A DNA stretch of 64,000 bases from an uncultured SAR324 cluster bacterium (GTDB lineage Bacteria; SAR324; NAC60-12), in contig CAJJCY010000004.1 of NCBI GenBank assembly GCA_905182865.1, positions 62,001 to 126,000 of the forward strand, read 5' to 3'. The position numbers were made by a program, and so were the translations under genes. Shown in pieces: positions 1 to 64,000 of this stretch (its first letter is position 1; each line of letters starts with the position of its first letter). The notes below the pieces were generated by a model. The model made no database searches. It was not told the DNA's origin and saw only the letters and a program-made list of their open reading frames with translations.

Positions 1-410
1 TTTAAACCGATTCCCATAATTAAGACAGGAAAACTATGATCGGGGATATTGATTGTTTCGAGCAGTATTCCACAGATTTTCTTTTCGTTTACCAGTACAT
101 CATTGGGCCATTTAAGCCGGATATTTTTGACGTAATTTTCAAGAACACGAGCTACAGCCACTCCAGCTAATAAAGCAAATATTTGAATCTCTTCAAGTGG
201 CAAATTTGGGTGCAAAACTACGGAAAAAGTTATGTTATTTCCAATTATAGAAGTAAACTTTCTACCGGCTCTTCCACGTCCCGAAACCTGCATTTCAGCA
301 ATCACCACTAAGCCGTTCCTTTGTAGGAGCTCACTTTTGTCTTTCAGGTATGAATTTGTTGAATCGATTTCCTTTAGACGAATAATGTGACAGCCAATTT
401 TTTCAGACAT
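1..410 (-). CDS. birA: Biotin-protein ligase, N-terminal part (cut by window edge)
   Basis: The visible 136 residues form the N-terminal half of the biotin--[acetyl-CoA carboxylase] ligase catalytic domain, which makes biotinyl-AMP and transfers biotin to the carboxyl-carrier protein. The sequence shows the biotin/ATP loop GRGRAGR at residues 44-50 and KWPNDV at 100-105, both hallmarks of the family. The protein starts directly with the catalytic domain, so it lacks the N-terminal DNA-binding helix-turn-helix of bifunctional BirA and is probably not a repressor. The ATG at 408-410 lies 6 bases after the gspK stop, so the two are likely cotranscribed. The C-terminus lies outside the window. 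Confidence 0.9.
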   Translation of the reverse strand, partial: MSEKIGCHIIRLKEIDSTNSYLKDKSELLQRNGLVVIAEMQVSGRGRAGRKFTSIIGNNITFSVVLHPNLPLEEIQIFALLAGVAVARVLENYVKNIRLKWPNDVLVNEKKICGILLETINIPDHSFPVLIMGIGL

Positions 411-416
411 TGTTAT

Positions 417-1610
417 TTAGCGCAACAAAAATTCGTGGATTATTAACTTTTCAACAGAATGATCAGGTTTTCTGTTCACCGACACAAACGCATTCACTTC
501 TGCTTGTACATTTTCGATTTCGGTTTTCAGGTTGATTTCATACCAATTACTGTAAGGAACGAAGAATTGCTTAGCGACAACCGGCAAATCAGAAGTAGTA
601 GGACTTGAATCCAAAGATTTTTGTATTTCAGAACTTGAATTGTATGTTTTACCTTTTTCTCCACTGGTTATTAATTTTAGTGTAGACCCTATTTCTATAG
701 CTTTTGCTATAAATGTTTGGGAGGTACTACTATCAGCTTGATTTTCAAACTGCATCAAAAAATCAACAATCTCATTTTCTGTTGCAAGGTTGACATTTAT
801 ACGTGGTTGCTCAAAACCTTCTGCCCTATTTTCGACTGGAAAAACCGTAAAATATTTTTTCCAGTTTCCTGGTCCCGATTGAGAATTATCAAAAGGGATT
901 CCGCTTTCAGCAATACCGTCAATCAGCAGAATTTCGCTAAGTTTATCTAACTTTTGATTCTTGATTTCATATTCAGTTTGCAAATCCTGGTAGTGTTCTA
1001 TTCCTATCATTTCATATGGTTCCTGGTCCCCATCAGTCCAATCGAACAAGGCTGCATAAATTCTGTCGATGGAAGAAACTTCCAAAGAGACTTGACCAGA
1101 CACAGATTTCATATTTTTTAGTATATTCACAAACTGGTTATGCAAATCTAAATCTTCCGGTGTCCCAGGATTGTTCTTCCGGATTCGATTCAAATTGAAC
1201 AAATGATCAATTGGACGAATATATGGTGTATAAAAAATTACATCAGGAAAATCAGCAATTACTCCTGCAATTAATTTTACAGGTTTGCAGGGATTTAAAA
1301 GAGTGCAGTCATTTCCAGAAAATTCACTAAAATTATACTGTAATCCCTGTAAGTAGACTCGAAAAAATTTAACCTCATTTTGACCTTTCAACCCTTCCAG
1401 TACAGCCTTAAACATAGATTTGACAGCATTCCTGGCTTTGAATGAAGCTTGGTAATTTTGGATACCCCTTGTCTCGAGTTTTGTTTCAAAAGAAAACTCT
1501 GTCATGAAAACGGCAAGCAGGGCCAAAATAACCAGCGTGATCAACAAAGCAATTCCACGTTGCGGACTTTTATATAAGTTTGAAGGTGGGGTCACTAAAA
1601 GGTGAGACAT
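417..1610 (-). CDS. gspK: Type II secretion minor pseudopilin GspK
   Basis: This 397-residue protein has a short basic leader ending in a prepilin-peptidase site (QRG, then IALLITLV, cut after about Gly19) and one N-terminal hydrophobic helix at about residues 20-37. The Glu5 of major pseudopilins is absent, as is usual for GspK. The large periplasmic domain after the helix fits the family, in which GspK caps the pseudopilus tip together with GspI and GspJ. At 397 residues it is somewhat longer than typical enterobacterial GspK. No other gsp gene is visible next to it: nrdJ lies upstream and birA downstream, so the rest of the secretion system is elsewhere. Confidence 0.8.
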   Translation of the reverse strand: MSHLLVTPPSNLYKSPQRGIALLITLVILALLAVFMTEFSFETKLETRGIQNYQASFKARNAVKSMFKAVLEGLKGQNEVKFFRVYLQGLQYNFSEFSGNDCTLLNPCKPVKLIAGVIADFPDVIFYTPYIRPIDHLFNLNRIRKNNPGTPEDLDLHNQFVNILKNMKSVSGQVSLEVSSIDRIYAALFDWTDGDQEPYEMIGIEHYQDLQTEYEIKNQKLDKLSEILLIDGIAESGIPFDNSQSGPGNWKKYFTVFPVENRAEGFEQPRINVNLATENEIVDFLMQFENQADSSTSQTFIAKAIEIGSTLKLITSGEKGKTYNSSSEIQKSLDSSPTTSDLPVVAKQFFVPYSNWYEINLKTEIENVQAEVNAFVSVNRKPDHSVEKLIIHEFLLR

Positions 1611-1747
1611 GAATTTTTAGATTTGCAGGCTGAGATTAACACCTCAACCCGCAGTCCAAAGTTTTCATTAGCGTAAAAAATTAAGGCCGTTGCTTGACAA
1701 AAAATAGAAGAGCTGTTTTTGCTCACGGCTACAAAACTGCTGATATT

Positions 1748-4700
1748 TTACGAACAACCACTGGTTGCTCCACAGGAAGCACATTTGAGGCATGAACCGT
1801 TACGTACCATAGTGAACTGCTGACATGTGTGACAGGCTTCACCCTCATAACCCTTCATTCGTGCTTCTTGAACAAGGGTTTTTGGGGAACGTTCCTGTGT
1901 CTCCCAACTTTCTGTCGATGTATCAACACCAAAATCTGAATTGCCAGTAAATTCAGCATGTACCTGTTCGGGTTTTGGATCAGAATTTTTTAACAGAGCA
2001 AAATCTACTCCTTCAAAATCGCTTTCCTTCTGTTCCAGAAAGGCCAGACTTTCTTCAGTGCTGAGAGTCCTCTCCGAAACTACTTGTTCGTTGTCAAACT
2101 CGGGTTGATCCTCATTTTGTGTATGTACTGCACTGGCTTGTAACTCGTCAGGATTGACCTGAGCTAGATCGTTGCGACCAAGGTAAGAAATTGCAAGTTC
2201 ACGGAAAATGTAATCAATGATGGATGTACTCATTTTGATTGAGTCATTTCCAGAAACCATACCGTTTGGTTCAAAACGTGTAAAAATAAAGGCTTCCACA
2301 AATTCTTCCAGTGGAACACCATGCTGCAAGCCCAGTGAAATTGCAATTGCAAAGCTGTTCATCAAGCTTCTGAAAGCGGCTCCCTCTTTGTGCATATCAA
2401 GAAAAATTTCGCCTATTGTACCATCATCATATTCACCGGTACGCAAATAGAGTTTGTGCCCTCCGATGACTGCTTTTTGAGTGTAGCCGCTGCGACGGTG
2501 TGGTAATTTTCTGCGTTTGGCTATGTAGCGGTGAATTATTTTTTCTGCAATCCGGACTTGTTCCGGTTTTTCAGCAGCAATACCTCCTTCAACTTCATCT
2601 TCGTCCCACAAGTACTCCTCCACATTCACATTAAGTGGCTGACTAAGTTTGGAACCGTCGCGATATAGAGCGTTGCACTTCAATCCGTAATGCCAGGAAG
2701 AGGATAAAGCCTCTTTAATATCAGTGATATTAACTTCATTAGGCATATTGATAGTTTTGGAGATGGATCCGGAAATAAAAGGCTGGGCCACTGCCATCAT
2801 GCGGATGTGCGCTTCTGGAGCAATAAAACGTTTACCTTTTCGACCGCATCTGTTTGCGCAGTCAAAAACGCTGTAATGTTCCGGTTTGATGTGTGGAGCA
2901 TCCTCAATTGTCATTGTTCCGCAAATATAATCGTTTGCAGCCTCAATTTCTTTACTGCTGAACCCGAGATGCTTGAGAATACTGAAATCAAAATCTCCCA
3001 GTTGCTCGTCACTCAATCCCAGCGTTTCCTTACAAAATGACTCACCAAGAGTATACATGTTAAAAACAAAGCTGATATCAAATGCAGTAGGCAATTGCTC
3101 TTCAATCCGTTTTAGGACCTCGCTCGTAAATCCTTTGGTACGCAAAATGTTTGCATTGATGCAGGGGCTTCCGTCCAGTCGTGCGTGCCCTTTGATATAG
3201 TGTCCAATGTCAGAAACTTCCGAGTCATCATATCCAAGTTTATATAAAGCCGGTGGAATCGAATTGTTAATGATTTTGAAATAACCGCCGCCTGCAAGTT
3301 TCTTGAACTTAACCAAAGCAAAGTCCGGCTCGATTCCGGTAGTATCACAATCCATCAGTAAACCGATAGTTCCAGTTGGTGCAATCACAGTGACCTGTGC
3401 GTTACGGAAACCGTATTTTTCCCCCAGTTTTAGGGCCGTATTGGCATCTTGTTGTGCTGCCTTCAGCAGTTCTGGAGGACAGTGCTGACTGTCTATTCCA
3501 ACCGGTTTGATGGTCAATCCTTCATATTCACTATCCGGTGCACGAAATGCAGCCCGCCGATGATTCCTGATCACCCGAAGCATATTATCCTTGTTCTTTT
3601 CGTAGCCGGAAAATGTGCCAAACTCTTTAGCCATTTCAGCAGAGGTTGAGTAAGAAGTCATGTGCATAATGGAAGTCACGGCACCACAAATAGCAAGGGC
3701 TTTTGCTGAATCATAAGGAATACCGTTAACCATTAAATATGTCCCCATATTGGCGTAACCCAAGCCAAGAGTGCGGAACTTGTAAGAGAGATCTGCAATG
3801 TTTCTGCTTGGGAATTGTGCCATCAAAACACTAATTTCCAGAACTACTGTCCAAATTCTTGAACCATGATGCAATTTTGCAATATCAAGTTCTCCCGTTT
3901 TAGGATCTCGAAACTGAAGCAAATTCAACGAAGCTAAATTACAGGCTGTATCATCCAAAAACATGTACTCACTGCATGGGTTAGATGCCCGAATTGGACC
4001 ATCAGCCGGACATGTGTGCCACTCGTTGATTGTTGTGTCAAACTGAATTCCTGGATCCGCAGAAGCCCAGGCTGCGTATGCAATTTCATCCCAAAGTTCG
4101 GTAGCCTTTAGTTTTTTGCAAGGAACCGGCTCTCTGCCTTCTTTTTTTGCTTTGACCTTTTCAACTCGCCAGTAGAGATTCCAGTCTTTGTCCTGTTCAA
4201 CTGCTTGCATGAAAGAATTATTCAAGCGAACAGAATTATTAGAGTTTTGCCCGCCAACTGTTTGGTATGCTTCAGAATTCCAATCAGTATCGTACTCATC
4301 AAACAATACTCCAGTATATCCCTGTTTGGATAAATGGATTATGCGGTACACGTAGCTGAAAGGCATAGATGCCAAACGGGAAGCTTTGGCAACAGAGCGC
4401 AGATCTTTGTTTAGTTCTATATCAAACTTTTCAGACTCATTCTCCCAGCCGTGTATTGCTTCAAACAAATCTTTGATCAGTCTTTTTATTGTTTTGGAAC
4501 CTGAAACCAGAGCAGCAACTTTTTGTTCCTCGTGAACTTTCCAGTTAATAAATTGTTCAATATCAGGATGATCTGCATCCAGACAGATCATTTTAGCTGC
4601 ACGACGCGTTTGCCAAAAAATCTTCGCCTTTCTGCCACACTGAATCTCCAATTTTAAGAAATGACATTAGTCCAGAAGAAACACCACCACCGGAAAGAGG

Positions 4701-5442
4701 TTCTGCATCCCCGCGCAAATCAGAAAAATTAGAACCTGTTCCTGAGCCATATTTAAACAGGCGTGCTTCACGCACCCAAAGATCCATAATGCCACCTTCA
4801 TTTACAAGGTCATCTTTTACAGATTGAATGAAACATGCATGTGGTTGTGGGTGCTCAATGGTCTTTAGAAGGCATTACTTCTGAGCAATTAGATGAAGGC
4901 ATACTGGGCGTGCTTGGTCCATCGATCCCATACGCCCAGTGCAAACCGGTATTGAACCATTGAGGAGAGTTTGGTGCAGCCATTTGATTGGCCAGCATAT
5001 GACATAATTCGTCATAAAATGCCCTCGCATCTTCTTCAGTGTCGAAATAGTTGTGTTTGTAACCCCAATACGTCCAGCAACCGGCAAGACGATGAAAAAC
5101 TTCTCTCGCATCAGTTTCCGAAACGGTAGTATCAACTGCTGAAGAATCTGCCTCTGAAACTTCCTGATCAGCCTTAGTCTGGTCATAAAGAGAGGGCTGC
5201 AACCAGTCAGGAATCCCTTTTTCTTTTGCGGATTTTAAGTGCTTTGGTATGCCGGATTTGCGAAAATATTTCTGTGCCAGGATGTCAGTGGCGACCTGTG
5301 ACCAATGTTTTGGCACAGACACATTATCCCATTTGGAGACTATTGAACCGTCTGGGTTCCGTATAACGGAAGCACGTTTTTCAAATTCTATTGATGCGTA
5401 CGGACTTTCACCTTCCATGGTGAACAGGCGCTTAATTTTCAT
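1748..5442 (-). CDS. nrdJ: Adenosylcobalamin-dependent (class II) ribonucleotide reductase, two frameshifts
   Basis: The restored product of about 1,220 residues matches the long form of NrdJ, which reduces ribonucleotides using a cobalamin-generated thiyl radical and works with or without oxygen. Its start is at 5442. Motifs include [13 protein letters not shown], the frame-restored [24 protein letters not shown], the active-site NPCSE with the radical cysteine, and a C-terminal cysteine cluster (CHTCQQF ... CLKCASCG) as in other long NrdJ. The reading frame breaks twice. One break is near 4860, after which similarity resumes upstream of [11 protein letters not shown]. The other is near 4640, between FLKIGDS and TRRAAKM, beside a run of six T. 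Around the second break the usual Gly-Gly-Thr-Thr stretch is also altered. Either sequence error or real damage is possible. Confidence 0.85.
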
Positions 5443-5974
5443 AGATGCCTTTTCTTGATATGTATTCTAAAATAAGTTTTAAGTTTAACCAATCCATGGT
5501 GTATTTTAAAAAAAGTATACTAAAATTGGTAAAAATTGCAGGTTAAATTTGTTCTTTTTTTTCTGCTTTGTTTATGCAAAAAACATGAAAATTTTTTTGC
5601 CGTAAAACCAAATTAGAAAAATAAGCAATCAGTTACATCATAAAGGTCTTTATTTTGCTGGTTTAGTGTTTCTTAAGTTATAGATAAAATACAATTCATG
5701 GTATTATAAGTGAAACATAATGACAATTATATCAACAATATAAACGAATAAAAGCTTGAATATACTTGTAAATTGCAACCATGTATGAGTACATTTGAAA
5801 CAAAGGTTGCATGACAAAAAATATAATAAAAATGTATATACAATATTTATTATCTGGTTCAGAAAATCAATAAAAAATATCTTCTGTTAAATCAAACATA
5901 AACAATGTTCATATCTGATATATATAGTAAAATGATTCCAAGATCTGAAAAAATGCAAAAAAATTTATAGCCAA
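5443..5974. promoter_or_regulatory. AT-rich divergent intergenic region nrdJ/hemW
   Basis: This 532-base gap lies between two divergently transcribed genes and must hold both promoters. It is very rich in A and T and I see no gene. A bipartite inverted repeat lies at 5774-5811: TGCAACC (5774-5780) pairs with GGTTGCA (5805-5811), and ATGTA (5781-5785) pairs with TACAT (5790-5794). A perfect palindrome TGTATATACA lies at 5833-5842. Either could bind a regulator. I looked for a cobalamin riboswitch upstream of nrdJ and found no convincing B12-box or multi-stem structure. Confidence 0.45.
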
Positions 5975-7144
5975 ATGGCTGGTATATATCTTCATATTCC
6001 TTTTTGTCGCACGATTTGTCCGTTTTGCTCCTTTACGGTACGTCGTGATCAAGCAAAAATGCATGAAAAATATATTCAGGGAATGCTAGTTGAAATTGAC
6101 CGACGTGCAGAAATGCTGAAAGATAAGGAACGGCAAGAAAATGAAGAAAAACTTTCTGGGCAGATTTTGCTCAAATCAATTTATATCGGGGGAGGTACCC
6201 CTTCCTGTCTAACTATACCGGAAGTGTCAGTGTTACTTACAAAAGTCCGTGAAAATTTACCCTGGTCTGATCAAATAGAGATTTCTTTTGAAATGAATCC
6301 GGATGATGTAAATCCGGAATATCTCAGTGGACTTGCAGATATTGGTGTCAATCGGCTCAGTTTGGGAGGACAGAGTTTTCAGTCTTCAACTCTTCATAAG
6401 TTGGGGCGTTGTCATACTGTTGCAGATCTACGGAATGCAATTTCAGTCATAGCAAACTCATCATTTGATAACTGGAACCTTGATCTGATGTTTGGTATTC
6501 CCGAACAGGGTATTGCTATGTTCAAAAATGATGTAGAGGAAGCACTAAGATACGAGCCTTCCCATATTTCATTGTATGGCCTTGAAATTCATGAACGGAC
6601 ACCTTTTGGTAATAATCCTCAAATCCGGAAATGGGAACTTGAACATCTGGATCAATTTGAGGAGATGTATTTGTGGGCGACAGACTATCTGGAAAAGGCA
6701 GGACTGTTTCAGTATGAAATTTCAAACTTTTCAAAAAAAACTAACGAAGGCCGACAAAATTTGCTGGTCTGGTCTGGTCAAGAATATTTTGGATTTGGAG
6801 TTGGAGCACACTCATACCATAGGGGAACTCGCTGGGGCAATGTTCGTTCTATCAGGACTTACCTTCAGCATCTTGGACAAAATACATGGCCAACTGAATT
6901 TATAGAACAACTTTCAGAAAAACAACTGGCAGTTGAATTTTTGATGCTCGGTTTACGTCAGTGTGAAGGAATTAATATTAAAGAATGGCAGGCGCGCTTT
7001 GGATTGCATTTACAATATCAACAGTTAAAATTTGTTCAAGAACTTTGCGGTGATGGACGTGCATTTTGGGAAGGTCAGCACTTGTGTTTGACGCCCAAAG
7101 GAATGTTGTTGGCAGACAGAATCACAGTTCAGCTAATGCCATAA
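5975..7144 (+). CDS. hemW: Radical SAM protein HemW (coproporphyrinogen oxidase-like, heme chaperone)
   Basis: The 389-residue protein begins with the radical-SAM cluster motif C11-x3-C15-x2-C18 followed by SF, then the GGGTPS motif near residue 73 and the conserved LSLGGQSF segment. The short CPFCSF-type motif places it in the HemW/YggW group rather than in true HemN oxidases. HemW is known to bind heme and hand it to respiratory proteins, whereas oxygen-independent coproporphyrinogen oxidase activity belongs to HemN. Length is typical. No strong ribosome-binding site precedes the ATG. It stands alone, followed 159 bases later by fliC on the same strand but behind its own promoter. Confidence 0.85.
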   Translation: MAGIYLHIPFCRTICPFCSFTVRRDQAKMHEKYIQGMLVEIDRRAEMLKDKERQENEEKLSGQILLKSIYIGGGTPSCLTIPEVSVLLTKVRENLPWSDQIEISFEMNPDDVNPEYLSGLADIGVNRLSLGGQSFQSSTLHKLGRCHTVADLRNAISVIANSSFDNWNLDLMFGIPEQGIAMFKNDVEEALRYEPSHISLYGLEIHERTPFGNNPQIRKWELEHLDQFEEMYLWATDYLEKAGLFQYEISNFSKKTNEGRQNLLVWSGQEYFGFGVGAHSYHRGTRWGNVRSIRTYLQHLGQNTWPTEFIEQLSEKQLAVEFLMLGLRQCEGINIKEWQARFGLHLQYQQLKFVQELCGDGRAFWEGQHLCLTPKGMLLADRITVQLMP

Positions 7145-7188
7145 GCCGGTGAAAATTAACTGTACTAACAAAAATGTCATAAATATTT

Positions 7189-7215
7189 TAAAGTTTATTT
7201 TAAGAATGCTGACTA
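7189..7215 (+). promoter_or_regulatory. Sigma-28 (FliA) type promoter of the flagellin gene
   Basis: TAAAGTTT at 7189-7196, an 11-base spacer, then GCTGACTA at 7208-7215. The classical FliA consensus is TAAAGTTT-N11-GCCGATAA, so the upstream box is a perfect match and the downstream box keeps GC, GA and the last A at exact spacing. It lies 88 bases before the fliC start. Late flagellar genes are typically read by this sigma factor, so the context agrees. Confidence 0.75.
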
Positions 7216-7303
7216 TGGTGGAAATTCAGAGGTTTGGACTGATCCAGACATTGTGTTAGTATCAACGCAGAAGCCTACTTTAGATTAATTATGGGAGAAC
7301 AAA

Positions 7304-8914
7304 ATGAGAATTCGAAGTAATGCAACATCTCTGAATACATTACGGCACTCAGACAACAATTTAAAAAACGTTAGAAGCTCAATTGAAAAATTGAGTTCCG
7401 GAACAAAGATAAACAGTGCCGCTGATGGTCCGGCTTCGCTGATAGCTTCAGAACGATTGAGAGGACAAATTGCGGGATTGAGGCAGGCTTACAGCAACAA
7501 TGAAAATGCTATTGCCATGTTTCAAACTGCCGAGGGGGCCTTGAGTGAGGTCAGCAACATATTGATTCGTTTGAAGCAACTATCAGTTCACGCTGCAAAC
7601 GAAGCAGTTAACGATGATTCAATGTTGGCTGCAGATCAGAATGAAGTGCAAAACTTGCTTAGCACTTTAGATCGAATTGTGAAAACTGCAGAGTTCAACG
7701 GTAGAATATTACTGGATGGTAGCATGGGTGCAAATGGTGCTTCTGTAGGCGATAACATTCGTTTCGTTAATGCTGAAACTTGGACTGAAGCTTCCCCGAT
7801 GGAGGGATATGAAGTTGATATTACACAGGTAGCAACGCAACCACATATAAGAGGCTCTGTACCGTTGACAATACAAAATATAGGTGAAGGAGTTAAAATA
7901 TTGCTCAGTGAAGGTGGCCGCAACGTTGAAGTCGACACAAGGTTTGGGAAAGTTAAAGAAAATATTGAAGAAGTTTTGTCAAACTATAAACAAGATCCTT
8001 CACGCTTTCCCGCAGAGGAGGCTTCGAAAAATATTCGAGCGATTATTATCAATTCAATTAACGAAGCAATTGAAGGAAGTGGTTTAGCTTTGGAGGCCTT
8101 TGAAACACCAGAAAACACATTTTATATCCGACACAAAGATTTTGGTGCTTCCCCTACTTTTTCGCTCACCACTAATATTTCAGGTTTGCTGACAAAAGAG
8201 TCCAATGTTGCTGAATCATCAATACCGGGCTTGGATGTAGCCGGCAAAATTGGTGACAGTTTTACGAATGGGAAAGGACAATTCCTGACTGCAATCAAAC
8301 GTTCTTCTCCTGCACAGGGAATAGCCATACAATATGATCGTTCTATTGGACTCAAAGAAGTGCCTGTCAAAAATGAGCAAGGTGAAGTCGTAGGAACAGA
8401 ATTTGTTGAAGAGACCCAGGAAGAAATCGTGGGTTCTCCAAGTAATCCAATAATAGAAGGCTATGTTCACATATCGCAACAGACAAAGAATGTTGGTCTC
8501 GGAACAAAACCTGGTACGGATCAAGGCTTTTCATTAAAAAACATTCGTACTAGTAACTTGGCACTGGGTGTGGAAAATGAAAGCGGTTTTCGAAGTTTAT
8601 TTGATATCGACTTGACCAGTAAACAAGGTGCTGATAACTCAGGCAGACTTATTGAGAAGGCAATTGACGAAATATCTGTTTTGCGAGGTGAAATTGGTTC
8701 TTTCCAGAAAAACACAGTTGAAAGCAATCTAAATTCGCTCAGAGTTGCAGAAGAAAACATTAGCCGTGGAGAGTCAACCATAAGAGACACGGATATGGCG
8801 GCAGAGATGTCAAAATTAACTGGTAACCAGATTCTTCTGTCGGCCAGTCAATCCATGCAGGCACAAGCAAATCAATTACCACAAAACGTTCTGCAGCTCC
8901 TGCAACAGCAGTAA
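7304..8914 (+). CDS. fliC: Flagellin
   Basis: The 536-residue protein has both conserved flagellin ends. The N-terminal D0/D1 region (residues 1 to about 150) carries the IEKLSSGTKINSAADGPA-type motif and IRLKQLSVHAAN. The C-terminal helix region (last about 90 residues) carries DTDMAAEMSKLTGNQIL and ends NQLPQNVLQLLQQQ. The middle, about residues 160-420, is the variable surface domain. A GGGAGA ribosome-binding site sits just before the ATG. It is the only flagellar gene in the window, so hook, export and cap genes are elsewhere. The product assembles into the external filament. Confidence 0.95.
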   Translation: MRIRSNATSLNTLRHSDNNLKNVRSSIEKLSSGTKINSAADGPASLIASERLRGQIAGLRQAYSNNENAIAMFQTAEGALSEVSNILIRLKQLSVHAANEAVNDDSMLAADQNEVQNLLSTLDRIVKTAEFNGRILLDGSMGANGASVGDNIRFVNAETWTEASPMEGYEVDITQVATQPHIRGSVPLTIQNIGEGVKILLSEGGRNVEVDTRFGKVKENIEEVLSNYKQDPSRFPAEEASKNIRAIIINSINEAIEGSGLALEAFETPENTFYIRHKDFGASPTFSLTTNISGLLTKESNVAESSIPGLDVAGKIGDSFTNGKGQFLTAIKRSSPAQGIAIQYDRSIGLKEVPVKNEQGEVVGTEFVEETQEEIVGSPSNPIIEGYVHISQQTKNVGLGTKPGTDQGFSLKNIRTSNLALGVENESGFRSLFDIDLTSKQGADNSGRLIEKAIDEISVLRGEIGSFQKNTVESNLNSLRVAEENISRGESTIRDTDMAAEMSKLTGNQILLSASQSMQAQANQLPQNVLQLLQQQ

Positions 8915-8967
8915 TTCGTAGGCAATGGCGCTTGGGGCGTCAACGAACGGGTTCAAAAAAAGCTGTT

Positions 8968-9669
8968 TTAAATCCCCAAATATCGATGCTGGATTTCCTT
9001 ATCTGCAATTAGCGCTGGAGAATCACCAGACCAGACAATTTTGCCCTTTTCCATGATATAATGCCGATTAGCCAGGTGAGTGAGAGCTTCTATGTTTTTA
9101 TCCACGACAAGAATCGACTGACCTGAAGTTTTTAAGCCATTCAGGCATTCCCAAATTTCCATTTTAACTAACGGAGCTAAACCTTCTGTGGCTTCATCCA
9201 AAATCAAGAGGCGGGGATTTGTCATTAAAGCTCTGCCGATGGCCAGCATTTGCTGTTCTCCACCTGAAAGCTGGTTTCCCATGTTTTTAGCACGTTCCAG
9301 CAGACTCGGAAACAGATTGAAGACACGATCCAATGTCCAAGGATTCTTGTTTTTGAAACGATTTGCTGAAGTTGCAACTAAGTTTTCAATTACGTTCAAA
9401 TTGGGAAAAATTTGACGCCCTTCTGGTACCAATCCCATTCCGGATTGAGCAACACGGTGTGCAGGCCATTCACGTATTTGATTGCCTTCAAAATTAATTT
9501 CTCCGGAACGTGCTCTCACCATCCCCATAATTGAATTAATTGTAGTCGTTTTGCCCATTCCATTACGTCCAAGTAAAGTTACTACTTCTCGTTCATTTAC
9601 CTGTAAATCCACACCAAACAGCACCTGGCTTTGCCCATATGAGGTTTTCAGGTTTTTAAGTTCAAGCAT
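8968..9669 (-). CDS. livF: Branched-chain amino acid ABC transporter ATP-binding protein LivF
   Basis: ABC ATPase with Walker A GRNGMGKTT, signature LSGGEQQMLA and Walker B LLILDEATEGLAP, followed by the switch histidine region. It is one of the two nucleotide-binding subunits of the LIV-I-type importer for Leu/Ile/Val or related amides. I place the start at the ATG at 9669 (MLELKNLKTSY) because it overlaps the livG stop by 8 bases, a normal translational coupling in these operons. A longer frame up to 9687 is open but has no better support. It is the last gene of the livJHMGF operon. Confidence 0.92.
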   Translation of the reverse strand: MLELKNLKTSYGQSQVLFGVDLQVNEREVVTLLGRNGMGKTTTINSIMGMVRARSGEINFEGNQIREWPAHRVAQSGMGLVPEGRQIFPNLNVIENLVATSANRFKNKNPWTLDRVFNLFPSLLERAKNMGNQLSGGEQQMLAIGRALMTNPRLLILDEATEGLAPLVKMEIWECLNGLKTSGQSILVVDKNIEALTHLANRHYIMEKGKIVWSGDSPALIADKEIQHRYLGI

Positions 9670-10410
9670 GATAACTTTCCTCACCAAGATAAGCTGCTAT
9701 GACTTTCTGATTTTTCTTGATTGCATCAGGAATATCGGTCGCAATTCCTCTGCCATTAACCAAAACTGTTATTCTGTCTGCTAGTGTGAAAACAACGTCC
9801 ATATCATGTTCAATCAGTAGAATCGTAAGTTTACGTTTCAAATTTTGAAGAATCTTAACTATTGCCTGAGATTCCTTGGGTCCCATTCCTGCCATAGGTT
9901 CATCTAATAGTAACATTTTGGGATTAGTTGCCAGAGCCATAGCTATTTCCAACTGACGGTGTTCTCCATGAGAAAGCTGTCCTGCAACAAATTTTGCCCG
10001 ATTCTCCAAACCAACCATTGCTAAAAATTCAATTGCAGGTCTTCGAAGTTCCTGTTCTTGGCTGGCGTTTTTCCAAAAATGAAAGGAATGTCCTGCATGA
10101 GCCTGAACCGCAAGTGCAACATTATCCCAAGTTGTCATGTCATGAAAAATATTACTTATCTGAAAGGAGCGAGCCAAACCGTGTGCTGAACGCAAATGTA
10201 CCGGGACTCCTGAAATATTGTTTCCATCAAACAAAATGCTTCCGGAATCAGATTCAATTTCTCCCGTCAATTGACCAATCAGAGTAGTTTTTCCAGCGCC
10301 ATTAGGACCTATTAATGTAATAAACTCACCAGGATGAAGTTTAAAGCTGACAAGAGAATTTAAAGAAGAGCTAGGAGTTGATCTTTCTTCAGTGAGTCCA
10401 CTTTTAACAT
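9662..10410 (-). CDS. livG: Branched-chain amino acid ABC transporter ATP-binding protein LivG, frameshift near N-terminus
   Basis: From about 10350 downward the frame gives a LivG ATPase: Walker A GPNGAGKTT, the signature LSHGEHRQLEIA and Walker B MLLLDEPMAGMGP. The natural start is the ATG at 10408-10410 (MLKVDSLKK), one base after the livM stop, but that frame meets a stop after 16 codons. Similarity resumes in another frame at SLNSLVSFKLHPGEF. A small indel near 10360 is therefore needed, and the usual FGG-containing loop just before it also looks shortened. The downstream gene livF overlaps the stop. Confidence 0.85.
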
Positions 10411-10411
10411 T

Positions 10412-11413
10412 TTAATCAATCTCTTCATTCTTGACAGTAGAGTTTCTGCTCCACCATTTATCAAGTCCCACAAGCATTCCATCTATTCCACCACGTGCAA
10501 AAATGACAACTAGAACTAGCATGGGACCAAAATATAATTGCCAATACTCTGTGATACCAGAGAGAAATTCTTCCAAAAATAGAAAAGCAACTGCACCAAT
10601 GACCGGGCCGAAAAGCGTTCCCAATCCTCCCAAAACTGTCATGATGATCAAATCACCTGATCTTGTCCAATGCATAACAGACGGATTAACAAATTCAGTC
10701 TGGTTAGCAGATAAAACACCAGCTATTCCACAAATTGTTCCTGCAATCACGAAAGCAACAAGCTGATATCGGAAAACTGGGAAGCCAATGGCACGCATAC
10801 GTTGTTCATTTGATTTTGCTCCACGAATCACCATTCCAAAACGAGAGTTAATTAACCTGTGTGAAAGATACAAACTGAGCAGCAGAATGACAAAGTTAAG
10901 ATAATAGAGTGAATTATCATATGTAATATCAATCAAACCATTAAAGTCACTGCGCATGTATAGGCTTAAACCGTCATCCCCCCCGTATCTTTCGTTGCCT
11001 ACTGCAACGAAATACAACATCTGCGAAAAGGCTAGTGTAATCATAATGAAATATACTCCACGAGTCCGCAGTGAAATTGCCCCAATCACCAACCCTGTTA
11101 AGGCTGAAAACACAATTGCAAGTGTAATTTGAAGGAAACCATTTGCCATCCATTCAATTCCATCCTCTACGGCATGCATGGTTCCAATACCAACCATATA
11201 TGAACCTATTCCTAAATAAACTGCATGTCCAAAGCTTACCATTCCTCCGAAACCCAAAATTAAATTCAAGCTGACAGCACCAATCGAAAGAATAAGCATC
11301 CTGGAAAACATTACTGTGTAAAATGGTTCATCAAAATAATCTGCAAGCAGTGGAACAACACCTAAACCAAGCATTAAAATAACTATAAAGATTATACGTG
11401 GAGTCCCTTTCAT
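10412..11413 (-). CDS. livM: Branched-chain amino acid ABC transporter permease LivM
   Basis: A 333-residue integral membrane protein with about 8-10 hydrophobic segments and the LivM-type motifs LNLILGFGGMVSFGHA and GGLGTLFGPVIGA. It forms the translocation channel with LivH. Its start follows the livH stop directly (TAG then ATG), and its own stop is one base before the livG start, so the genes are tightly coupled. No interruption is seen. Confidence 0.92.
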   Translation of the reverse strand: MKGTPRIIFIVILMLGLGVVPLLADYFDEPFYTVMFSRMLILSIGAVSLNLILGFGGMVSFGHAVYLGIGSYMVGIGTMHAVEDGIEWMANGFLQITLAIVFSALTGLVIGAISLRTRGVYFIMITLAFSQMLYFVAVGNERYGGDDGLSLYMRSDFNGLIDITYDNSLYYLNFVILLLSLYLSHRLINSRFGMVIRGAKSNEQRMRAIGFPVFRYQLVAFVIAGTICGIAGVLSANQTEFVNPSVMHWTRSGDLIIMTVLGGLGTLFGPVIGAVAFLFLEEFLSGITEYWQLYFGPMLVLVVIFARGGIDGMLVGLDKWWSRNSTVKNEEID

Positions 11414-12337
11414 CTAAGCACCTCTTGGTGGAAAAAGTCCCTGAGGCTTGATGGCCAGAATAAGTGCCATCAAGAGGTAGATTAACATGGAAGAAATTGC
11501 AGGTGCAGCAGTATCGGCTACATCATTGGAAAAAAAGAGTCCTAAAATATCTGGAAGAAAGGAACGTCCGAGAGTGTCAATCAAGCCCACCAACAAGGCA
11601 GCAACAAAGGCACCCTTGATGGATCCGACACCTCCAATCACAATCACAACTAAAGTAATGATTAAGATCCCTTCGCCCATTCCAATTTCAACAGTCATGA
11701 TTGGTCCTGCCATTAAACCTGCTAAACCGGCCAGCGCAGCTCCAAGACCAAAAACAATAGTATAGAGAAAATTGATGTTCACTCCCAGTGCACTGATCAT
11801 CTGCCGATTACTAGCTCCAGCACGAATCAACATGCCCAGTTTTGTGCGTGATACAAGCAGATAGAGTAAAAAAGCAACCAGGATTCCAACTGCAATGATG
11901 ACCAGCCGAAAAGCAGGATAACGAATTCCCAGGAAGAGCTCTACACTACCGTTTAGAACTTCTGGAAGTGGAATGTCTAAACCGATTGGTCCCCAAATGA
12001 GTCTTACAAATTCATTAAAAAAAAGGATAAGTCCGAATGTTGCCAAAACTTGATCGAGATGATTACGGGTGTAAAGTGTGCGTATTGCAATCATTTCTAC
12101 GATCATGCCAAAAGCCATACAGGCAGGAATGGCCAAAATAGCGCCCAGGAGAAATGAACCTGTCCATTTTGTTAAAGTTGCTGCGAAATAGGCCCCCATC
12201 ATGTAGAGTGACCCGTGTGCCAGGTTGATCAGATCCATGATGCCAAAGATCAGGGTTAGTCCTGCTGCCAGTAAAAATAGTAAAATTCCGAATTGAAACC
12301 CATTCAGGGTTTGCTCCAAAAGTAGGGTCCAGTTCAC
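11414..12337 (-). CDS. livH: Branched-chain amino acid ABC transporter permease LivH
   Basis: A 307-residue membrane protein with the LivH family motifs LIFGIMDLINLAHGSLYM near the N-terminus and VVIVIGGVGSIKGAF near the C-terminus. It pairs with LivM as the second channel subunit. It lies 90 bases downstream of the binding-protein gene livJ, separated by a hairpin that may reduce read-through into the transporter part. Intact. Confidence 0.93.
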   Translation of the reverse strand: MNWTLLLEQTLNGFQFGILLFLLAAGLTLIFGIMDLINLAHGSLYMMGAYFAATLTKWTGSFLLGAILAIPACMAFGMIVEMIAIRTLYTRNHLDQVLATFGLILFFNEFVRLIWGPIGLDIPLPEVLNGSVELFLGIRYPAFRLVIIAVGILVAFLLYLLVSRTKLGMLIRAGASNRQMISALGVNINFLYTIVFGLGAALAGLAGLMAGPIMTVEIGMGEGILIITLVVIVIGGVGSIKGAFVAALLVGLIDTLGRSFLPDILGLFFSNDVADTAAPAISSMLIYLLMALILAIKPQGLFPPRGA

Positions 12338-12388
12338 TAGAACCTTTTACTAAAGTTGTGATTGTGTGGAAGGAAAAATGAAGAGACT

Positions 12389-12406
12389 GAGGGACCTAAG
12401 TCCCTC
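12389..12406 (-). terminator. Intercistronic hairpin livJ-livH
   Basis: GAGGGAC (12389-12395) and GTCCCTC (12400-12406) form a perfect 7-bp stem with a 4-base loop. In the direction of transcription it follows the livJ stop and precedes livH. Only a weak, delayed T-rich stretch follows, so I read it as an attenuator or mRNA-stabilising hairpin, as is common after binding-protein genes, rather than a strong terminator. Confidence 0.5.
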
Positions 12407-12427
12407 CGCCAGTTGGAAAGTGACAAA

Positions 12428-13599
12428 CTACCAGGACATCTTACAGTCTTTAGCGTAAGGATCCTGGTGGTTGGTGTAAACAGTTTTTATGATAGTTGTG
12501 GTGTAATTACCGTCAGTATCTTTAACTGCTTTACGCAGGTAGAAATTCTGAATTGGGAAATGGTTATTTCCGTATTTAAACGGTCCACGCACTGATGGGA
12601 AATTCGCTTTTCGCATGGCAGTCCTCATTCCTTTTTTGTTGGATAAATCTCCACCAACTGCAGTTACAGCACTGTTTATCAGCATGATAGTGTCATAAGA
12701 CTGTGCTGCATAGAAAGTCGGATAGCGTCCGGTCTTCTTTCGATAATCGGTTACAAAACGTTTGTTAACCGCATTATCCAAGTCTGGAGCCCAGAACTGT
12801 GTCATCAAACTTCCCTCAGCCAAATCCTTCAAACGAGGAAGGTTTAAGGAATCAACTGTGAATGCAGAGTATAAAGGAATTGAACCATTCAAGCCCGCTT
12901 GGGCATACTGTTTGAAAAACTGCATTCCATGCTTTCCTGGATAAAAAACGAACACTGCATCTGGTTTAGCAGCACGAATCTTGGCCAGTTCAGCAGAAAA
13001 ATCAAGCTGTGCCGGAAACTTGGTCATGTCTTTTCCAATGATGTTTCCTTTGAAGGTTCGAGTTACCCCAGCAACCATGCCTTTGCCTGCTACAATTTTC
13101 CCAGGATTAAATAAATTTCTAGGATCCCAAGTTGATTTAATACCTCCCCCATAGCCATCGTGGTTTGGTCATTCTGCCAGGACGTTGAGAAAAAATCTTC
13201 GTGGCAGAGCTTGCCTGCTACAGGGCCAGGTCCTGCATTGGAGGTAATCATAAAAGGGCCTTTCCCCACTACCGAATTACGGGAAGCCATTAATACGTGG
13301 CTCCAAATGTAGCCTGTGACAAAATGAACTTTGTCTTTTTTGACTAACTTTTCAGTCTTTAGTTTACCTACATCAGGTTTAAATGTGTCGTCCTCATAAA
13401 ACATTTTAACATTTGAACTGCCCATTTTGCGGCCCAAGTGATCAAGCGCAAGCTCAACCGCATCCCGCATATCATTTCCAATTGCACCTGCGCCACCAGT
13501 GAGTGTAGTAACAAATCCAATTTTAACTGTTTCAGCAAATGTAACCTGACCTACCAGCAGTGCACCAATTGAAAGTGTACCCAAAATACCTAATTTCAT
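12428..13599 (-). CDS. livJ: Branched-chain amino acid ABC transporter substrate-binding protein, frameshifted
   Basis: Periplasmic binding protein of the LivJ/Peripla_BP_6 family, about 390 residues once the frame is restored. The upstream part starts MKLGILGTLS with a signal peptide ending VTFA, then ETVKIGFVTTLTGG and the GPFMITSNAGPGP region. The downstream part starts near MVAGVTRTFKGN and ends KDCKMSW. The two parts lie in different frames; the break is near 13125, between LNQLG and NPGKIVAGKG. The start at 13599 is preferred over the ATG at 13602 because the AGGAGG ribosome-binding site at 13604-13609 is only one base from the latter. It is the first gene of the liv operon. Confidence 0.85.
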
Positions 13600-13626
13600 C
13601 ATACCTCCTAAATTTAAGTTCGTAAA

Positions 13627-13682
13627 TTTTTCAAGAAAGTCTTGAAAAAACAATTGATTTAAAGCGGGATTCTAAATCAATT
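13627..13682. promoter_or_regulatory. Two adjacent perfect hairpins in the livJ upstream region
   Basis: Hairpin 1 pairs 13627-13636 with 13640-13649 (TTTTTCAAGA / TCTTGAAAAA, loop AAG). Hairpin 2 pairs 13652-13661 with 13673-13682 (AATTGATTTA / TAAATCAATT, 11-base loop). Both are perfect 10-bp inverted repeats and lie 28 to 83 bases before the livJ start, so they may be operators or 5' leader structures controlling the liv operon. The rest of the gap to 13954 is AT-rich without a recognisable gene. Confidence 0.5.
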
Positions 13683-13954
13683 TGTTTTATGTGTCAACAA
13701 AAAATGCAATAAATTGAATTTAATTAAAGATACAGTAAAAACTGTTGCTGATTCTGAGATTGATTTTCAAGAAAAACTCTGGAAAAGGGAAAATAAAATT
13801 ATACTATTCGCCATATAGTTCTGATTTTACTGTTAAACACTGTTGACTACAAATAATGTATGACAATGGCTATAATAACTGTATAAGCTAAAACTTGTTT
13901 CTCTCATATACAGCAAGAGTGATTAGTGCAAGTAAGCGGTTTATTTTGTTTGTC

Positions 13955-14713
13955 TTACCAGTATGTCAGTACGCATTTTGTGTCGTGTTCAACCAAGCTA
14001 TAAAATTTTAAGTTATGACCCAGTCCAGGACTGCTCCGGTGTCGCAACTCGTGGATCAGGGTGTTTAATAATTGTGTTTTTTTGGGCCAGCCAAAAAACC
14101 AAAAATTTGAACGATGAATCTTGATTTGCTCTTCCCCCCAGTATATACCAGCTTCTCCATACTGAATCCAATTTTTATGCACCGGTCGCTCTCTTGTGTA
14201 ACGTATTGGGACAGTCCTAATTTTGACTTTCATTATTGACGGAAAACATGGAACTTGCAGCAGGCTTTCTGCGTATTCAGTTATTAATTTCTGTCTTGCC
14301 TCAGGGTTTTCGAGAATAGGATCCAGCAGATGCCAACGGTCCAGAACAAAAAATAAGGTAATACAACCAAGCAGAAGGGCTAAAAACCATTGTGCATATT
14401 TGGATAGTGGGTTTTTTTTTGAATAACTTTTGTCAAGGTGTCTTTTTTTCCAGTAAAACCATTCCTCCCATTCAAGTTGCAAATTATTAATTTGCTCAGT
14501 TTTCCATTGTTCGGAAACATCTTCAGTAGATTTTATATTATTGGGCAGTTCCGGATTCTGAAAAAATAAATGCTCCTGACATTTGTGACAGTGAATTCGG
14601 ACAAAGCGCTCCCCATTTTTACCAGACATTGGTACAAATATAAATTTTTCTTCACCACAAGAAGGACAATGGAGAGTAACAGCTTCTTCAGGGGAAGTAA
14701 CAGCAGATATCAT
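13955..14713 (-). CDS. Zinc-ribbon, membrane-anchored protein with HExxH motif (possible metallopeptidase)
   Basis: A 252-residue protein I cannot assign to a named family. The N-terminus has a zinc-ribbon pattern C16-x2-C19 ... C42-x2-C45. A hydrophobic segment at about 107-125 is probably a transmembrane helix. The C-terminal domain has HELRH at 221-225 followed by GLGH at 230-233, an arrangement like the SprT/minimal-gluzincin fold, where HExxH plus a later histidine bind zinc. I infer a membrane-bound zinc peptidase or peptidase-like protein. It stands alone between livJ and an acyl-CoA dehydrogenase remnant. Confidence 0.6.
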   Translation of the reverse strand: MISAVTSPEEAVTLHCPSCGEEKFIFVPMSGKNGERFVRIHCHKCQEHLFFQNPELPNNIKSTEDVSEQWKTEQINNLQLEWEEWFYWKKRHLDKSYSKKNPLSKYAQWFLALLLGCITLFFVLDRWHLLDPILENPEARQKLITEYAESLLQVPCFPSIMKVKIRTVPIRYTRERPVHKNWIQYGEAGIYWGEEQIKIHRSNFWFFGWPKKTQLLNTLIHELRHRSSPGLGHNLKFYSLVEHDTKCVLTYW

Positions 14714-14746
14714 TTAAATATCAGGTTATTTACAGTAAAACATGCA

Positions 14747-15106
14747 TTAGTTATCTTTGAGTGTCTGCGAGGCAATAATTAGTTTTTGAACCTCAGTATC
14801 ATCTTCATAGATCCTGAGCGCACTGATTTACTGATAGAGTTGCTCAACAGCGAATCCGGAAACGACACCGGATCCACCAAAAATTTGTACTGCTTTGTCT
14901 ATAACTTGTTGTTCCGATTCTGATGCAAATAATTTGGCCATGGCAGCTTCACGTGGAATTCTGTATGTACTATTGTCTTTGTCCAGGCAAACACGATAAA
15001 TGAGATGTGCACTTGCATCAATATCAAGAAACATGTCTCTAAGTTTGGCTTGGATGAGTTGTAAATTAATCATTGGAGAACCAAGCATTTTCCGATTTTG
15101 ACACAT
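14747..15106 (-). pseudogene. Acyl-CoA dehydrogenase, 3' remnant with in-frame stop
   Basis: Only the C-terminal part of an acyl-CoA dehydrogenase is present: QNRKMLGSP, LQLIQAKLRDMFLDIDASAH, AMAKLFASESEQQVIDKA and VQIFGGSGVV are typical of the flavoenzyme's C-terminal helical domain. A TAA at 14828-14830 interrupts it, yet the same frame continues with ISALRIYEDDTEVQKLII to a second stop at 14747, exactly where the family's LRIYEGT.E segment belongs. The N-terminal two thirds (FAD and substrate domains) are missing upstream of 15106. This is a decayed gene and may mark the edge of the accessory block to its right. Confidence 0.8.
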
Positions 15107-15560
15107 TCACTGTGAGCAATTCCTGATTGTTTTGAATAAATCACCTGTAATTCTAGTAAAAGCCAGCAACTCTTTCATACTCATCACAGTTAATGGACCT
15201 ATGATTTCGTGCACATCTCCTCAGGAACAAAATTTTATCCAGAAACAGTTATTACAACGACATTAACATCTTCCGAATAGCGAGGTTTCTAAAACGGACC
15301 CATATTTCTACATAAGATTCAAAAGGTTAAGGGATTTTTTCGTTCCGGTAGATTTAAAGTTATGGTTGCAACTCACTGATCAACAGACCAAAGAAAATGT
15401 TCTGGAGATTGTTCATGACAAGATATTGATATTTCTGGCATTGGTGATTCGCCACTGTATTAAATTATTTTTGGGAAACAATAAGTAGAATTATTATTAT
15501 TAGATTTTATTAAAATTTATGATACAAATAGTATTATAATGATACACTTTTTAATTAACC

Positions 15561-15585
15561 ATATTAATACACCCTGTATTAATAT
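15561..15585. promoter_or_regulatory. Perfect inverted repeat, operator-like
   Basis: ATATTAATAC (15561-15570) and GTATTAATAT (15576-15585) form a perfect 10-bp dyad around ACCCT. A symmetric AT-rich dyad with a 5-base centre is typical of dimeric repressor sites. There is no T tract, so it is not a terminator. The nearest possible target is the aldehyde dehydrogenase operon 750 bases away, so its role is unclear. Confidence 0.4.
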
Positions 15586-16108
15586 AATACATAATTGCTA
15601 AAATATGGTTATATTTGATGCGGTATATAAAATAACCTAAAACCGTTTCATTTCGAGCAATGAGATAAATATTGTCTAGGCTATCTTTCTAATATCATTA
15701 AGTGTTATCCATACTGTCGAAATGACTGTGAGTGTATCAGATTTTTTATTAGACGGGTATTTATGATGTTATCGTAAAAGCTTTATTTGGCATTTCTTAT
15801 TAAATGTAACTTGTTGATATTATTAAGAACGTATTTTTTAAATTTGACTTTTTACGAATGCATCATTCATTACTTACAGGCACAGTTCAAAATGAATAAA
15901 GTGTAGCACACGTCTAAGGTTATAACTAAAAAAATTTAATTAAGGCAAACATTGCTAAGGAAGCTAAGGGCAACGGGTGTAATTATCGCTTAGTCTAAAC
16001 AAATACAAACTACGGAATACTTTAATAGTTTTTATAATTTCATCAGTCTTTGATTCGATTTGAATAAATCATTAGATTATTTTATATTATTGATCGATTA
16101 TTACTATT

Positions 16109-16143
16109 AATTCGATAGTAATAATTATTTTTACTATCGAATT
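16109..16143. repeat. Perfect 13-bp inverted repeat upstream of the aldehyde dehydrogenase operon
   Basis: AATTCGATAGTAA (16109-16121) is the exact reverse complement of TTACTATCGAATT (16131-16143), with a 9-base loop. It lies 190 bases before the start at 16333. It is not followed by a T tract on either strand. It could be an operator, a leader hairpin, or a trace of a small mobile element. Confidence 0.5.
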
Positions 16144-16332
16144 CACATTAAGCTATTGATTTATATAATTTATTTATGTTAGGAAAATACTCTCTACGTC
16201 GGGGCTTAGGGCTCTATTCAATATAATCTTGTGTTTCACACAGTATATAAGGAGAATGTGTTTTTATTTTCAAAATCAAATAAAGATTCTACACGTTGAA
16301 ATTTATAATTTCATAGAGAAAAGGAGTTGCCT

Positions 16333-17823
16333 ATGCCGGTTAGTACATCAGAAACACCAAAATCAATTGGAATGAAAGATGCCGCTTTGTTCCGTCAGCA
16401 AGTCTACATAAACGGTAAATGGTTGGATGCTGACAGCGGGGAAACTACCGTAATCACTAATCCTTCCACCGGTGAAGTTTTAGGTACTGTCCCTAACTGC
16501 GGAGCAGCGGAAGCAAAACGTGCGATTGAGGCGGCAAATGCGGCCTGGCCAAAATGGCGTTCCAAAACAGCAAAAGAGCGAGCTGTGATAATGCGCCGAT
16601 GGTATGAGTTGATGATGGAAAATCAGGAGGATCTCGCCCGTTTGATGACAGCAGAACAAGGGAAACCGTTGACTGAATCACGTGGTGAAATTTCTTATGC
16701 GGCTAGTTTTATTGAATGGTTTGGCGAAGAGGGTAAGCGCTTATATGGTGATACAATTCCCGCACATGCTACAGATAAACGGATTGTCGTTATCAAACAG
16801 CCGATTGGAGTTACTGTGGCCATTACACCATGGAATTTTCCGGCTGCTATGATTACACGAAAGGCTGCACCAGCATTAGCTGCTGGATGTCCAATGGTCA
16901 TTAAACCTGCTCCAGACACTCCCTTTTCTGCATTCGCTCTTTGTGAACTTGCCGAAAGAGCAGGAGTTCCTGCAGGTATTTTGAGCACAATTACAGGAGA
17001 TGCGATTGGAATTGGAAGTGAATTTACGGGAAATCCTATTGTGCGTAAATTGACTTTTACTGGTTCAACAGGAGTTGGTAAGCTTTTGATGAAACAGTGT
17101 TCAGGAACAGTGAAAAAGCTTGCGCTCGAACTTGGTGGAAATGCTCCATTTATCGTTTTTGACGATGCGGATCTTGAAGCGGCAGTGGCAGGGGCAATGG
17201 CTAGTAAATTCCGCAATGCAGGTCAAACCTGTGTCTGTGCAAACCGAATTATGGTGCAAAGTAAAGTCTATGATAAATTCACGAAAATATTCGCTGATGC
17301 AGCCAAACGTCTAAAAGTTGCAGATGGTTTTGAAGAGAGTTCGGATCTAGGACCGCTGATCAACGAAGCGGCTGTTAAAAAAATTGAAAGCCATGTTAAG
17401 GACGCTGTGTCCAAAGGCGCCAAATTACTGACAGGAGGTCAACGTCACAAACTTGGTGGCACTTTTTACGAGCCGACCGTACTCTCTGGAGTTACTACAG
17501 ATATGCTGGTAGCCAAAGAGGAAACATTTGGGCCAATGGCACCTGTTTTTAAGTTTGAAACGGAAAAAGAGGCCTTGGAGATGGCTAATGATACCGAATT
17601 CGGTTTAGCCGCCTATTTTTATAGCCGGGATATCGGCACAATATGGAGAGTCGCAGAGGGTCTCGAATATGGAATCGTCGGTATAAATGAAGGCATTATT
17701 TCTACTGAAGCAGCTCCTTTCGGAGGAGTGAAAGAATCCGGAACAGGACGCGAAGGTTCTAAATATGGTATTGAAGACTACCTGGAATTAAAGTACCTTT
17801 GCATGGGCGGAATTAATGATTAA
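16333..17823 (+). CDS. gabD: NAD(P)-dependent aldehyde dehydrogenase, succinate-semialdehyde type
   Basis: A 496-residue aldehyde dehydrogenase with catalytic Cys300 (GQTCVC), general-base Glu266 (LELGG) and the NAD-binding GSTGVGK. The closest family by sequence pattern (ADTIPAHATDKRI-like segment, ITPWNFPAAMITRK) is GabD, which oxidises succinate semialdehyde to succinate; glutarate semialdehyde is an alternative substrate. The ATG at 16333 has a good AAGGAG site 6 bases upstream and is preferred over the TTG at 16327. It is followed by the MoaD-like gene and the aldehyde:ferredoxin oxidoreductase on the same strand, so it is probably the first gene of an aldehyde-oxidation operon. Confidence 0.85.
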   Translation: MPVSTSETPKSIGMKDAALFRQQVYINGKWLDADSGETTVITNPSTGEVLGTVPNCGAAEAKRAIEAANAAWPKWRSKTAKERAVIMRRWYELMMENQEDLARLMTAEQGKPLTESRGEISYAASFIEWFGEEGKRLYGDTIPAHATDKRIVVIKQPIGVTVAITPWNFPAAMITRKAAPALAAGCPMVIKPAPDTPFSAFALCELAERAGVPAGILSTITGDAIGIGSEFTGNPIVRKLTFTGSTGVGKLLMKQCSGTVKKLALELGGNAPFIVFDDADLEAAVAGAMASKFRNAGQTCVCANRIMVQSKVYDKFTKIFADAAKRLKVADGFEESSDLGPLINEAAVKKIESHVKDAVSKGAKLLTGGQRHKLGGTFYEPTVLSGVTTDMLVAKEETFGPMAPVFKFETEKEALEMANDTEFGLAAYFYSRDIGTIWRVAEGLEYGIVGINEGIISTEAAPFGGVKESGTGREGSKYGIEDYLELKYLCMGGIND

Positions 17824-17872
17824 AGCCTAACATGTGGGCAGCAAAATCAATCTGTTTTAGTGAAATTATATT

Positions 17873-18106
17873 GTGAAAATTAATATTGAGTTAATGGGTT
17901 CATTGGAGGATTACCTTCCAGACTCAGAACGGGGTCAGTCAGTTTTGAATCTCAAAGATGAGTCTACAATTGCTGATTTGTTGAGCCATCTTAAAATAAA
18001 GCGAAGGGTCATTGTTGCAGTAAATGGAGATGAGGAAAAGGGATCGGAATATGTTCTATCTGAAGGCGACGAGGTACTTGTCTTTACTGTAATCAGTGGT
18101 GGGTAG
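17873..18106 (+). CDS. MoaD/ThiS-family sulfur-carrier protein
   Basis: A 77-residue ubiquitin-like protein starting at GTG 17873 (MKINIELMGSLEDYL) and ending in the diagnostic Gly-Gly (VISGG). MoaD-like proteins are thiocarboxylated at the C-terminal glycine and donate sulfur to the dithiolene of molybdopterin. Placement directly before an aldehyde:ferredoxin oxidoreductase gene is a known pattern for tungstopterin enzymes, so a role in cofactor supply for that enzyme is likely. No MoaE partner is seen. A ThiS role in thiamine synthesis is possible but not supported by neighbours. Confidence 0.8.
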   Translation: MKINIELMGSLEDYLPDSERGQSVLNLKDESTIADLLSHLKIKRRVIVAVNGDEEKGSEYVLSEGDEVLVFTVISGG

Positions 18107-18146
18107 AGCTTAATTTAGAATTACTAAAATCTATAGGAGAAAATTT

Positions 18147-20087
18147 ATGTCTTACGGCTACACTGGAAAAATACTGCATGTCAACTTAACGACTAGTGAA
18201 ATTACAGTTGAAGAACCAAATGAACAGTTTTATCGGACTTACATGGGAGGGAGTGCTATGGGAATGCACTACGTCCTCAAAGAAACTCCTGCCGGAGTCG
18301 ATCCCTTAAGCCCTGACAATGTTCTGGCTTTGTGCACGGGTGTTGTAACAGGAACGCCGATTTCCGGACAGAGCCGTTTAACTTCAGTGGCAAAATCTCC
18401 GCTCACAGGCTGTATAGGAGATGCACAGGGTGGAGGATATTTTCCAGCTGAAATGAAGTTTTCTGGATTTGATGCAGTAATCATCAAGGGAAAATCTCCA
18501 AAACCGGTTTATTTGTGGATGCATCACGGTGAAGCAGAATTGAAAGATGCCGGCCATTTGTGGGGACTTACCACTGGTGATGCTGAAGATAAACTTAAAG
18601 AGGAGCTGGAGGATAAGCGTATCGAAGTTCTTCAAATTGGGCCTGCAGGTGAAAATTTAGTGCGTTTTGCTGCACTTATCAGCATGAGCAATCGAGCTAA
18701 TGGTCGTACAGGAATGGGCGCCGTTATGGGTTCAAAAAATCTGAAAGCTGTAGTTGTTCGAGGTAAACAGAAACCTACTATTGCTGATCCGGAAAGATTT
18801 AAGGCATTACAAAAATTGGGTAAAACCCTTCTTGAGCCAACGGGTATGGACGATTTTGGAAAGTATGGAACCCCTGACGTGACTAGCCCTCAAAATAAAT
18901 CTGGAGGCTTGCCAACTTATAATTTCAACAGTGGAACTTTTGATAAACATGAAGAGATAAATGGAAGGACACTTTATAATGAACACCTTCGAGGTCATGA
19001 AAAAGATGAGCAGAATCGGTTTGGAAGAGATACATGTTTCAGTTGTCAAATTAAATGTAAACGAGTTTCTCAAATTGATGAAGGCCCATATAAAACAGAT
19101 GCAAAATACGGTGGTCCTGAATACGAAACGCTTGCCACCTTTGGTAGTTATTGCGGTATTAGTAATATGGATGCAATAATTCATGCAAATGCACTGTGCA
19201 ACATGTACGGAATGGATACTATCTCCTGTGGAGCTACAATTTCCTGGGCTATGGAATGCTGGGCAGAAGGAAAATTAACTTCAGAAGATACAGGAGGAAT
19301 TGAACTGAATTATGGAAGTGCAGAAGCCATGGTTAAAATGACAGAAATGATCGCTAAGCGCGAAGGCTTTGGTAAAATACTGGCTGAGGGTTCACAGAAA
19401 GCCTCAGAAATTATTGGACGTGGAACTGAAGAATATTTAATTACGAGCAAAGGGCAGGAAGCTCCTGCGCATATGCCTCAAGTAAAACGAAGCCTGAGCG
19501 TCATTTATGCTACTAATCCATTTGGTGCGGACCATGAGTCAAGTGAGCATGATCCTGCCTACAAGGCTTATCCGGAACGTATGGAACAGATCGGTCTGAC
19601 AAATCCTCAGGAGAAATTAGCACTGAATGAAGAAATGATGCGCTTTGCAATGGTTACTCAGCACTTAAGCAGTGCCATTGACAGTCTCTCTGTTTGCGCT
19701 TTTATATTTGGTGCTTCTTTTCAACTTTATGATTCCAATCAATTAGTTGAGGTAGTTAACGCAGTTACAGGTTGGGATACAGATATCACAGAAATATTAG
19801 CAGTCGGTGAACGTCGTCTCAATATGCTGCGGGCTTTTAATTCACGAGAAGGAATAGGTCGTGAATCAGACACACTGCCTAAAAAGATGTTCAAACGTCC
19901 ACTTGAAGGCGGCAGGTCAGATGGTTATGCCTTAGACGAAAAAGAGTGGGAAGCGGCTCTGGAAGATTATTATCGGTTGTGCGATTGGGATACAAAGACA
20001 GGCCATCCTTCACTAAAAAAGATGGAATCACTGGGTCTGGGCTGGGTTGTTGCTGAGAATGAAGCTCTTTCTCAAGTTGTTACCTGA
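18147..20087 (+). CDS. aor: Aldehyde:ferredoxin oxidoreductase, tungsten-pterin family
   Basis: A 646-residue member of the AOR family, which oxidises aldehydes to carboxylic acids with ferredoxin, or reverses the reaction, at a tungsten bis-pterin centre. The N-terminal domain starts YTGKILHVNLTTSEI and includes the conserved TPISGQSRL and SPLTGCIGDAQGG segments. The [4Fe-4S] ligands are C297-x2-C300-x3-C304 with the distal Cys517. Length matches the family. A GGAG ribosome-binding site precedes the ATG. It lies 40 bases after the MoaD-like gene and 35 before a sigma-54 activator. The natural substrate cannot be read from the sequence. The gene is intact in a region where many others are broken. 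Confidence 0.93.
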   Translation: MSYGYTGKILHVNLTTSEITVEEPNEQFYRTYMGGSAMGMHYVLKETPAGVDPLSPDNVLALCTGVVTGTPISGQSRLTSVAKSPLTGCIGDAQGGGYFPAEMKFSGFDAVIIKGKSPKPVYLWMHHGEAELKDAGHLWGLTTGDAEDKLKEELEDKRIEVLQIGPAGENLVRFAALISMSNRANGRTGMGAVMGSKNLKAVVVRGKQKPTIADPERFKALQKLGKTLLEPTGMDDFGKYGTPDVTSPQNKSGGLPTYNFNSGTFDKHEEINGRTLYNEHLRGHEKDEQNRFGRDTCFSCQIKCKRVSQIDEGPYKTDAKYGGPEYETLATFGSYCGISNMDAIIHANALCNMYGMDTISCGATISWAMECWAEGKLTSEDTGGIELNYGSAEAMVKMTEMIAKREGFGKILAEGSQKASEIIGRGTEEYLITSKGQEAPAHMPQVKRSLSVIYATNPFGADHESSEHDPAYKAYPERMEQIGLTNPQEKLALNEEMMRFAMVTQHLSSAIDSLSVCAFIFGASFQLYDSNQLVEVVNAVTGWDTDITEILAVGERRLNMLRAFNSREGIGRESDTLPKKMFKRPLEGGRSDGYALDEKEWEAALEDYYRLCDWDTKTGHPSLKKMESLGLGWVVAENEALSQVVT

Positions 20088-20122
20088 GACTATAAAACAG
20101 CTGGAAAAATAAAAAAAAGACG

Positions 20123-21202
20123 GTGGAGTTTGTGTCGAATCAAAGAAGGAGGCCACTAACAGAAAAGGAATCAGTACAGGATAATTTTTGGAATCAGGAT
20201 GTACTGAGAGAAATTCACACCAGAAGCCCTCGAATGCTTCAGACCTTTGAAAAGGTCAAGTCTGTGGCACCCACTAAAACTACGGTGCTGCTTTTGGGGG
20301 ATACCGGAGTCGGTAAAGGCATGGTGGCAAAACTGATTCACCAGCACAGCAGTCGCAAAGATGAAGAATTTGTCCATGTACATTGCGGTGCATTGCCTGA
20401 CACGCTGGTTGAAAGTGAGTTGTTCGGTTATGAAAAAGGCGCCTTTACCGGTGCAGCAAAACGTAAACTGGGGCGTTTTGATAAAGCTCAGAAAGGGACC
20501 ATTTTCCTGGATGATGTTAATACAATTTCCGAAACCATGCAGATAAAACTGCTGCAGGTTTTGCAGGAACGTATTTTTCAGCGTGTAGGAGGAGAATCAC
20601 CAATTGAAGCAGATGTTCGTGTGATAGCTGCTTCAAATTCAGACTTGCAGCAACTTTGTCATGAGGGCCTTTTCCGCAAGGATCTTTATTATCGCCTCAG
20701 TGTATTCCCTCTTGAAATTCCTTCACTTCAGCAACGTTCCGAAGACATTCCGGATTGGATTGATTATCTGATTGACTGGTTCAATAAACTTTATTTTAAA
20801 GAAATACAGAGTGCAGATCCTGTTGTGGTAAAGGCTCTTCAGGAATATTCATGGCCGGGAAATATTCGAGAATTGGAAAATATAATTGAACGTGCTTATA
20901 TTCTTGAAACGTCTTCAGTGCTCAGACCGGAAAATTTTCCGCAGGAGTTTTTCACAGACACAAACAACACTGAAGAAGTTGAATTGGATATTGCCCTTAC
21001 TCTTGCTGAAGTTCGTCGTAAAAGTCTGGATTACCTTGAACGGCAGTATCTCATTAAAGTGATGACTAAACATCAGGGACGCATCAATCGGGCTTCAGAA
21101 ACTGCGGGCATTACAACCCGGCAGCTTCACAAACTTCTCAGTAAATATGGAATCCGCAAAGAAGAGTACAAGTCTGCTAATTCTGCTATTATAAAAGCTT
21201 GA
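20123..21202 (+). CDS. Sigma-54-dependent transcriptional activator lacking a sensor domain
   Basis: A 359-residue AAA+ activator with Walker A GDTGVGKG at residues 59-66, the sigma-54 contact loop GAFTGA at 106-111, Walker B GTIFLDDV, and a C-terminal Fis-type helix-turn-helix (RINRASETAGITTRQLHKLL). Only about 40 residues precede the AAA+ domain, so there is no response-receiver, GAF or PAS sensor, as in PspF. Starts at GTG 20123; GTG 20132 is an alternative. It follows aor by 35 bases and is probably the operon's regulator, but I found no convincing -24/-12 sigma-54 promoter upstream of the aldehyde dehydrogenase gene, so its target is unproven. Confidence 0.9.
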   Translation: MEFVSNQRRRPLTEKESVQDNFWNQDVLREIHTRSPRMLQTFEKVKSVAPTKTTVLLLGDTGVGKGMVAKLIHQHSSRKDEEFVHVHCGALPDTLVESELFGYEKGAFTGAAKRKLGRFDKAQKGTIFLDDVNTISETMQIKLLQVLQERIFQRVGGESPIEADVRVIAASNSDLQQLCHEGLFRKDLYYRLSVFPLEIPSLQQRSEDIPDWIDYLIDWFNKLYFKEIQSADPVVVKALQEYSWPGNIRELENIIERAYILETSSVLRPENFPQEFFTDTNNTEEVELDIALTLAEVRRKSLDYLERQYLIKVMTKHQGRINRASETAGITTRQLHKLLSKYGIRKEEYKSANSAIIKA

Positions 21203-21325
21203 GATATTTCCGAAATTAAAACTATGCGTTCTGAACTCGAAAAATCCTAATATATTCACAGGATCACTTTCAAGAAATACGAATCTTTCATTATATAAGA
21301 TTCAAATTTCAGAGGGGTGTGTGGT

Positions 21326-22843
21326 TTAGTCGGTGAAACGTTCAGTAAGTTTGAGGCGTTGAATTTTACCAGAAGGTCCTTTGGGGAGTTCGTCGAGAAA
21401 AAAGTACTTAGAAGGCGCACGGTATGCTCCCATCGCATCCAAACACAATTGTCTTAGATCTGATTCAGTTACTTCCTCACCTGGTCGAGTAGCAATTGCA
21501 GCGGCAACTGTTTGTCCGTAATCCGCATCCGGAAGCGCAAAAGCTGCTGCCTGATGGTGGGATCGGAAAGTGTATTTTCTATTTCTATTGATGATATATT
21601 TTCACCACCTTTAATAATAAGTTCCTTGAGGCGACCGGTGATAAAAATATAGCCATCAGCATCCATCTTGCCAAGATCTCCAGTACGATACCAATCGTCT
21701 GGGGTGAATGCTTCTCTGGTGGCTTGAGAATTTTTGAAATATCCCTGCATTACATTCCGGCCTTTTACTTGAATCTCGTTTTCTTCACCTGTACAAACGA
21801 CTTTTCCTTCAGCGTCCGCAATTCTCACTTCATTCCCGTAGGCAATTCCAGAAGAGCCATGTTTGTGCTTTGTTGGATCAAGTGGGTTTGAAAGCAGTGG
21901 AGCAGCTGTTTCCGTGATTCCCATTGTTTCAACAATGCTTAGTCCAAACCGACTTTCAAAGGCTTTGTGCAGTGCAGGAGGCAGTGCAGCCGAGGCCGAA
22001 CGTCCGAAACGAAAATGACCAAGTTTTGATATTAATTTTTCGTCTTTTTCCGCATTCATTAAATAAGAAAGAATCGTTGGAACGACGCTGAACCAAGTGC
22101 ATTTTTCATCAACAATCCATGACCAAAATTTTGAGGCTTGAAAGCGATCAGGTATGACCAGTCCGGAACCGCTGACCAGCGATCCCATCACAGAAACAAC
22201 TTGGGCGTTTATGTGACAGAGTGGTAACACACATAAAGTCCTGTCTTCCAATGTTAATTGATGGGCAATTTCTGTATTCCAACCTCCATAAAGCAGACTT
22301 TCGTGTGTGTGAATTACTCCCTTAGGCCGTCCTGTAGTTCCGGAAGTATAAATTAACAGGGCTGCATCTTGCGGACATGGTTTTGGAGTTGATAATTTTT
22401 CGTCACAAACTTTCCAATCTGGCCCATTTTCAGGATGAACTGGAATCAGCTGAGGTTTGTCAGAAAGTTGAGAAAGCGCTTTCTGAGCTAATTCATGATG
22501 TTGTTGATCAACAAAAAGTTTTTTAGATTCAGAATGCTCCAGAACAAATGCCAGAATATTGGCTCCGGACAACGGATTCGCCAGCAGAACCTTATATCCT
22601 CCGTACATTCCACCCAAAAATAATTCCAGGGCAGCCTGACCGTTTCCGAGCAAACCTGCAACTGGCTACATTCGGAGGAAAATCCATGTTCTTTAGATAC
22701 CGTGCAATCGATTGCACTCTTGCTTGAAATTCGCTCCATGTGTGACTGATTCCGGATTCAGGATATTTCACAAATAGACGATCTGGAGAAGTTTCAGCGT
22801 GCTGATCAATCAAACTGCGAATCGTGTGGCCTGCGGGATTCAT
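21326..22843 (-). CDS. AMP-forming acyl-CoA synthetase, frameshifted twice
   Basis: Restored, this is a member of the ANL superfamily of about 505 residues: start MNPAGHTIRSLIDQHAE, P-loop YTSGTTGRPKGV, the YRTGDLG motif, GRLKELIIKGGENIS, and the C-terminal PSGKIQRLKL with the catalytic lysine. It activates a carboxylic acid with ATP and CoA. The frame breaks near 22660 (after MDFPPNVA, resuming VAGLLGNGQAAL) and near 21560 (after SDPTI, resuming QAAAFALPDADYG). It lies 47 bases downstream of the CoA-acylating aldehyde dehydrogenase, so the pair could reduce an acid to an aldehyde through the acyl-CoA. The order matches sauS-sauT of sulfoacetate degradation, but the substrate is not provable here. 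Confidence 0.8.
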
Positions 22844-22890
22844 TCTTTCAATAGATTTGGATTTTTTTATTAAGCATTATCATTTTTAAT

Positions 22891-24302
22891 TTAACGTCCG
22901 TGTTTGTTCCAATACTCTCCGAAAATTTCTTTTTCACTTGGTTCAACAGGTGGAATTGGGTGAACAATACGGACAATGTTCAGGTAATGTCGATAGTTGA
23001 GATTTTCACTTATGGAATTACCGCCCCATGTACCGCAGCCCATTGAGAGCGAAAACGGCAATCCGTTATCGAAACTGCCTCCGGTGGCAAAACAATGTGC
23101 CTGGTTCACAATCACACGGCAAGCAGGAAGATTCAATCCTATTTGCAAAGGCCTTGATTCGTCTGTTGAGTGTAGTCCCACTGAATGCCCCTTGCCCTGA
23201 AAATCATAAATTTCCCGGACTTGTTCACATGCAGTTTCAAAATTTGAGGCACGATACACGGTTAACACCGGGCACAGTTTTTCGCCGGAAAAAGGGAATT
23301 CGAACCCCGTTCCGGTCTCTTCGACCATTAGCATTTTGACATTATTCATTTCTGAACGTTGAAGTCCAATTGCTTCCGCAATTTCTGGAGCCGACTTTGC
23401 GATTAAATCCTGATTGAGTCTGCCCTGAATCCACAAAGTGTTTTGCAGATTTTGTGTTTCTTCCAGACTCAGAAGAGTACCGCCCTCGGTTTCCAGAGCT
23501 GCTATTGCTTTGTCATAGACATCCTCTACAATCACCACGCTGTTTTCAGAAGAACAACTGGTAGCGTTGTCAAATGTTTTGGAAGCAGTTATTTTTCTTG
23601 CGGCAGAAACTAGATTTGCTGTTTCATCTATGATTGATGAAACATTGCCTGCACCAACTCCAATCGCGGGTGTACCGCTGCGGTAGGATGCGCGGACATT
23701 GTTTTGTGAACCTGTAACCACCACAAGATCAACCAATTGCATTAATTCATGAGTCGCTTCTTTGCTGACCGGTGCAGGGAGTTTCTGGATGAGGTTTTCC
23801 GGATGCCCCAAACTGCGTAAAACATCTTGCAGCAAATCCACAACTCGTTGACAAACATCGTCACCCTTTGGGCGACGGCGAGACGTACAATTGCATTGCG
23901 GCACTTTGATAGCGCATTTATAGAGTGTTGTTTAGCGGGGTGGCCCTGGGGTTGGTTGAGGGCAGCAACTGCGCCCATCGACCCCGATCGGGACGTGCTA
24001 TTTCGGTACCATAGCCTCGTTCGGGTTTCGTCACGAATGACACCAGGAAGGTCGGCGCATGTTTCAATATCGCGCATTAGTCCCAGCGTCTTGCGGTGAT
24101 TCTTGATTATTTTGTCATCTACATTTCCAAGTCCAGTATCTCGAACAGCCTGTTCCGCAAGTGAGCGGTTCGTTTTCGGCTCAAGAATTGCCCAAGCCAA
24201 TCCTGTGATTAATTCGTCAACAGTAATTTGGCTGGCCGTTTCAATTTCAGCTTGTGCCGTTTGTGCTTTACCAACAACAGTTTCAACAGAGGTTAGAGTC
24301 AT
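22891..24302 (-). CDS. CoA-acylating aldehyde dehydrogenase, several frameshifts
   Basis: The part from 22891 to about 23870 is intact and has the acylating-family motifs SKTFDNATSCSSENSVV (catalytic cysteine) and TPAIGVGAGN. The N-terminal part from 24302 (MTLTSVETVVGKAQTAQ) is also recognisable. Between about 23870 and 24005 the similarity hops through all three frames (TEIARP, TNPRATPLNNTL, NALSKCRNAIV, PKGDDVCQRVVDL), so at least three small indels occur within about 130 bases. The family interconverts acyl-CoA and aldehyde with NAD(P)H. Candidates are succinate semialdehyde, acetaldehyde or sulfoacetaldehyde (SauS). A CoA ligase gene follows. Confidence 0.8.
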
Positions 24303-24586
24303 TTTATGCTTTCGAGGTAGCCTAGGATAACTTAGCTTGCAGAGAAGCGACAGTAGAAATTTAAAATTATATGTTCGAGATTGTTGAGAAATTCCTCAAG
24401 TTAAACTTTGGTGCTACGTCCAGAATTTTTTCAACAAAACTTTAGGAAACAAATTCAACTGTGAGTCTCAGGAGCACTTATAACTTTTGCACTTTGTTAA
24501 TCGAATATATCTTAAATTCAACTAGTTGATCTCATTTATCAAGTTAATTATAAATTAAGTTAATCTCTTGTCCTAATGTTTTTTCC

Positions 24587-24644
24587 TTGACATTAATTTA
24601 AATTGTGATATTTATGTGGTTGAAATTATCACATAGTGTGATAA
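24587..24644 (+). promoter_or_regulatory. Promoter and palindromic operator of the tctCBA operon
   Basis: A perfect -35 box TTGACA lies at 24587-24592 with a weak AT-rich -10 region near 24609-24615. Just after the expected transcription start is a perfect dyad TTATCACA-TAG-TGTGATAA at 24626-24644. Such a position suits a repressor, and the TTAT...ATAA ends resemble GntR-type operators, but the regulator is not identified. The rest of the 24303-24681 gap is AT-rich and must also hold the promoter of the divergent aldehyde dehydrogenase gene. Confidence 0.55.
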
Positions 24645-24681
24645 TGGTTATAATTATTTATGATATTCTATGGAGTTTCAG

Positions 24682-25720
24682 ATGAATAAACTTAAATTGA
24701 AAAAACTGGTTAAATTTGGTTTTGCAGCATTAACAGGTATATTTGTAGCGGGTGCGGGTGTTGCGGTTGCATTTGAATGCAAGGTCAAGAACAGCAGTAT
24801 GGCTAAACCATCAGGTTTCCCCAGTCGTGCATTAACCATGATTGTCCCTTATGGACCTGCTGGGGGTTCAGGACAGGTGGCATCAGCAATGGCTGAGGGA
24901 GTTACTGGTCATTCTGGTGTTAACATTAACCGAGACCATAAACCAGGTGGATCAGGTACTGTTGGAATGACAGCTTATATGTCTGCTCCAGCGGACGGAT
25001 ATACGGTCCTTGAACATATTGATGATGCTTCATCTGCTCATGCATTGGATTCGAGTAGGCCAAACCCCTCTGTAGATTTGGTACCACTTGTTATCTCCCA
25101 AGTGACATTTCTCACAGATTTATATCCGTACCAATGAAACTCGTTTTAGTGACTGGTCCTCATTTGTAAAATTTGTCAAAGGTAAAAATGGTAAGTCAAC
25201 CATCGCCAATGTTTCCAAGGAAGGTTCTATGGAGCGGGTAACGATGAAATTCATCACCGAAAGTGCGGGTATGAAAATTCAACAGATTTCCTTTGATAAG
25301 GGTGCGCCCCGTTACGGTGCACTTCTAGGAGGACAGGTTGATGCTCTGTTCGAGCAACCCGGTGATGTCAGGAAGTTCCTTGACGCAGATAAATTCAAGC
25401 CAATCCTGACCATTTTTAACGAACGACCATCCGTTTTTGGTGATGTTCCTACTCATAAAGAAATGGGCATGAATTTTGAGCCACTATTACGCTTTCGAGG
25501 GTTTTACGTGCATGCAAATACACCATATAATCGAGTCCAATGGCTCCAATGGGCATTCCAACGTGGATATTGTCAGGATAGTTACCAAAAATTCAATGAT
25601 TCAAAATTCATGAATGTTATAGATAGTTATCGAGACACTGCAGGTGGCAGGGATTTGATTAATGCCTCGATTATTCAATATAGAAATGTTTATAAAGAGA
25701 TGGGACTTAATGTTAAATAA
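24682..25720 (+). CDS. tctC: Tripartite tricarboxylate transporter substrate-binding protein (TctC/Bug), frameshifted
   Basis: Periplasmic binding protein with a signal peptide (basic start, hydrophobic run LTGIFVAGAGVAVA) followed by the TctC/Bug signature FPSRALTMIVPYGPAGGS and the KPGGSGTVGM region. The frame breaks near 25108, after VISQVTF, and resumes as SQIYIRTNETRFSDW to the end. I prefer the ATG at 24682 over 24670 because a GGAG site at 24672-24675 overlaps the first ATG. First gene of the tctC-tctB-tctA-MFS operon. Bug proteins bind diverse small carboxylates, so the ligand is open. Confidence 0.85.
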
Positions 25721-25849
25721 TTTATCCCAATTTATTTAAATCTCTAAAACATCATCCCAAATCGTGTCCGGTGTTTTCAACCGGACACTAATCGGAACAA
25801 TAATCCAAATTAATTTTCTAAAGACAAACCATAAGGTTGAAACCTTGAT

Positions 25850-26371
25850 TTGGTTAAAAATCATCAAAAACATTTTGTTTTTTCATTTGAGTTTAATCAG
25901 GAAATTGAAATATATAAATTTGGAGCCACAGGTTGGCCCAGAGTAATTTTAGGCCTTCTTTTACTGGTAACGTTGGGTAATTTTCTCCATCTTTACAAAA
26001 AAGGTTCAGAAGCCCAGCAAGGAAGGGTTGGCATTTCTGATATTGAAGAGGAAATTACATATGATGGTATTGGTTCAATCAAGAAGTTGTTAGCAATACT
26101 GTCTCTGCCGCTCATATTTTCATGGTCGCTAAAACCAGTAGGATTCTATTCGGCGACACCTGTTTTCATCGCTCTCACAATTATGCTATTAGGTGAAAAA
26201 CGGATAAAATGGATTTTAGGAATTACATTATTCATATATTTAGTTCTGATATTATTGTTTATGGTAATCCTCAATGCTCCACTCCCTCAGGGTAATGTAT
26301 CCCCATTCTATGATTTTAGTGCGTTCATGTTGACTCTAAATACCAAACTACACCAATCACTTAATTTTTAA
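25850..26371 (+). CDS. tctB: Tripartite tricarboxylate transporter small membrane subunit TctB
   Basis: A 173-residue small membrane protein with about four hydrophobic segments in TctB arrangement, located between the binding protein and the large TctA permease. The only start in the open frame is TTG at 25850; just before it is a dyad AAGGTT-GA-AACCTT (25833-25846), whose AAGG could act as a distant ribosome-binding site. An indel at the N-terminus cannot be ruled out. It ends 7 bases before tctA. Confidence 0.75.
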   Translation: MVKNHQKHFVFSFEFNQEIEIYKFGATGWPRVILGLLLLVTLGNFLHLYKKGSEAQQGRVGISDIEEEITYDGIGSIKKLLAILSLPLIFSWSLKPVGFYSATPVFIALTIMLLGEKRIKWILGITLFIYLVLILLFMVILNAPLPQGNVSPFYDFSAFMLTLNTKLHQSLNF

Positions 26372-26378
26372 TTTACAG

Positions 26379-27851
26379 ATGGTTGATAATTTTCTTGCTG
26401 GTAGTGCAGCTCTTTTTGGAGATCCTTTCACTATTGGAATATTTATCTTTGGTGTTATAGGTGGAATGCTGTTTGGTGCCATTCCCGGGGTTAGTATGTT
26501 AACTCTTGCAGCTATATTGTTGCCATTCACAGCTAGTCTTGAGCCAGCTCAAGGCGTGATGCTATTTGCAGTAATATATTGTACAGGCACTTACGGTGGA
26601 GCTATTACGGCAATACTGTTTAATATACCAGGTGCTCCTGAAAATGCTCCAACTGCATTCGACGGGTATCCTATGACCCGCAAAGGTCAATCTGGAAAAG
26701 CAGTTGGAGCAGCAGTTTTGTGTTCTGCAATCGGTGGTGTCTCATCTGCGTTGATAATGATGGCGGCAACAGAACCTTTGGCGAACTGGGCAATCTCCAA
26801 TATAGGGCCTCCAGAAATATTTGCATTGGTATTTTTTAATCCGCTACTAATTGTATTGAGTATGTTTGCAGGTATAATTGGGGGCTTACTGGCTGGTACA
26901 CTGTTTTTAAATAACTATAGATTTGTTGCTACAAGTGGACAGTCTATAGGTGTAAATTATCTTGCTGCTGGCATAGCATTTGTTCCTGCTATTATGGGTT
27001 TTTTTGCAGTTTCTGAAATTTTCGTTCAAGCAGAAAAAAAAGCAGTTGGCATGTATAAAGCCCCAAAACTTAGTCTTGATTTCCCTACTATTTTAGAACT
27101 ATGGTCTCATAAAATTGCTGTGTTAAGATCCATGCTGGTTGGTTTTTTCTGCGGAATTCTTCCTGGAATCGGTGCAACCCTTGCGGCATTTATGGGCTAT
27201 GGTGAGGCAGTACGCTGGTCTAAAAATAAAGATTCATTTGGAAAGGGCAATATAGAAGGGGTGATATCTTCCGAAACTGCTAATAATGCTGCTACTGGAG
27301 CCGCAATGATCCCGTTGCTGGCACTCGGACTTCCAGGCGGTGCTATGACAGCATTAATGGTAGGGGTCTTTCAGATGCACGACCTGGAACCAGGTCCAAT
27401 GGTTTTTTATAATTCACCTGATTTGATATGGATTGTTTTTGCTGCAATGTTTTATGCAAATTTATCAATTCTATTCATAGGTTTAATAGAAACTAAGACG
27501 ATTTTACATCTACTAAAAATACCTTTTCAATTTTTGGCACCGATGATTTTGCTGCTGGCAAGTATTGGCTCATATATTGGACGCGGTCTGGTGCTTGATG
27601 TAATGATAATGTTTTGTACTGGAATAATGGGTTTTTTGCTAAGACGCTCAGGTTATTCTATCCCTGGAATTGTGTTAGGTATTATTCTTGGTAAAATCGG
27701 TGAACAAAATTTTGCACAAGGAATGCAGATGGTCCATTATGATGTGCTGGAATATTTATCGCGTCCAATCTGCCTGTTATTGATAATTGCCGGATTTTTG
27801 ACATTATTTACAGGTATATACAAAGCGTTGTCATATTCATTCAAGTCCTAA
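26379..27851 (+). CDS. tctA: Tripartite tricarboxylate transporter large permease TctA
   Basis: A 490-residue permease with about 11-12 membrane segments and the conserved TctA (DUF112) motifs: GAIPGVSMLTLAAILLPFT near the N-terminus, GTYGGAITAILFNIPGAPE, and GILPGIGATLAAFMGYGEA in the middle repeat. It is the cation-coupled transport subunit. Intact, with tctB 7 bases upstream and the MFS gene 15 bases downstream. Confidence 0.93.
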   Translation: MVDNFLAGSAALFGDPFTIGIFIFGVIGGMLFGAIPGVSMLTLAAILLPFTASLEPAQGVMLFAVIYCTGTYGGAITAILFNIPGAPENAPTAFDGYPMTRKGQSGKAVGAAVLCSAIGGVSSALIMMAATEPLANWAISNIGPPEIFALVFFNPLLIVLSMFAGIIGGLLAGTLFLNNYRFVATSGQSIGVNYLAAGIAFVPAIMGFFAVSEIFVQAEKKAVGMYKAPKLSLDFPTILELWSHKIAVLRSMLVGFFCGILPGIGATLAAFMGYGEAVRWSKNKDSFGKGNIEGVISSETANNAATGAAMIPLLALGLPGGAMTALMVGVFQMHDLEPGPMVFYNSPDLIWIVFAAMFYANLSILFIGLIETKTILHLLKIPFQFLAPMILLLASIGSYIGRGLVLDVMIMFCTGIMGFLLRRSGYSIPGIVLGIILGKIGEQNFAQGMQMVHYDVLEYLSRPICLLLIIAGFLTLFTGIYKALSYSFKS

Positions 27852-27866
27852 AATGTTGTCCAAAAC

Positions 27867-29093
27867 ATGACAACCAAGCCATTACTTCAAGAGAAACCCT
27901 CGATACGGATCATTTTCTGGATTTGCATTGCAGAAATCCTTACAATGCAGGGAGTCTTTACGTTTTCATCCATGCTTCCTTTTTTTTTAGCAGAATGGAA
28001 GTTGGACAGTATTGACGCTGGCTGGATCAGCGGGATATACTATGGATCATACATGATATCTGTCATGATTTTGGTCAGCCTTACCGATTGGATTGATGCG
28101 AAAAAAATATACATCACCGGTGCTTTGATTACTCTTATCAGTTGCATAGGATTCGCATTGTTTGTTGAGGGTTACTGGAGCGCAATGTTATTCAGAGCCC
28201 TGGGAGGAATAGGTCTGGCAGGAACTTACATGCCCGGGCTGAAAGCTCTGACAGACCGTCTCTCGGGTACATCTAGGGTTCGTGCCACATCTTTTTATAC
28301 CTCCTCATTTGGTATCGGGAGTGCACTTTCATTTCTGATTGGAGGCTCCATTCTCAAATGGTTCTCCTGGCAAATTGCTTTCTGGATTGCCGGCTTATGT
28401 GCTTTGCTGGCACTGCTGATTGTATCTAAAGTATTGGAAAATCGTCCAAACCGAGTTGGGTTTCGTTCCGGTCTTCGTTCACTGGACTTCAGGCCTGTAT
28501 TAAGAAACTCAAATGTAATGGGTTGGATCGCCTGCTATACAACTCATAATTATGAACTGTTTGCATTCCGATCATGGATTGTTGTTTACCTGACATTTGC
28601 TTTGACTGGTGTAACTGGTGGTTTTTTTCAACCTTCAAACATAATTTTCTTTGGGGTGCTTCTTGGAATGCCGTCCAGCGTCATCGGCAATGAACTAGCA
28701 ATGCGTTATGGCAGAATACGAGTTGTAGTAAGTATCATGTGTCTCTCAGCAGTTTTAGCCATTATGGTTGGAAACAGTATTGGTCTTTCAGCACCTTTGT
28801 TGATAGCACTTGTCCTTGTTTATGGATGTTTTGTTACAGGAGATTCTGCTTCAATCACCACTGGTGCAATTGAAAGTGCTTCTGAGGAAAATCGTGGAGT
28901 TACAATGGCCGTCCATTCAAGCATAGGCTTCATTGGTTCTTTCCTGGGGCCTATTGGTTTTGGATTAGTCCTCAATACTTTTGGAGGTCATAACAGCTCC
29001 GAGGCATGGTTTTGGGCATTTGCGTCAACAGGATTTGTTCTACTGTTAGGCCCCATCCTGTTATTAATTCTCAGGACCGTTAAAAAGACTTAA
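27867..29093 (+). CDS. Major facilitator superfamily transporter
   Basis: A 408-residue protein with about 12 membrane helices and MFS features: a D-W-I-D-A-K loop after helix 2, RALGGIGLAGTYMPGL in helix 4, and a long central loop near residues 185-215. It lies 15 bases downstream of tctA and is probably cotranscribed. Substrate unknown. An MFS carrier (SauU) accompanies SauS and SauT in sulfoacetate users, but this similarity of context is not evidence of substrate. Confidence 0.85.
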   Translation: MTTKPLLQEKPSIRIIFWICIAEILTMQGVFTFSSMLPFFLAEWKLDSIDAGWISGIYYGSYMISVMILVSLTDWIDAKKIYITGALITLISCIGFALFVEGYWSAMLFRALGGIGLAGTYMPGLKALTDRLSGTSRVRATSFYTSSFGIGSALSFLIGGSILKWFSWQIAFWIAGLCALLALLIVSKVLENRPNRVGFRSGLRSLDFRPVLRNSNVMGWIACYTTHNYELFAFRSWIVVYLTFALTGVTGGFFQPSNIIFFGVLLGMPSSVIGNELAMRYGRIRVVVSIMCLSAVLAIMVGNSIGLSAPLLIALVLVYGCFVTGDSASITTGAIESASEENRGVTMAVHSSIGFIGSFLGPIGFGLVLNTFGGHNSSEAWFWAFASTGFVLLLGPILLLILRTVKKT

Positions 29094-29164
29094 TTATTTC
29101 TGGTGGATATGATGCCCATCCAAAGTGAAGTTGAAGAAATAATCTAAATTATAGAGAAAAATCA

Positions 29165-29240
29165 ATGTCTCATTCAATTCTTGTTTATGAACATGGTGCC
29201 CCAGAGGTCATGAGGTGGGAAGAAATTTCACCTCAGCATC
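29165..29240 (+). pseudogene. 5' remnant of a zinc-type quinone oxidoreductase gene
   Basis: The first about 23 codons (MSHSILVYEHGAPEVMRWEE) match the N-terminus of NADPH:quinone oxidoreductases of the medium-chain dehydrogenase family. The similarity then stops and the frame runs into unrelated sequence until a stop at 29350. The rest of the 29094-29464 gap holds no gene I recognise. A truncated gene next to the sucD fragment suggests a deletion or insertion junction. Confidence 0.55.
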
Positions 29241-29464
29241 CTGGAAACGGATGCGGCAAATGCTCACCGTGCTTTGCAAAGTCGCAAAACAACTGGATCT
29301 ACAATTTTGGAAATTTAGATATAAATAAAATAAAACATAGGGTAATATAATTTAAAATAGTAGTAAGAATATCCGCAGTTCCTATCTGATTTCTTGCTTC
29401 ATAGAATGGGCTCGTCTATAATGGTATACAAAACGTATTTTTCTCCAAATTGATTCAAAATATC

Positions 29465-30335
29465 ATGTCAGTTCTTATCGATAATAATACTAAGTTACTT
29501 GTTCAGGGAATCACTGGTTCACAAGGTATGCTTCATACTCGAGGCTGCAGAGATTACGGAACTAACGTAGTATCTGGAGTAACTCCAGGTAAAGGTGGAC
29601 AAAATCATTTAGATCGCCCTGTATTCAATACAGTTGCTGATGCTGTTAAAGTAGAAGCTAATACGTCAATAATATTTGTGCCAGCTGGTTTTGCTGCGGA
29701 TGCAATCATGGAAGCTGCTGATGCAGGTTCAAATCCATTATAGTTGCCATTACTGAGGGTAGTTCCAGTTTCGGACATGGTGAGTGCAGTTTCTTTTGTA
29801 AACCAAAAAGGATCCCGTTTGATTGGTCCGAATTGTCCGGGTATTATAACTCCGGGACAAATTAAAATAGGAATTATGCCTGGATCGATTCATAAAACTG
29901 GGCCTGTGGGTGTAGTTTCTCGTTCCGGAACGCTTACCTATGAAGCAGTTGGACAACTCTCTCGTGTTGGTTTGGGCCAATCGACTTGTATTGGTATTGG
30001 TGGAGATCCTGTGAATGGAACAAATTTCATTGACTGTCTCAAACTTTTTCAAGAAGATCCGCAAACTGAAGCAATCATTATGATTGGAGAAATTGGCGGA
30101 AATGCTGAGCAACAATATCAAATATGCAAAAGATAATGTTTCAGATGAAGAAATAGTGGTAGCAGGAGAAACTGCACCAAAAGGCAGAACAATGGGACAT
30201 GCCGGTGCCATTATTTCAGGTGGACATGGTACGGCTGCTGAAAAAATGAATGCTTTGGAGGCGGCAGGCATCCACGTAGTGAAAACTCCTGCAGAAATTG
30301 GGGAAAAGATGCTGGAAGTTTTGGGACTAGACTGA
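29465..30335 (+). CDS. sucD: Succinyl-CoA ligase alpha subunit (SucD-like), several frameshifts, no sucC
   Basis: The restored protein matches the alpha subunit of ADP-forming acyl-CoA ligases: start [18 protein letters not shown], the segment [39 protein letters not shown] and the phosphohistidine region [11 protein letters not shown]. Similarity crosses frames near 29740 and 29770 (IVAITEG lies in another frame) and again near 30110, where GEIGGNAE joins a shortened segment leading to [17 protein letters not shown]. The beta subunit normally encoded just upstream is absent, replaced by the oxidoreductase remnant. The gene may be dead, or may be a partner of a ligase encoded elsewhere. Confidence 0.75.
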
Positions 30336-30449
30336 GGTTTGCCTCGCACAGAGGCTTACTCATCAAATGTATGCTGCTCACCTGAATGGACTTAGGAGTT
30401 TTTAAGACTTAAATTAGAAAATTTCTCCAGGAAAACTAAGAAACTTAAA

Positions 30450-30965
30450 TCAGTTACTTGCAACAGCAGGTCTATATTTTTGAGAAGAGTTTGCGGTTGC
30501 AGGAAGAACAGTAAAAATTGCTTTTTGGATACGTGTATCTGTTTGAAGGGTGGAGATTATTTTTTCGATGTTTTTATATTCGAAGTATTTGCAGAAAATG
30601 GAGAGGTAAAGTTGATTGATGTGCTTTTCTGTGTTTGAACCATTGCGTGATTCAACTTCAACTATACGCTTCGCAATCTCGTTTACCAGCCAGGGCATTT
30701 CTTCAAATTTATTCCGAAACAAACCAAAGATCTCTGCAAAAACTTCAATCAACGAAATAGAGAACTCTTCATTCAGTGCCCCGGTTTCTATATGGTAGTA
30801 GCTGCAGACTCGCTGTTTTATGTGTTCCAGCATCCTACCTTGGAGCATGTTCACCAACAGTTGCTTTTCCTGCTTCAAGTTACATTTTGATTCTTCCGAG
30901 TTGGCTTCGGAGAGTGAATCTAAACAATCAGCAATAACCCGAGTATACGGGCTTATAGTTATCAT
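30450..30965 (-). CDS. Hypothetical protein, mostly helical
   Basis: A 171-residue open frame beginning MITISPYTRVIADCLDSL. It is rich in Glu, Ile and Leu and looks all-helical, without signal peptide, membrane segment or a motif I know. The codon pattern and length suggest a real gene, but no clear ribosome-binding site precedes the ATG. Neighbours give no hint: degraded sucD downstream and a 500-base gap upstream. Confidence 0.5.
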   Translation of the reverse strand: MITISPYTRVIADCLDSLSEANSEESKCNLKQEKQLLVNMLQGRMLEHIKQRVCSYYHIETGALNEEFSISLIEVFAEIFGLFRNKFEEMPWLVNEIAKRIVEVESRNGSNTEKHINQLYLSIFCKYFEYKNIEKIISTLQTDTRIQKAIFTVLPATANSSQKYRPAVASN

Positions 30966-31463
30966 TTTTAACAGAAGACCAAAGAAAACCGGTGAGATGG
31001 TTATCTTAGAGTGCTATGTCCGTTACAGTGTTAATAATAAGAAAGCAAGCAGATAACTGATTACAATGTCTAAAAGTCAATCAACATACAATATGTAGCT
31101 TGCTAATAAATTACAAGTCCATTGGGAAAAATTTTCTATATTTATTTATCCTGTCCAGTATTGTGCAAACCGCACACCATTACTATTTTGCCATTTTCAA
31201 CAATTAATTTTACTCCGTTCAATATTTGATTTTTTAGTATTTTCAATTGCACTCTGTAATAATTCAGTATTTTTTCCTCAGTGAGTAAATGTTAAAACAC
31301 GATAATCTCTGAAGAAGATAGGCTCTGATTTGCTGTGACGTAAAAAGACATGTGGTGCACAAGATACGTAATATTTTATGGCTGATCGGTGGATTCTAGA
31401 GTGATGTAGTACCGAACATCCGATAATTATTATAGTCAAAAGATGAAATCCCAGCGTGACATT
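30966..31463. other. AT-rich gap with one short unassigned open stretch
   Basis: No clear gene. On the minus strand an open stretch without ATG at 31146-31295 (about 49 codons, with LTEEKILNYYRVQLKIL then GVKLIVENGKIVMVCG) has protein-like composition and may be a fragment of a lost gene. I do not recognise it. Confidence 0.3.
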
Positions 31464-32315
31464 TCAAACCTTTAATGTTAAGCGGATCGGTTGGTGATCT
31501 GAGGCATTTGTATCGGTGTTGACAGAAACGGTTTGAATTTGCTGAATAAAATTTTCACTGAGGAAAAAATAATCACGGCAGTGTGGACCGTTTTTCCATT
31601 GTTTGTGATCAAACACTCCACAGGTTGGGCTCCTGTTCTCACTAGGATTGACTACATTCCAGGCATCAAACAAATCCGGAATTTTGTCGGGTAACGGAGA
31701 GGTCATTCTCTCATAAGAAACACTGTCCAGTGTGAAATTAAAATCACCACAAATCACCATTTTTTCTGGACGATCAACTCTCTCAAACGGAGTATTCGGT
31801 AAATCCAGTCCAGGTTCATTATATTGAATGCAGGCTTCTTCGTGCAACTCACGGATACGCTGGACTTGTGACAAATTTTGTTTTTCTGAAAAAAATTCTA
31901 GATGTGTATTCATCATCCGAAATGCTCCGGAACTGGTGGGAATCACAAGTTCAGTTGTTTGTCTCGACATAAATTTTACTTTTGGATCAGCAGGTGAGGG
32001 CAGCAGGTGATGCAGGACTTGAATAGGTGAATGCCGGGTCAGCACCAAGTTCCCAAACTGTCGCCGTCCTCCGTTAAATCCTCCTGAACGGTCATGTGAT
32101 GCTCCAAAAAAAGATTCGTATTCCGGAAATAATTTCTGCAATTCTGCAACCTGATCACTCCCGTTGTCGGTGGCAGGATAGTTTCGGGAAACTTCCTGTA
32201 AACAAATTAAATCCGGAAATCCGTCAATGAGGATTTCCCGGGCAATTCGGCTCAAGTCGATGCGTCCATCAACTCCTTTTCCATACTGAATATTCCAACT
32301 TACAATAGTTAACAT
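31464..32315 (-). CDS. Endonuclease/exonuclease/phosphatase (EEP) family hydrolase
   Basis: A 283-residue EEP-fold protein with the ordered catalytic motifs VSWNIQYG (N-terminus), ICLQEVS (metal-binding Glu), MMNTHLEF, ICGDFNFTL (catalytic Asp and Asn) and the C-terminal NASDHQPI (Asp-His pair). The family cleaves phosphodiesters or phosphomonoesters in nucleic acids, lipids or sugars using Mg. There is no signal peptide, so it is cytoplasmic. Specific substrate unknown. It starts 6 bases after the mtaB stop and is likely cotranscribed with it. Confidence 0.85.
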   Translation of the reverse strand: MLTIVSWNIQYGKGVDGRIDLSRIAREILIDGFPDLICLQEVSRNYPATDNGSDQVAELQKLFPEYESFFGASHDRSGGFNGGRRQFGNLVLTRHSPIQVLHHLLPSPADPKVKFMSRQTTELVIPTSSGAFRMMNTHLEFFSEKQNLSQVQRIRELHEEACIQYNEPGLDLPNTPFERVDRPEKMVICGDFNFTLDSVSYERMTSPLPDKIPDLFDAWNVVNPSENRSPTCGVFDHKQWKNGPHCRDYFFLSENFIQQIQTVSVNTDTNASDHQPIRLTLKV

Positions 32316-32321
32316 ATGTTT

Positions 32322-33810
32322 TTAACCTGATTCAAACTTTCCCAGTATCGTTTGTCCTTTAAGCTCTTTCAATTGGACAGGAAGAAGCTGATTTCGTAAA
32401 TCAGAATTATATAATTCATTCAGTACTACACGGATATAATTGTCTGTGTATCCACTGATAGTACCATCTGGCTTCATGGATTCCCAAAGTACTTCTCGTG
32501 ATTGTCCTAAAAATTTTTGATGAAATACTCGACGTTTTTTTGTGCTTAACAAACGCAACTTTTCACCTCGTTGCTGTTTGACAATTGGTGGAACTTGCTC
32601 TTTCATCTTGAATGCCGGTGTTCCATTACGGGCTGAAAATGGGAAAACATGAAAATATGCTAGAGGCAGTTTTTTAAGTAAATTTAGAGTGCTTTTAAAT
32701 TCAGTTTCACTTTCTTCAGGAAACCCCACCATCACATCTGTACCGAGGCACAAGTCCGGGACACTTTCGAATGCTCGCCATATTTCATCTGTATATTCTG
32801 CTGCAGAATAACGGCGCTTCATCTTTTGCAGAATAATGTCAGATCCAGATTGTAAAGGCAGATGAAAAAACGGTACCAGTTTATGCTGCGCGTCTGACAT
32901 ATATTGAAAAAGTATTTCCGGAACAGTGGTTGGTTCAATGGAACTGATCCGGATCCGGGACAGTCCCGGTAGAGTGTTGAGAAAATCAACTACGTCCACT
33001 AAAGTCCGTTTTCCAGTTTTATATGTTCCAACGTTGACTCCAGTAATTACAATTTCCTGTATGCCCTCTTGAACTAGCATCCGGGCTTCTTCCTGCAAAT
33101 TCGAGAATTCTCGGTAACGGGATCGACCTCTTGCAAAAGGTATGATGCAGAATGTACACATGAAATCGCAGCCGTCTTGGATTTTTAGCGAAGTACGAGT
33201 GCTTTGATGAGAGGTTGTGGTACCAGAGAATTGAAGCGTTGAGTTAGCAGCGACCACGTCACGTTCAATTGTTTTAGTTTGTTTTTGTAGTTTTTGGTTA
33301 GATAAAGCTGAGCTGCGAGGAATTACAGGAGCAGTGAAAGTCGTTTTGTTTATTTTGGGCCGGACGATTAAAACTGTGTTTTGGGAATTGATTTGAGCCA
33401 AATAATCTGTTATCCGCATTTTTTCTTCACTGCCGATTACCAAGACTAACACCTTCAATTTTTGCAATGGCTTCCGGATCTATTTGAGCATAACAGCCGA
33501 CAACGGCTATAATCGCCTCCGGATTTTGACGGTGAAGTTTACGGATTATTTGACGGTTTTTGGCATCACTGTGTTCTGTAACCGTGCAGGTATTTAGTAC
33601 GTAAACATCTGCCCGAGCGTAGTCAGGAACCACAGTATAACCCTGCTGCTCAAAGCTGCGGGCTATTACTCCTGTTTCGGACTTATTTAAGCGGCATCCA
33701 AGCGTATGTAAAGATACCCGTTTTTTTGCTGGTTCCAGACCTTCGTTTAATTCGTCTGCAGTGAAAGTTTCAGAATCAAGTGGTAGAGCCGTTTCAGATA
33801 ATAGAGACAT
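32322..33810 (-). CDS. mtaB: tRNA t6A37 methylthiotransferase MtaB, frameshifted
   Basis: Restored length is about 490 residues. The N-terminal domain has HTLGCRLNKSE, VLNTCTVTEHSD and VVGCYAQ, which supply the three cysteines of the auxiliary cluster. The radical-SAM motif is CDFMCTFCIIPFARGRSR. A TRAM-like domain ends the protein. MtaB (YqeV) adds methylthio groups to t6A at position 37 of tRNAs reading ANN codons; the GCRLN motif favours it over MiaB (which has GCQMN). The frame breaks near 33450, after IAKIEGVSL. Confidence 0.85.
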
Positions 33811-33940
33811 TTGGCGGGTTAAAAGTGGACTGGGGAATATCTTCCTGTTAGTATAATCATAATATTTGTCGAACTCAAAATCAAAGTATTTTTGTGTTTA
33901 GATACCCTTCATCTACCATAACGAGGCAAAATTTTAAAGA

Positions 33941-35592
33941 ATGATAGAATTTAACACGCACCCGGACAAGTATCAACACTGGACTATAGATTATGACTGT
34001 CCTATTGCAACATTAAAGTTGAAAGTTAACGAAGATGGAGGGCTGCATTCCGGATACAAATTAAAACTAAACTCTTATGACTTGGGTGTGGATATCGAAC
34101 TGCATGATGCAGTGCAGCGTTTACGCTTCGAACATCCGGAAATAAAAGCTATTGTTCTTACTTCAGCAATGGATAAAGTCTTTTGTGCAGGAGCAAATAT
34201 AAAAATGCTCGCTCTTTCTACTCATGCACATAAAGTTAATTTTTGTAAATTTACAAACGAAACCAGAAACTCAATTGAGGACGCAAGCCGGTTTTCAGGA
34301 CAAACATATATCGCTGCCATCAACGGAACTGCTGCCGGAGGAGGATACGAATTAGCATTGGCGAGTGAATATATCATGCTGGTTGATGACGGATCCAGTA
34401 ATGTCTCTTTACCGGAAGTTCCACTTTTAGCTGTACTTCCAGGAACTGGCGGTTTGACCAGGATTGTAGATAAACGCAAAGTACGCCGCGATCATGCCGA
34501 CTATTTTTGCACTGTCACAGAGGGAATACGCGGCAAACGAGCAGAAAACTGGAAGTTGATAGATGAACTTGTACCCCGCTCCAAATTTGAGCAAAAAGTA
34601 GAGGCACAAGATCGATTAAAGCAAGCAATATCAACTCGAGCTCTTACACAAGAAGCTATGTTGAAATCTGAAGCAAAATTGCTAGAAATTGAAGAAAATA
34701 GAATTACTTATGATCATGTGAGTGTCGAATATGAACGGCAATCTGGAATCGTAAATCTCACGATTCACGCTCCCGATGGAGATTTGCCAACTGATTTGGA
34801 AAGCATTCATGCAGCCGGGCAAACTACTGGCCTTTAGCAATGGCACGTGAACTCGACGATGCAATTATGCATTTATCTTTTAATGAATTGGAACTAGGCA
34901 CCTGGGTTTTGCGTACACAAGGCGTAGCAGACCAAATCACTATTATCGATCAAACTTTGATCCAACATCAAGAGCATTGGCTGGTACGGGAAATAATTTT
35001 GAATATCAAACGGGTTTTCAAACGTCTTGATCTGGTATCACGTAGTCTTGTCACCCTGATTGAACCTGGAAGTTGTTTTACGGGCACTTTGCTCGAATTG
35101 GTATTTGCCGCAGACCGGAGTTACATGCTGGACGGTACTTTTGAAGGAGGCAATGAAGTGCCGGCTATGCTTCGTTCAACTGAAATGAATTTTGGTCCAT
35201 TGCCAATGTGCAACGAATTGACACGTTTGCAGACCCGTTTTCTTAATGATCCAGAACATGTGGAAAATGTCCGGGCAGAAATCGGTAAGGATCTGGATGC
35301 AGTTTTTGCAGATGAGTTGGGTCTGGTGACTTTTATTCCTGATGACATTGACTGGGAAGATGAAGTCCGGATTGCAATTGAAGAACGCGCCAGTTTTTCA
35401 CCGGATGCACTCACCGGAATGGAAGCATCTTTGCGTTTTGCTGGTCCGGAAACTTTGGAAACAAAAATTTTCGGTCGGTTGACTGCGTGGCAGAACTGGA
35501 TTTTTCAGCGTCCAAACGCAGTTGGCGAGCAGGGCGCGCTTAAACTCTATGGTACCGGTAAACAGGCTGGTTTCGATAAAAAACGGGTTTAA
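33941..35592 (+). CDS. boxC: Benzoyl-CoA-dihydrodiol lyase BoxC, frameshifted
   Basis: Restored length is about 549 residues, as expected for BoxC, a crotonase-superfamily enzyme that cleaves 2,3-epoxybenzoyl-CoA hydrolytically to an open-chain semialdehyde and formate. Crotonase features seen are KVFCAGANIKML (oxyanion loop) and AINGTAAGGGYELALA. The frame breaks near 34829: HAAGQT ends in a stop, while the next frame continues WPLAMARELDDAIMHL, a strongly conserved BoxC segment, to the end at 35592. It is the first gene of the benzoate cluster boxC-boxB-benzoate-CoA ligase. Confidence 0.88.
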
Positions 35593-35706
35593 TAATAGGA
35601 CATTCTATATTTCATATCGACTGAAGGGTTAGACCTGAGGGATAAAACGATAAAACTCGTGACTGTTAAGTTCTCTTACAGGATAACAAAAAATACATAG
35701 GTGTCT

Positions 35707-37140
35707 ATGAAAATAAATTACAGCGAAAAAATTCCAAACAATGTCAACTTAAGCAGTGACCGACGTCTTCAACGGGCACTGGAACGCTGGCAGCCCGGAT
35801 ATTTGAAATGGTGGGATGAACTTGGTCCAGAAAATAGTACTGGCCTCGACGTCTATCTCAGGACTGCAGTCAGTGTAGAAAAGGAAGGCTGGGCGCATTT
35901 CGATTATGTAAAAATGGCAGAATATCGCTGGGGCATTTTCCTCACCCCTTCTGATTCTGATCGGACCATAAATTTCGGAATTCACAAAGGACAGCCGGCC
36001 TGGCAGGAAGTCCCGGGAGAATACCGTTCCGAATTGCGTCGGCTGATTGTTACCCAGGGTGATACGGAGCCTGCCTCTGTAGAACAGCAAAGACTCTTGG
36101 GAAAAACATGTCCTTCACTTTATGATTTGCGTAATTTGTTCCAAGTCAATGTAGAGGAAGGCAGACATTTGTGGGCCATGGTGTATCTGTTACAGGGCTA
36201 TTTTGGGCGTGATGGACGTGAAGAAGCAGAAGCCATGCTGGAACGGCATTCAGGAGATCCGGACAAGCCCCGGATTCTGGAAGCCTTCAACGAAGAGACT
36301 CCGGACTGGCTTTCATATTTCATGTTCACATATTTTACCGATCGCGATGGTAAGTTCCAACTGGGTTCGCTGGCCGAATCCGGATTTGATCCATTGTCCC
36401 GTACTTGTCGTTTTATGCTGACAGAGGAGGCACATCACATGTTTGTCGGAGAAACCGGCGTAGGGCGTATTGTTCAAAGAGCCTGTGATTTGATGAAAGA
36501 ACACAAAACCGAAAATACCAGTGCAACTGATGGAGTGAGACAGTACGGTGGTATTGATTTGGAAACCATACAGAAATACCTTAATTTTCATTTTAGTATT
36601 TCTACCGATTTATTTGGACAGGAACTCTCCACAAACGCGGCTACCTATTACAATACCGGTATCAAAGGACGTTTCGGAGAAACAAAAATTAATGATGACC
36701 ATTTGCTTCACGATTCAAGTTATTCCATTTTGGAACTGAATGGCGAAAAAATTGTCAATGCAGAGGTGCCTGCTCTAAATGCGGTCAACGAGCGCTTGCG
36801 TGATGACTACATCAATGACTGTGATTTGGGTGTACGACGCTGGAACAAGACTATTGAGGATGCAGGTATTGATTTTCACTTGAAACTGCCGCACCGCGCA
36901 TTTCATCGTGGTATTGGACAATTTTCAGAAATTCAAACTGATCCGGAAGGTGAAATCATCACACAATCCGAGTGGGATCGTCGTCATAGCGAATGGCTGC
37001 CCTCACAACAAGACCAGGCTTATGTCCAATCCTTAATGCAGCCGGTTACAGAACCGGGAAAAATCGCCGGCTGGATTGCTCCTCCCAGAGGAAAAATCAA
37101 TCGCCATCCTTTTGATTATGAGTTTGTGCGTTTCAATTGA
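35707..37140 (+). CDS. boxB: Benzoyl-CoA 2,3-epoxidase, oxygenase subunit BoxB
   Basis: A 477-residue di-iron protein of the BoxB family, which inserts oxygen into benzoyl-CoA to make the 2,3-epoxide. Likely iron-ligand segments are VEEGRHLW (E-x2-H) and TEEAHHMFVGETG, in the order known for BoxB. Length is typical. The ATG at 35707 is taken as start; an in-frame GTG lies two codons upstream. The electron-delivering partner BoxA (a flavin/ferredoxin reductase) is not in the window. Oxygen requirement implies aerobic metabolism. Confidence 0.92.
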   Translation: MKINYSEKIPNNVNLSSDRRLQRALERWQPGYLKWWDELGPENSTGLDVYLRTAVSVEKEGWAHFDYVKMAEYRWGIFLTPSDSDRTINFGIHKGQPAWQEVPGEYRSELRRLIVTQGDTEPASVEQQRLLGKTCPSLYDLRNLFQVNVEEGRHLWAMVYLLQGYFGRDGREEAEAMLERHSGDPDKPRILEAFNEETPDWLSYFMFTYFTDRDGKFQLGSLAESGFDPLSRTCRFMLTEEAHHMFVGETGVGRIVQRACDLMKEHKTENTSATDGVRQYGGIDLETIQKYLNFHFSISTDLFGQELSTNAATYYNTGIKGRFGETKINDDHLLHDSSYSILELNGEKIVNAEVPALNAVNERLRDDYINDCDLGVRRWNKTIEDAGIDFHLKLPHRAFHRGIGQFSEIQTDPEGEIITQSEWDRRHSEWLPSQQDQAYVQSLMQPVTEPGKIAGWIAPPRGKINRHPFDYEFVRFN

Positions 37141-37318
37141 TTTTATCGGCTCGCAAATATTAGCACGGATCAACGCGGATAAAACTGAGTTGTTATTTTA
37201 TTTGAGCCTCTAAGAGTTTGAAGGAAGATAATGTCCTTAGTGTTTGTTAGCGTTTTTAGCGGCTAAAATAAACTAGTTCAAATCTGTGTAAATCTGGGCT
37301 TGAAACAAAAGAGATAAA

Positions 37319-38920
37319 ATGCAAAAAAATACTGTTTCCATCGACACATCAGTTATTCCGGCAAAAATCGAATTTGCTCCAGAATTCAATGTGGCGGTTT
37401 CGTTTATCGACCGTCATTTGCAGGAAGGTCGAAAAGATAAAGTCATCATCCGTGAAACCGGAGGCGAAGAAATCACATACGGACAATTAGCAGAAAGAGT
37501 AAATCAGTCCGGAAATGTACTTAAAAATCTTGGACTGAATTCTGGAGACCGGCTGTTGATGATGGTCAAGGACTCCGCAGAGTTTTTCTATTTGTTTTGG
37601 GGTGCAATCAAAGCAGGTATAATTCCGGTTCCGCTCAATACGCTTTTGCGGGCCAAAGATTATGCTTTCATGATTGAGGATTCCGGATGCACTGCAGTTA
37701 TCTATTCTCCGGAATTCCGGATTGAAGTCGAAGCGGCCTTGGAACTGCTTTCTACAATTCCGGAAATTATTTTGCTCACCGAAGGCGAATCCGAATGTTT
37801 TCTGGATCAAACACAGTCCGCTGACTCAAAACTCGAAGCCGCTCCGGCAAACGCAACCGATGACTGTTTCTGGCTCTACTCTTCCGGAACCACCGGAAGG
37901 CCAAAAGGTGCGGTTCACAGTCACCGTGCCATGGTTGTCACCAGTCAACATTACGGCAAAGACACACTCGGAGTACGTGAAGACGATATTTGTTTTTCTG
38001 CCGCAAAACTCTTTTTTGCTTATGGTTTGGGAAACGGTATGACCTTCCCTTTGTGGTCCGGAGCAAGCTGTGTTTTGTTCCCAGCACGCCCCACTCCGGA
38101 AAGCACTTTTGATGTGATTGAACGTTTCAAACCGACACTTTATTTTGGTGTTCCTACTCTTTACGCTGCACAATTGCAGTTACTAGAATCTTCCGGCAAT
38201 GAAACTTCTGTAAGTCCGAATCTTTCCTCACTGCGTATGTCAGTTTCAGCCGGTGAAGCCTTGCCGGCAAACATTTTCCATCGCTGGAAAGAGCAAACCG
38301 GAACAGTTATTTTGGACGGCATCGGTTCCACGGAAGCACTGCACATTTTTATTTCCAACCGTGCAGACGACATAAAAGCCGGAAGCAGTGGACGCATGGT
38401 TCCGGGATATGCTGCTAAAATTGTTGATGAGACTGGTAATGAAGTTCAACAGGGAGAGGAGGGACGTTTATTGATTCATGGAGATTCAACCTGCAAATAT
38501 TACTGGAATAATCTGGAAAAGACGGCGACAACAATTGTGGATGGCTGGCTCAATACTGGAGATACCTATCATCAGGACAATGACGGTTATTTCATCTACG
38601 GTGGACGCAGTGACGATATGATGAAAGTCGGTGGAATATGGTGTTCACCATTTGAAATTGAAGCTAAACTGGTGGAACATCCAAAAGTACTGGAAGCTGC
38701 TGTTGTTGGCCGGAAAGATGAGTCCGGATTGATCAAACCTGAGGCACATGTGGTACTCAAAGATCTAACTGAAGCTTCTGAAGAAACGTCCGGAGAACTG
38801 CTGCAGCACTGTAAAACAGGACTCGCACCTTATAAATATCCACGCTGGTTTCAATTTCCTCAGGACTTACCCAAAACAGCCACCGGTAAAATCCAACGTT
38901 TCAAACTTCGCTCGAACTAA
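37319..38920 (+). CDS. bclA: Benzoate-CoA ligase family protein
   Basis: A 533-residue ANL adenylating enzyme with P-loop YSSGTTGRPKGA, the LDGIGSTE motif, LNTGDTYHQD and the C-terminal PKTATGKIQRFKL with the catalytic lysine. Length, the VSFIDRHL start region and its position after boxC and boxB fit benzoate-CoA ligase, which makes benzoyl-CoA for BoxB. Related 4-hydroxybenzoate or 2-aminobenzoate ligases are alternatives. A 178-base gap separates it from boxB, so it may have its own promoter. Confidence 0.88.
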   Translation: MQKNTVSIDTSVIPAKIEFAPEFNVAVSFIDRHLQEGRKDKVIIRETGGEEITYGQLAERVNQSGNVLKNLGLNSGDRLLMMVKDSAEFFYLFWGAIKAGIIPVPLNTLLRAKDYAFMIEDSGCTAVIYSPEFRIEVEAALELLSTIPEIILLTEGESECFLDQTQSADSKLEAAPANATDDCFWLYSSGTTGRPKGAVHSHRAMVVTSQHYGKDTLGVREDDICFSAAKLFFAYGLGNGMTFPLWSGASCVLFPARPTPESTFDVIERFKPTLYFGVPTLYAAQLQLLESSGNETSVSPNLSSLRMSVSAGEALPANIFHRWKEQTGTVILDGIGSTEALHIFISNRADDIKAGSSGRMVPGYAAKIVDETGNEVQQGEEGRLLIHGDSTCKYYWNNLEKTATTIVDGWLNTGDTYHQDNDGYFIYGGRSDDMMKVGGIWCSPFEIEAKLVEHPKVLEAAVVGRKDESGLIKPEAHVVLKDLTEASEETSGELLQHCKTGLAPYKYPRWFQFPQDLPKTATGKIQRFKLRSN

Positions 38921-39037
38921 CACCGACTTTTGGCATTTGGTTGTTGTTTCATATCACGACTCTGCTACATTGTCATTCCGGGCAATTCGCAACGTTAATG
39001 AGAAACCACCAGGATAACGAAGTTAATAAAATATTTA

Positions 39038-40051
39038 ATGGAATTTAGTTTTGAAGCCCTAATATTTATTGCAGTTGTATTTCTCTTAGCAGCCTTTATT
39101 CATGGGAGTATCGGATTTGGATTTCCTATGGTGGCAACACCTTTGTTGGCACTTTTCACCGATATTCAAACTGCAATTGTACTGACATTAATTCCAACGT
39201 TACTGGTAAATCTAATAAGTATTATAAGTGAAGGGAACATATTAGTTGCTGCACGTCGTCACTTTTTGCTGGCTTTATTTGCAATGTTGGGAAGTGCTGT
39301 AGGAACGCAAATACTTCTAGCCGTGAACTCAGAAATTTTCAAGGGATTGCTTGGAGTCGTAATTATAATTTATTTGTTCTCTGAAAAGATAAAGTTAAAA
39401 TTTTCATGGATTAGAGAACAGCCGAAATTCTCAAAGTGTACATTTGGACTATCAGCAGGAATTTTAGGAGGCCTTACAAATGTTATGGCTCCTGTACTTA
39501 TTATTTATTCTCTGGAGTCAAAGTTTTCTAAGAGTGAGACAGTTCAAGCATCAAATTTATGTTTTTTATTAGGAAAAATTATCCAGATATTTTTATTTTT
39601 CATCAATGATAAATTTTCTCTAAATGAGTTTTCAACTTTTTCTACGATACTGTTAGTTACCTCATTTGCCCTGTATGGAGGCATTGCAGTAAGGAATAAA
39701 ATCAAGGGTAAAGCTTATAAAAAAATTCTTAGATTGTTATTGTTTATATTAGCAATAATATTATTAGGAATCCAAGTTGTCATTATAATGGTATGTAAAA
39801 TAATTCTTTTAGTAATGCTGCTATTGCAATGGTTACTTCCAATTTCATCTAGAGTAATATGTCTCTGCCTAGTTCCTGTGTTCAGAGACATCATCACAAA
39901 ATTCCTCCTATTTTTATTGATTTATTTTAATTTGTGTCAGTTATATTCCCCTCCACCAGCCCGGAAGGGTGGATCCCTTTTAAAAACGGGTATTTTCGAT
40001 CTGAAGAACTATGAGCTGGAAATTCAACTAAATCTTACTCAAGACGACTAG
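39038..40051 (+). CDS. TauE/SafE family sulfite exporter-like permease with unusual C-terminal extension
   Basis: The first about 250 residues have the TauE/SafE pattern: two four-helix repeats with HGSIGFGFPMVATPLLAL in the first and GLSAGILGGLTNVMAPVLI in the second. Such permeases move sulfite, sulfoacetate or other organic anions. Family members usually end soon after the LLGIQVV helix; here the frame runs on for about 85 residues through two hydrophobic stretches and a segment YSPPPARKGGSLLKTG that does not look like protein. A lost stop codon or indel near 39790 is likely. It ends 6 bases before the aminotransferase-fold gene. Confidence 0.75.
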   Translation: MEFSFEALIFIAVVFLLAAFIHGSIGFGFPMVATPLLALFTDIQTAIVLTLIPTLLVNLISIISEGNILVAARRHFLLALFAMLGSAVGTQILLAVNSEIFKGLLGVVIIIYLFSEKIKLKFSWIREQPKFSKCTFGLSAGILGGLTNVMAPVLIIYSLESKFSKSETVQASNLCFLLGKIIQIFLFFINDKFSLNEFSTFSTILLVTSFALYGGIAVRNKIKGKAYKKILRLLLFILAIILLGIQVVIIMVCKIILLVMLLLQWLLPISSRVICLCLVPVFRDIITKFLLFLLIYFNLCQLYSPPPARKGGSLLKTGIFDLKNYELEIQLNLTQDD

Positions 40052-40057
40052 CAAACA

Positions 40058-41451
40058 ATGACTAATTTAAAGAAAATGATGCCAGTACCTTCTGAGGGTG
40101 AAAGCAACAGTTCAAGTAAGCGTACGGAATGGGAGGCAAAAACCATAATACTGAAACGAGAGCAATCCTTGAGGAGGATGCCAGTTACTTCCTCAGGCAA
40201 TCTGTTTCCAGCCCCTGCTTATCTGTGGTACACAAGGCCGAGGGAGCTTATATCGAAGACACAAATGGTCGTCGTTATCTTGATTTTCACGGCAATAATG
40301 TGCATCACATCGGCTACGGCCATCCCAAACTGAAAAAAGCGATTGCAGAACAAATGGATGCCCTGCCTTTTGCACCACGTAGATTTGCCAGTGAATCCGC
40401 ACTTGCGCTTGCAAAGAAACTGGTTGAAATTGCTCCAGGTGATCTTTCCAAGGTCTTATTCACGACAGGAGGATCGGATGCGATTGAAGTGGCACTGAAA
40501 ATTGCACGAGCGGCGACCGGTCGGCACAAAACAATTTCATTTTGGGATGCCTTTCATGGAGCAGGATTTGGAGCTGCTTCTGTTGGCGGAGAACAGCTTT
40601 TCCGCTCACACGTTATTGGTCCTTTACTTTCCGGCACAGAGCATGTCGCGCCTTTTCCTGTTACCGTTGCCCCTATGGTTACCCCGACCTTAATGGAGAA
40701 GCCCAACTTGAAATCTGTCAGACGACCTGTGCCAGTTTCGTGCGACTATGTACTGGAAAAGGAAGGAGATGTGGCTGCAGTGATTGCCGAACCGGCGAGG
40801 GCTGTTCCATATATACCGCCACCAGGATACTGGCAAATGGTGCGGCAGGCCTGCAATGACCATGGGGCCTTATTGATCTTTGATGAGATTCCGACTGGTC
40901 TTGGCAAGACCGGGAAAATGTTTGCCTGCGAACATGATGATGTTGTTCCGGATATACTGGTTTTGGGAAAAGCGCTTGGCGGTGGAATTTTACCAATTGC
41001 TGCAGTTCTTGCCAAATCCGAACTTGATGTTGCTGGTGAATTTGCTTTTGGTCATTACACGCATGAGAAAAATCCTGTAACTGCAAAAGCAGCCTTGACA
41101 ACCATTGAAATTATTGAGCAGGAGGGTCTGGTTGAAAATGCAGCAGAACTTGGAAAATACATGCTGGAGCAACTCAATCTGTTGAAAGCAAAACACTCAA
41201 CTATAGGAGACGTCCGCGGACGAGGATTACTGGTTGGAGTTGAACTTGTACTCAATCAGGAAGAAAAAACTCCTGCTAACGATTTAGCTGAAGATGTGCT
41301 TTATCGCTGCCTGAGCAAAGGCTTGTCATTTAAGCTTACAATGGGTAATGTGATGACGCTCACACCACCGCTGATCATTAAAAAGGCACAGATTGATCTT
41401 TCATTGGAAATCATTGATCAATGCCTTAGTGAAGCCGAACAGGCTCTTTGA
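40058..41451 (+). CDS. Class III PLP enzyme (aminotransferase or PbfA-like ammonia-lyase), frameshifted
   Basis: Fold-type I PLP enzyme with FHGNNVHHIGYGHP, LLIFDEIPTGLGKTG (PLP-binding Asp), the Schiff-base lysine in VLGKALGGG and GHYTHEKNPV. The N-terminus lies in another frame: MTNLKKMMPVPSEGESN from the ATG at 40058 joins NHNTETRAILEEDASYF after an indel near 40143. The EGxxN start, the NNVHHIGYGHP motif and GHYTHEKNP resemble the family of PbfA, an ammonia-lyase acting on (R)-1-hydroxy-2-aminoethylphosphonate, rather than ordinary GABA aminotransferase; this is from memory and moderately certain. A general omega-amino-acid aminotransferase is the alternative. Confidence 0.8.
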
Positions 41452-41668
41452 AGTACTGTGAATATAAAATGGAATGTAAAAAATGAACGTTGTTTCAACC
41501 CGTTTTTCATGGATAGGTACCTGGAGATTGTAAAATGAATGAACAAATTAATTAAATTCTGACGACTGATTGAAATACTGTCTCCATGCTTTTTTAGCAG
41601 TTTATTTGAAGAGTTCACAATCGGGCGATCAGTAAAATTATTGATAAAGCAAATATGAGGTATAGGTT

Positions 41669-42157
41669 ATGAAAAAATTTATTGGTCTATTGATTTTAGT
41701 AGTCTTGTTTCTGGTTCCGTTTGAGGTGTTTGCTGAAGAAAAGTTACCCACTGTTCAGCTGCGTGTACTTGCCTCCCACATTGCAAATAAAATTGTGACT
41801 GAAGCAGTAAATAATTGTGCAACAAGGGGTTATCTGGTTTCGGCAGCAGTCGTTGACCGTAACGGTAATCTTGCCGCTTTTTTGCGGAATCCGCTTTCTG
41901 GGCCGCACACGATTAAAGTGAGTCAGCGCAAGGCATACTCTTCTGCAACGCTTCGAGCTGCCACCTCACAAATGGGAGCCAGAAGTGACCTCAGTTTTGC
42001 ACCGGGTATTCTATTAATTGTCGGTGGAGTTCCAATCAGTTTTTCAGGCATCTTTTATGGAGGTGTTGCAGTTTCAGGTGCAAGGCCTGATATAGATGAG
42101 GAATGTGCAAAAGCAGGATTAGAGGCAGTTGCGGACATTATGGATTTTGTCGACTGA
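41669..42157 (+). CDS. Secreted GlcG/HbpS (DUF336) family protein
   Basis: A 162-residue protein with a clear signal peptide (MKKFIGLLILVVLFLVPF, cut after VFA) and the GlcG/HbpS domain: SAAVVDRNGNLAAFLR, SQRKAYSSATL, PGILLIVGGVPI and GGVAVSGARPDIDEECA. Family members bind heme or cobalamin-like ligands or accompany oxidation genes, but most have no proven function. The signal peptide places it in the periplasm or outside. No obvious operon partner. Confidence 0.82.
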   Translation: MKKFIGLLILVVLFLVPFEVFAEEKLPTVQLRVLASHIANKIVTEAVNNCATRGYLVSAAVVDRNGNLAAFLRNPLSGPHTIKVSQRKAYSSATLRAATSQMGARSDLSFAPGILLIVGGVPISFSGIFYGGVAVSGARPDIDEECAKAGLEAVADIMDFVD

Positions 42158-42194
42158 GTAAAGAAATAGTCTTGATAAAAAATTAACCAAATAT

Positions 42195-42951
42195 TTATTC
42201 CAGTTTTTTAGAAAGAGCAAGTATCTGAGTTCTGACTTCCTGCATAAGAGTATCCCGCTCTTCAATATCAAAATTGGCAGTATCTATTGGAGTACCCACG
42301 TGCGCCTCAAGTTTTTGCCCCAAACTAAAGTCCCAGGTGTCAGGAGGCATAGCTTTTTCTGTTCCACGCAAGCCGATTGGAATGATAATCGATTCAGTTT
42401 GTATTGCAAGCAGAAATCCTCCTTTTTTGAATTCGCCCAGTTTACCGTCCCTGCTTCTGGTGCCTTCCGGAGCTACGTAAATCATAATGCCACTCTTCAT
42501 TTTTTCTTTGGCAGCTTCCATTGATTCCATAGATTTTTCATGATCTGAACGGTCGATTGAAATGAATTCTGCAGTTTTCAACCCTCTTCCCCAGAGCGGT
42601 ATCCTGTATAATTCTTTTTTTGCAATCATGCGCAAATTAGCTTTGTCAGGAATGGTCATGTACAACAATGGAATATCATAATAACTTTGATGGTTGCTCA
42701 TCAAAATATAGCTGCGACCACTTTCCAGCTCAATAGGCACGTTGTACTCCACTTTGTAATTTGCTCTCTATCAATTCAAGTAATTGCTTCGCCCAAGAGT
42801 TTAACTGCATATTAGTTATTTCTCTTGTTAAATTCCCCCGGAAAGAAACTGAAACTCCGAAAAAACTTGTCTTCAGTGTATAGAATGTTGCAGAGAACAG
42901 AATGTATAGTCTTTTGAGTAAGTGTGCTTTCATTACTGAATCATCACTCAA
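42195..42951 (-). CDS. plsC: 1-acyl-sn-glycerol-3-phosphate acyltransferase PlsC, frameshifted
   Basis: The catalytic part has the acyltransferase motifs NHQSYYD (H-x4-D type), the phosphate-binding FISIDRSD, YVAPEGTRSRDG and a downstream PIGLRGTEKAMP. The enzyme makes phosphatidic acid at the inner membrane. The N-terminal membrane-anchor region (from the ATG at 42951, MKAHLLKRLYILFSATFY) is in another frame; the break is near 42765, before KVEYNVPIELESG. Restored length about 250 residues is typical. Confidence 0.82.
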
Positions 42952-43122
42952 CAGACAGTTATTCTCAAGCTGGATTTAGCTGAAAATTAGCTTTGAATGA
43001 AACTTATCGAATATTTCATAAAGTCACATATAATGTGATCAAATGTGATAAAATACGTCAGTAAACAATCACTCACAATTTATTTACGATTAAAAACCTA
43101 TAACTTGAACTGGAAGCATAAA

Positions 43123-43452
43123 ATGAGCGAATTGGCACAAGAAAATTGTATTCCCTGCAGGGGTGGTGTTCCACCTTTGAAAGGAGAAGAACTGGATGCT
43201 TTACAGGAAAGATTGGGAAATGGCTGGCAAATCATAAATGAACATCATTTGGAAAAAGAATATATATTTGCTGATTTTAGACAGGCACTGGATTTTACTG
43301 TCAAAGTTGGAGAAGTGGCTGAAAATCAAGGTCATCATCCTGATATTTATTTAGCCTGGGGTAAAGTTAAATTGACAATCTGGACCCACAAAATAGATGG
43401 ATTGACAGAAAGTGATTTTATTTTTGGAGCAAAAGCAGATCAGGAACTTTAA
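43123..43452 (+). CDS. phhB: Pterin-4a-carbinolamine dehydratase
   Basis: A 109-residue protein starting MSELAQENCIPCRGG with the PCD active-site pattern ENQGHHPDIYLAWGKVKLTI (the His-His-Pro catalytic motif) and the TIWTHKIDGLTESDF end. It dehydrates 4a-hydroxytetrahydropterin, normally recycling the cofactor of aromatic amino acid hydroxylases. The upstream longer frame from 43045 is not supported. No phenylalanine hydroxylase is next to it. A small dyad TCACAT-ATA-ATGTGA (43024-43038) lies about 85 bases upstream. The following methyltransferase gene is only 23 bases away. Confidence 0.88.
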   Translation: MSELAQENCIPCRGGVPPLKGEELDALQERLGNGWQIINEHHLEKEYIFADFRQALDFTVKVGEVAENQGHHPDIYLAWGKVKLTIWTHKIDGLTESDFIFGAKADQEL

Positions 43453-43475
43453 GCAAAAATTAATAATTAACTGCA

Positions 43476-44104
43476 ATGAAATTTAATAATTCAGCTGTTA
43501 TTTATATTGCTAAAGATATTGCTCATTATGATGAAAATGCTGAGTCTTTTCGCATTGGTACTAAAGATCATGATGTAAGTCAAAATATAGCTGCTTTGAT
43601 AGATGCCTTCCCAAAGAAAAAACTCTCGATATTCTTGATTTTGGTTGTGGACCTGGCCGTGACATGTGTGTGTTTAAATCTATGGGACACAGGCCTGTTG
43701 GTTTGGATGGCAGCAAGGAGTTTTGCAAAATGGCGGTAAAGCAAAGTGGCTGTCCAACTCTAAATCAACAATTTCTCAAGCTTGAATTAGAAGAAAACCG
43801 TTACGATGGAATTTTTGCCAATGCGTCGTTGTTTACTGTTCCAAGTCAAGAACTTCCCAGGGTTTTAAAAGAATTACATTCTGCTTTAAGAAAAGATGGG
43901 ATTTTATTTTCTTCCAATCCAAGAGGTAATGCAGAGGGCTGGCAGGGTCAGCGTTACGGGCATTACATGGAATTTGAGGCAAGTGAGACTTTTCTGCAGC
44001 AATCAGGATTCAAAATAATTAAACATTTCTACCGACCTGAAGGGATGCCAAGGGAGCACCAGCCATGGCTGGCTATTGTCAGTCAGCGACAGGAGCAAAA
44101 GTAA
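43476..44104 (+). CDS. SAM-dependent methyltransferase, frameshifted
   Basis: Restored length about 208 residues. The class I methyltransferase motif I DFGCGPGRD appears only after changing frame near 43618, beside an A-rich run, where the first frame (MKFNNSAVIYIAKDIAHYD ... IAALIDAFP) loses similarity. Downstream motifs YDGIFANASLFTV and LRKDGILFSSNPRG fit the fold. Substrate unknown. It sits between the pterin dehydratase and the extradiol-dioxygenase-like gene with short gaps, so the three may be cotranscribed. Confidence 0.75.
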
Positions 44105-44121
44105 TAATTAAAAAGTGAAAG

Positions 44122-44937
44122 ATGACAAATAGTAATCAGCTTTGTCCTGTTTTGTTTATTCCGCATGGTGGTGGACCCTTGCCTCTGCTCGGAGACGAGT
44201 CTCATCTTGCATTGGTCAGCTTTCTAAAAGAAATAACTCTATCACTCCCTTTACCATCATCCATCCTGATAATCAGTGCCCACTGGGAAGAAGACAAAGT
44301 AACAATTACAAATGGTAAAAGACCGTCATTAATATATGATTATTATGGTTTTCCGAAAGAAATGTATCAGATTGAATATCCAGCTCCGGGAGATCCTGTT
44401 TTAGCAAATAAAATATATAAATTATTTCAGGATAGCGGCATTGAAGCGAAATTAGATGAGCAGCGAGGTTTTGATCATGGAATGTTTGTACCATTAAAAA
44501 TAATGTTTCCGGAAGCAGAAATTCCGTGTGTCCAGTTATCACTTATAAATAATTTAGATCCTGAATCTCATTTTAAACTTGGAAAGGCGCTTTCAAAATT
44601 AAGAAAAGAAAATGTGTTAATTCTTGGCTCAGGATTTACATTTCATAACATGCAGGCTTTAATGTCTCAAAACTCTGGTGTTGATTTCAAGAATGAGGAA
44701 TTTGAACAGTGGTTGATAGATACTTGCACAAATCCAAATTATTCTCCAAGTTTGCAGGAACAAAAATTGATTGAGTGGAGCGAAGCTCCTTATGCCAGAT
44801 ATTGTCAGCCAAGAGAGGAACACTTACTGCCCTTGCATGTTTGTGCAGGTGTATCTGGTTCAACTGCAAAACTTGTGTTTGAAGGGAAGGTAGCAGGTAA
44901 AAAAACGAGTGCGTTTTTGTGGAATGATTCTACTTAA
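44122..44937 (+). CDS. LigB-family extradiol dioxygenase (DODA/YgiD type)
   Basis: A 271-residue class III extradiol dioxygenase. Metal-ligand segments typical of the single-domain DODA/YgiD group are visible: FIPHGGGPLPLLGD, IISAHWEED, RGFDHGMFVPL and the C-terminal PREEHLLPLHVCAG. Members cleave catechol-type rings or DOPA with zinc or iron. Substrate here is open; the nearby benzoate genes use a non-catechol pathway, so a direct link is not implied. Begins 17 bases after the methyltransferase stop. Confidence 0.85.
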   Translation: MTNSNQLCPVLFIPHGGGPLPLLGDESHLALVSFLKEITLSLPLPSSILIISAHWEEDKVTITNGKRPSLIYDYYGFPKEMYQIEYPAPGDPVLANKIYKLFQDSGIEAKLDEQRGFDHGMFVPLKIMFPEAEIPCVQLSLINNLDPESHFKLGKALSKLRKENVLILGSGFTFHNMQALMSQNSGVDFKNEEFEQWLIDTCTNPNYSPSLQEQKLIEWSEAPYARYCQPREEHLLPLHVCAGVSGSTAKLVFEGKVAGKKTSAFLWNDST

Positions 44938-44953
44938 TGTATGAATGAAAGCT

Positions 44954-45571
44954 TCATGAGGTGACTGCAGTCATACCACCGGCACCAATCAGCAATCCGC
45001 CGCCTATTCGGTGTGTCCAGCGCTGGATTAAAGGTAGATGTAACTGTTGTCCTGCATAGATTGCGAGTGCCGCATAGCCGAGTACAGATATGATTGCCAG
45101 TACAAAAAATGTTGCTCCCAGGATAACCACCTGGGTTGTAAAAGGTAATTCTGGTTCAATGAACTGTGGAATGAAAGCCAGAAAGAAGACGATACTTTTA
45201 GGATTGAGTGCAGTAGTAATAAAAGCACTGCTGAAAATTTCCCGCCAAGCATGGCTCCTGTTTTTTTTATCGAGATCAGTTAACTCTGAAACACTGCACC
45301 ACATTTTAATTCCCAACCAAATCAAATATGCTGCTCCCAGCCATTTGATAAAGTAAAATGCAGTTGCGACTGTCTGCAGCAACACCCCCACCCCTAAAAA
45401 TGAAAGACTCATTGCCGTAAGGTCTCCCAAACCAACACCCAAAACCAAGGCTATAACGGCTTGTCTTCCCCGTAAAAGTGAGTAGCTAATAACTAAAATA
45501 ATAGTTGGTCCGGGAATCAACAGAAATGTTGTTGTGACCAAAGTGTAGGCCAGCCAAGTTTCCAGGGGCAT
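44954..45571 (-). CDS. LysE/RhtB family amino-acid exporter
   Basis: A 205-residue inner-membrane protein with about six hydrophobic helices and the family start FLLIPGPTIILVISYSLLRG, plus the central KWLGAAYLIWLGIKMW segment and TALNPKSIVFFLAF. LysE/RhtB proteins export amino acids such as threonine, homoserine or lysine. It lies 62 bases downstream of the dimethylglycine dehydrogenase gene on the same strand, so it may relieve build-up of glycine or related amino acids, but this is a guess. Confidence 0.88.
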   Translation of the reverse strand: MPLETWLAYTLVTTTFLLIPGPTIILVISYSLLRGRQAVIALVLGVGLGDLTAMSLSFLGVGVLLQTVATAFYFIKWLGAAYLIWLGIKMWCSVSELTDLDKKNRSHAWREIFSSAFITTALNPKSIVFFLAFIPQFIEPELPFTTQVVILGATFFVLAIISVLGYAALAIYAGQQLHLPLIQRWTHRIGGGLLIGAGGMTAVTS

Positions 45572-45632
45572 GTTTTTATATATTTGGGGAAAGAATCGAG
45601 GAAGCTACGAAGATAGTTGTGCTACTGAAAAC

Positions 45633-48071
45633 CTAGGCTCGCAACTTTTCATTCTCTGGATCACAGGGAGATTCAGGAATAACCAGTGCCGGAAGTCGAT
45701 CACCAAGAATTTCGATTTCCAACCCTGTACCGATGTCACTGTTTCCAGCATTTACATAACCCAAGGCCAGGCTTTTTCCTACACTGTGTCCGTAACATCC
45801 TGAAGTTGTGCGACCCACCATCGTTCCATCACGGAATATAGGTTCGCTTCCCATTGCATCTGCATCTGCAGCTTCAATTTCCAATGTGACGAATTCTTGT
45901 GGAACTCCAATTTCTTTTTGTTTTTCCAGTGCTTCTTTACCAACAAACTCATCTTTTTTGAGTCTCACAAAACGGCTCAATCCTGCTTCCAAAATGGAGT
46001 ATTCGCGTGTCAAATCAGAACCCCACATGCGGTACGATTTTTCGAGACGCATCGATTCCATTGCATACATACCAAAATGCTTTAAGCCGAATTCTTCACC
46101 GGCTTCTACTATTGCATCAAACAGTTCAACCTGCTGATCAATTGGATGGTGTAATTCCCAGCCAAGCTCACCAACAAAATTTACACGCAAGGCCATAAGC
46201 GGTACTCCGGCCACCGTAATGCGTTGTGAGGTAAGCCACGGAAAACCTTCATTGGATAGATCTGCTTCTGAAATTTTGTTTAGCAAATCCCGTGAGCGTG
46301 GGCCGCAAACTACCAAAGTTCCGTTTTCGAGTGTGATGTTTTTCAGTGCTACACTACCGTCTCGTGGAAGTGTACGTAATAAAACATCATGATCGTGCCT
46401 CTCTGCGGCACCTGCACTGACTGCATAAAATTTATCTCCATCACGTGTAATAGTGAATTCCGACTCCACGCCTCCGGATTCGGTGAGTGCATGTCCCAAA
46501 ACTGTGCCACCTTGTTTTGTGGGTAAGCGGTTGGCAATCATTTTGTTCAAATAATCTTCTGCTCCTGGACCGGAAATTTCGTGTTTGGTGAACGGAGTTA
46601 AATCCAGCAAGCCGACTTTTTCACGTACAGCCCGCACTTCTTCTCCCACAGTTTCAAACCAGTTCGTGCGGCGGGTATGAAAGCTGTATTCGTTAAACGG
46701 TTCTGAGCCTAGTGGGCCAAAGTAATTAGGGCGTTCCCAACCATTCACCCAACCAAATTGCGCGCCACGGGCCTTTTGCCGATCATAGGCAGGTGCGGTG
46801 CGCAGCGGGCGAGCCGCCGGGCGTTCTTCATCCGGGTAGTGCAAAACATAAACGTGATCGTAGCATTCTTCGTTTTTGGCTTTTATAAAATCTCGGGTTG
46901 ATTGCGTTGCACTGAAACGACGCGGATCAACTCCATTCATGTCGATGCTTGGAGAACCTTCAACAATCCATTCTGCTAGATGTCTTCCGGAACCTCCTGC
47001 TGCAGTAATGCCGAAACTGTGTCCTTCCGAAAGCCAGAAATTACGTAATCCCCAAGCCGGTCCAACCATCGGATTCCCGTCTGGAGTGTAGGCGATCGGG
47101 CCGTTGATATGATCCTTGATACCGGCAGTTTCAAAAATCGGAACTCGCTCTCCGGCAGCGATAATGTACGGTTCCAGTCTTTCCAAATCTGGAGGCAAAA
47201 GCTCCTGCCCGAAGGCTTCCGGAACTCCATCCAGTGCCCAGCATGGGGCACCTTTTTCATACGGACCCAAAATCAAACCGTCAGCTTCCTGACGCATATA
47301 ATAAGAAGCGTCGCTTTCACGCAAAACCGCCATTTCCGGATTTCCGGCTCGGTTGTATTCCACCAATTCAGGAATCGGTCCGGTTACGATAAACTGATGT
47401 TCGACGGGAACTACTGGCAATTCAAGCCCCACCATACGTCCTGTTTCACGTGCATAATTGCCGGTGCAGGAAATCACCACATCACAGGTAATGTCACCTT
47501 TGTTGGTGCTGACGACCCACTCATCATTTGGCTTTTGTGCCATAGCGGTCACTTCAACTTCCGAATAAGTTTCCGCTCCATTCGCCCTTGCGCCTTTGAG
47601 TAAAGCCATGGTGACATCCACTGGAGCGACATGACCGTCATCCGGATGAAAAAGTGCTCCAACGAGATCATCGACTTTTGCAAATGGCCAGAGTTTTTTG
47701 ATTTCAGCAGGACCGATCATTTCAAATGGAACTCCAATCGTGGAAGCAGTTCCGCAATAGCGTTTGTACTCATCCATACGTTCCTGATTACGTGCCAAAC
47801 GCAAATTTCCAGTTTTGTGAAAACTCACATGTTGTCCAGTTTCCTCCTCTAAACTTTGGTACAAATCCACGCTGTATTTATGGATTTTCCCAACACTGTA
47901 ACTCATATTGAACAGCGGCAACAGTCCTGCTGCGTGCCATGTTGAACCAGATGTATACTCTATTTTTTCGACAAGGACCACATCGTTCCAGCCCATTTTT
48001 GCCAAATGATACAGTGTACTTGCTCCCACAACTCCTCCGCCGATAACAACGGCTCTGTAATGAGATTTCAT
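45633..48071 (-). CDS. Dimethylglycine/sarcosine dehydrogenase, FAD and GcvT domains fused
   Basis: A two-domain flavoprotein of about 812 residues. The N-terminal DAO-type FAD domain has YRAVVIGGGVVGASTLYHLA and SGSTWHAAGLLP, where the histidine is the residue carrying covalent FAD in DMGDH and SARDH. The C-terminal half is a GcvT/folate-binding domain (EISGPGAEDYLN, VNFVGELGWELHHP, LGYVNAG). Family members remove an N-methyl group from dimethylglycine or sarcosine and pass it to tetrahydrofolate, with electrons going to ETF. I start at the ATG at 48071 (MKSHYRAVV), which has AAGG nearby; an upstream frame to 48140 would overlap etfA. The adjacent ETF genes support ETF as acceptor. Confidence 0.9.
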   Translation of the reverse strand: MKSHYRAVVIGGGVVGASTLYHLAKMGWNDVVLVEKIEYTSGSTWHAAGLLPLFNMSYSVGKIHKYSVDLYQSLEEETGQHVSFHKTGNLRLARNQERMDEYKRYCGTASTIGVPFEMIGPAEIKKLWPFAKVDDLVGALFHPDDGHVAPVDVTMALLKGARANGAETYSEVEVTAMAQKPNDEWVVSTNKGDITCDVVISCTGNYARETGRMVGLELPVVPVEHQFIVTGPIPELVEYNRAGNPEMAVLRESDASYYMRQEADGLILGPYEKGAPCWALDGVPEAFGQELLPPDLERLEPYIIAAGERVPIFETAGIKDHINGPIAYTPDGNPMVGPAWGLRNFWLSEGHSFGITAAGGSGRHLAEWIVEGSPSIDMNGVDPRRFSATQSTRDFIKAKNEECYDHVYVLHYPDEERPAARPLRTAPAYDRQKARGAQFGWVNGWERPNYFGPLGSEPFNEYSFHTRRTNWFETVGEEVRAVREKVGLLDLTPFTKHEISGPGAEDYLNKMIANRLPTKQGGTVLGHALTESGGVESEFTITRDGDKFYAVSAGAAERHDHDVLLRTLPRDGSVALKNITLENGTLVVCGPRSRDLLNKISEADLSNEGFPWLTSQRITVAGVPLMALRVNFVGELGWELHHPIDQQVELFDAIVEAGEEFGLKHFGMYAMESMRLEKSYRMWGSDLTREYSILEAGLSRFVRLKKDEFVGKEALEKQKEIGVPQEFVTLEIEAADADAMGSEPIFRDGTMVGRTTSGCYGHSVGKSLALGYVNAGNSDIGTGLEIEILGDRLPALVIPESPCDPENEKLRA

Positions 48072-48126
48072 AATTACCTTTTTATCTTTTTCTACTTCAA
48101 TATTTTCTAAGCCTTGAGTTTTAATG

Positions 48127-49071
48127 CTAAATCCTAACATATACAGGAATTACTTCAAATGCATCTCCTACGATTCCGTAATCAGCAGCCTTAAAGAAAG
48201 GAGCTTCTGAATCCGTGTTTACTGCAATTATGACTTTTGAACCGGACATTCCTGCCAAATGCTGAATTGCACCGGAAATGCCCAATGCAAAATAAAAATC
48301 TGGAGTGACCATTGTTCCGGTTTGGCCCACCTGGTGTTTGTGAGGTAGCCAACCTGCGTCGCAAACAGCGCGTGATGCACCGAAAGCCGCGCCAAGATCG
48401 GTAGCCAAGGGCTTAACTAAATCGCAGCCTTCTGTACCACCTACACCTCGTCCTGCAGAAACTACAATACTTGCCTCATTGAGTTCAACTTCATCACTAA
48501 CTTCTACTTGAACTTCTTTGACTTTCAGTTTTGAATGACCTTCCGGTATTGAGAGAGAAACTGTTTTTGCGGTAGCAGGCGATGTCTCATCTGCTGTAAA
48601 AATTCCGCTACGGATGCTGATGACACGTAGACCATCCTTGCTGAATTTGCATTTTTGAATGACTTTGGTGGACATGCATGGACGGTAGGCCGTGATTTCG
48701 TCACCGCTGATTTCCAGATGTGTCACATCGCTAAGTGCACCCACGCTTTGTCTTGCAGCTACTCGTGGGGTTAGGTCCCGTCCCATTTCAGAAGAGGACA
48801 ACCAAACCTGGGTTGCACCGGATTGCAGAATTGCATCGGAAACTAATGCGGTGTATTGCTCAGTGTTGTAAATTTCCAATGAAGGATCGTCACCCAGATA
48901 GACGGTCGATGCACCTTGTCCAGCTAAAATATCAGCTTGTCCAGATACTCCGGATCCAATCAGTACAGCCTCATTTTCAAATCCTTGCGACTTGGCGAAG
49001 GATAACAATTCCAAAGTGTTTTTCTTAATCTCGCCGTTTTTAACTTCAGCGACTATGAGAATTTTTGACAT
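48127..49071 (-). CDS. etfA: Electron transfer flavoprotein alpha subunit
   Basis: A 314-residue ETF alpha with the C-terminal FAD-binding signature VGQTGTMVTPDFYFALGISG followed by AIQHLAGMSGSKVIIAVNTD, and SAGRGVGG in the FAD domain. It carries electrons from flavin dehydrogenases to the quinone pool. It lies 55 bases before the dimethylglycine dehydrogenase start and 89 after etfB, so etfB-etfA-DMGDH look like one transcription unit and the pair is probably dedicated to these demethylating enzymes. Intact. Confidence 0.93.
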   Translation of the reverse strand: MSKILIVAEVKNGEIKKNTLELLSFAKSQGFENEAVLIGSGVSGQADILAGQGASTVYLGDDPSLEIYNTEQYTALVSDAILQSGATQVWLSSSEMGRDLTPRVAARQSVGALSDVTHLEISGDEITAYRPCMSTKVIQKCKFSKDGLRVISIRSGIFTADETSPATAKTVSLSIPEGHSKLKVKEVQVEVSDEVELNEASIVVSAGRGVGGTEGCDLVKPLATDLGAAFGASRAVCDAGWLPHKHQVGQTGTMVTPDFYFALGISGAIQHLAGMSGSKVIIAVNTDSEAPFFKAADYGIVGDAFEVIPVYVRI

Positions 49072-49160
49072 TTTATTATTAGATTTTAGTTTTCAATACA
49101 GTTTTTCAAAAACCACAAAAAAAGAATTAATTTATTCTTGTATGTTTTTGACTAAAAAAT

Positions 49161-49947
49161 TTAGGCTAATAATTTAGCTTCGCTGACCAGAAGTTCCATA
49201 ACCTGTTTGACAGTATCAGCCTCATCGCCTTTAAATATTTTACCTTCATTACGTGACTCAGGTTTGTCGTGCTGTAGGACCTCGGTCATAGAAGCCTGCG
49301 CACCCATCATTTCGGCTGAGAAACCAAGTTCATCTAAGTCTACTTCTTCAAGCGGCTTTTTCTTGGCCATCATGATTCCACGCATCGAAGCTAATCGTGG
49401 TTCGTTGAGGCTGTCGTTGACTGTTACCACGCCCGGAAGATTCATTTCCAAAACTTCTGTAGCATGATCACCCTGCCGGTAAAGAGTGATTTTCTGGTCT
49501 GAAACATCACTAAAACGAATAATATTGGTAACTTGTGGTAAACCTAGGAACTCAGCCAGCATTGGAGGAGTCAAGCCGGCATCAGTGTCTTGTGCCTGCC
49601 TTCCAGTAAGAATCAGGTCATAGTTACGACCTTCAAGAACTTTTTGCAAAATTTTCGCATATGCATAAGAGTCGGTTTCTTTAGCGAAATCGTATTTGAC
49701 ATGAATCGCTTTGTGCGCACCCATTGCCAAACCTTTTAAGTAAAGATTCTGAAGCCTTTTCCGGCCCGACTGTCAGCAAAGTCACTTCACCACCAACGTC
49801 TTCTGTGATTTGCAGAGCTGCCTCCAAGGCTGTTTCATCCCAACTGCTGATGACATAACTCAAGCCTTCTTCAACAACAGCTCCGTCTTTGACTTTAATA
49901 TTAAGGGCCACATCTGGGACCTGTTTAATTGTTACTATTATTTCCAC
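49161..49947 (-). CDS. etfB: Electron transfer flavoprotein beta subunit, frameshifted
   Basis: Restored length about 260 residues. The N-terminal part (from 49947, MEIIVTIKQVPDVALNIKV) and the later part (KGLAMGAHKAIHV, ILTGRQAQDTDAGLTPPMLA, MRGIMMAKKKP) are in different frames. The break is near 49740, where ESLLK joins GLAMGAHKA. ETF beta binds AMP and docks to dehydrogenases. It precedes etfA directly. Confidence 0.88.
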
Positions 49948-50047
49948 TTATTTTCATTTAAAAGAGATTAAAAAAATAACCACAATTTTTTAGCATAACG
50001 TGATATCGTTAATATCCATAATAAAAAAACTGAGATTGGTGAGCCTT

Positions 50048-51243
50048 CTAACTCCCAACTGATGCAGCCGCTTTCTCTCCAACCAGCCGGTTTTCGGCAA
50101 AACGGTTATAGCGGAACGGCTCAATCATTTCTGGAGCTTTCCCATTGGCAACCATTTCGGCAGTATTGTAACCACTTGCGGGAGACGCCTTAAAACCGTA
50201 AGTTCCCCAACCGCCGTTGACATAAAAACCTTCAATTTCGTCAATTGGAGAAATGATAGGACTATAGTCCGGAGTCATGTCGCACAAACCGGCCCATTGC
50301 CGTTGCACTGCGACATTGTGTAATACCGGGAAGAGTTCCAAAACATGTGCTGCATAACCTTCCAAAAAGCCAAGAGTAGAGCGCATACCATAATGCGGAT
50401 AGGTGTCAATTCCATTTCCGCATACAATTTCGCCGCGATCAGTCTGGCTGAGGTAAATGTGCAGTGTTCCACTGACCACCACGTGATGCAGCCATGGCTT
50501 GTAAGACTGTGTTACTAGAGCCTGCAGAGGATGTGTTACAAAGGGCAATTTTACATTAACTTTTTTACAAACTTCTGAACTCCAACCTGCTACAACGGAA
50601 ATTACTGTGTTGCAGTTAATCGTACCTCGATTCGTTACCACTCCTGTCGCTTTACCATTTTCAACAAGAATATCCTGTACTTCTGTCATCTGGTGAATTT
50701 GAACACCTTTCCGGTCTGCACCTCGAGCATAGGCCCAAACTACGGCATCATGACGAATTATTCCACCTGGAGGGTGATAAAGTGCTCCATGTATTGGAAA
50801 ACGAGGATGATCCGTAATATCTATTTCTGGCAGCATTTTTTTAATTTCCTTGGGGTCAAGCATGAAGCTGTCGATACCAAGTGCTTTGTTGTTTTCCGCA
50901 CGGGTGACTAATCCGGAAATAGCTGCAGTTGAATGTCCAAGAGTGAAATGCCCCTGTTGACTGAACATCAGGTTAAAATCCAGTTCACCTGATAAATTTT
51001 CATATAAGTTAAGTGTTACTAGGAAGGTGTTATGAATAAACTAATAAGTATTTTGATATTATGGCGGTGTTCCGTCCGGAACCTCCGTAACCGACGAATT
51101 TCTGTTCCAATACCGCAACATTGGTAATGCCATGATTTTTCTGCCAAATAATAAGCTGTTGCCAGACCGTGAGCACCACCGCCAATTATTACTACATCGT
51201 AATTTTTTTTCAGATCGTGGTTTTGCCACATTCGTTGAGTCAT
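50048..51243 (-). CDS. soxB: Sarcosine oxidase beta subunit, several frameshifts
   Basis: The N-terminus ([21 protein letters not shown], Rossmann FAD motif) and the long C-terminal part from about 50970 ([52 protein letters not shown]) match SoxB, the subunit of heterotetrameric sarcosine oxidase that oxidises the N-methyl group. Between about 50970 and 51190 the similarity moves across all frames ([32 protein letters not shown]), so several indels are needed. Its start overlaps the soxG stop by one base (TAATG). soxA and soxD are about 3-6 kb upstream, on the far side of three other genes. Confidence 0.85.
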
Positions 51244-51902
51244 TATTTTCCCTCCTCAAAAGAAACTGGAACAGTTGCAATTCCACCTGGAACCAATCCT
51301 AGCCCAATACCAACATCCATCAGTGCGTCGTATAGAGATTCAGATAAGTTTCGAGGATGGAGCATGATGTCAAGATTTTTGGTACGATACAAAGTCATAC
51401 TTACTGTATGAATCGAAGATTGAAGTACTGAACCGGCTACTACTTTATCACGTCTCAAGTCAACTGCAGTTGAACGCAGCAATACTTCATCACGTCTTGG
51501 ACCACCCAAAACGATACAACCCTGCGAACCAGTCTGGTCCGTGACGGTAGTTATTTTTGGATCAATGATTTCCAGTAACTTTGTTTCCATTCCAGGTTGA
51601 CACAAAATCAAATAATCGTTGCGAGTTAAACACAACACAGCCATGTCCTGTTTTGCCAAAGTTTTTAAAGGTTCAAGCTTTGATGTTCCCTTAAAAACCT
51701 GTTCTGCTGCTTTTGGAGCATCACCTCCTGAAAGGGATATTTTGCCAATGTGTGACCAATCGATAAGAACGCTGTCATTTTTCAAATGCTCAGATTCACG
51801 TTCCTGATTTCCAAAATTTTCAGCAATCTGCCATCCGGAAACTTCAGTCAATTTGACTGAGTGATTCCTATATATTCCCGAAAGTGGGCTGGTTTTTAAC
51901 AC
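51243..51902 (-). CDS. soxG: Sarcosine oxidase gamma-like subunit
   Basis: A 219-residue GcvT-like small protein starting [18 protein letters not shown], with [19 protein letters not shown] and [13 protein letters not shown] as in SoxG. The gamma subunit completes the alpha-beta-gamma-delta sarcosine oxidase and is the least conserved part. Its stop overlaps the soxB start, supporting translational coupling and the identification. Confidence 0.75.
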
Positions 51903-51929
51903 TCTGTTCTCCTTCTATATTAAAAATAT

Positions 51930-52370
51930 TTATGATTTTGTAATGTATTTTAGTATTTCAATAACCTGCTCAGTTGTTTTTGTCCAAGCCATGGCTGAGG
52001 CATCTACTTCTTTCAGAGGGTGCACCAAATCTTCGCTGTGAAGAGTGATGTACGGCTTGCCAAGGGCGGCGCAGTAGCCGGCGTCAAAGGCGGCATTCCA
52101 CTGCTTGTATTGCTCGCCAAAGCGCACCACCGCAATGTCGCAGTTGTCTGATCAATGTTTTGGTGCGAATATTGTTCACTTTTGCGGATTTGTGATCACG
52201 CCAAAATGAGCTATCTTCCGGACCTAAAACATCCCCGGCTGAATCACTGGCATCATGGTCAGTCACGGCCGAATAAAGTCGATATCGAGATCCGTATTTC
52301 TGCGCACCATCTTTGATCTCGTTCGCCAATCGGTGTGAATTTCTCCGGAAAGATATACAGTAACTTTCAT
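51930..52370 (-). CDS. ytoQ: YtoQ family protein, frameshifted
   Basis: Restored length about 146 residues. It starts MKVTVYLSGEIHTDW at 52370, shifts frame near 52325 and continues NEIKDGAQKYG, SAVTDHDASD and SSFWRDHKSAKVNNIRTKTL. A second shift near 52130 leads to VRFGEQYKQWNAAFDAGY and LGKPYITLH. This matches the YtoQ family, which has a nucleoside deoxyribosyltransferase-like fold but no firmly known function. It lies 27 bases before soxG and 5 after the acetyltransferase stop, so it belongs to the sox operon. Confidence 0.75.
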
Positions 52371-52375
52371 GTTTT

Positions 52376-53089
52376 TTACTGATTATGTCTAATTTCTGTG
52401 AGTCTTAATATTTGTTGACCATCCGTATCAAAATTTTCCGGATTAAGCCATGACTGAAATGCGTTTTTTAAGTTGGGCCAATCTTTATCAATAATGGAAA
52501 ACCATGCTGTATCACGATTACGTCCCTTATAAATTCTATCCTGTCTAAAAATTCCTTCAAATCTAAATCCCAATCGCTCCGCTGATTTTCTGGATGGAGC
52601 ATTGAGTGAGTCACATTTCCATTCATAACGACGAAACCTCAATTCATCAAAGACCCGACTCATCATTAAAAACATCGCTTCCGTTGCGTGTGGTGTTTTC
52701 TGAAGCACAGGTGAAAAATGAATGTGTCCAACTTCAACTACGCCTAAAATGGGTTCTATCCGAAGATAACTGGCCACTCCAAGAGCCTTTTGTGTAATAG
52801 CGTCTTTAATCACATGAAAAAGCGGATCTTTACTAGTGCAGGCATTATTCATCCACTTTAGATAATTTTCAAAACTATCAAATGGCCCATAAGGTAAATA
52901 GGTCCAATCCCGATCATTCCTTTTTTTCACATAAGCCGCAAAAAGTTCTTCAGCGTGTTTTTCCGGATCCAATATCTCTACCAGGCACAATTCCCCTGAC
53001 ATTACAGTACGAGGCGGCAAAGCGCAATTTTCCCAATCGTTGACTGGGAAACCTATTGGTTGTTCAAATGAGTTTTGATGGAACTCCAA
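52376..53089 (-). CDS. GNAT-family acetyltransferase (RimJ/RimL type)
   Basis: A 237-residue N-acetyltransferase with the GNAT fold segments YLRIEPILGVVEVGHIHFSP (strands 4-5 region) and LNAPSRKSAERLGFRFEG, the acetyl-CoA-binding helix typical of RimJ/RimL-like proteins. Target may be a protein N-terminus, an amino acid or an aminoglycoside-like molecule. It starts 7 bases after the aminotransferase stop and ends 5 bases before ytoQ, so it is embedded in the sarcosine operon. Intact. Confidence 0.82.
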   Translation of the reverse strand: MEFHQNSFEQPIGFPVNDWENCALPPRTVMSGELCLVEILDPEKHAEELFAAYVKKRNDRDWTYLPYGPFDSFENYLKWMNNACTSKDPLFHVIKDAITQKALGVASYLRIEPILGVVEVGHIHFSPVLQKTPHATEAMFLMMSRVFDELRFRRYEWKCDSLNAPSRKSAERLGFRFEGIFRQDRIYKGRNRDTAWFSIIDKDWPNLKNAFQSWLNPENFDTDGQQILRLTEIRHNQ

Positions 53090-53096
53090 AGTTTAT

Positions 53097-54224
53097 CTAA
53101 TAAATAGCGTCCAGTGCTTTTTCTAATTTTTCAACTGTCCGTCCAATGTTGTGTAATTTGTCCAGGCCAAAAAGACCTAACCGAAAACTTTGATAATCCT
53201 CAGGTTCATCGCATTGCAACGGTACACCTGCCGCAATTTGAAAACCCAGTTCGGCGAATTTTTTGCCGGTTTGAATACCCTTATCGTCGGTGTAACTGAC
53301 TACAACTCCCGGAGCTTGAAAACCCTCAGACGCAACACTTTTGATCCCTTTTGCAACCAGCATCTCCCTTACTTTGTCACCAAGTTCCTGTTGCTCAGCA
53401 CGTACTTTTTCAAAACCGTATTCTTCAGTTTCTTTCATGATGTCGCGGAATCTTCTCAGCGAATCGGTTGGCATAGTGGCATGATAAGCATGTCCGCCGT
53501 TTTCGTAGGCTTCCATGATGTCCCACCACTTGCGTAAATCACAGGAGAAACTGCTGCTTTCTGTTTTTTTAAGACGTTCCAGACCCGCTGCACTGAGCAT
53601 CACAAGTGCACAACATGGAGATGCACTCCAGCCTTTTTGCGGTGCGCTGATTAAAACATCAATTCCGGATTTATCCATATCTACCCAAATAGTTCCGGAA
53701 GCAATACAGTCTAAAACAAACAAACCACCCACCGCATGAACCGCATCAGCCAACTTTCGGAGATAATCATCCGGAAGCAGCATTCCCGATGATGTTTCCA
53801 CGTGCGGTGCAAAAACCACATCCGGTTTTTTAGATTTTATTGCCGCCACAACATCTTCTATCGGAGCTGGTGCAAAAGGAGCCTGCGGACCGTCGTGGGT
53901 GCGTTGTGCTTTGAAAACAATGGATTGCGCAGGAATATTCCCTTTTTCAAAAATTTGTGTCCAGCGGAAACTGAACCAACCGTTTCGGACAACCAAACAT
54001 TTTTTTCCGGAAGCAAACTGCCGTGCCACTGCCTCCATACCGAAAGTCCCACTACCGGGAACCACCACAACTGCCTGCGCGTTATAAACTTTTTTCAGTG
54101 TCGATGATATATCTCTCATCACCCCCTGAAATGCTTGTGACATATGATTCAACGAACGATCAGTGTATACCACTGAATATTCTAAAAGACCGTCTGGGTC
54201 AATTTCGGGAAGTAATCCTGGCAT
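53097..54224 (-). CDS. Class V aminotransferase (alanine/serine-glyoxylate type)
   Basis: A 375-residue PLP enzyme of fold type I, class V. Visible features are VVVPGSGTFGMEAVARQF, HVETSSGMLLP, FVLDCIASGTIWVDM (PLP-binding Asp) and ISAPQKGWSASP with the Schiff-base lysine. Relatives transfer amino groups between glyoxylate and alanine or serine, giving glycine. Placed between sox genes, it could link glycine and glyoxylate, but the exact substrates are not visible. The N-terminus MPGLLPEIDPDGLLEYSVVY is close to family length. Confidence 0.85.
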   Translation of the reverse strand: MPGLLPEIDPDGLLEYSVVYTDRSLNHMSQAFQGVMRDISSTLKKVYNAQAVVVVPGSGTFGMEAVARQFASGKKCLVVRNGWFSFRWTQIFEKGNIPAQSIVFKAQRTHDGPQAPFAPAPIEDVVAAIKSKKPDVVFAPHVETSSGMLLPDDYLRKLADAVHAVGGLFVLDCIASGTIWVDMDKSGIDVLISAPQKGWSASPCCALVMLSAAGLERLKKTESSSFSCDLRKWWDIMEAYENGGHAYHATMPTDSLRRFRDIMKETEEYGFEKVRAEQQELGDKVREMLVAKGIKSVASEGFQAPGVVVSYTDDKGIQTGKKFAELGFQIAAGVPLQCDEPEDYQSFRLGLFGLDKLHNIGRTVEKLEKALDAIY

Positions 54225-54290
54225 ATTAATATTTAATTTTCAGGTTTTTGTTTCAGTGTGTTGATTGGCTTTTGTATTAATTATTTAGTT

Positions 54291-57173
54291 TTAACTTTTC
54301 AAGCGTAAACCTTCCGGATCATAAGCCGAATGATCTAGCACAGTGGCAACTACATCACTGCCATTTGCCAAACGAATTGTAAAATTGTTTCCAGTTTCTG
54401 CCATCTCGTTGCGTATCCAGGCCAGTCCTATTCCACGTTTCAAGGTTGGACTGAGACGTGAACTGGTGACTCGTCCTGCGATTTTGCCTTTCTCCAAAAC
54501 GGCAACTCCGTCATCCGGAATAGGATCGTCAGGTTCAAGTTGATACGGTACCAGCTTGTTTTCTATGCCGCGCTTCTTAAAATCCTGCAAAAAAGCCTTG
54601 CCGACAAAATCTGCTTTGTCATCCTTAATCGCGAAGCCGACTCCGGTTTCATACGGACTGCTTAAGGCATCACTGTCAGTTCCCGGAATCAAGTGACCTT
54701 TTTCCAAACGTAAAATACGTTGTGTTTCCACACCAAAAGGATTAAGCGCGAATCCTTCACCTTCTGTCATTAAATGATTCCACATTGATTCTCCATATTC
54801 AGCTGGGAAATGAATTTCATAACCCAGTTCTCCGGTGAATCCAATGCGGTAAAATGATACTGGGACTCCTGAGATACTTGTCTGCCTGCAGTGCATGTAT
54901 GGAAAGGCTTCATTAGACAGGTCGATCTTGACCAGTTTTTGCAAAAACTCTCTTGATTCAGCTCCAGTGACATTGACTGCTGCATTTGCTAAACTGAGAT
55001 TTTTTACCTGCACATCAAAATCCTCAACTAATAGCCACCACTGAAAAAGGGAATTTATTGCATCCTGATTTCCGGTAGTAGTAGTAAGATAATATTTCCC
55101 TTGTTCAAGATGGGAAATTGTACCGTCCTCAAAAAGGATTCCGTCTTCACCAACCATTATTGAGTAACGTGTACGTCCAACTTCAAATTTCCCATATTTA
55201 CCAGGAAGCATAAATTGTAGAAAATCAATTGCATCAGGTCCGCTGATTTCTATTTTTCCGAGTGTACTGACATCAATCATACCTAAACCGTTGCGGACAT
55301 ACCCAACCTCTATCTGAGGATCTATGTATGAATCCGGCCGTTTCCACTGTCCTGCATCCAAAAATTTCACGCCTAAGTCAATGTGACACTGATGCAACGG
55401 TGTGCGGCGAATTGGAGACAAATGAGGTGCGCGACCTGCCAGTACACCAAATGATACACCGGAAAAAGGAGGACGCATCGTAGTGGGTACAGCATCAAGT
55501 GAGGAAAGTCCTGTATCCTTTGCAGCAAGACGTGCTACAGCTTCGTGACATGCTTTGCCCTGACAGGGGCCCATTCCCATGCTGGAGTATCGTTTGAGAG
55601 ATTCTACCTGATCATAGCCCTCCTCAATTGAAGCCTGGGCCTCAAAACGTGTAACATCCATACACTTACATATGAAATGATTTTTGCCGCCCGATTCAAT
55701 GTCGGCAGGCAAGGCCATGATAAGCTCATCTTCAGAACGTTTAGAACTCTCTACTGATTTTTTCTTTGCAGCAGCTTTTCCAGTTTTGATACCTTCACTG
55801 AATAAACGTGCAAATCCTGCAGATCCATGAACTTCTCCTGTGGAATACATTCCTGAAGGCAAATCAGTCACACGCAAAATTTGGCGTTCTGAGTCCCATT
55901 CCGGACGCTTGCGTCCCATTGAGAGTAAATTCACCTGCGGTTTAAAACCCACAGCCATGACCAGCAAATCACAATCAAAAGATTTATGTGAATCTCCTCC
56001 GGAAATTGGACCTATATCGATGCGCTTGATACGTTTTTTCCCGTGAGCAGCATGAACGGTTAAGCCTTTGTAAACCGGAACAGCCAAATTCCTGACTTGC
56101 TCCTCAAATTCTCCAGCACTTCCGGATTCACGTCCATCTACTACGGCTACAACATTTGCTCCTGCGCCTTTGAGCAGTAACGCAGTGTGAAAACCACCGT
56201 CGTGAGTTGTCACCACAACCGTATCCTCTCCGGGAAGCACAGCGTGGCACATGATGAGTTTTTCAACTCCGCGGGCAGTCAAGATTCCTGGTCGATCATT
56301 GTTTTCAAAAACCAAATGACGGTCGGTTGCTCCCGGTGCCAATACAACAGATTCAGCGCGAATTTTAAACAAATCTGGTCCACTCTGCGCAGCTACCAGG
56401 TTGTCTTCATAAAGCCCGAATACGCTGGTGTTGACCATCACTTCCAGATTAGGATTCTGAGCAAGTTCTTTAATTAATTTTTGTACTGCCTGATTTTCCG
56501 GAATTCCGTTCAGTGATTTGTTTTCGCAATTATTAACTGGAAAAATACTGTGCAAAGAATGTCCGCCGAGTTGCGGATTATCGTCAATCAACAAAACTTG
56601 TTTCCCTTCATCTAGTGCCCCTTTTGCAGCGGCCAGTCCAGAAGGTCCACCGCCAACCACGCACACATCCGGAAAACGGTAATGCTTTTCGTAGCGCCGA
56701 TGTACATGTGTTCCTGCAACATCGATTTTTCCCAGTCCGGCAACTTTACGGATTTGATGTTCTGCGATAGGCCAGAGCCATTTTGGTTTGTGAAACATTT
56801 TGTAATAAAAACCATTTGGCAGCATCGGCACAATCAGATCGTTGACCTCTCCAAGATCAAACTCCACTGAAGGCCAGACATTTTGTGATTTTACAACCAT
56901 TCCGTTCTGTACCTGAATTCTATCTGCCAGCATATTCGGTTCATGATTGACCATGACCAAAGATTCATGTCCCTGACCGAAAACGTCATATGCTCCGCGG
57001 GGGCGGTGATACTTAAAACTTCGTGAAAGCAAAGTGCTACCTGAAGCAATCAGTGCAGAGGTAATGCTGTCACCGGCAAAGGCTTTGATTCGTTTGCCGT
57101 TAAATGTGAAAGAGATCTCTTCTCCCAAATTTGGGAGTTCGAAATTTTGATGTTTTGTAATACGTTTTGCCAT
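54291..57173 (-). CDS. soxA: Sarcosine oxidase alpha subunit
   Basis: A 960-residue intact subunit. The N-terminal ferredoxin-like domain has FNGKRIKAFAGDSITSAL and SFKYHRPRG. Next is a nucleotide-binding domain, CVVGGGPSGLAAAKGAL near residue 172, then a Cys-rich segment CKCMDVTRFEA and MGPCQGKACHEAVARLA, and a C-terminal GcvT folate-binding half (GKIEISGPDAIDFLQ, IGFTGELGYEIHFP, VGKAFL). SoxA takes the methyl-derived C1 unit onto THF as methylene-THF. Its start overlaps the soxD stop by one base (TGATG). Usual length about 965-1000 residues. Confidence 0.95.
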   Translation of the reverse strand: MAKRITKHQNFELPNLGEEISFTFNGKRIKAFAGDSITSALIASGSTLLSRSFKYHRPRGAYDVFGQGHESLVMVNHEPNMLADRIQVQNGMVVKSQNVWPSVEFDLGEVNDLIVPMLPNGFYYKMFHKPKWLWPIAEHQIRKVAGLGKIDVAGTHVHRRYEKHYRFPDVCVVGGGPSGLAAAKGALDEGKQVLLIDDNPQLGGHSLHSIFPVNNCENKSLNGIPENQAVQKLIKELAQNPNLEVMVNTSVFGLYEDNLVAAQSGPDLFKIRAESVVLAPGATDRHLVFENNDRPGILTARGVEKLIMCHAVLPGEDTVVVTTHDGGFHTALLLKGAGANVVAVVDGRESGSAGEFEEQVRNLAVPVYKGLTVHAAHGKKRIKRIDIGPISGGDSHKSFDCDLLVMAVGFKPQVNLLSMGRKRPEWDSERQILRVTDLPSGMYSTGEVHGSAGFARLFSEGIKTGKAAAKKKSVESSKRSEDELIMALPADIESGGKNHFICKCMDVTRFEAQASIEEGYDQVESLKRYSSMGMGPCQGKACHEAVARLAAKDTGLSSLDAVPTTMRPPFSGVSFGVLAGRAPHLSPIRRTPLHQCHIDLGVKFLDAGQWKRPDSYIDPQIEVGYVRNGLGMIDVSTLGKIEISGPDAIDFLQFMLPGKYGKFEVGRTRYSIMVGEDGILFEDGTISHLEQGKYYLTTTTGNQDAINSLFQWWLLVEDFDVQVKNLSLANAAVNVTGAESREFLQKLVKIDLSNEAFPYMHCRQTSISGVPVSFYRIGFTGELGYEIHFPAEYGESMWNHLMTEGEGFALNPFGVETQRILRLEKGHLIPGTDSDALSSPYETGVGFAIKDDKADFVGKAFLQDFKKRGIENKLVPYQLEPDDPIPDDGVAVLEKGKIAGRVTSSRLSPTLKRGIGLAWIRNEMAETGNNFTIRLANGSDVVATVLDHSAYDPEGLRLKS

Positions 57174-57463
57174 CAGGCTTCTCCGTCGCTTTTTTTAGAG
57201 TGTTGTCCCAAATCTCCGTACCAGAAACTTTTGTGATCAGAGTTATTCAAGGTATCGCGTTCCGCTAAAAACCAGCTTTGGCAGCCACTGCGGTGGTACC
57301 ACCATTCTATTTGACGTCCCATGTTGTTTTCTCGGAAATAAACATAATCCGTCCATTCAGAAAATTCTGCTTCTGGAGAAGGACGGTTTTTGAATTCGCT
57401 TTTGAAAGTAAATTCACTCACGGCACGTTTGCCGCAGTTAGGGCAATTTAGTTGAAAGCTCAT
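57173..57463 (-). CDS. soxD: Sarcosine oxidase delta subunit
   Basis: A 96-residue zinc-binding subunit: LNCPNCGKRAVSEFTFK at the start, then QIEWWYHRSGCQSWFLAERD, typical of SoxD, with three Cys and one His as likely zinc ligands. It is translationally coupled to soxA. The order soxD-soxA is conserved, but soxB normally precedes soxD and here does not. Confidence 0.93.
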   Translation of the reverse strand: MSFQLNCPNCGKRAVSEFTFKSEFKNRPSPEAEFSEWTDYVYFRENNMGRQIEWWYHRSGCQSWFLAERDTLNNSDHKSFWYGDLGQHSKKSDGEA

Positions 57464-57478
57464 AGTTCGTTATTAAAA

Positions 57479-57741
57479 TTAGCTGTTTGGTTTGTTTGAC
57501 TCATTTTGAGGAAAGTCATCTGTTATGTTATCCCCGATTGTCTTTGATCCAACGAAAATATGTGCGGTAGGATGTTCCATTATGTCTGATTCAAATGAAC
57601 CAAAGCGGACTCTATTTAAGTCCGGTGTAGTAAACTTTATGTTCATAATCGGCGAACCGCTTTGTTTGCAAAAATAATTTCTTGAATTCCACGGATAATT
57701 TCAAAAATTATCTTACCAGAAAGACAACCACTTTTATACCA
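57479..57741 (-). pseudogene. Glutathione-dependent formaldehyde-activating (GFA) protein remnant
   Basis: On the minus strand the end of a GFA-family protein is readable: YFCKQSGSPIMNIKF (family FCxxCGSP, here with the second Cys replaced by Ser), then PTAHIFVGSKTIGDNITDDF to a stop at 57479-57481. Just upstream, in another frame, is GCLSGKIIFEI, which resembles the family start GCxCGxxxxE. The central part is missing. So the gene has an internal deletion or several indels. Its normal job, helping formaldehyde handling, suits its place beside demethylating enzymes. It ends 15 bases before soxD. Confidence 0.65.
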
Positions 57742-57995
57742 AATTCACTTTTTATCTTCCATTTTGAAAAAAAACTACTGTTCGGATTGATTCCAAAAAA
57801 TAAACAATATTTTTACTGTATTTACATCGGAAGATTTAACCATCTGCATTGATGCAACGATATTAGTTACATCAATGTGCAAATAGTCGTAAAAACCGGT
57901 GAATTAATAAACACGGTCGTCATCTGTAATCAACGCCACATCTTCATCGGCTTCTGCTAAGAGGATATCCAAGTGTTCCATTCGTTTCACAAAAA
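57742..57995. other. Short gap holding a duplicated gene end and a tiny open frame
   Basis: 57770-57792 is an exact 23-base direct repeat of 59195-59217, the codons for INPNSSF near the C-terminus of the downstream-listed SoxB-like flavoprotein. A 25-codon open frame on the minus strand, 57904-57981 (MEHLDILLAEADEDVALITD), follows the M20 amidohydrolase stop and is not recognised. Nothing else is seen. Confidence 0.45.
57770..57792. repeat. Direct repeat copy 1 (partner 59195-59217)
   Basis: Twenty-three identical bases occur here and at 59195-59217, in the same orientation. In both copies the minus strand can read Ile-Asn-Pro-Asn-Ser-Ser-Phe, a conserved C-terminal segment of SoxB-like flavoproteins. 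In this copy no gene precedes it, so it looks like the stub of a second, lost copy. Confidence 0.6.
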
Positions 57996-59164
57996 TTATA
58001 CTTCGCTCTTTGACAATTGTTGTTCAACCAATTGTACCCAAAATGATGAACCAACGGTTAATGCTTCGTCATTAAAATCATAATCAGAAGAATGTAAAGG
58101 TCGTGCATTCACTCCCTGAGTTCCGTTTCCCATAAACACAAAACATCCCGGCTTGGCCGCCGCCAGGTGTGCAAAATCTTCAGAGAATAGTTTTGGTTCG
58201 CAATCGGCATCAACTGCCGCCGAACCAACTATTTCCGATGCGGCTTGCTGAGCGGCAAGAACAGGAGCAGGTGAATTGATTACAGATGGAAATACCGTTT
58301 CGTACTGAACTTCCGCACTAACACCGTGGGCCAGACTTACCCCTTCCACGATTTGCCTCATGCTTGCTTCAATCGTTTCGTTGACCTGATGGCTGAGTGC
58401 GCGGGCATCACCACGCAAAATCGCTGAACCGGGTAGAATGTTACGGCTTCCGTCGGCGATAAATTCTGTCACGGAAACCACACCGTTCAAACTGGGATTC
58501 AGTTTACGGGAGACAATAGTTTGTAATGATTGCACGATTTCTGTTGCAACGATAATCGCGTCAATGCCCATGTGCGGCAAAGCGGCGTGTCCTCCCTGCG
58601 CCTTAATATTGATTTCAAACAAACTTTCACTTGCCGTAATTGCTCCAGAACGCATTGCAAAAGACCCGATCGGCATTCCCGGAATATTGTGAATTCCGTA
58701 AACATCATCTACCTCAAACTGCTCAAAAAGTCCGTCTTTAATCATGGCCGGAGCGCCCAACCCGTGTTCTTCATTGGGTTGGAAAATGAAAATGACAGTG
58801 CCGTCAAAACTGTCACCTCGTGCCAAGATATTTCTGCAGCACCTAATAAAACAGCAGTATGAACGTCATGTCCACAGGCGTGCATCACTCCATCATGCTG
58901 AGAACGATACTCGCAAGTCCCAGACTCAGTAATCGGCAGAGCATCCATGTCTGCCCGGAGCCCGATACTCCGCTTTCCGTCGCCAGATTGTAAAATGCCT
59001 ACAATGCCTGTTCCGCCGATTCCACGATGAATCTGAATCCCAAATTCTTCCAGTAAATCAGCAACATTTTCCGCAGTCCGGTGTTCCTTGAAACCCAGTT
59101 CCGGGTGGAGATGAAAATCATGTCTCCATCCGCACATTGCTTCCTGTAAGTGTTTGGTTTTCAA
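57996..59164 (-). CDS. M20D-family amidohydrolase (hippurate hydrolase-like), frameshifted
   Basis: Restored length about 390 residues. The N-terminal part from 59164 has WRHDFHLHPELGFKEHRTA, IGLRADMDALPI and VMHACGHDVHTAVLLGAA with the metal-binding Cys/His cluster. After a break near 58825 it continues ARGDSFDGTVIFIFQPNEE (catalytic Glu pair), the lid domain AQGGHAALPHMGIDAI and KLFSEDFAH. This is the HipO/AmhX-type M20 group, which hydrolyses N-acyl amino acids such as N-benzoylglycine, N-acyl or indole conjugates. It lies 16 bases after the SoxB-like gene stop. Confidence 0.85.
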
Positions 59165-59180
59165 TGCTCAACCTCTTGCA

Positions 59181-60494
59181 TCAACCATTCACCGAAAAAC
59201 TACTGTTCGGATTGATTTCACGGTTGCGGGAATAAAATCCCATATTGAGTTCCAAACCCGTATAAACCGTTTTGACTTTCAGAGGGTTTGCATCATGATC
59301 GTGTCCTTCTTTAGAACATGATGGACATACTGCCATCATCTCACTGACAATTGGAGCATTTTTAAACTGGTTGCCGCTGGAGCCGATGGCCATGTAAAAA
59401 CCTCCCAGGGCGGATTTGTCATAAATAGGAATCCAATCGTCAGAAACATCATACAAATCAACCACTCCACTTGTCCGTGAAGGAATTTTCAAGTCCGGAA
59501 TTCTGCGTGCACAACGGTAAACCTGGGCCCTCCATTGGGATTCCGTAACTTCATTGTTGTAATTATCCGGATCTTCAATCCATTCTTTAGGATCGCATAG
59601 TGGGTCTTCACTGCCGATGAGAATAGTGTTTCCGGTTTCCGGGCGGAAATAAATGCCATTGTCTCCATCAGAAGTATGAAAGCCGTCTTTCTCAAAATCA
59701 AAGCCTTCAGGTGAAGGTACATGATGTACTTCGTGACGTAACGCTTTGGTTTTAATGTTCATTTCTTCCTCAACACCTGCCATGCGGTTTATCACAAAAG
59801 AATGCGGCCCGGCTACATTGACTACAATAGGTGCATCAATTTGTTCTCCGGTTTTGAGTATAACTCCAAGCACTTTTCCATTCTCCTGGCGTATTTCCTT
59901 AATTTCGTTATTGAACAAAAATTCCCCACCGTTGGCTTCTGCAGCCACCTGCAAATTGTGCGAACTCAGTTGCGGATCACTGACATATCCGGATCCTGGA
60001 GTGAAAATCGCACCTTCGATTTCTTTTCCAGTTTTGTCAAAAAAGTGTTCGTCTTCATCTGGACGAGTGGTGCCGTCAAATTGGTCATGCGAATAAATAG
60101 GCATCCGTTCCTTCAATTTATCCAGGTCCCATATTTCGTGTTCAACGCCAATTTCTTCAAAATATTTCAAAGATTTTTTGCTGTGATCCTCTCCCTGAAG
60201 TTTGAATATTATGGAACCAGTTTTCATATATTTTATCATTCCACGCTCGTCTTCGACTCCCAAATAATTCGCCCAATCGTCCCAATAAAAAAAACCTTCG
60301 TAGGCCATCGCAACTCCGTCCCAAGTTGAATAATGTGCTCGCACAATGGCACATGAATTACTCGTTGAACCGTATCCGGATGTCGGCAATTTGTCGATGT
60401 TTAGTGTTTTGTAACCGCGTTTCGCCAATTCAAACGCAACCGAGGAACCGATTACTCCGGCTCCAATGATAATGGCATCTGCTTTTTTGTTCAT
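59181..60494 (-). CDS. FAD-dependent oxidoreductase, SoxB-like
   Basis: An intact 437-residue flavoprotein of the DAO/SoxB family: ADAIIIGAGVIGSSVAFELA (FAD Rossmann motif), SCAIVRAHYSTWDGVAM, GIYFRPETGNTILIGSEDP and the C-terminal IPIYDKSALGGFYMAIGSSG. Likely substrates are N-methylated or secondary amino acids. It differs from the split soxB at 50-51 kb and so is a third amine-oxidising flavoprotein in this region. An unusual C-terminal CPSC pair near residue 389 may bind metal or be chance. It is the start of the minus-strand sox region next to the amidohydrolase. Confidence 0.88.
   Translation of the reverse strand: MNKKADAIIIGAGVIGSSVAFELAKRGYKTLNIDKLPTSGYGSTSNSCAIVRAHYSTWDGVAMAYEGFFYWDDWANYLGVEDERGMIKYMKTGSIIFKLQGEDHSKKSLKYFEEIGVEHEIWDLDKLKERMPIYSHDQFDGTTRPDEDEHFFDKTGKEIEGAIFTPGSGYVSDPQLSSHNLQVAAEANGGEFLFNNEIKEIRQENGKVLGVILKTGEQIDAPIVVNVAGPHSFVINRMAGVEEEMNIKTKALRHEVHHVPSPEGFDFEKDGFHTSDGDNGIYFRPETGNTILIGSEDPLCDPKEWIEDPDNYNNEVTESQWRAQVYRCARRIPDLKIPSRTSGVVDLYDVSDDWIPIYDKSALGGFYMAIGSSGNQFKNAPIVSEMMAVCPSCSKEGHDHDANPLKVKTVYTGLELNMGFYSRNREINPNSSFSVNG
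59195..59217. repeat. Direct repeat copy 2 (partner 57770-57792)
   Basis: Exact 23-base copy of 57770-57792, located inside the 3' end of the SoxB-like gene, where it encodes Ile-Asn-Pro-Asn-Ser-Ser-Phe just before the stop. Confidence 0.6.
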
Positions 60495-60590
60495 TTATTC
60501 CCTTCTTAATGAATGTTTGTTTTATTAAATTAATTTCTGCACAACAAGTTTTACTAACTATTCAGTAAGCAAAATATTATATTCCAGTGT

Positions 60591-61082
60591 TTAGCCCCCA
60601 ACCGGTACTTCAATCAAGCGCACTCCATGTCCGGTTTTTTCGAGGAATAATTTCATGTCTTTGTGAGGGACCACCAAGGTGCTGGTATTAACCAAAGGAT
60701 GACACAAAATTGCTTCATCTTCCCAAATTTCCTTGTCAATGAAAACCTCCACATTATTTTCGCTATCCTTCACCAAAGCCAACAAACTAACTGACCCTGG
60801 ATCAATGCCCAAATGTTTTTTCAAGCGTTCCGGAGACGCAAAACTCAAACGAGATGAATCCAATACGTAAGACAAGGCTTTGAGATCAACTTTTTTATCT
60901 TCCAGAACAGTTACCAAAAAATGCCGGAGGCCTTTTTTGTCCCGTAAAAATAAATTTTTTGTGGATGCTCCGTTTAATTCTGGAGAAAGTATTTTGGATT
61001 CCTCCACTGTAAAAACTGCCGGATGGTCATGACGTTCGTAAGAAACATTGTTAGCATCAAGAAATTCGTAAATATTTGTCAT
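60591..61082 (-). CDS. YbaK/ProX-type aminoacyl-tRNA editing protein
   Basis: A 163-residue YbaK/EbsC-fold protein. FLDANNVSYERHDHPAVFTVEE at the start is the PrdX/ProX-like pattern, followed by GASTKNLFLRDKKG and LGIDPGSVSLLALVKDS. Free-standing members deacylate mischarged tRNA, typically Ala-tRNA(Pro) for the ProX type. The conserved lysine of the editing pocket (TKNLFLRD) is present. Its stop-start spacing with folB is about 20 bases, so folB-proX form a small unit. Confidence 0.82.
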   Translation of the reverse strand: MTNIYEFLDANNVSYERHDHPAVFTVEESKILSPELNGASTKNLFLRDKKGLRHFLVTVLEDKKVDLKALSYVLDSSRLSFASPERLKKHLGIDPGSVSLLALVKDSENNVEVFIDKEIWEDEAILCHPLVNTSTLVVPHKDMKLFLEKTGHGVRLIEVPVGG

Positions 61083-61102
61083 TACAATTGTTTATTTAAC
61101 AC

Positions 61103-61483
61103 CTATTCTGATTCTGCCTGCCAGACCACTTCTACTTCAACGCAATCTAATATACCCTGAATAGGTACAGATGGTTTTCGGATACGTACAACAATGAAGT
61201 CCACCAAATAGCTCTCTCTCAATTCTTCAATAATTCGGTTGCCAAGGGTCTCTATCAAATTAAAACTTTTCTCTGAGCAGACTCGACTTATAATATTGTG
61301 TGCGTTCACATAAGAGATAGTAGAGCGTTCTTCATCTTTCCAGGGATCTGCCGGATTTTTCAGCCTGTATTCCAAATCTATTTCAAAACGCTGTCCCAGG
61401 GTTTTTTCCTCAGGATGAACTCCATGAAATCCGTAAACTACAACATTGTTTAATCGGATGGTATAACCTAGTTTTTCCCCCAT
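61103..61483 (-). CDS. folB: Dihydroneopterin aldolase
   Basis: A 126-residue FolB. Features are the VYGFHGVHPEEKTLGQRFEID segment, which carries the usual FolB substrate-binding Tyr/Gly/His/Glu pattern, FNLIETLGNRI, and the C-terminal VRIRKPSVPIQG. It turns dihydroneopterin into 6-hydroxymethyl-dihydropterin for folate synthesis. Folate is the C1 carrier for the neighbouring sox and DMGDH enzymes and for fhs just upstream, so co-location makes sense. Confidence 0.88.
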   Translation of the reverse strand: MGEKLGYTIRLNNVVVYGFHGVHPEEKTLGQRFEIDLEYRLKNPADPWKDEERSTISYVNAHNIISRVCSEKSFNLIETLGNRIIEELRESYLVDFIVVRIRKPSVPIQGILDCVEVEVVWQAESE

Positions 61484-61536
61484 ATAATGCGGCTGATATA
61501 AGTAGTATTTAAGACTATATTTATATTTTTTTTGAA

Positions 61537-63255
61537 TCAGGACAGTCCGGTGATTAGTCCTTCCGAATCTATGTCAATACGTTGCACAGCTGATTCTCTC
61601 GGCATTCCCGGCATCAGCATCATCTTTCCTGTTAGAGCCACAATGAAACCTGCTCCATTTGAGACCTTCACTTCACGAACCTGTAAACGCCATCCACGTG
61701 GTGCATTGCGTTTTTTAGGATCATCTGAGAGCGAGGCTTGTGTTTTTGCCATACAAATCGGCCAGTCTGCTAAACCATTTTCTTCCAGGCGGAGAATTGA
61801 AGCCTCAGCTTCTTCTGTGAAATCAACACCGTCAGCCCGGTAAATTTCACGGGCAATAGTTTCAATTTTATGCTTAATTGGATCCGTGTTTTTATAATAA
61901 AAATTTGGTGTGCCTGGTGTTTCGTCAACTATTCGCTTAATTTTATTTGCCAAATCAAGTCCACCTTCGCCACCTCTCGCGACAACTTCGCTGAGTGAAC
62001 TTTCAACACCAATTTCTTCACAATACTTGCTTACGATTTCTAATTCTGCAGGAGTATCTGTTGGAAAACGGTTGATGGCCACTACCACAGGCAGTCCATA
62101 TTTTTGAACATTTTCTGCATGTGTTTTTAAATTTTCACAACCTGTTTTTATAAGCTTTTTCTCAATTTTTAAATCATCTTTTTCAACACCACCGTGATAT
62201 TTCAAGGCTCTGATAGTGGCGACCAAAACTGCAGCATTGGGTTTTAATCCTGCCTGACGGCACTTGATGTTAACAAACTTTTCTGCACCTAAATCAGCTG
62301 CAAAACCTGCTTCTGTCACTACATATGGTGCAAGTTTAAGAGCTAAGCGTGTAGCCCTGACACTGTTTGAACCATGGGCAATGTTACCAAAAGGTCCACA
62401 GTGTACAAAAACCGGAGTGTGCTCACAGGTCTGGACAAGATTTGGTTTTAAGGCATCTTTCAGGATTACACACAAAGAACCTATACAGTTTAATTCACGA
62501 GCATAAACTGGTTTTGTCGAAGTGTTGTAGGCCACAACAATTCGTCCAAGCCGCTCGCGCAAATCTTCTGTGTCTTGTGCCAGGGCCATGATTGTCATTA
62601 CTTCCGATGCTGCGACAATATCAAAACCGGTTTGATGGGGAAACCCATCGAATTTTGAACCAAGTCCTACTTCAGCATTACGGAGTTGTCTGTCACATAA
62701 ATCAATTGTACGTCTCCAAGTCACTTTTTCAGGATCTATGTCTAGCGGGTTGTCGAAGTGCATTGAGTTGTCCAGAACGGCAGACAATAAATTATGTGCA
62801 GCTGCAATTGCATGAAGATCACCGGTAAAGTGCATGTTAATATCTTCCATAGGCAGAACCTGGGAATAACCACCACCTGCAGCACCTCCTTTGATGCCAA
62901 ATGTCGGACCCATACTAGGTTCACGTAAAGCGAGGGCGTGTTTTACACCAAGTTGTCCGAAGGCTTGTGCCAGACCAATAGAAGTACAAGTTTTTCCTTC
63001 ACCTGCAGGTGTAGGTGTGATTGCAGTAACAAGAATAAGCTTCCCGTCCGCATTGTCTTTGACTTTTTCCCAGAGCGAGTCTTCGATTTTTGCTTTATAT
63101 TTACCGTATTGCTCAAGATCATTAGATTTTATCCCGAGTAGCTGAGAAATTTCGGCTATTGGTTTCATGACCGCGTTTTGTGATATTTCAATATCAGAAG
63201 GAATGCTGGGCATTTCAGGATAGAGGTCTTCCAATATATTTAGGTCTGTTTTCAT
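61537..63255 (-). CDS. fhs: Formate-tetrahydrofolate ligase
   Basis: A 572-residue enzyme with the nucleotide motif TPTPAGEGKTCTSIGLAQA, REPSMGPTFGIKGGAAGGG and DLHAIAAAHNLL, all strong Fhs markers. It makes 10-formyl-THF from formate, THF and ATP, or runs backward to yield ATP when formyl-THF is in excess, as in demethylation-fed cells. I use the ATG at 63255 (MKTDLNILEDLYPEMP); a longer frame to 63306 is open but starts hydrophobic and unlikely. Also useful to recycle formate released by the BoxC reaction. Intact. Confidence 0.95.
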   Translation of the reverse strand: MKTDLNILEDLYPEMPSIPSDIEISQNAVMKPIAEISQLLGIKSNDLEQYGKYKAKIEDSLWEKVKDNADGKLILVTAITPTPAGEGKTCTSIGLAQAFGQLGVKHALALREPSMGPTFGIKGGAAGGGYSQVLPMEDINMHFTGDLHAIAAAHNLLSAVLDNSMHFDNPLDIDPEKVTWRRTIDLCDRQLRNAEVGLGSKFDGFPHQTGFDIVAASEVMTIMALAQDTEDLRERLGRIVVAYNTSTKPVYARELNCIGSLCVILKDALKPNLVQTCEHTPVFVHCGPFGNIAHGSNSVRATRLALKLAPYVVTEAGFAADLGAEKFVNIKCRQAGLKPNAAVLVATIRALKYHGGVEKDDLKIEKKLIKTGCENLKTHAENVQKYGLPVVVAINRFPTDTPAELEIVSKYCEEIGVESSLSEVVARGGEGGLDLANKIKRIVDETPGTPNFYYKNTDPIKHKIETIAREIYRADGVDFTEEAEASILRLEENGLADWPICMAKTQASLSDDPKKRNAPRGWRLQVREVKVSNGAGFIVALTGKMMLMPGMPRESAVQRIDIDSEGLITGLS

Positions 63256-63316
63256 ACTAATTTTAAAAATAAAAGGAAGAGGTTTCAAAAAAAAATTCCA
63301 AATCATTAATTATTTC

Positions 63317-64000
63317 TCAACGTTCATAAACAGGCATTTTTTTACCAATTGCGACTGTCCCGATAACCAAAAACGCAAAGACGATAGTTTGTAAATCAAC
63401 CGCCTCGTTGATCAAGAAGGCAGAAGCAACTAATGTTACAAAAGGTTGTAATAATTGTGTTTGACTGACACGTGATATTCCTCCTAAAGCAAGACCTTTG
63501 TTCCAGAGAAAAAAACCAAACAACTGGCTGATCAAGGCTAAATATAAAAAACTTAAGAGCACACTCAAAGGCAGACTGTCAATATTTGTTTCTGGAGCTT
63601 CAAGCCACGCTGGAACCACAATGAAAGGAAACGAAATCACTAGGGCCCAACAAATCACCTGCCATCCACCAAGTTCTTTTGAGAGCTTTCCTCCTAAAGC
63701 ATAACCCATTGCAGCACTCACGATTGCTCCAACTAGTAAAAAATCACCAAACTGGAAACTCCCGAAGCCCTGCAGAAGTGTATATAAAATGACTATTGTA
63801 CTTCCGGCAAGTCCGCAAATCCAAAAACCTACAGATGGTTTTTCATTGGAAACCACTGCAGCAGCGACTGCTGTCGCCAAAGGTAGCACACCCAGGACTA
63901 CTCCTCCGTGAGATGCTGGAACTGTTTGCATTGCCCATGCGGTTAAAATGGGAAACCCGATAACCACACCCGATGCTACAGCGATAAGCTGGTAAAACTG
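63317..64000 (-). CDS. EamA (drug/metabolite) family transporter, cut by window edge
   Basis: The visible part holds about 228 residues with seven or more hydrophobic helices and the EamA repeat features (SHGGVVLGVLPLATAVAA in one repeat, GGISRVSQTQLLQPFVTLVAS in the second). It is open through the right edge (QFYQLIAVASGVV continues in frame), so the first helices lie outside. EamA permeases export metabolites, often amino acids; the substrate is unknown. It ends 62 bases before the fhs start on the same strand. Confidence 0.8.
   Translation of the reverse strand, partial: QFYQLIAVASGVVIGFPILTAWAMQTVPASHGGVVLGVLPLATAVAAAVVSNEKPSVGFWICGLAGSTIVILYTLLQGFGSFQFGDFLLVGAIVSAAMGYALGGKLSKELGGWQVICWALVISFPFIVVPAWLEAPETNIDSLPLSVLLSFLYLALISQLFGFFLWNKGLALGGISRVSQTQLLQPFVTLVASAFLINEAVDLQTIVFAFLVIGTVAIGKKMPVYER

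Follow-up and report, generated by a model that had tools for sequence, protein, structure and literature searches.

A probable SauST-TTT module for sulfoacetate uptake and activation in a SAR324 bacterium

Sulfoacetate is very probably taken up and activated in an uncultured SAR324 cluster bacterium by the products of a small gene module, which is predicted from gene families and their arrangement to feed the sulfoacetaldehyde-consuming enzyme Xsc. The module lies in the window analysed here, a stretch of 64,000 nucleotides from a five-contig, 3.2-Mb genome assembly whose named close relatives are the SAR324 cluster MAGs NORP237 and REDSEA-S27_B3. A sequence-only reading of the window had proposed a sulfoacetate-type module that imports, activates and reduces an organic acid, and this proved largely right, as judged by a SauS family match, ligase relatives encoded next to sauS and an xsc gene in the genome. 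The minus strand carries sauT (21326..22843), coding for an AMP-forming CoA ligase that is probably a sulfoacetate-CoA ligase, and sauS (22891..24302), coding for a CoA-acylating dehydrogenase of the sulfoacetaldehyde family. Across a divergent intergenic sequence (24303..24669), the plus strand encodes a tripartite tricarboxylate transporter (TTT) with the substrate-binding protein TctC (24670..25720), the small membrane subunit TctB (25850..26371; an open reading frame syntenic with relatives) and the large membrane permease subunit TctA (26379..27851; 490 residues, intact), followed by an intact MFS carrier of 408 residues (27867..29093). All of the genes named in the sequence-only reading were found where it had placed them and on the same strands, but the frame splits in the ligase, dehydrogenase and tctC genes had gone unreported. 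Relatives within the genus keep the order GabD-type dehydrogenase, AOR and sigma-54 regulator, then sauT and sauS, then tctCBA and the MFS gene, then sucD. Since the arrangement is retained in SAR324 relatives despite about 20-25% DNA divergence, it is not a product of chance.

The dehydrogenase belongs to the SauS family. The NCBIfam equivalog model for the acylating sulfoacetaldehyde dehydrogenase SauS, NF047625, has a curated cut-off of 600; the window copy is matched in two frame pieces with 515.2 and 114.9 bits, neither of which alone exceeds 600, while the intact orthologues of ten relatives score 697-748 bits, all over the cut-off. SauS is the sole equivalog matched well by the window protein, and the next-best model, AdhE, reaches 257 bits. 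The sequence-only reading would have been undone by a placement outside the SauS group; in the tree, the window protein groups within two clades that each have 100/99 support, a SauST clade of 15 rows and a SauS clade of 18 rows, the latter including proteins from Caballeronia (encoded by sauS-sauT-MFS), Paracoccus, Ruegeria and Sulfitobacter, with E. coli AdhE separate. Here the Caballeronia sauS-sauT-MFS locus served as a proxy, the SauS of C. necator itself not being among the rows. The catalytic cysteine is present, with the Cys of ATSCSSENS aligning with the ICASEQ cysteine of E. coli AdhE. Hence, we infer that the protein would act on sulfoacetaldehyde and CoA.

The neighbouring ligase gene retains the motifs YTSGTTGRPKG, WYRTGDLG and PSGKIQR, and its product aligns over residues 1-509 with the 514-residue orthologue of the genus relative G016 at 72-73% identity, interrupted by two single-base shifts. 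The NCBIfam matches included no SauT model. When the intact G016 ligase was compared with plasmid proteins, 11 of its best 12 matches (38-47% identity) adjoined a SauS match in the same record, and beyond these SauS-adjacent ligases the identities fell to about 32%. Nearly all of the best relatives are thus ligases encoded next to sauS, and the window protein is probably the sulfoacetate-CoA ligase SauT. The ADP-forming SauC-SauD pair of the sauSCD type is absent from the cluster; the nearby sucD was considered as part of a SauCD enzyme and ruled out, as the genome has no second gene for succinyl-CoA synthetase alpha, and its only sucD and sucC are housekeeping genes.

The sequence-only reading had noted that no xsc gene was visible, which is true inside the window, but the source genome carries one at C4:212437-214167, separated from the window end by about 86 kb, whose product matches the Xsc model with 907.9 bits (cut-off 676). 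A search of the genome for a sulfoacetaldehyde-consuming enzyme, proposed in the same reading, was therefore successful. The gene is followed by genes for a class-III aminotransferase, resembling taurine-pyruvate aminotransferase, and for an alanine dehydrogenase, which we take to be the Tpa-Ald-Xsc arrangement of taurine dissimilation. In the window's genus xsc is not adjacent to sauST. Two sister-genus genomes (G019 and G025; L052, L053) carry xsc-tpa-ald-sauS-sauT as one contiguous cluster, a single locus in a gammaproteobacterial MAG (L055) brings together TctA, sauS-sauT and xsc, and plasmid loci of Paracoccus, Azospirillum, Rhodococcus, Ruegeria and Sulfitobacter combine SauS with xsc or a TTT. 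Across the family, the two genes co-occur significantly, with both sauS and xsc present in 10 genomes, sauS only in 2, xsc only in 5 and neither in 14 (P = 0.003, kinship ignored); within the genus, where genomes are incomplete, the presence of the two genes showed no association. A distant genome (G074; L095) holds xsc together with a SauS relative, a sauC/sauD-like ligase pair and TctA, corresponding to a sauSCD type with xsc.

We hypothesize that TctCBA imports sulfoacetate, which SauT would couple to CoA while cleaving ATP to AMP, as suggested by its family and neighbours, and that SauS would then reduce sulfoacetyl-CoA to sulfoacetaldehyde. Xsc, assigned by family membership, is predicted to convert sulfoacetaldehyde and phosphate into sulfite and acetyl phosphate, and the latter may be turned into acetyl-CoA by a Pta-family enzyme; the genome has a single gene of this family, which at 292 bits lies just under the cut-off of 311. 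Taurine and sulfoacetate would converge on one Xsc, since xsc sits in the taurine cluster and the predicted SauS product is sulfoacetaldehyde. The sulfite is probably exported or processed by another enzyme. Its oxidation by AprA or a sulfite-oxidase-family molybdoenzyme was considered and set aside, as searches of the source genome found neither gene. Besides the failure to find these two, the points against a sulfoacetate module are that sauS, sauT and tctC have broken reading frames in the window, that xsc does not stand beside sauST in the genus, that the presence of sauS and xsc is not associated among the incomplete genomes of the genus, and that TctA is not specially close to the TctA proteins of other sau loci.

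The window tctC is 85% identical to the intact 358-residue TctC of G016, with one +1 shift, and TctA is 82.8% identical to its G016 counterpart, 31-35% identical to TctA proteins beside other sau loci and up to 41% identical to its best plasmid matches. From the C-terminal half of tctC through tctB and tctA (25200-27750), the window shares about 97-98% DNA identity with NORP237 over most of the stretch, compared with 75-85% in the flanks, and the NORP237 contig ends at this high-identity stretch. The transporter genes may have recombined recently between species, or the MAG contig may be chimeric. The extent of the module is indicated by the relative G004 (L119), which has lost sauT, sauS, tctC, tctB and most of tctA but keeps the AOR block and the MFS gene on the flanks; at a deletion scar at 7350-7655 of this locus, 75 tctA residues remain ahead of the MFS gene. 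Because this joint loss spares the flanks, we take the unit to be sauTS-tctCBA, with the MFS and AOR genes as neighbours.

The MFS carrier, likened in the sequence-only reading to SauU, is probably not a dedicated part of the module, and its identification as SauU is ruled out by an identity of only about 23% to the MFS protein in the SauU position of Paracoccus and by its retention in G004; a comparison with the Caballeronia protein in the SauU position gave no significant match. The TauE-family gene that the same reading had pointed to near 39 kb is present (39038-40051, plus strand), but it is not syntenic with the module and is a distant paralogue of a different TauE that adjoins sauS in some relatives, so a role as the exporter of the module is unsupported. 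In G007, G008, G015 and G016, this other TauE gene lies directly upstream of sauS in the order TauE-sauS-sauT; at the sauS/tctC intergenic site it is present in L045, L046, L050 and L051 and absent from L043, L049 and the window. On the other flank (16327-21202), a conserved block encodes a succinate-semialdehyde-type dehydrogenase, an aldehyde ferredoxin oxidoreductase and a sigma-54 regulator. These are unlikely to be module parts, because G004 keeps all three independently of sauST-tctCBA and because a search between sauS and tctC found no sigma-54 type promoter (-24/-12 site). Beyond the MFS gene, the window has a 61-residue remnant (29165-29350) that resembles the start of a 322-residue gene at the same place in L047, judged by eye to be quinone-oxidoreductase-like; L043 has a different, 409-residue membrane-carrier-like gene at the equivalent site.

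The reading frames of the window copy are broken at several places. Called against the G016 proteins, single-base shifts number four in sauS (at about 24026, 23919, 23882 and 23869), two in sauT (at about 22663 and 21566, dividing it into a start ORF at 22592-22843, a middle piece at 21469-22653 and a tail at 21326-21448), one in tctC (at about 25111) and three in sucD. It is possible, though we consider it rather unlikely, that in this strain the block is decaying into pseudogenes while its relatives keep a working one, a state of the window copy that leaves the function of the family untouched and is compatible with sulfoacetate use in the relatives. The seven shifts in sauS, sauT and tctC would fit such decay, as would the deletion of the block in G004 and the somewhat greater divergence of the N-terminal part of SauS, where the window copy is 69% identical to both G003 and NORP237, compared with 81% between these two. 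Breaks are also denser at 21500-30150, with about 10 in 9 kb compared with about 20 in the surrounding 95 kb (Poisson P about 3e-5 for the module and sucD against the surroundings). However, shifts occur across 104 kb and affect about 21 of the 63 genes compared there, some of these being doubtful calls at alignment ends, and the genome's only sucD (29450-30335) and only sucC (G000:C4:851216-852386), which lie far apart, are both frame-broken, while sauS and sauT, where they align well, keep a dN/dS of 0.08-0.14. Because so many genes are broken, the only sucD and sucC are broken too, and dN/dS is low, assembly indels are the most likely origin of the breaks in sauS, sauT and tctC, likelier than gene death. 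The rpoB gene of the source genome is intact.

Alternatively, the substrate of the pair could be a different short acid, for instance succinate, oxalate or malonate, which would be activated and reduced to the corresponding semialdehyde, the pair working with the SSADH-like dehydrogenase encoded at 16327-17823. This GabD-type enzyme is indeed close by, and the solved structures nearest in sequence are an acylating succinate-semialdehyde dehydrogenase for SauS and oxalate-CoA ligases for SauT. Yet the SauS equivalog score far exceeds those of the AdhE, EutE and acetylating-dehydrogenase models, the dehydrogenase groups within the SauS clade, the neighbourhood with xsc recurs in other taxa, and the GabD-AOR-regulator block remains where sauST has been lost in G004, which together make another acid improbable. 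Least credible of all is a module running in reverse, in which taurine-derived sulfoacetaldehyde is oxidised to sulfoacetate and excreted: SqwD and SqwKL do work in the sulfoacetate-forming direction in sulfoquinovose fermenters (PMC12890257) and the taurine genes of the genome could supply the sulfoacetaldehyde, but the ligase is AMP-forming and not of the ADP-forming type used for ATP gain, it diverges from a TTT, an importer family, and Xsc is present to consume sulfoacetaldehyde.

Uptake and activation of sulfoacetate thus remains the preferred function of the module, favoured also by the joint loss in G004, by the TauE-sauS-sauT order of some relatives and by the low dN/dS of sauS and sauT where these align well. 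We lean towards the broader proposal that SAR324 bacteria draw carbon and energy from sulfoacetate by way of TctCBA-SauST and the same Xsc as for taurine, with sulfoacetate serving as a currency of oceanic dissolved organic sulfur. For this abundant, uncultured water-column lineage, the proposal supplies a specific and testable organosulfur substrate. The main SAR324 metapangenome paper describes taurine (TauD) and alkanesulfonate (SsuD) use and no sulfoacetate, and our literature search for SAR324 together with sulfoacetate, incomplete in coverage so that earlier reports may exist, found no report.

The SauST-TTT kind of module is already known, and SAR324 is a new host group for it. Clusters of SauST with a tripartite tricarboxylate transporter have been described in sponge symbionts and called the hybrid type (PMC12625764). 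As in these, the AMP-forming SauT of SAR324 adjoins SauS and a TTT takes the place of SauU, whereas the SAR324 transporter genes are divergent from sauST and xsc is far off in a taurine cluster; the layout is hence not confined to sponge symbionts. The sauSTU locus of Cupriavidus necator H16 (Weinitschke 2010, cited in PMC12625764) likewise has sauS followed by sauT, and the chemistry predicted to lead to Xsc is the same, while the SAR324 locus differs from it in having no SauU-like MFS carrier and no adjacent IclR-type regulator that could be seen. Bilophila wadsworthia also combines SauS with a TTT importer, in its sauSCD and SauXYZ system (PMC12625764, PMC12890257), but there the ligase is the ADP-forming SauCD instead of an AMP-forming SauT, and the end enzyme is isethionate lyase instead of the Xsc predicted for SAR324. 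In the plasmid loci of Ruegeria sp. THAF33 and Sulfitobacter alexandrii, sauS-sauT likewise stand directly beside tctABC or tctCBA; unlike the divergent SAR324 module, however, these alphaproteobacterial loci are same-strand operons with a LacI-type regulator.
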